From IMG/VR virus record IMGVR_UViG_3300042868_000105, positions 1-24,091 of that record: DNA of 24,091 nucleotides, one strand, 5' to 3'. Below are positions 1-24,091 of the stretch, one piece after another. Origin of the DNA: a virus. Made by a program: the position numbers and the translations under genes. The stretch's first letter is position 1. The number at the start of each line of letters is the position of its first letter. A model generated the notes under the pieces. It was not told where the DNA came from. It did no database searches and worked only from the letters and a program-made list of their open reading frames with translations.

Positions 1-2
1 GT

Positions 3-149
3 ACGCATATAGACAAAGAAGAGCTATATGCATGTGATGTTGTCGATAGACGCAACTATGTCGTCATGGATGGCAATCCAACCAAAACACAGCATGGCGC
101 GGTGCAAAGCTCAATCGCAAAATACTACCGACAAAATGCAAATAATTAA
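3..149 (+). CDS. C-terminal end of an unidentified phage protein (5' truncated by window edge)
   Basis: The frame starting at base 3 is open from the window edge to a TAA at 147-149. It gives about 48 residues, including the plausible, hydrophilic segment NYVVMDGNPTKTQHGAVQSS. Its stop lies just inside the proposed start of the helicase (ATG at 136), an overlap typical of this genome. The segment has a natural composition, whereas the competing frame, an N-terminal extension of the helicase, is rich in Met and Ser and matches no helicase feature. The start and most of the protein lie outside the window, and the family is not recognised. Given the position just before a helicase, a DNA-metabolism role is likely but unproven. 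Confidence 0.5.
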   Translation, partial: THIDKEELYACDVVDRRNYVVMDGNPTKTQHGAVQSSIAKYYRQNANN

Positions 150-1677
150 CAACAAAGCGTTGTTGCTAAAGGTTCGGGAACCAAACCGAATTACAACAGT
201 TATCCCCAAAAGCCAGTTGCTTGACAGCGGTGAAGTGCTTGTGAAATGGGGGCTAGAAGAAGCTCAGGTGCTAAAGAACTTACGCATCAAGAACGTGCCT
301 TCGCCCATCAATGCGCACTACGAGTGGACAGGGCTATACAAGCCGTTTGACCATCAGAAGGTCACATCATCGTTCCTCACTATGCACAGGCGTGCGTTCT
401 GCTTCAACGAGCAGGGTACTGGTAAAACATCCAGTGTTATTTGGGCGGCTGACTACCTGATGAATATCGGTGCGATCAAGCGTGTCTTGGTGCTGTGCCC
501 ACTGTCCATCATGTCATCTGCATGGGAGGCAGACCTATTTAAGTTTGCGATGCACCGGTCATGCGCTATTGCGCACAGCTACTCTAAAGAAAAGCGCATC
601 GGAGCCGCCAAAGGTAATGCTGACTTTGTGATCTGCAACTTTGATGGGCTAGACATTATCAAAGACGAGGTGAAGAACTTTGATTTGGTTGTGATTGACG
701 AGGCTAATGCTTATAAGAATGTATCTACAAAGCGTTGGAAGACCTTGAACTCTGCGCTCAAGCCGGACATGTGGGTATGGATGCTGACAGGAACCCCTGC
801 ATCTCAGTCGCCTACTGATGCGTATGGACTAGCAAAGATTATCAACCCATCAGGCGTACCAAAATTCTTTGGGGCTTTCCGTGACCAAGTGATGCAGAAG
901 ATCACACAGTTCAAATGGGTGCCCAAAGCTACATCAGAAAAGGTGTTGCACGATGCGCTTCAACCAGCGATCCGTTTTACCAAAGACGAGTGCCTTGATT
1001 TACCCGACATGACCTATGTGACCCGTGACGTGCCTCTGACACCACAACAGATGAAGTACTACGAGACCATTCGCAAGAACATGATGACTGTGGCGGCAGG
1101 GGAAGAAATCACTACAGTAAACGCCGCCGCAAACTTGAACAAGCTTCTACAACTTTCTTGTGGTGCGGTGTACTCGGACAGTGGCGAAGTGGTTGCGTTT
1201 GATGCAAAGAGCCGCATGACTGCGTTGTTGGAGGTCATTGAAGAAGCAAGCCACAAAGTGATTGTGTTTGCACCGTTTAGGCATGCAATTGAAATCGTAT
1301 CTGAAGAACTAAGAACCAATGGTATTAGCTGTGAAGTTATAAATGGTGGCGTGCCGGTCAACAAACGCACTGATGTATTTGCAAAATTTCAGACAGAGAA
1401 GAATCCACAAGTGCTTGTGATTCAACCGCAAGCAGCCGCACATGGTGTAACGCTTCACGCTGCGAACGTTGTTGTCTGGTGGGGGCCAATCACTTCTATA
1501 GAGACGTATCTACAAGCTAATGCACGTGTGCACCGCGCTGGTCAACGTAACCCTTGCACTGTTGTGCATCTGCAAGGTAGTCCTGTGGAGAAGCGCATCT
1601 ACAAGATGCTGTCGGAAAAAGTAGACATTCACACACGACTAATTGATCTTTACAAAAATATTGTGGAAGACACTTGA
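136..1677 (+). CDS. SNF2-like superfamily 2 helicase
   Basis: A two-RecA-domain SF2 ATPase of 513 aa that would use ATP to move on or remodel DNA during replication or recombination. Motif I is EQGTGKT at about residues 92-98 (Lys97). Motif II is IDEAN around Asp188-Glu189, with Asn where most relatives have His. Motif III is LTGTPAS. Motif VI is QANARVHRAGQ near residues 460-470, with arginines 464 and 467. The RAGQ wording and the overall size are typical of the compact SNF2-like helicases of podovirus-like phages, which lack extra chromatin-type domains. I chose the ATG at 136 because it overlaps the previous gene's stop and avoids a 36-residue Met/Ser-rich extension. An alternative ATG at 28 has a purine-rich GAAGAG upstream, so the start is not certain. 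No clear Shine-Dalgarno precedes 136. The stop codon lies within a strong promoter for the next genes. Confidence 0.87.
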   Translation: MQIINNKALLLKVREPNRITTVIPKSQLLDSGEVLVKWGLEEAQVLKNLRIKNVPSPINAHYEWTGLYKPFDHQKVTSSFLTMHRRAFCFNEQGTGKTSSVIWAADYLMNIGAIKRVLVLCPLSIMSSAWEADLFKFAMHRSCAIAHSYSKEKRIGAAKGNADFVICNFDGLDIIKDEVKNFDLVVIDEANAYKNVSTKRWKTLNSALKPDMWVWMLTGTPASQSPTDAYGLAKIINPSGVPKFFGAFRDQVMQKITQFKWVPKATSEKVLHDALQPAIRFTKDECLDLPDMTYVTRDVPLTPQQMKYYETIRKNMMTVAAGEEITTVNAAANLNKLLQLSCGAVYSDSGEVVAFDAKSRMTALLEVIEEASHKVIVFAPFRHAIEIVSEELRTNGISCEVINGGVPVNKRTDVFAKFQTEKNPQVLVIQPQAAAHGVTLHAANVVVWWGPITSIETYLQANARVHRAGQRNPCTVVHLQGSPVEKRIYKMLSEKVDIHTRLIDLYKNIVEDT

Positions 1678-1702
1678 CATTGTAAAGTGGAGCCCCTATA
1701 TT
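1674..1702 (+). promoter_or_regulatory. Consensus sigma-70 promoter
   Basis: TTGACA at 1674-1679 is followed by exactly 17 bp and then TATATT at 1697-1702. The -35 box is perfect and the -10 box differs from TATAAT at one position. The -35 box overlaps the helicase stop codon. Transcription would begin near 1709, leaving a short leader before the strong RBS of the next gene. It would drive the coiled-coil protein, SSB, HTH protein and probably the primase-helicase using host RNA polymerase. Confidence 0.75.
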
Positions 1703-1720
1703 CCATATCCCAACAACAAA

Positions 1721-1726
1721 AAGGAG
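1721..1726 (+). promoter_or_regulatory. Shine-Dalgarno that fixes the start at 1732
   Basis: AAGGAG lies 5 nt before the ATG at 1732. An in-frame ATG at 1687 has no such site, and it lies inside the promoter spacer, upstream of the expected transcript start. The downstream ATG is therefore preferred. Confidence 0.7.
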
Positions 1727-1731
1727 AGTGC

Positions 1732-2115
1732 ATGACCGAAGAAGTCAATACCGAAAAGCTAGCAAAAATCTACGTGAAGATTCGTGACAAGCGACGTGAA
1801 CTTGAGAAGCAAGTTGCTGAACTCAAGGAGCAACAAGACACTGTTGGTAGTCAACTGTTAGAGATTTGCAAGGCTGAAGGTGCCCAAACGATACGTACGC
1901 AATTTGGTACGGTTTCACGCAGAATCACAAAGAATTACTGGACTAGTGACTGGGATTCTTTTTTCAAATTTCTCAAAGATAACGATGCCTTTTCGTTGAT
2001 GCAACAACGTATCAACAGCACAAACATGGCACAGTTTCTTGAGGAAAACCCCGATCTTCATCCTCCGGGGCTAAATGCGGATGTTAATCAAACTATAGTA
2101 ATTGTTAAACGCTAG
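1732..2115 (+). CDS. Small coiled-coil early protein, function unknown
   Basis: A 127-aa protein. Residues 5-50 are a strongly charged helix with heptad-like spacing (KLAKIYVKIRDKRRELEKQV), so an N-terminal coiled coil is likely. The rest is a small mixed region containing TRTQ/VSRR-type basic patches and an aromatic YWTSDWDSFFKF segment, ending in short hydrophobic strands. Proteins of this shape commonly sit between helicase and SSB genes in phage replication operons, but I cannot name a family. It is the first gene after the consensus promoter and has a strong RBS, so it should be highly expressed early. The next gene follows 9 nt later with its own GGAG. A DNA-binding or replisome-accessory role is inference only. 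Confidence 0.8.
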   Translation: MTEEVNTEKLAKIYVKIRDKRRELEKQVAELKEQQDTVGSQLLEICKAEGAQTIRTQFGTVSRRITKNYWTSDWDSFFKFLKDNDAFSLMQQRINSTNMAQFLEENPDLHPPGLNADVNQTIVIVKR

Positions 2116-2124
2116 GAGCAGAAA

Positions 2125-3021
2125 ATGAGTAATGAGCTTGCAATGTTGGATGGTGGCCTACCTTCTTATCTTAAAGAGGTAGAGCTTGACGAAACCACTA
2201 AAGCCCTAATGGGCGGTGCTGGTGGCGGTGGCATGAAACGTATTTCCATCAAGGGCGGTGTATGGCGCATGATGGTCAACGGAAAAGAAATTGCCAAGAA
2301 CGAAGAGCGTTCTATGAATGTGGTGGTTGTTGCCGCTTCACCAAAAGTGTCCCGCACTTTTTATCTAAAGAACTACAGCGAAGGTGGCGAGCCAACAGCA
2401 CCAGATTGTTGGTCTTCTGATGGTGACTTCCCTGATGCTAAAGCACTTATGCCACAAGCAAAGCGTTGCATGGACTGCGACAAGAACATGAAGGGTTCAG
2501 GTCAGGGCGACAGTCGTGCTTGCCGTTTTAGCCAACGTCTTGCCGTGGCTTTGGCAAATGATTTGAAGGGCGATGTATTCCAACTGACCCTACCTGCCGC
2601 ATCAATCTTTGGTGCAGGCGAGCCTGGGAAGTGGCCTTTGCAGACATACGCAAAGATGATTGGCAGTAAAGGTATTCCAATTACTGCGGTGGTAACTGAG
2701 ATGCGTTTTGACACAGACAGCGCAACGCCTAAGCTAACGTTCAAACCTGTTAAGGTACTGGATGCCGCTGACCATAGCATTGTTATCGAGCAGGGTAAAT
2801 CCGATTCTGCTATGAAAGCAATCACAATGACTGTGGCTGAAGCCGATGGTATTAAACCCGTCAAGCTAGAAGCACCCAAGGCTGAGCCTAAAGCAGAAGC
2901 CAAACCCGCCAAGGTTGAAGCTGAGCCAGTGGAAGAACCCACTAAACGAGTTGCCAAGAAAGAGGAAGAAGCTCCTAAGAAGGACTTGTCCAAGATTCTT
3001 GAGGCTTGGGACGATGAGTAA
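2125..3021 (+). CDS. Probable zinc-containing single-stranded DNA-binding protein
   Basis: A 298-aa protein with three recognisable parts. Residues 1-90 include a Gly-rich turn (GGAGGGG) and beta-type strands. Residues 95-133 hold four cysteines (Cys95, Cys115, Cys118, Cys133, the middle pair as CMDC), which fits a structural zinc site inserted in an OB-type core, as in T4 gp32-like proteins. From about residue 240 the chain becomes a Lys/Glu/Ala/Pro-rich linker. It ends with the acidic tip LEAWDDE, the hallmark of phage and bacterial SSB tails that recruit replication partners. Its position between a helicase and a primase-helicase supports a role in coating ssDNA at the fork. The OB fold is not visible by eye, so the family call is inference. 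The start has GGAG 7 nt upstream. Confidence 0.6.
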   Translation: MSNELAMLDGGLPSYLKEVELDETTKALMGGAGGGGMKRISIKGGVWRMMVNGKEIAKNEERSMNVVVVAASPKVSRTFYLKNYSEGGEPTAPDCWSSDGDFPDAKALMPQAKRCMDCDKNMKGSGQGDSRACRFSQRLAVALANDLKGDVFQLTLPAASIFGAGEPGKWPLQTYAKMIGSKGIPITAVVTEMRFDTDSATPKLTFKPVKVLDAADHSIVIEQGKSDSAMKAITMTVAEADGIKPVKLEAPKAEPKAEAKPAKVEAEPVEEPTKRVAKKEEEAPKKDLSKILEAWDDE

Positions 3022-3248
3022 TGGCAGGGTATTCCACACTTACTGCCCGAGAGATCAAGGAAGCTAATCAAACCTTGCTCGGGGTCAAGTTGGGCATGAT
3101 CTGCTTAGATAGGGATATACCCGTAACTGATGTTGCTGAGTTCTTCGGTGTAAGCCGAGTGACTGTATATTCTTGGTTCCGTGGAAAAACCGTAGTGTCA
3201 GGTAAGTACGCAGACAAGATGCAAAAGCTGATTGCAAAATTAGCTTAA
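3021..3248 (+). CDS. Small helix-turn-helix DNA-binding protein
   Basis: A 75-aa protein whose centre (residues 33-56) reads as a helix-turn-helix: VTDVAEFFGVSRVTVYSWFR, with the GVS turn and an aromatic recognition helix, followed by a basic C-terminal helix. It is most like the small Cro/XRE- or Fis-type HTH proteins that act as single-domain regulators in phages. The ATG overlaps the SSB stop codon by one base (TAATG), so translation should be coupled to the SSB. It could repress the promoter at 1674 or regulate the switch to late genes; neither is shown by the sequence. No ligand-binding or dimerisation domain is present. Confidence 0.8.
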   Translation: MAGYSTLTAREIKEANQTLLGVKLGMICLDRDIPVTDVAEFFGVSRVTVYSWFRGKTVVSGKYADKMQKLIAKLA

Positions 3249-3280
3249 TAGTTTGAGTAGGCTAGGGTAGCTCCCGAAAA

Positions 3281-3298
3281 GGATGTTCCGTCTCATCC
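3281..3298 (+). other. Weak hairpin in the leader of the primase-helicase gene
   Basis: GGATG (3281-3285) pairs with CATCC (3294-3298) around an 8-nt loop, followed by a pyrimidine-rich stretch (CTGCCTTTCTCTTTT). The five-pair stem is too short for a convincing terminator but could be a weak attenuator or mRNA structure. The rest of the 88-nt gap 3249-3336 holds only the AAGGA ribosome-binding site before the ATG at 3337. Confidence 0.2.
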
Positions 3299-3336
3299 CT
3301 GCCTTTCTCTTTTAAAAGACGACACCAAGGACGGCT

Positions 3337-6186
3337 ATGATTTCGAGAAAAGAGTTTCTCGCACTGGTGCTACCACCACTAGAGCAAGGCGAGCACTACT
3401 GCACATTCGGAATCAAGACAGTTAACGAAAAAGATGTTGTTAGGCAGAAGTTTGTAGAGAGCATAGATGATATAAGCACACAAGCAGATGTGCTAGTTCA
3501 AGAAGAATTCAATGCGTTCTTTGCTATGGCTAAGTATGGTGACCCACAAGAGGGCCGTACTACGAATAATGCGCTTTATCTAAAGTCGTTTTATATTGAT
3601 CTTGATTGCGGTACCAACAAACCCTTTGCGGATTTGGGTGAAGGGCTGATTGCATTAAAGAGTTTTTGCAAGGTAACAAAGCTACCACGCCCAACCATTG
3701 TGAAGTCGGGTTTGGGTGCCCACGTGTATTGGGTACTGGATAAGGCTATCCCACGCAAGCAGTGGAGAAGCCATGCTGATCGCTTAAAAGAACTGTGCGT
3801 TGAGCATAAGTTTGATGTTGACCCTGCGGTAACTGGTGAAGCCGCACGTGTGCTCAGAGTGCCTGAGACATTCCACGTGAAAGACCCAACTAATCCAATT
3901 TCAGTTGAGGTGCTACATGTAGCGCCCACAATGACGATAGACGAGATTGAGAAACTTCTTGTACCGTCTGAAGATATTTTAAAGATGCTGGACAAGTCTG
4001 ACTTTAAACGTCAGCTAGACCCACTGACCCTTGCACTAATGGGTAGCAGTCAGTCCCGCTTTAAGACCATTCTGATTAAGTCCGTTGAAGGCAATGGATG
4101 CAATCAACTCTTAAACATCTACCACAACCAAGCAACGATAGATGAACCCCTGTGGCGGGCAGGGCTGAGCATTGCCCAACAGTGCGTAGACCGAGACAAA
4201 GCCATCCATGTCATCTCTAATCAGCACCCCGACTATTCGGAGTATGCAACTGATCGCAAAGCCAACGAGACGCGGGGCCCTTACACTTGCGAGACATTTA
4301 AAAAGTTGTATTCAGATGGTTGTGAGGGCTGCAAGCTAAAAATCACATCCCCTATTCAGATTGGCAAAGAGATCATCGAAGCCACTGAAGAAGACAACAT
4401 CGTCACAGACCTTGAGCCTGAGACTAAAGAAGCCAAGACGTTTGTAATTCCTAAGTACCCCTTTCCATTCTTCAGGGGTAAGACTGGCGGTATCTACCAA
4501 CGCGCCAAGGACAAAGATGGCAACGATACAGAAGAAATTGTGTACCCCTATGACTTCTATGTAGTCAAGCGGATGCAAGACCCCGACTTAGGTGAGACCC
4601 TGCTACTGCGGTTGCACTTGCCTAGAGACGGAGTGCGTGAGTGGATTATGACTCTACCCAACGTGCTGTCTAAGGACAAGTTTATTGCAACAGTAGCTTC
4701 ATTTGGCGTGACTGCTCTTGGAAAGAAACAAGACGCACTCATGTACTACGTTACAAAATGGGTTGAGGAATTACAGATGAATTCACAAGCTGAGAAAGCG
4801 CACAAACAATTTGGTTGGGTTGAAGACGAGTCAGCCATCATCATTGGCGACAGAGAAATCCGTGCAACTGAGACGGTATATAGCCCGCCATCTGCGCCCA
4901 CACTACCACTGGTGCCGCTGTTCCAAGTCAAGGGCGACTTCCAAGTATGGAAGGACACAATCAACGCCTATGGTCGTGAAGGTATGGAGGCTAGAGCCTT
5001 TGCATTCTTCATGGGATTTGGCACGATGTTGATGAAATTTACAGCACTCGATGGCTTCTTGCTCAACTTGGTTAGCCGTGAGTCAGGTTCAGGCAAGACC
5101 ACAATCTTGCAAGCCATTAACAGTATCTACGGCAGACCCAAAGAACTCTTACTCTCTCCCAAGGATACATACAACTCACGCATGAGCCGCCTTGGTGTGA
5201 TGCAAAACTTGGCAGTGACCATGGACGAGATCACCAACATGCCGCCCGAGCAAATGTCAAACCAAGTGTATGACGTGACTTCAGGTCGGGGCAAGAACCG
5301 TTTAAAGCAACACGAGAACGCAGAGCGTAGGAACGATACCAAGTTTCAGACTGGCTTAATTACTTCGTCCAACCGATACGTGACTGACGCACTGTTATCT
5401 ATAAAAGGCTTTCCAGATGGCGAGTTAAAGAGGATTCTGGAGATCAACATAAAGCCTGATCCATTTGACGATGCAACTTGGGCACGGCAACACTTTGGTC
5501 AATTGATGAACAACTACGGGCATGCAATGGAGCCGTTCTCTCAAGCTCTTGTAGGTCAGTTGCCTATGGTCAGGGCTAAGATGGCTGATGTTCAGGTGCG
5601 TATTGAGCAAGCCGCTGGCATCAAGAACGCTGAACGCTATTGGGCTCTTATGGCGTCACTAGCCATAACTGGTGGTTCTATTGCCAAGCACCTTGGACTG
5701 CACGACATACCAATTAAGCCTGTGTTTAACTACGCAGTGGGTTTGATTAATGAGACCCGTATCCGCAATCGTGAATACATGTTTGACGGTGATGACTTCT
5801 TAGGTGGCTTCTTGCAACGCCACTTCCATGAGATTCTTGTTATCAATGGTGACAAGGCTAAGAACGGACTAGAGCATGGCCCGATTAAGGAGCCACGTGG
5901 TGCGTTGACTGCACGCTATGAGCCCGATACCAAGATGCTGTATGTGGTGAACCGCACCTACCGAGACGACTGCGCTAAAAACTTTATTAACTACGAAGAG
6001 TCACTAGCCGGTTATCGTAAGAGTAAGGCACTGGTTGACACCAAGAAGAAGCGCATGACTGCCGGTACCCTTGCTAATATGCAAGCTCCTGTAAACGCCC
6101 TGTGCTTTGACACTACCAAACTAGACTTTTTTAATGAGAATGTGTTGCTAGATGACAACGGTATTCAGCCTGTCGATACTGATTGA
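3337..6186 (+). CDS. Primase-helicase: AEP-type primase fused to a DUF927/SF3-like ATPase
   Basis: A 949-aa replication protein combining primer synthesis with DNA unwinding. The N-terminal domain has archaeo-eukaryotic primase motifs: FYIDLDCG with the metal-binding pair Asp88/Asp90, then KSGLGAHVYW at residues 123-132 (His129), then RVLRVPETFHVKDP from residue 171. A Cys cluster follows, Cys318 then CEGC at 329-332, leading into a KITSPIQIG segment. Such a cluster is common after phage primase domains and is probably zinc-binding. The C-terminal half is an ATPase with Walker A ESGSGKTT (582-589), Walker B VTMDEI (Asp630/Glu631) and a following SSN sensor segment, as in DUF927-type helicases. 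The start has AAGGA 6-7 nt upstream. With the SNF2-like helicase and SSB it makes a nearly complete priming/unwinding set; no DNA polymerase lies in the window. Confidence 0.85.
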   Translation: MISRKEFLALVLPPLEQGEHYCTFGIKTVNEKDVVRQKFVESIDDISTQADVLVQEEFNAFFAMAKYGDPQEGRTTNNALYLKSFYIDLDCGTNKPFADLGEGLIALKSFCKVTKLPRPTIVKSGLGAHVYWVLDKAIPRKQWRSHADRLKELCVEHKFDVDPAVTGEAARVLRVPETFHVKDPTNPISVEVLHVAPTMTIDEIEKLLVPSEDILKMLDKSDFKRQLDPLTLALMGSSQSRFKTILIKSVEGNGCNQLLNIYHNQATIDEPLWRAGLSIAQQCVDRDKAIHVISNQHPDYSEYATDRKANETRGPYTCETFKKLYSDGCEGCKLKITSPIQIGKEIIEATEEDNIVTDLEPETKEAKTFVIPKYPFPFFRGKTGGIYQRAKDKDGNDTEEIVYPYDFYVVKRMQDPDLGETLLLRLHLPRDGVREWIMTLPNVLSKDKFIATVASFGVTALGKKQDALMYYVTKWVEELQMNSQAEKAHKQFGWVEDESAIIIGDREIRATETVYSPPSAPTLPLVPLFQVKGDFQVWKDTINAYGREGMEARAFAFFMGFGTMLMKFTALDGFLLNLVSRESGSGKTTILQAINSIYGRPKELLLSPKDTYNSRMSRLGVMQNLAVTMDEITNMPPEQMSNQVYDVTSGRGKNRLKQHENAERRNDTKFQTGLITSSNRYVTDALLSIKGFPDGELKRILEINIKPDPFDDATWARQHFGQLMNNYGHAMEPFSQALVGQLPMVRAKMADVQVRIEQAAGIKNAERYWALMASLAITGGSIAKHLGLHDIPIKPVFNYAVGLINETRIRNREYMFDGDDFLGGFLQRHFHEILVINGDKAKNGLEHGPIKEPRGALTARYEPDTKMLYVVNRTYRDDCAKNFINYEESLAGYRKSKALVDTKKKRMTAGTLANMQAPVNALCFDTTKLDFFNENVLLDDNGIQPVDTD

Positions 6187-6382
6187 ATGGGCAAAGTTTC
6201 AGCCCGGGACGTCCTTTTTTATACCTTGCCTTGAGAGGAAGAAGGTGCAAAAGTTTGTTATGAGCGAGTGCGCCAGGTTGGGTTTAGACGTTGTTTCGAA
6301 ACAAGTTATAGAAAATGGCGTGTATGGGTTGCGTGTATGGCGCAGGGAGGTTATACTCGCCCCGCACTCTACTTCTGCTTGA
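6152..6382 (+). CDS. Small phage protein with FFIP...GLRVWR motif, function unknown
   Basis: A 76-aa frame overlapping the primase-helicase 3' end by 35 nt. Residues 13-67 look like a real compact domain: WAKFQPGTSFFIPCLERKKV, then a helix ending in LGLDVVSKQVIENGVYGLRVW. The SFFIP and GLRVW(R) signatures resemble a type of very small phage protein often found near replication genes. From memory of such proteins, it folds as a small alpha/beta unit. The start is uncertain: the ATG at 6152 lacks a good ribosome-binding site and no other ATG precedes the domain, so a non-ATG start nearer 6170-6180 is possible. The last ten residues run up to the terminator hairpin. It is the last + strand gene before the convergent junction. 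Confidence 0.6.
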   Translation: MTTVFSLSILIEWAKFQPGTSFFIPCLERKKVQKFVMSECARLGLDVVSKQVIENGVYGLRVWRREVILAPHSTSA

Positions 6383-6389
6383 AGTATTC

Positions 6390-6417
6390 AGCCCCTGCTT
6401 AGTCAGGGGCTTTTTTT
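6390..6417 (+). terminator. Rho-independent terminator at the convergent junction
   Basis: AGCCCCTG (6390-6397), loop CTTAGT, CAGGGGCT (6404-6411) form an 8-bp GC-rich stem directly followed by a seven-T run (6411-6417). It ends + strand transcription 7 bp after the last + gene. On the - strand the same stem has no U-tail, so it should be mainly one-directional. Confidence 0.92.
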
Positions 6418-9400
6418 CAGTCTTCTTCAAAGAACTTCTCTTCAATTTCGCCACGCAACTTCTTGTTGAATGTGACGCCGTTAATCATGTTCTTCTCAGC
6501 CGCTTTACGAGACGATTCAGACCTGCGCAACGTATCCCCAGTGATTTTGCTATTAGGGTGCTTCTCGTTAAATTCTAAAATATCTTCTCTGGTTGTAGAC
6601 ATTAAGTCCATATCCCCAGCGGTCTTAGCCATATCATGTAGGTGCAATAAACGTACACGTCGTGCGCCAACTTCTTTTTCGTAAGACTTAGCCGCTGAAG
6701 TCTTCTCGTATGTGCTAGACAGGTCGGCAGGGGAGAAGCCAATGGCTTGCATCAAAGAGTTGTAGGCGTTAATGTCTTCGTCAACTGGGTCACCCTTTAG
6801 CGTTAGTGCGCCTTCAGTCATGTAGCGCGCGCCTTTCATACCGTTACGTACAAAGCTAGGCATGATTGCCTCAATGCCACGCTCAACATTACCTTCTTTG
6901 ATCATGTTAATACCGTTGCCTACGCTAACTGCGTATGAACCAGCAGGGCCAAACATTTGTTGCATGGCTGACAAGATGTATCCATGTTCTGCAACACCAC
7001 GTGGGTCATCACGAAAAATTAGATCGGTTGCAATACCAACACGGTTTGACAATTCAAGATTGGTGACGTAGTTAAAAGCGCCCTTGTAGAGCAACTCACC
7101 AAACACATCACGCATCTCTTCATTAAATTCAAACGGCTCGTCTTCATCTCCAAACAACGCTTGGATCATCGTAGCTAATGTTGATGTAGCACCATAGAAC
7201 GGCAAGCCTTTAACACCACCAAACGCCATAGCCATGCCGTATGTACCAAGAAGTTGTCGGCGAGCCGCATGCTGAATGGCGGGGGTTTCGCCTTTAAACG
7301 CCTGATGGAAGGCACGTGCCATGATAAAAGCACTGTTCCAGACAAATGACTTAAACGTAAAGAACACACGACCAATTGGATTCTGCATCCACTTAGGCGC
7401 AGTTGCTGCTAAACCGGAAGTGTGTATATCTTTAGTTGTAGTTATTGCGTAATCAATAGAATCTTTTTCACTCATTCCGCTTTGACGAGCTAAATCGTAT
7501 GCGGCTATTGCAGTAGTTGCACGGTTATAGCGTTCAGTTGCGGCAAAAGGAATTGAAAGACCATCAAGGATACGACCTTTAAGTCCTGTGAAATCAGTAG
7601 TCTTCTGCCTGCGACCCTCAAGAACTTCACGAGCCATTGTGTGTTCTAGTTGACCGTGATCCATCATCTTCTCGTACAAGTTTTTGTACTTTGGATCTTT
7701 CTCCATACCGTTGATTGCAGTACGGCTAGCGGCAGTCATAGCAATACGAGCTTCATTAAACCCAAACTTACCGCTTAACATAGGCCACACTAGCATAGGC
7801 AGGGATGTAACGTTTATCAAAGCAGATGAAATGTTACCTGCAATAAACTCAAAGTAGCTAAGGGTTGTAGCGGCTTGAACAAACCCATTAAATGTTGGGT
7901 TATGCAGGAACTCTTTCTGTTCCATAATATTTTCAGCGGCAGCGGTTACATCTAAACGATTTACGTTCTCAGCTTGCGCTTTAATTTCGCCTAGTGCTCT
8001 ATCAATTTGCGGAGCGTATTCAGAGCTAGACAACTTACGTGCCCACTTAACCGCAGTTGTGCCGTAGCCTTTGACAATATCTCGTTCCATACCAAGCACG
8101 TTCTTAGACTTAAGGAACTGCTTAGCAATAGACTCGGCAGGGAAAAGCGTTAGGTATGCCTGATACACACTGTCAAGCTGTTGTTGACTTGCGCCCTGCT
8201 TTTGCAAATCAGCCATGATCTTGCCAACAAATGATGTTGGTGGAATTGACGATGGGTCAAACAAAATGTTTTGTAAGTTGCGGTAGCTCTTACTCTGAAT
8301 ATTTTGCGGTTTAAGAATGGTGTCAATAAACTGCTGGCGCTCACGAATAGACTCAAAAGCCATAGCAGCACGCTCACCAGTTGCAGGATCAGCAAACTCT
8401 AACCAAAAATCCCCGCTACGCAAGAATGGGATGTAAGCAGTTAACTTTTTACGAGTTGCAAACTGCTGAGTAAGTTTGGCGGCAAGCGAAGGCGACACGC
8501 TTCTAAGCAATAATTGCTCGTACTCATTCAAAGACTTCGTGTAGAAGTTACGGATGTCTCTATAGACTGTTTGCACATCAGAAGGTAAGGATGTGTAGAT
8601 GTTACGCAAACGACGGTACTGCGCGGCATTAGCAGGTGTAGTCTTAAAGTTTGCATCTAGCGGGTCTACTTCGTATAAACGGGCATCAATAGCCATGTCG
8701 TCCATACGAGTCATAGCCTGTGGGTTAGCCTTTGCAATATCAGAGAACCGCTTGTAGTCTTTGTTGATTGCAGATATGCGTTGCTCTTGCATGCCATTAC
8801 GCAACTCAAGCGCATCTAACAACTTCTGGATAGATGGCAGTTCTTTTTTGTACAACGTGTTTATGTTGTCGAGTCGCAACAACCCCATAGCTGTTTTCAT
8901 CCAGCCAAAGTCTTTCACGTTAGAGAACATGTTCTTGGTATCTTCAAGCGTTTGCCCTGCTAAAGATGGCATGCTTTGACCAATAGAACCTACTTTATTA
9001 AACGCAGAGTTAACGGCTGAACCCATACTCAGGAACATCTTGTCAGCAGGGGTTGCTTCTACCTTAGAAGAAATATCAATAGCGTCGTTAATAAACCTCA
9101 TGCCTTCTTTGTAGGCACTACGGAACCCTAAAAACTCGCCAATAGCCTGCATGATGTTTACAAACATGTTTTCGCTGCGAGGCGCTTTGATTGTCTTAAG
9201 TAAGGCTTGGAACTCTGGGTTACCTACCAACTCAGAAGCAAATTCCTGAATGTCTTGACCACCATAGGCAGTGCCCATCTGGTTTTTAATTTGTTCAAAG
9301 AACTTAACAAAGGCTTGGGTTAGCTTGTTGTTTGGGCTACGCAGTACGTGAGAGATTGCGGCGTGCACAGTCTCATGGATTATGGTGTGGTGATTTAAAC

Positions 9401-12400
9401 CAAAATCTGGATCAAGCGTAATTGTGTTAGTAGCTGGGTCATACACCCCCGCATGATTTTCCCTGCCAACATCACCAATCACAATCTTAGGTGCAATACC
9501 CAACGACTGAATCTTACGCAGTATCTGACGTACTAACTTGTTGTCGGTCTTATTAATGACGTGGCTAAGCAGGTCTTTAAAGTTACCTTTCTCAGCAAGG
9601 GCAATCCCATCAGTATCCAGCGCAGGGCCAATAGCTTTAGGCAAGAACATTTCCTGCCCGTAAATAAAGTTTAACTCACTTTTTAAAGTGTTACGACTTG
9701 CCTCGGGCAAAGAGGTAAGTACTTCATCAATAGCTTCAAGGCCCTTGCCTTGATTAAGCATCTCTTCATATCTGGCGCGTTGGCTATCACTTTGAATCCA
9801 GTTGTGGTAGACCTCATTAAGAGCTCTTTTTAACCTAGTTTTAGAAAGCTGGTTTGTAGATTTCTTTGGCTCTGGAGGTTGGTCTTCTTTTTTACGGGCT
9901 GCTATTTCTTTTTTAGCAGCTTCAATTTTTTCAGATACAAAATCTGCAAGCGACTCAGTACCTGCTTTGTTTATCACACCTAATAAAGCCTCTGGATCAT
10001 TACGATACCCTCCATTCAAAGCACCCATTGCTTCTTTTGCAAATACACCAGAACGATTAATACCTTCAGCAATTTGTTTTAATGCTTTTTCGTTCTTGGC
10101 TCTTTGGGGGGCTTCTTCAATCTTCGGAATAACTTCTTGCAAACGAAGGAACTCACTTAGCAAACGTGGCAAGCGCAACAGATCATGAATATCCGTGCCT
10201 ACAAAAGTATTAGGTAACTGCACCTCGCCTGTATTTAGATTGGCGGCTTTCTCTGCTTTACGGATTTCAGATGTGATAATGTTGTCAACCAACTTGTCAA
10301 CAGCGCGAACAAAAGTGCGGCGTTCTTGCGTATCTGCACTAGCGCCTTTCTCGGCTTTCTTTTCATCTGTAGCAGCCTTCTTGCCTAGAGGTTCTCCGGC
10401 AACTGATTGCGTTTGTCCTTCTTCCGCTGTTTGCTCGGCTTCAATGGTTTTAATGCCACTTGGGATTCCTTCGTCAAGTTGAGTATCAATAAAGCCCATA
10501 GGTTGGGCTGCGCGAGCTACAGCTTCACGTAATCTTGCAATTGTTTCTTCGGGTTTTGCTGACTTTTTAACTTCAAGACCAAGATCTCTAGCAATTGCGT
10601 TAATTTTGCTAGGGTTTAATGGAACGCCACCTTTATCTATTGCGTCTAATAAATCTTTGGCTGACTGTACTTCTGGCGGTAATGTTACTGTAGGGGCTGG
10701 CTGTTCTTCTCTTGCATCAATGTCTCCAGCATCCGGCTCAACATAAACATCTCCACTTCGTTCAAGTCCCGCATCGGTTTCGGCAGGGGTGACCAAATCG
10801 GATCCGCTATCCACGCTAGCGCTTCCTCCACTTGGTTCGGCGTTAAGTCCTGCAACATTTTGCGCTCCTTGGAATTCAGGTCTGCTAAGGTAGGCTTCAA
10901 TTTTTTGGCGAATGGGTTCACTACGGTCTTCTGCGTAGGCTTCAAGAATACGTTTGACTTCTGCGGCATCTGCTGGGTTGGAGATGTCTTTTCCGTCGAG
11001 TAACTTGTTTTTGCGAAGAAGCGCAGTATGCCCAATACCCAATCCTTTAAGTACTTCATCGTTAATCGCTGTAGGAAGTTGTTGTGGTGTAAGTGGCGTA
11101 GCTTTTTGCACCACCCTTGGTTCAGGGATAACTTCAGCTTTAGGGCCACGCTTACCGGCTAGAGTGTCTAAATCTCCTCTTGCCTGTGCAATTGTTTGTG
11201 ACAATGGTGAAGGCTGCTTAGCCAAACTTACCAAATCAGTAGGCGTATCTATAAGATCATTAATTGCGGCTTTAAGTTTTGCTTGGGCGGCTTTTACTTC
11301 AGCAGATTCACGTTGCTGTGCTAATCGTTCTTGGTTTGCAACGGCTTTATCGCCCCTTAATTTACTGGCCTCTGCCTCTTTAGTAGGCAAACCTTCGTCA
11401 CCAAACAAGCCTAGTTGCTTGCCTTTTGGTTCTTTAAGTACTGGTGGGGCGGGTTGCTCAGGCGGTAACAGTCCAGAGGCAGGCCCAATCTCAAAACCGG
11501 GTAACTGCATTTGTTGTTGGTCAGCACCAAAACTTTCAATATCTGCACTTTGCCGTCCGACTTCACCAGCAAGCAAACGTTGCTGACGCTGAGCCATAGC
11601 TTGCGCATACTGGTCTTTGCGTTCTTGACCCGCACGGAAACCTTCTGCTCCACCACCTACCGTACCAAAAGCACCACCCGCAACTGCGCCACGCACAGCG
11701 GATTCCATGATGCGGTTCCACTCTCTACTACCAAAGACGGATTCATGTTTATCTACAAAGTTTTCAGCGGCAATACTAATTGCTTCTTGCGCACCTTCGG
11801 TTAGTGACTCCGCGCCACTACCTTTTAGCATTCCAGCAGTAACGGAACGTAGCAAGCCCTTGTCCATGCCAGAGCGTTCAAGAAGTTTTTCTATGATGCC
11901 AACTTTGACAGGGCCAGTTACGCTCTTTAATAGTTGCGCAGGTAATACCGAATCTAATGCGGCTGACGCAGTTCCAAACAACATGGCGGCCCCGGGAGCC
12001 ATTTCACCGGTTTTCTCATAGATGTTTTGAAATACTTCTGGAGCGTTCTGAGCGTAAGAGCCTAGAAAGACACCAGCGTTTTGTCCAGTTGCTGCGGAAA
12101 CACCCGCACGACGAGCAAGCACGCCACCAATACCACCGGGTACAAGAGCAGTCGCAATATTGGGTACTTGTTCAGCAATAGTCTCTAAGGCAAAGCCGGG
12201 AAAGTCACCTATACCTTTAACATCACCGGTACTGCGATATTGAGGCGCATAGTACTCGTTAATTTCTTTTTGAGTATCTTGCGCTTCCTGCATCTGCTTA
12301 GCAGCGTACTCATCAAACCCAAGCGCAGACGCACCCATTGCAGGGATAACATCGCCGAAAGTAGACCCAAGCTGTTTTGCTCCTCGCGTAACAGATTTCT

Positions 12401-12545
12401 TGAGCATCTCACCAGTAGTCAACTGACCACGTGGAACCTCAAAGTCGTATTTTTTAGAAAGACGTTCTAACTGCCCATTAAATTCCTCTTCGGACAGGTC
12501 ATCACGAAAACGTACTAGCCCGATTTTTGGAAGGTCAAGGATCAT
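6417..12545 (-). CDS. Giant virion/ejected protein with HExxH zincin motif and PLxRFG-like C-terminal region
   Basis: A 2042-aa protein, the last gene of the late block. The N-terminal 300 residues are rich in Ala/Gly helices (GGIGGVLARRAG-type) that could insert in membranes. A disordered Gln/Pro-rich region follows (about 310-450), holding QLGLF at residues 377-381. The charged middle (about 640-950) is helical. HETVH at 1057-1061, after ITLDPDFGLNHHTI and followed by EFASELV, fits a gluzincin-type metallopeptidase. The C-terminal third has hydrophobic helices (SYFEFIAGNISSALINV near 1560) and NPIGRVFFTFKSF near 1722, resembling the PLxRFG region of giant phage proteins. This architecture suits an internal protein that is packaged and ejected into the host, possibly cutting host proteins there. 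That role is inference; a structural-only role is possible. No Shine-Dalgarno precedes the ATG, only an AT-rich leader. Confidence 0.8.
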   Translation of the reverse strand: MILDLPKIGLVRFRDDLSEEEFNGQLERLSKKYDFEVPRGQLTTGEMLKKSVTRGAKQLGSTFGDVIPAMGASALGFDEYAAKQMQEAQDTQKEINEYYAPQYRSTGDVKGIGDFPGFALETIAEQVPNIATALVPGGIGGVLARRAGVSAATGQNAGVFLGSYAQNAPEVFQNIYEKTGEMAPGAAMLFGTASAALDSVLPAQLLKSVTGPVKVGIIEKLLERSGMDKGLLRSVTAGMLKGSGAESLTEGAQEAISIAAENFVDKHESVFGSREWNRIMESAVRGAVAGGAFGTVGGGAEGFRAGQERKDQYAQAMAQRQQRLLAGEVGRQSADIESFGADQQQMQLPGFEIGPASGLLPPEQPAPPVLKEPKGKQLGLFGDEGLPTKEAEASKLRGDKAVANQERLAQQRESAEVKAAQAKLKAAINDLIDTPTDLVSLAKQPSPLSQTIAQARGDLDTLAGKRGPKAEVIPEPRVVQKATPLTPQQLPTAINDEVLKGLGIGHTALLRKNKLLDGKDISNPADAAEVKRILEAYAEDRSEPIRQKIEAYLSRPEFQGAQNVAGLNAEPSGGSASVDSGSDLVTPAETDAGLERSGDVYVEPDAGDIDAREEQPAPTVTLPPEVQSAKDLLDAIDKGGVPLNPSKINAIARDLGLEVKKSAKPEETIARLREAVARAAQPMGFIDTQLDEGIPSGIKTIEAEQTAEEGQTQSVAGEPLGKKAATDEKKAEKGASADTQERRTFVRAVDKLVDNIITSEIRKAEKAANLNTGEVQLPNTFVGTDIHDLLRLPRLLSEFLRLQEVIPKIEEAPQRAKNEKALKQIAEGINRSGVFAKEAMGALNGGYRNDPEALLGVINKAGTESLADFVSEKIEAAKKEIAARKKEDQPPEPKKSTNQLSKTRLKRALNEVYHNWIQSDSQRARYEEMLNQGKGLEAIDEVLTSLPEASRNTLKSELNFIYGQEMFLPKAIGPALDTDGIALAEKGNFKDLLSHVINKTDNKLVRQILRKIQSLGIAPKIVIGDVGRENHAGVYDPATNTITLDPDFGLNHHTIIHETVHAAISHVLRSPNNKLTQAFVKFFEQIKNQMGTAYGGQDIQEFASELVGNPEFQALLKTIKAPRSENMFVNIMQAIGEFLGFRSAYKEGMRFINDAIDISSKVEATPADKMFLSMGSAVNSAFNKVGSIGQSMPSLAGQTLEDTKNMFSNVKDFGWMKTAMGLLRLDNINTLYKKELPSIQKLLDALELRNGMQEQRISAINKDYKRFSDIAKANPQAMTRMDDMAIDARLYEVDPLDANFKTTPANAAQYRRLRNIYTSLPSDVQTVYRDIRNFYTKSLNEYEQLLLRSVSPSLAAKLTQQFATRKKLTAYIPFLRSGDFWLEFADPATGERAAMAFESIRERQQFIDTILKPQNIQSKSYRNLQNILFDPSSIPPTSFVGKIMADLQKQGASQQQLDSVYQAYLTLFPAESIAKQFLKSKNVLGMERDIVKGYGTTAVKWARKLSSSEYAPQIDRALGEIKAQAENVNRLDVTAAAENIMEQKEFLHNPTFNGFVQAATTLSYFEFIAGNISSALINVTSLPMLVWPMLSGKFGFNEARIAMTAASRTAINGMEKDPKYKNLYEKMMDHGQLEHTMAREVLEGRRQKTTDFTGLKGRILDGLSIPFAATERYNRATTAIAAYDLARQSGMSEKDSIDYAITTTKDIHTSGLAATAPKWMQNPIGRVFFTFKSFVWNSAFIMARAFHQAFKGETPAIQHAARRQLLGTYGMAMAFGGVKGLPFYGATSTLATMIQALFGDEDEPFEFNEEMRDVFGELLYKGAFNYVTNLELSNRVGIATDLIFRDDPRGVAEHGYILSAMQQMFGPAGSYAVSVGNGINMIKEGNVERGIEAIMPSFVRNGMKGARYMTEGALTLKGDPVDEDINAYNSLMQAIGFSPADLSSTYEKTSAAKSYEKEVGARRVRLLHLHDMAKTAGDMDLMSTTREDILEFNEKHPNSKITGDTLRRSESSRKAAEKNMINGVTFNKKLRGEIEEKFFEED

Positions 12546-12548
12546 GGT

Positions 12549-12564
12549 AAATTAAATTTAATTT
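12549..12564. repeat. 16-bp perfect AT palindrome upstream of the giant virion gene
   Basis: AAATTAAATTTAATTT reads the same on both strands. It fills the only gap (18 nt) between the transglycosylase stop and the giant gene's ATG. It may serve as an unstructured, S1-type translation leader where no Shine-Dalgarno exists. It has neither the GC stem nor the length of a terminator. Confidence 0.7.
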
Positions 12565-14594
12565 TATGCGTCTTCAGCATCAAGGATACCAGCCCCGCTT
12601 TGGTTTTCAGCTAAATAACCTTGAATAAATTTTATGCGTCCACGTTCGTATTGTTCACGCAACTTAGTATCGTTCTTCCAATCCTTCTTTTTACTTGTCA
12701 AGTCTTTAATTAAAGAAGTGTAGTCGTCACTATCTTTCCAAGATTTTTCAGCTTTTATGTTAAATTCTTGAGCAGCACGGGTACCCATGAGTTTATTTTT
12801 AGCCGCAGCGTTATTTGCATTCTGTTGCTTAATAGCCAAGTCAGCCTCACGGAACAACTTCATGTTGTTGTCTGCAAGTGCTTTACGCTTAATATCTTCC
12901 AAATGCATTTTGTTGTACAGGTCTGCGCGGGATAACCCTAACATACCTTGTTGAATTGCTCGGTCGTCAGCAGACTCTTGCTTGCGCCCTGCCATGTATG
13001 CGGCTATACCTTGGCTTGCGCCTTGACCAATGTTTGCTCCAGCGTAACGGGATGTGCCACCCATCATGCCAAGACCGGCTTGTAAGAGCGCCAAGTACTT
13101 ATTGGTCTCTTTATCTTTACCAAGTTGTTCTTTGCGATCTTTAAGATACGAAGCGTATTCACCAATGTAGTCACCCATTGGATTAGTAAGAGCAGGCTCT
13201 TCGGCTTTAGCTGCCCCCGCTGTTGGTGGGGTATACCTAGCAGCTTTTTCTGCGGCGATTGATGCTTCGTCAGGGTTAACCATATCCATTTTTTGTGGAA
13301 TTGGTGTATCACTTACTTTATTTTGTGCAAGTTTAACTGGCGGAGGTGTTTTAAGGATTTCTGGGGGTTTACCAACGCCAGTACCCTGTTGCATCATGTT
13401 GCCTAGATACGGCCTTGCCGCACCAGTCTGTTCAGCTAAATTTTTATACCCAATCTCTAAAGCGTTCCTACGCGCCATAGATTCATTAAGTTTTTGCTTC
13501 CATCCCATAAATTCTCGACTGCCAACAGGAGGCTGGTTATTCTTAAATAACTTAATTTCTTCATCAGCGTCATTAATTTGTTGGTCAATAATGCCAATTT
13601 GATTGGCTATTTCTGGTGATGCGTATTTATCAAAGGGGTTATTTATTCCACCAACTTGGAAATGGCGAACTTCACCTCCAGCAGCCATGTCAGCAGAATA
13701 CTTTTGCGTCTCACGTGGCAACTTAGATGGATCTGCGCCAGCTACCAACCACTTGTCTGTATTGCCAGGCCCCCAGTTGTATGCAATTGCTGCCAACTTA
13801 GGATCTTTATACTTATCCAACATTACGTTAAAGTATTCACGACCGACACGGGCTAAGTCATCAGGGTCACCTGCACGGGCAGGGCGGATACCAAAACCAG
13901 GGTCACGTGCCGTTCCGGGCATCACTTGCATTTCGCCCTGCGCACCTTTGGGCGAAGTCAACAAGTTACCGTCCTTGTCGTAGCGACGTCCACCACTTTC
14001 TTTTTGCATGATCTTGTTGATCAGCGACTCAGGAGCTATACCTTCTTTAGTCAGTTGGGTAATGCCTTCGCTTCTAGTTTGCTTAGGCTCGTTACCAACT
14101 TTAGATGAAACTTCACGTTTAGTAGATTGCATAGCAGCTTTAGCAGCGCCAGCGGGTAATGCCCCAATACCAGACATTTCTTCATACTCATCGCCAGACG
14201 CCATGCGGCTACGCAAGATGTTAAACAGTTGTTTTTCATCTTCACCCATACCCATAAGATCATCATCGTCTTCTTCATCTTCATCGGCTTCACCGCCGTC
14301 AGCAAATGCAATAATGCCACCGGGAGCGTATCCCTCAACAGGTAAGCCAGTAGATAGTCCTTCAAGCCCAGTACTTTGCGCGGCTTCACCCAAAATTTGC
14401 TGTGCAATAGGAGGCTCATTTCCTTGTTCCATCCCACCCATTAGAGCCTCTTGCTTTTTTTGGGCTTGCATTTTTTCTTGGATTAGTGGGACGCCAATAT
14501 AAGCAGGTACAGTACCGTTCTGCACGCCCTGTGTGAGCATGTCGATAGAGTAGCCATCGGGATCAGCGATGATTTTTTGGGCAATACCGTTCAT
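12564..14594 (-). CDS. Virion-associated SLT-type lytic transglycosylase
   Basis: A 676-aa protein with a clear soluble lytic transglycosylase domain at about 185-290: INKIMQKESGG with catalytic Glu199, GAQGEMQVMPGTA, then LAAIAYNWGPGNTDKW. It would cut peptidoglycan locally so DNA and internal proteins can cross the wall at infection, the role of such domains in T7-like internal proteins. Before the domain lies GGIIAFADGG (92-101) and an acidic run (about 103-112, nearly all Asp/Glu). After it comes GGEVRHFQVGG (306-316), a motif shared with the 888-aa neighbour. The remaining 350 residues are Gln/Ala/Lys-rich helix and linker, including a hydrophobic Gly-Met-rich patch (LGMMGG) near 515. 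The ATG overlaps the previous stop by one base (TAATG), so translation is coupled. Catalysis by Glu199 is family knowledge; location in the virion is inferred from context. Confidence 0.88.
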   Translation of the reverse strand: MNGIAQKIIADPDGYSIDMLTQGVQNGTVPAYIGVPLIQEKMQAQKKQEALMGGMEQGNEPPIAQQILGEAAQSTGLEGLSTGLPVEGYAPGGIIAFADGGEADEDEEDDDDLMGMGEDEKQLFNILRSRMASGDEYEEMSGIGALPAGAAKAAMQSTKREVSSKVGNEPKQTRSEGITQLTKEGIAPESLINKIMQKESGGRRYDKDGNLLTSPKGAQGEMQVMPGTARDPGFGIRPARAGDPDDLARVGREYFNVMLDKYKDPKLAAIAYNWGPGNTDKWLVAGADPSKLPRETQKYSADMAAGGEVRHFQVGGINNPFDKYASPEIANQIGIIDQQINDADEEIKLFKNNQPPVGSREFMGWKQKLNESMARRNALEIGYKNLAEQTGAARPYLGNMMQQGTGVGKPPEILKTPPPVKLAQNKVSDTPIPQKMDMVNPDEASIAAEKAARYTPPTAGAAKAEEPALTNPMGDYIGEYASYLKDRKEQLGKDKETNKYLALLQAGLGMMGGTSRYAGANIGQGASQGIAAYMAGRKQESADDRAIQQGMLGLSRADLYNKMHLEDIKRKALADNNMKLFREADLAIKQQNANNAAAKNKLMGTRAAQEFNIKAEKSWKDSDDYTSLIKDLTSKKKDWKNDTKLREQYERGRIKFIQGYLAENQSGAGILDAEDA

Positions 14595-15832
14595 TATTTC
14601 CCCGCATTCAAAGCGTTACGTAAACCAAGTGTATCAATACCTTGGCCCTTTGGTTCTTTGATAGTACCCCCTGCCCTCTTCATCAAACCATAAGCACCGG
14701 CCGCTGCTGTGCCAAGACCTGCGATTTGTGAAGTCATGCTAGGCGGAGCTTGATACTGCGTAGTTGTCATGCCGGGAATAGCGTAGCCACGCAACAAAGC
14801 GTTGTACTGGTTGTAAGCCTGCATAGGAGCTTGCTGCTGCTGTGCATAATTGTTGATAGCATTAGAGATAATTTGCTGCTCTTGGGCTTGCTGCTGACCA
14901 CCAATTTGTTGTTGTAAGCCTAAGATGCCTTGTTGCGCGCCCAATTGTTGAGAGCCAATGTTGGCTAAGTTAGTACCGGCTTGCCCAGCCATGCCGTAGC
15001 CTTGTTGCGCAGTGTTTAAACCCTGAAGGCCAAGACCTGCGCCATACTGCATATTTTGCAGTGCGCCTTGATATGCGGCTTGTTGTCCCTGCAACTGGTT
15101 GTTGTTCATCATGCTTTGCAATGCACGATTGGCTTCGGCATTTTCAATAGCCTGACGGCTACCACCAAAAGCACCCGATCTAGTAGCTTGTGCATTGCGT
15201 TGAGTTCTAGCAATATCTGCTTGACGCTGGGCAGCTTGGTTCTGGATGTCTACCACATTCTGCATGTAAGGCGACATAAAAGAACCAACAGAATTGCTTG
15301 CATCGTACCCACCAGTTTTAGGGTTGTATACGTTGCTTGTTGCGCTTAAATAATCGCCACCCATACCTTGCGCTTGCTGTGCAGTGCCAAGAGCGCCCAT
15401 ACCGCCAAGACCAGTTAGGCCAGTAGCTTGATTGTATTGGCCGGGCACTTGCAAGTTTGCAGCGTTGTACTGAACTTGCTGTTGCAAAGGGCTAAAGCCT
15501 GCTACATAGTCTCGTGGGTCAGCACTATACGGTTTGAATGTATCTTTTTTAACGCCAGTAACATTTTTTACTGGTTGCCCTGAATCATTTAATATGGGTT
15601 GATTAGTTGCTGGATCTATGGCGGCTTTAGTATCAAACAACTCTTCCATAGAGCCGCCAAGCACGGTCTCAACCTGAGGACGTAGCCAGTCAGGAATGTT
15701 TGATGTGTTGGTTGTCGAGGATGTGGGGCCACCGCCGCCGCCACCATAAATGATGCGACCGCCTTCTTTGCGGGTAACAGACTCACCAAGGGGCTCACCC
15801 ATGGCATAAAGTTCTCGGCGGGAATAGCTCAT
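14594..15832 (-). CDS. Gln/Ala/Gly-rich virion structural protein, probably an internal or tail component
   Basis: A 412-aa protein. Residues 22-35 are a GGRI-Gly-rich turn, and residues 40-65 contain DWLRPQVETVLGG, a phrase that recurs in phage virion proteins. From about 110 to 350 it is made of long Gln/Ala/Asn helices (MQNVVDIQNQAAQRQADIAR, later QQQAPMQAYNQYN). The C-terminus (350-412) has a short hydrophobic Gly-Ala helix (IAGLGTAAAGAYGLMKRAGG), possibly membrane-touching. Such composition fits the ejected internal proteins of podovirus-like phages (gp14/gp15 position), here between a gp13-like protein and a transglycosylase. A GAGG 9 nt before the ATG and a 4-nt overlap with the previous gene support the start. 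No enzyme motif is visible. Confidence 0.75.
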   Translation of the reverse strand: MSYSRRELYAMGEPLGESVTRKEGGRIIYGGGGGGPTSSTTNTSNIPDWLRPQVETVLGGSMEELFDTKAAIDPATNQPILNDSGQPVKNVTGVKKDTFKPYSADPRDYVAGFSPLQQQVQYNAANLQVPGQYNQATGLTGLGGMGALGTAQQAQGMGGDYLSATSNVYNPKTGGYDASNSVGSFMSPYMQNVVDIQNQAAQRQADIARTQRNAQATRSGAFGGSRQAIENAEANRALQSMMNNNQLQGQQAAYQGALQNMQYGAGLGLQGLNTAQQGYGMAGQAGTNLANIGSQQLGAQQGILGLQQQIGGQQQAQEQQIISNAINNYAQQQQAPMQAYNQYNALLRGYAIPGMTTTQYQAPPSMTSQIAGLGTAAAGAYGLMKRAGGTIKEPKGQGIDTLGLRNALNAGK

Positions 15833-16260
15833 ATTAGTACCTCAACAAGGGTATTTCTAGGTTCAAAGTCGTATCGTTTCCAGAGGCGAACGATTGCATC
15901 TCGTCCATACCCCTGTATTTTCGTCGTACCACGCAGTTTTAACAAGGCTTTAAATTGCTCAAAAGTTTCTTGGCTTGAAATAAGTTTGCCACCAATAGCC
16001 GTCACAAACGCCACCCGATGCATGTGGTAGTTAATGAACGATATAGTTGCAGCGCCTTGTATTTCTTTTTCTTCATCTACTGCAACAACAAGCAGCCAAG
16101 CGCCATTAGTTAAAAAACTTTGAATATGGTCAACCGTGTAATCTTGCGCCCAATCAGGGAAGTCGCCACCTTTTGCCATGGCTTCTTCAAGAAAAGGTTT
16201 TACCATAGGCCAGACTTGCTGGATATAGTTAGTTTCAACGTGACTAATCTTTAAGCTCAT
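15829..16260 (-). CDS. T7 gp13-like internal virion protein with GNAT-like fold
   Basis: A 143-aa protein with the strand-helix order of a GNAT acetyltransferase: an N-terminal helix with [20 protein letters not shown], a strand [10 protein letters not shown], then [10 protein letters not shown], and a C-terminal [20 protein letters not shown], which mimics the GNAT 'lyeklGF.p' ending. The usual acetyl-CoA loop (Q/RxxGxG/A) is not convincing; IGGKLI stands where it would be. The protein may therefore have kept the fold without catalysis, as is known for the T7 gp13 internal virion protein family. It overlaps both neighbours by 4 nt (ATGA) inside the virion block, which supports a structural or assembly role rather than metabolism. 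An active acetyltransferase cannot be excluded. Confidence 0.65.
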
Positions 16261-18923
16261 TTAGGCAAGTTCTTAATAAGTTCCGCAATACCACCGCCAA
16301 ATGTTTGTGCAGTAGGTTGTGTTTTGTTGTACTGGCTAAACGGTGTATTTAATCCAGTAGTACGCCCATAACGTGCGTTCTCTAAATCTGTTGCAGTCAA
16401 ACTATTTCTGCGCATTTCTGCCAGTACTTGGTTCATATCCGCACCCCTAGGAGAACCATCAGGATATGTTTGAGCCATTTGCTGATCAGCAAACGCACGC
16501 AAGTTTTGATTCAATTGCGCAATACCCATGTTACCAGGAGTATTTGCATAGTTATACCCGGCGGAAGTCACTGGGTCTCTGCCATAGTTGCTTGCATTGA
16601 ACATCGTCAATGGGTCAGCATAATTTTGATACTGTGAACGGTAAATGTTCCTGTTAGGTGCCGTAACAGTAGGCACGTAAGGTGTCACCGGAGTTACCGG
16701 AGTTACCGGAGGCACTACCACAGGGGGCAATACTACAGGGGGCAATACTACAGGTGTACCGCCATCGCCACCATCCCCGCCATCGCCACCATCCCCGCCA
16801 TCGCCACCATCACCACCATCACCACCATCTCCGCCATCGCCACCATCACCCCCGTCACCACCATCCCCGCCATCACCACCATCACCCCCATCGCCTCCGT
16901 CACCAGTACCCGTACCGCCAATACCAGTTCCACCGGTTCCAGTTCCAGTTCCGCCAGTACCTGTACCACCAGTTCCAGTTCCGCCAGTACCCGTACCACC
17001 AGTGCCTACACCGCCAGTTCCAGTTCCGCCAATACCTGTTCCACCAGTACCTGTACCGGTTCCGCCTGTTCCAGTACCACCAGTTCCAGTTCCGCCCGTG
17101 CCAGTTCCACCAGTTCCAGTTCCGCCAGTACCCGTACCACCTATGCCGGTGCCGCCAGTTCCAGTTCCAGTTCCGCCCGTGCCAGTACCACCAGTCCCAG
17201 TTCCGCCAGTTCCAGTTCCGCCCGTAGCAGTGCCACCAGTACCCGCAGTGCCAGTAGTAGCCCCACCAGTACCACCAGTTCCAGAAGTTGAGCCAGTGCC
17301 AGAAGTTCCACTAGTCCCACCAGAAGTAGTAATAACTGCGCCGGGAGTGCTAGTTCCACCGCCACCGCCACTAGTTCCACCGCCACCACCGCCCTCACCA
17401 CCGCCACCGCCACCGCCACCACCGCCACCGCCACCACCAGTAGGTAGGCCAGTCAATCCAGCTATTCCTGTTGAAGTTGTAGTACCAGCAGTACCAGTAT
17501 TACTAGCAGTACCAGCAGTACCAGTATTACTAGCAGTACCAGTTGTTCCAGTTGTTCCAGTTGTGTTATTAGTAGTATTACTAGTATTTGTTGTAGTTGG
17601 TGTGGTCGTAGTTGTAGTTGGTGTAGTCGTAGTTGTAGTTGTATCTGTAAAAGGCGTAGTTAAAGTAGGTGTAGTTGTAACTGTAGTTGTGTCTGTAAAA
17701 GGCGTAGTTAAAGTTGGTGTGTTTGTACCAGTTGTAATATTGTTAGTACCAGTTGTAACGTTATTAGTACCAGTTGTAGTTGGTGTAGTTGTAACCGTGT
17801 TGCCGTTTAAATCAACATAAGTTACTGGCGTGTTGTAGTTACCTGTGCCAATAATGCCATATTGAGTTTGAATTAAATCGCTTGGACTTGCAGTAGATCC
17901 TGAGCCAAATAAAGGTGATGTTGTAGATAAGTTGTTAGACGTACCCGTGCCATACAACCCGCCAAGAGTTGTTGTATCTGCTGCGGTTGTAGAACTTGCA
18001 GGGGTTGTAGAACCCGTACCCGTACCGGTACCGCCAGTTGTGTCTAAGCCTGCAATACCTGTACTACCTGTATCTGTGCCTGTACCCGCACTTGTACCAG
18101 TAGATGAGCCTGTAGATGAACCTGTAGATGAGCCAGCAGGTACTGTTGTAACGGTTCCATCACCATTATCTAAATATGTAATGCCGCCAACGGTAACGTC
18201 TACTCTGGGATTAAAGGTCGAGTTAGTATCTCCACCAACAGTATTTCCACTGCTATCAAGATTTGAAATAGTTCCGCTTGAATCAATTGCAGTATAGGTT
18301 CCGTTAGGATTTGCAACAACTGTAGAACCACTTGATAAAGTATCTGTTATGGATGAAGGAACTGTATCGCCAAAGGCACCATAAGTGTTGGACACGTTTC
18401 CATCTAGTACAGTAGCATTAGCATTTAAGCCGCTACCTATACCATAGTCATCAAGATTAGTACTAAAAGTAGAATTACCACTAGTATCAAGATTAACGTT
18501 ATTAAAATTATCTACGTAAACAGGTTCAACAACGTCAGTGCCATCATTAAAAAGAGCAAAGGGTGACCGAGGGCGGGTAAGGCTATCGTCATTATCAACT
18601 ACGAAATTTCCCACTGTGCCAAAATTAGCTCCACCGCCAAACCCACCGCCAAAATCGTTACCGCCAAAGTCGTAACCACCACCAAAGTCGCCGCCAAAGT
18701 CGTAGCCACCGCCACCACCACCGCCATCAGCTTGATAACCAAAAGAGTCTTCTAGGCCACCAGCTAGGAAGTGTTTTACGCCCCGTGAGTCTACGTTGCC
18801 GCCATTAGCAAAACCAGCGATGCGACCACCAGTACCGTATTTAATTACGGGCTCACTAGGGTTGGTATTACCCTCACCTTGGTTATCAAGGGCTTGACTA
18901 AATGCTGCACCACCACCGGCCAT
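16257..18923 (-). CDS. Low-complexity Gly/Thr-rich repeat protein of the virion block
   Basis: An 888-aa protein with ordinary-looking ends around an extreme repeat core. Residues 32-42 ([11 protein letters not shown]) and 49-56 (VKHFLAGG) are motifs shared with nearby virion proteins. Next come YDFGG repeats, a Thr/Ser/Asn-rich region (about 130-490) with several short tandem repeats, a poly-Gly run, an array of GGTGT units, 16 Gly-Asp-Gly triplets, and a Pro-rich VVLPP/TPV hinge. The last 145 residues are a non-repetitive, probably folded domain ([20 protein letters not shown] onward). Synonymous codons vary inside the arrays, which argues for protein-level constraint. A clear AAGGAG lies 6 nt before the ATG. 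It may be a flexible spacer or fibre-like element; collagen-type Gly-X-Pro triplets are absent. The family is not recognised. Array lengths may vary through slippage or be affected by assembly. Confidence 0.75.
16758..16904 (-). repeat. 9-bp array encoding 16 Gly-Asp-Gly units
   Basis: 147 bp of tandem 9-mers of the form GGNGAYGGN (read on the - strand), each coding Gly-Asp-Gly. Sixteen Asp codons (mostly GAT, two GAC) are spaced exactly 9 bp apart, and glycine third positions vary freely. Confidence 0.95.
16905..17225 (-). repeat. 15-bp GGTGT array with 111-bp higher-order period
   Basis: 321 bp coding mainly Gly-Gly-Thr-Gly-Thr units, broken at regular intervals by an Ile variant (codons at 16920, 17031 and 17142). 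Successive Ile codons are exactly 111 bp (37 codons) apart, showing that a multi-unit block was duplicated. Silent differences separate the copies. Confidence 0.92.
17355..17438 (-). repeat. Poly-glycine codon tract
   Basis: 84 bp almost entirely of GGN codons (mostly GGC and GGT), coding runs of 5, 6 and 14 glycines separated by ThrSer or Glu. Confidence 0.9.
17481..17540 (-). repeat. 27-bp perfect tandem repeat (2.2 copies)
   Basis: Bases 17481-17507 and 17508-17534 are identical, and a partial third copy follows. Each codes nine residues (ThrGlyThrAlaSerAsn-type). Perfect identity points to a recent duplication. Confidence 0.93.
17644..17739 (-). repeat. 48-bp imperfect tandem duplication
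   Basis: TCTGTAAAAGGCGTAGTTAA occurs at 17644 and 17692, exactly 48 bp apart. The copies agree for about 37 bp and then diverge. They code the twin [11 protein letters not shown] segments. Confidence 0.85.
18097..18132 (-). repeat. 12-bp tandem repeat (3 copies)
   Basis: Three near-identical 12-mers (CCTGTAGATGAG type on the + strand) code successive GlySerSerThr units. Confidence 0.85.
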
Positions 18924-18933
18924 GTTGTTCTCC

Positions 18934-19824
18934 TTATGCGGGTAAATACTTACGTGGCTGGATTTGTCGGCCTTGTTTTGAATTGCCAGTACGAGCTTGA
19001 CGTACTTTGTTCATCATGGAATAAAGCTGCTTAGCGCCTGCATCGGTTGAGCCATTACCCAAGTGAGAAACGACATCGGCTGGCACAACAAACTCACCAT
19101 CAGCTAAACGGGCAGGTTGTTTACGTCCAATACGTGCGGGTATGCTGTCAGACATACCATCGCCGGGGCCTTTAAGCATGCGGCCTCCATCGGAGTAGCC
19201 ACCTAAACTTGCAATACCACCGGTCTGACCACCACGAGCAAAACCGTATGGGCGGTATGCGCTTGGGTCAAATCTATACTGGCTAAGTGCGCCACTGTAT
19301 TCTTTCTTTCTAGGTACGCCACCACGCATTTGATCAAAAGCTTGACTAGCTCTATCAAATATGCCTTGTGGGGCTGCAGCACTTGGAGCAGTTGCAGGCA
19401 TAGAATCAATTGAATACTGCACAGCAGGATTACTACCTAGCATAGACGTACCCGGCGCACCAGCACCAGCAGTTCCAGGTAATGGGGCAAAGTCAGGATT
19501 AAGTGCGCCTATACCACTACCTGTTTGTGCACTAATAGCTTCAGGTAAAACCGCAGTTGTAGACGCCGCACCGGGAACTGCACCAGCCGCCTCGCCAGCA
19601 GCCGCACCAGCACTACCAAGCACAGCGCTACCAGCACCGCCCATCAAACCACCAAGAAGTGCGCCCTGCAATGGGTCTTTACCTTGTATAAGTGATGATC
19701 CACCACCAACAGCAGCGCCGGTCATCATGGCGTTTAGAAGAGCCGCTTCGCCAACACCCCCGCCAATGTAGAGATTACGTGTGCCATCACGACGATAGCC
19801 GTTAAATTTATTTGGTATAAGCAT
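18934..19824 (-). CDS. Glycine-zipper virion protein with conserved [19 protein letters not shown]-terminal domain
   Basis: A 296-aa protein. Residues 20-85 are a run of small-residue hydrophobic helices ([20 protein letters not shown]) with GxxxG spacing, typical of segments that pack in or cross membranes. A Pro/Ala-rich linker follows. At 194-213 is [16 protein letters not shown]. The C-terminal part (219-280) reads [20 protein letters not shown], then [20 protein letters not shown] and a basic helix. From memory, this is a widespread module in proteins of phage virion blocks. AAGGAG lies 10 nt before the ATG. Neighbours are a 90-aa protein and the repeat protein. Role as a minor virion or ejected membrane-active component is inferred. 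Confidence 0.75.
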
Positions 19825-19857
19825 GGGTAAGGTGCTCCTTGAATTGGGGGTATATTA

Positions 19858-20130
19858 TCATGTTGACGTCTTTATGCGAAGCATTTGACTTGTTGCTTGC
19901 ACACCATCTTGTGTATCTCTATAAACATCACCTAACCTCAGGTTAGGCAGGTCTGCATCAGTGGGTAGAGTATTAAGATTAAGATTCAAAGTAGCAGCGC
20001 CAACATCGCCTGGATTGTTTAACTGGTTAAAGAACAGACGCAAAATGTTATTAAGCTGATCTTGATACCGGCGCTCATATTCATCTGGGGCCAACGGCAA
20101 GTTAGGCGTGGTTACGTTTAGTTCAGCCAT
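19858..20130 (-). CDS. Small virion-block protein with LRLFFNQLNN motif
   Basis: A 90-aa protein. The segment YQDQLNNILRLFFNQLNNPG (about 21-40) forms an amphipathic helix, and its 'LRLyFNQldn' wording recurs in small proteins of phage structural gene clusters. The C-terminal half is short strands and turns (LRLGDVYRDTQDG). Its ATG overlaps the previous stop by one base (TAATG), so it is translated with the 632-aa structural protein and may bind it as an assembly partner. Biochemical function is unknown. Confidence 0.72.
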   Translation of the reverse strand: MAELNVTTPNLPLAPDEYERRYQDQLNNILRLFFNQLNNPGDVGAATLNLNLNTLPTDADLPNLRLGDVYRDTQDGVQATSQMLRIKTST

Positions 20131-22028
20131 TAACGTCTACCATCCGGTCTAATATCAATACGAGGAGCGCCTAACTGCCAAGCAGTATTAATTTGGTTAG
20201 ACCCAATCTTAAAGATCATTTGGCGACCACGTAATCGAGTATAAATCTGCCCAGTAAATTCTTCGGTAATTACATACGTACTACTTTTGGCTACAGGTTG
20301 TGCAGCAGTGCTTGTTACGCCAGAACCTGAATTAGCTAATCCATACAAAGTCATCGTAACAGAAGGAACACTTCCAGTTGGAGTGTTAGTAGAGTCTTCA
20401 AAAGTTAAATCAGGCAATACGCGCCAGATAAAACCAAAGTTGTGACCATCACCAATATCAAATTCAGACGAACTAATGTAAGCATCAATTGCAATCGTTG
20501 TACCGGTTTCGTTGTTGTTTAACCCACTTTCGTGGTTCACAAGATTTCCTGTACTTGTAGATGGATCGTATACAGCCGCTAGTGGGAAACCTCGTAATCC
20601 TGAATCAAGCCAAGCAGAACGCTCCATAGTGCCGTAGTACCATATTTTTTCAAGATAGTTATACACAACATACTTGTCAATTAACGTGCTACCAGCAGAA
20701 GGGTAGAACCACCAAGCCTCATTAAAGCCTTCGTTAGTCCCACAAAAAACTTGTTCGGTTTGTTCTAAATTAAGGTCTTGGAAAATAAAGCGGCGCAGAT
20801 CACAGTTAAGCGTTTGCACGCGACCATCGTAGGCATAGAACTTATCAACGCCCATCCAGTAAACAACACCAGAGGCAATCACTGCCGCATTAGGACTAAT
20901 GATTGAGATGTTGTCACCAAGCAGTTGTGAGCCCCAAACAAAAGGAGGGCCAAGATACTGTAAGGAATATATAGCTGAGTCTGTAAACACTACAATCTCT
21001 TGACGAGTTTGCACAGTGGTAATAATTTCAGAACCATGAGAAAGTCTTAAACTACCTGCTTGATTGGTTATTGCCGGTATCCAAGTAAATGGATCTTCTT
21101 GATCTGACCAGCGAATAAACATTGGGTCTATTGCAGTCGGATTTGTTGCATTAGGATCATTTGTACCAAACACAATTACAAAACGAGAGGCGTCAGAAAC
21201 AGTAAGACTATTTTGAACTACAGGTGTTTCAGCATCTCCAAGGGTTGTAAGATTTACACCTCTGGTAGTTACACTAGTCGTGGCATCCCAATAATAGATA
21301 CCTCCACCACGGGGGCCAAAAAGTAAATCTTGACCAAAATTCATTTGGCTCCACAGCCGTAAACTTGAAATAGGCGTACCACCAAACCCCCATGTACCAG
21401 CGCCCCAAGCACCAGCGCCCCAGCCAGTTAGTGGCACAGCAAACGCAGGGCCAGCATTAAGTTGATATGCCGCAACAACTGAAGCCCCACCACCGGGAGA
21501 TCCTGCAATAGCTGTAGCGTTAGGTGTTACGGAGATTGTGATTGTGTAACTATTAGCATCAATAACAGTGACTTGAAACTGTTGGTTTAATACAGCAGCC
21601 GTAACGTTTGTACCAACACTGCCAATATCAACAGCACCACTATAAGTTACAAACGTGCCAGTAGTTGCACCATGCGCTGTATCCGTAACAGTAACGGTGG
21701 TAGAGGCCGTCAGAGCAAACGGGTTGTTGTTAATGGTAACTGTGGAGCGAATTGGCGTGATGTCGTTGTACGCACCGCCTTGCTCAATGTAAAACTTAGT
21801 ATTAGTTCCAACACCTACTAAATTTTGGTTTTGTAGCGTGACCCAGTTCCATAGTGAACGGCATATACCGTTGTATGTATAACCTGAAATGCGCTGCCAA
21901 CCGCCAATTACTTCGGGATTACCCTGACGAAAACGTACCTTGTCGCACTCATACCAACCGCCCTCGGTTGTGTACCGCGTGTTTTCTTTATTCACGCCGG
22001 GTTTGAACAGTATTTTTTGTAATGGCAT
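20130..22028 (-). CDS. Large virion structural protein, probably tail tube/nozzle or DNA-stabilisation type
   Basis: A 632-aa, beta-rich protein. The N-terminus (LFKPGVNKENTRYTTEGGWY then CDKVRFRQGNPEVIGGWQRI) is a conserved opening of podovirus-like structural proteins. Residues 100-190 form what looks like an inserted Ig-like unit with TVTVTDTAHGATTGTFVTYS and FQVTVIDANSYTITIS strands, a module found repeatedly in phage virion proteins. At 201-218 a Gly/Trp run (GWGAGAWGAGTWGFGG) follows. The rest shows repeated aromatic strands (FVWGSQLLGDNISIISP, GVVYWMGVDKFYAYDGR) consistent with a propeller-like fold, as in T7 gp12 or P22 gp10-type proteins. It ends MIFKIGSNQINTAWQLGAPR. The AAAGG 8 nt before the ATG supports the start. 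The exact tail role is inference. Confidence 0.75.
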   Translation of the reverse strand: MPLQKILFKPGVNKENTRYTTEGGWYECDKVRFRQGNPEVIGGWQRISGYTYNGICRSLWNWVTLQNQNLVGVGTNTKFYIEQGGAYNDITPIRSTVTINNNPFALTASTTVTVTDTAHGATTGTFVTYSGAVDIGSVGTNVTAAVLNQQFQVTVIDANSYTITISVTPNATAIAGSPGGGASVVAAYQLNAGPAFAVPLTGWGAGAWGAGTWGFGGTPISSLRLWSQMNFGQDLLFGPRGGGIYYWDATTSVTTRGVNLTTLGDAETPVVQNSLTVSDASRFVIVFGTNDPNATNPTAIDPMFIRWSDQEDPFTWIPAITNQAGSLRLSHGSEIITTVQTRQEIVVFTDSAIYSLQYLGPPFVWGSQLLGDNISIISPNAAVIASGVVYWMGVDKFYAYDGRVQTLNCDLRRFIFQDLNLEQTEQVFCGTNEGFNEAWWFYPSAGSTLIDKYVVYNYLEKIWYYGTMERSAWLDSGLRGFPLAAVYDPSTSTGNLVNHESGLNNNETGTTIAIDAYISSSEFDIGDGHNFGFIWRVLPDLTFEDSTNTPTGSVPSVTMTLYGLANSGSGVTSTAAQPVAKSSTYVITEEFTGQIYTRLRGRQMIFKIGSNQINTAWQLGAPRIDIRPDGRR

Positions 22029-22037
22029 CGGCGACCT

Positions 22038-22475
22038 TTATTTACTGGCAACGCCTTTGGTCTTCTCAAAAGAACGCATACCGGCAATGCCCAAGATGCC
22101 TGATAATATCACCCAAAGTTGGTCTGCGTCTAGTACTGGCGGGGGATCCATACCAACAGGAACCCAGCCCATAGCTTGCAAGTATTTCCATGCCCACTGG
22201 AACAGTGGATAGAGCAGAAACTGATACCCCATAGCTGCTACGCCAATCCAACCGATGGCAGGTCGCCAGCCGCTGACAAACACGCTAGAAGACGCAGCTT
22301 CAATCTTATTAACCTCAATCTGCGCTAGGTCTGTGGCTTGGTCAATGCGTTTTTCTTCAAGATCAAGCTTACGCTGCTCAATCTCCATCTCCATCTTCTC
22401 TTTATCAGTGGTAATGAGGTCGCCTGCAACCTTGCCCACGGCTTCAATAATTGATCCAACGGCAAGCAAGCTCAT
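22038..22475 (-). CDS. Holin, 3-TM gene-transfer-release type
   Basis: A 145-aa membrane protein resembling the 'holin of 3TMs' family known from gene transfer agents and many phages. An N-terminal hydrophobic/amphipathic helix (LLAVGSIIEAVGKVAGDLI) leads into a charged coiled region (about 24-55). The family signature VFVSGWRPAIGWIGVAAMGY and a second span (LFQWAWKYL) come next, then a Pro-rich loop and a last span (WVILSGILGIAGM). It would open the inner membrane to release the endolysin. Its ATG overlaps the endolysin stop by 4 nt (ATGA), a usual lysis-cassette arrangement, here with the endolysin first. Confidence 0.82.
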   Translation of the reverse strand: MSLLAVGSIIEAVGKVAGDLITTDKEKMEMEIEQRKLDLEEKRIDQATDLAQIEVNKIEAASSSVFVSGWRPAIGWIGVAAMGYQFLLYPLFQWAWKYLQAMGWVPVGMDPPPVLDADQLWVILSGILGIAGMRSFEKTKGVASK

Positions 22476-22987
22476 GCTAGACCTTTCAGTGTGCGGTTAA
22501 TCCAGCCCTTGAGGAATTTAACCTGCACGGGGTTCTTGTTGCATATCTCAACGTAGCGGGCAATCTTAGCCAAGGCGTAGGACTCTTTGAACCGCTGGCC
22601 GTCAGTGATCTGGTTAAGTTTCTCTATGGTTTTAGCGCCAATACCGCCGTCTGGGGTAGCACCCACCACAAGTTGGGCCAGCTTGACCGCCATGCCCATA
22701 CCTGCGTTTACACCAAAGTTAAAGATACTGTTGGCTACGTCTTGATTAGAAATCTCGTTACCGCGCATCTTGTCCCAGAACTCGACGCGGTAGAACTCAC
22801 GCACCATAGGTGTCAGGGAGCCACCAAACTCTTTCTTGTCTACTAATGCCCAACCATTCCACTGCGGGTTCTTGTTACGGGCAATACCAGCGTAGGTCAT
22901 CCCACCCGTGTCGCCGGGTACTTCGTGGAGGACGTAGCCGCCCTCGTCTTTCATCATTTGCTCAAAGGCTGGTTCAAACTGTGCCAT
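22472..22987 (-). CDS. Endolysin, glycosyl hydrolase family 108 muramidase
   Basis: A 171-aa lysozyme-like enzyme that cuts the glycan strands of peptidoglycan at lysis. The N-terminus MKDEGGYVLHEVPGDTGGMT followed by YAGIAR is the GH108 signature, with Glu15 as the expected catalytic acid. The middle segment NSIFNFGVNAGMGMAVKLAQ and GGIGAKTIEKLN form the peptidoglycan-binding type second half typical of this family. Length and order match full-length family members, so it appears intact. It has no signal peptide and so needs a holin, and one is encoded immediately downstream. The ribosome-binding site is weak (GAAAGATA). Confidence 0.9.
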   Translation of the reverse strand: MAQFEPAFEQMMKDEGGYVLHEVPGDTGGMTYAGIARNKNPQWNGWALVDKKEFGGSLTPMVREFYRVEFWDKMRGNEISNQDVANSIFNFGVNAGMGMAVKLAQLVVGATPDGGIGAKTIEKLNQITDGQRFKESYALAKIARYVEICNKNPVQVKFLKGWINRTLKGLA

Positions 22988-22996
22988 CGTTATCTT

Positions 22997-23608
22997 TCAC
23001 TGTTTGTTTTTACTTAACATGGTTGCCGCAATATCCATCATGGTTCTTGCCACCTGAATGTCGGCGGGTTCATTATCCCACCCCACAGTAATTTGACCTA
23101 CAAATCTGCTTGGATCAGGTGGCACACTGATTCGGCAAGTGTAGGTAACGCCCTTGGCGATGTACCACAAACCCATCTCAGACTGCGCTGACTTGTATTC
23201 CCCGCAAGGTATCTCGCTAGCCATGAGCCGAACCACATCTGCGTTGTTGGCAGAGTTTTGTGTAAACAGGCCCACATCCAGCCCATCGTTAACTTTGTCT
23301 CTGCCCTCTTTGGTGTAAGCGCGGTACAGCACTCTGGTTCCAAACATGGGATTGACTTTGAACACGGCAACAATGGTAGCGTTGGTGGTTTTGAATAGGT
23401 GGGAAGCCGCATCTTCTACCCTGTCCTCGACAATGCTTGGCATCTTCTTAGACTCTTTGTACGCACCCATCAGCAGTTCTTGGTTCTGCCAAACAAAATA
23501 CCCAGAGAACGCAAAGATTGCCATGAGGATCAGCGCGAATAGTTTAAACGGGCTATCCACATAGGACAGCACCTTACTTAATACATCTGCTGGCTTCTCG
23601 TCACTCAT
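22997..23608 (-). CDS. T4 T-like holin candidate (single-TM protein with periplasmic domain)
   Basis: A 203-aa protein with a short charged cytoplasmic N-terminus, one transmembrane span (about 22-41, LFALILMAIFAFSGYFVW) and a periplasmic domain of about 160 residues. The pattern after the span resembles the T4 holin T from memory: YKESKK, an Arg/Glu-rich helix, AVFKVNP, AYTKEG, a Cys-bearing strand (YTCRIS), FVGQITVGW, and a C-terminal helix ending AATMLSK. Two cysteines (EIPC and YTC) could form a disulfide. It sits directly before the endolysin, where a lysis-timing membrane protein is expected. If so, the cassette has two different holins. The start overlaps the upstream small gene (ATGA). 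An alternative is an unrelated membrane-anchored lysis or superinfection-exclusion protein. Confidence 0.6.
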   Translation of the reverse strand: MSDEKPADVLSKVLSYVDSPFKLFALILMAIFAFSGYFVWQNQELLMGAYKESKKMPSIVEDRVEDAASHLFKTTNATIVAVFKVNPMFGTRVLYRAYTKEGRDKVNDGLDVGLFTQNSANNADVVRLMASEIPCGEYKSAQSEMGLWYIAKGVTYTCRISVPPDPSRFVGQITVGWDNEPADIQVARTMMDIAATMLSKNKQ

Positions 23609-23742
23609 ATTCCAAACATCCCCAATACTTTTTTAGCAACATCATCTGGCAGGAATTGGAGCAGTCCAAGCACCCACCACGCAATACACAGTCTGACAAA
23701 AACTTTACAGAAGAGGTCAAACTGCTTTTGGTACTCATTCAC
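23605..23742 (-). CDS. 45-aa small membrane protein (GTG start) in the lysis cassette
   Basis: A short gene reading on the - strand from GTG at 23742. Its stop (TGA, 23605-23607) overlaps the next gene's ATG as ATGA, and its start overlaps the previous gene's TGA as GTGA. AGAAGG lies 8 nt before the GTG. The product begins MNEYQKQFDLF, then has a hydrophobic stretch (VRLCIAWWVLGLLQFL), and ends DDVAKKVLGMFGI. One membrane span and a small size fit a holin accessory or antiholin-like peptide, but no family is recognised. The overlaps on both sides are the main reason to believe it is real. Confidence 0.65.
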   Translation of the reverse strand: MNEYQKQFDLFCKVFVRLCIAWWVLGLLQFLPDDVAKKVLGMFGI

Positions 23743-24056
23743 CGACCACACCTTCTGGTAGTTGCACAGAATTCCATCAACTCATAGATTCCAATTGCAA
23801 CTAGAAACAAAACAAATGCACAGCCACCAATAATCATGGCAAGCTCGTTCATCTGCTCTTCTTTTTCTTTAGCCTTCTTCTCTGCCCTCTCTAAAGCTCG
23901 AAGTTCCCTTGCATCATCTATGTCCATTTGGTCTTGACGGGACTTGATCTTATTCCACACGTCCACTTTGCCAGTGGTCATGAAAAGCAGTTTTAACTCG
24001 TCCTCAAAAACTTTGGCTTGCTCAAGCGCCATCTCAATCTGTAGCGCGGTTCCCAT
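23739..24056 (-). CDS. Coiled-coil protein with C-terminal transmembrane segment
   Basis: A 105-aa protein. Residues 1-70 are helical and highly charged (ARELRALERAEKKAKEKEEQ near 49-68), consistent with a coiled coil. Residues 71-92 are a clear membrane span (LAMIIGGCAFVLFLVAIGIY), then a short tail with two cysteines. AAGGG lies 7 nt before the ATG. The frame stays open upstream to the window edge, so a longer protein is possible. The stop overlaps the next start (GTGA). It may be an accessory lysis or membrane-tethered assembly protein. The coiled coil precedes the span, the reverse of a typical Rz spanin. Confidence 0.7.
   Translation of the reverse strand: MGTALQIEMALEQAKVFEDELKLLFMTTGKVDVWNKIKSRQDQMDIDDARELRALERAEKKAKEKEEQMNELAMIIGGCAFVLFLVAIGIYELMEFCATTRRCGR
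23751..23756 (-). promoter_or_regulatory. Ribosome-binding site of the 45-aa GTG-start gene
   Basis: AGAAGG on the - strand, 8 nt before the GTG at 23742. It is the main signal choosing this start over the upstream GTG at 23751. Confidence 0.55.
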
Positions 24057-24057
24057 G

Positions 24058-24091
24058 TTAGAACCCTTGGTCTTCTTTGCTTCGATCAGTG
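24058..24091 (-). CDS. Possible C-terminal tip of the next upstream gene (truncated by window edge)
   Basis: One - strand frame gives about ten residues ending SKEDQGF and a TAA at 24058-24060, one base before the ATG of the coiled-coil/TM gene. The spacing fits the compact gene order here, but the fragment is too short to identify or to exclude chance. Confidence 0.25.
   Translation of the reverse strand, partial: TDRSKEDQGF

Follow-up and report, generated by a model that had tools for sequence, protein, structure and literature searches.

Amino-acid tandem repeats (aaTRs) of Borgs, which are archaeal elements, are in-frame, of independent and recent origin, fast-evolving, under selection at the protein level and mostly predicted to be disordered (PMC9879509). 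By analogy, they are the closest known parallel to the viral gene described here. Both systems have unit lengths divisible by three in an intact open reading frame (ORF) and several repeats per ORF (PMC9879509). They also share independent arrays, quick change between relatives (seen here in unrelated middles and in the contig pair L002/L003) and protein-level selection on the repeats, which here takes the form of an excess of silent changes. On the other hand, Borg repeats occur in many genes as well as in intergenic regions, are often perfect and are enriched in extracellular proteins (PMC9879509), whereas the arrays of the clade studied here concentrate in one phage virion block, in a gene that keeps its ends while its entire middle is replaced.

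Other described systems share single traits with this locus. Collagen-like genes of prophages and of the Guarani virophage (PMC3368898, PMC7242381) likewise encode viral stalks of low-complexity repeats flanked by end domains. In contrast to these, the units found here are mostly not G-X-Y, are wholly different between relatives and lie in an ejection block, not in a side-tail region; only (GDG)16 fits a continuous G-X-Y pattern among the arrays of the window and its relatives. BACON-domain repeats in tail proteins of crAss-like phages (PMC6949934) are also structural-region repeats shaped by repeated duplication and exchange, but they are folded domains of one family, whereas the present units are short, of low complexity and from unrelated families. 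The 'tail tape measure protein' of podophage DSL-LC04 (OR003939) lies in the same block and has a 43-aa motif that recurs in the homologs L006 and L089; ahead of its C-terminal motif it also bears a tandem array, of SYAGMDLSSAQGTLGGP units. Unlike it, the array protein of the window clade is encoded by a separate gene, with its own C-terminal domain and without the DGEF C-terminal motif. In a survey of low-complexity regions, the longest phage region was 115 aa under stringent criteria, which differ from the measure used below (PMC6821194).

The stretch of DNA analyzed here (the window, W) is a single IMG/VR virus record of 24,091 nt. It comes from a freshwater phage whose relatives include DSL-LC04 and, at a greater distance, pelagiphage HTVC023P. 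Positions are those of the whole window. L-numbers denote relative contigs, which were collected with a 632-aa stabilisation-type protein (PHROG 3287) among the queries.

Tandem arrays between the conserved ends of one gene

The gene and its parts are listed below; arrays were located with Tandem Repeats Finder (TRF), the conserved parts by alignment and profile.

16257..18923, minus: 888-aa gene, conserved at both ends and with several arrays in its middle; uninterrupted ORF from ATG to stop, with relatives
18714..18923, minus: N-terminal conserved part (MAGGGxAF..)
18660..18726, minus: 30-bp array
18100..18134, minus: 12-bp array, 2.9 copies (SSTG x3)
17720..17778, minus: 21-bp array (units of T-G-T-N-N-V/I-T type)
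17607..17727, minus: 48-bp array, 2.5 copies, also present in L003
17481..17542, minus: 27-bp array (GTASNTGTA), 2.3 copies, 100% identity
17356..17439, minus: poly-Gly run (GGN codons)
16903..17245, minus: 15-bp units within three 111-bp higher-order blocks, differences mostly silent
16758..16905, minus: 9-bp (GDG)16 array, every inter-unit difference silent
16711..16754, minus: 15-bp array (PVVLP), Pro-rich, preceding the C-terminal part
16687..16711, minus: 9-bp array (TPV)
16260..16679, minus: C-terminal conserved part, with a short ortholog in L113-L115

A sequence-only reading of this DNA had described many repeat families in one intact frame, with periods that are multiples of three. 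TRF found all of these families and added three arrays absent from that description (the 15-bp PVVLP, 21-bp and 30-bp arrays); the period was divisible by three in all 25 TRF rows of the gene. The arrays cover 1026 of the 2667 nt, compared with a mean of 6 and a maximum of 66 nt when its codons were shuffled 100 times, and elsewhere in the 24 kb only two weak rows were obtained at an equal threshold. After permutation of synonymous codons, which leaves the protein unchanged, ∼840 nt were still in arrays, and the array signal is therefore mostly protein repetition rather than DNA identity. By a simple entropy measure, low-complexity sequence makes up 56% of the 888-aa protein versus 0-11% of six other virion-block proteins. 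Two antisense ORFs of 181 and 272 aa face the arrays on the plus strand (window 16682-17820); such frames are expected as by-products of stop-free repeats.

Both ends of the protein are conserved. The C-terminal 140 aa have a mean column identity of 72% in an alignment of 10 sequences, and the C-terminal parts of these aligned sequences are 68-94% identical to that of the window. In the N-terminal 65 aa, MAGGG is retained in most aligned members, and a profile of this part recovers the gene in every window-clade contig that reaches the gene start. Neither the whole protein nor its C-terminal part had a relative among 50,697 isolated phage records (tblastn), and bacterial and archaeal genome contigs held no relative of the protein. 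Searches of Pfam, PHROG and NCBIfam returned no match to the 888-aa protein and hence none to a tape-measure or ejection family, and a literature search returned no publication on this gene family. AlphaFold models were uninformative on fold and disorder, with a mean pLDDT of 45 for the C-terminal part, at an alignment depth of only 10 sequences, and of 38 for the full length (mostly about 30-40 across the arrays), at a depth of only 7 sequences. No reverse transcriptase, as expected near the target of a diversity-generating retroelement, was found among the scanned proteins of the 24-kb record.

Array types and short orthologs among relatives

The gene is present in 14 IMG/VR contigs. Complete copies span 451-920 aa, and relatives within the window clade differ completely between the conserved ends. 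L003 has the window's array type, in 920 aa. L004, L006 and L089 (509, 451 and 482 aa, respectively) combine ..DEISEIIITTDRP.. units with Pro/Thr repeats, while L007 and L008 have DPYV/DPFV units enclosing a Hint-like domain, in 599 aa. PSPGPGT/PGTGLT units are found in L092 (775 aa), L010 and L099, and FGEGVGESVSGD units in L005. The Hint/intein-like domain lies in the middle of the DPYV array, at about aa 285-410 of the homolog in L007 (L007:4564-6363), and was also seen in L008 and L020; in L007 it gives a weak PT-HINT match (E 3.5e-4, under Pfam's cut-off) and ends in ..LLSHNK.

Relatedness of the middles was scored against local-composition shuffles. The middles of W and L003 are clearly related (z 42), and those of L004, L006 and L089 are mutually related (z 11-16). 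The window middle compared with those of L004, L006, L007, L089 and L092 gave z values of -0.5 to 2.7, and all remaining pairs, with L005 left out, gave -3.2 to 2.7. There are thus four or more array types with no relationship to one another, and probably five when L005 is counted. One part of the L010 middle is common to the window and another to L092.

More distant phages, L113-L115, were found by a search with the highly conserved 143-aa gene downstream of the array gene. At the same place and in exact synteny, L113 and L114 carry short genes of 157 and 169 aa, which start Gly-rich, continue with a short linker and finish in NTNIYRPTYTDYARSSTPAVSDYG..PFGQF..GIASLY, similar to the C-terminus of the window protein. 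Matches of the short orthologs to the family profile are modest (E 0.0024-0.021), yet they ranked first; in the reverse search with a profile of the short orthologs, only the members of that profile ranked above the window family, whose matches began at E 4e-5. The Gly stretch of L113 and L114 already contains small arrays, of 9 and 12 bp. In L115, the short ortholog is fused, at the same position, to the end of a tape-measure-like gene, giving a 514-aa ORF (L115:3457-5001). The gene had earlier been called length-variable, in line with products of 157 to 920 aa across relatives, whose arrays are not of identical length.

The simplest reading of this series is that a short linker may have been expanded in the window clade. 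The ancestral linker was probably just short and Gly-rich, a state that the 157-169-aa orthologs retain; in the window clade it would have been enlarged by in-frame tandem duplication, with copy number still changing.

Change and selection within the arrays

L002 and L003 are 100% identical across 5997 nt downstream of the gene, and the 1012-nt part of the gene that was compared differs by one copy of a 24-bp in-frame repeat and seven substitutions, of which the GDG array holds five. The two contigs are separate assemblies with neighbouring IMG sample numbers, and mis-assembly within the repeats may account for the difference. This single pair is the basis for the claim of copy-number change; global alignments of L091 with L089 and among L092, L099 and L010 gave gap lists that were too noisy. 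The 27-bp array of the window is absent from L003, its 94-95% identical relative, which fits the recent origin proposed for these identical copies in the sequence-only reading.

Besides such changes in copy number, entire middles differ where the ends do not. C-termini are 86% identical between L006 and L007 and 87% identical between L089 and L092, yet the middles of each pair are unrelated, and L099 combines a stabilisation protein 87% identical to that of L089 with the array type of L092. Array type does not track the flanks, and therefore the whole middle has been replaced in addition to any copy-number change. Replacement probably proceeds through recombination within the conserved ends, or else new arrays are born and overgrow the middle; the underlying mutational mechanism would be slippage during replication or unequal recombination. 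The earlier proposal that the gene is slippage-driven thus holds in part. In-frame array changes between near-identical contigs agree with it, but copy-number slippage alone is insufficient because unrelated arrays replace whole middles between conserved ends.

The 111-bp blocks had also been noted to differ silently, and a comparison of silent with coding changes bears this out. The three blocks differ almost solely at third codon positions. For these blocks together with the 16 GDG units, the minimum tally is 39 silent to 3 coding changes, against an expected silent share of 33% (p 6e-16); as array copies are not independent events, p-values of this kind are indicative, although the trend itself is clear. 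Comparison of adjacent copies gave 53 silent to 9 coding changes in the window gene and 128 to 79 across ten members, against an expectation of about 30% silent. The excess is not universal, as the three arrays of L092 show 5 silent and 26 coding changes. Since silent changes between array copies far exceed expectation, coding changes have been removed, and the arrays are not neutral but under strong protein-level constraint. Selection would retain the reading frame, the low complexity and each array's own unit peptide, without favouring any particular unit.

Position in the tape-measure/ejection block and possible role

The gene is surrounded by the following virion genes.

20130..22028, minus: stabilisation-type virion protein, 632 aa (PHROG 3287)
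18934..19824, minus: upstream neighbour, protein with a tape-measure-like C-terminal motif, 296 aa, fused to the short ortholog in L115
15829..16260, minus: 143-aa downstream neighbour without a database family; identity within the clade 86-92%, marking the orthologous position
14594..15832, minus: PHROG 'DNA ejection protein', 412 aa (E 5e-5)
12564..14594, minus: lytic transglycosylase (SLT) domain protein, 676 aa (domain match)
6417..12545, minus: large virion/DNA-transfer type protein, 2042 aa (database scan)

The 143-aa neighbour had been considered as acetyltransferase-like or T7 gp13-like; both candidates were dropped, with no database support even at E 10. The C-terminal motif of the 296-aa protein recurs widely among these phages and is similar to the ends of tail tape-measure proteins.

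By gene order, the array gene lies within the tape-measure/ejection module, and in L115 its short ortholog is fused to a gene of that module. DSL-LC04 has a similar gene order, in which tape measure and DNA transfer proteins are annotated; the lectin-like genes of DSL-LC04 are found elsewhere, upstream of the lysis genes. The 43-aa motif GRxGDTMLAHIxPxEAxxLKxxGGxGTINPxTGLPEF is found in the L006 and L089 homologs and in tape-measure-like proteins of more than 20 contigs as well as DSL-LC04, with the strongest matches at E 6e-18 to 7e-12. Among the homologs of the array protein it occurs only in L006 and L089, and the window copy is without it. The L115 fusion and this motif tie the protein to the tape-measure/ejection module. 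No family name was found for the motif, which is spread over different block proteins (L006, L089, L011, L015, L033, L034, L040, L102 and others).

Within 87 loci of the wider group, arrays make up 4.2% of the bases between the stabilisation and ejection genes versus 0.5% elsewhere, and all 119 arrays have a period divisible by three. Other long block proteins, in L021, L044, L068, L078 and L088, also hold large arrays (PTPTPT, AKTKADADAQ, APTTTV, APPV), several of which extend to the contig end. On the basis of this enrichment and of these proteins, arrays are common in the block and extreme in the 888-aa gene.

On comparative grounds, the best reading, held with moderate confidence, is that the gene encodes a component of the tape-measure/ejection module whose middle is a probably disordered tether. 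The protein would presumably be present in the virion, with the conserved ends acting as attachment or assembly segments on either side of the long middle. The Hint-like domain within the L007 array counts against a pure spacer. A more specific proposal, a dedicated exchangeable-spacer locus with fixed connector ends and a disordered spacer that is continually swapped or regrown, so that the ejection apparatus is matched to the envelope of the host, is doubtful. The surface element put forward in the sequence-only reading found no evidence, its context being a tape-measure/ejection block and not a tail-fibre region. A surface fibre or decoration, in which the arrays would form a collagen-like or Pro/Thr-rich stalk displaying the C-terminal part and their turnover would tune reach, host range or host avoidance, is nonetheless worth weighing as a tentative, if rather unlikely, alternative. 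Some side-tail proteins of prophages have collagen-like G-X-Y stalks (PMC3368898), copy-number loss in a collagen-like gene of the Guarani virophage accompanied a change in host range (PMC7242381), (GDG)n formally matches G-X-Y, and an exposed part suits rapid turnover. Most relatives, however, are without a G-X-Y array (DPYV, PTEPP, ITTDRP, PSPGPGT), and domain searches found no trimerisation, lectin or fibre domain in the protein. Moreover, the gene sits in the ejection block, away from a position like that of the DSL-LC04 lectin-like genes, and is fused to a tape-measure-like gene in L115.

It is improbable that the middle is neutral filler, growing and shrinking by slippage while only the ends matter. 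Units are not conserved between lineages, the length range is nearly sixfold, and multiples of three would follow from frame preservation alone; yet the silent excess between copies (39:3 as a minimum, 128:79 across members) speaks against absence of constraint, and every characterised window-clade middle remains low-complexity. We give little weight to a cassette locus, in which diversifying selection would favour the exchange of ready-made middles among co-occurring phages through recombination at the conserved ends, much like exchangeable fibre tips. Such swapping would agree with the incongruent identity patterns of the flanking genes, which array type does not follow (L089-L092, L006-L007, L099), with the L010 middle that is part window and part L092, and with the Hint-like domain in L007, but apart from that domain the swapped middles carry no recognisable binding domain, the genomes are few, and whole-block mosaicism would yield the same pattern without selection for exchange. 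An assembly artefact, by which short-read assembly made or rearranged the repeats, is very hard to credit. Assemblers do struggle at this gene, as 6 of the 14 relative contigs end within it (L002, L005, L010, L091, L094, L099). Nevertheless, the frame is open in every contig, assembly error is not expected to give silent-change patterns, and array families recur in independent contigs (W and L003; L089 and L090, which are identical; L007 and L008, also identical), an agreement that makes an artefact unlikely.

The locus provides a natural series, comprising a short ortholog, a fused form, at least four unrelated array types and a near-identical pair that differs in an array, in which the birth, replacement and selection of viral disordered regions can be studied, with selection acting on amino-acid composition and not on a fixed sequence. 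If the protein belongs to the ejection apparatus, the effect of spacer length on DNA delivery becomes open to testing. The repeat arrays also explain the frequent contig breaks at this gene in these freshwater phages.

Two further observations concern neighbouring proteins of the block. A GG-[IVL]-x-x-[FL] (GGIxxF-type) motif, a pattern picked post hoc that also matches one unrelated protein, recurs in the window repeat, SLT and 296-aa proteins and in block proteins of DSL-LC04 and HTVC023P. In the more distant phages, apparent counterparts of the 412-aa and 676-aa genes are fused (L113:5429-7960; L114:5426-7873; L115:5429-8161).
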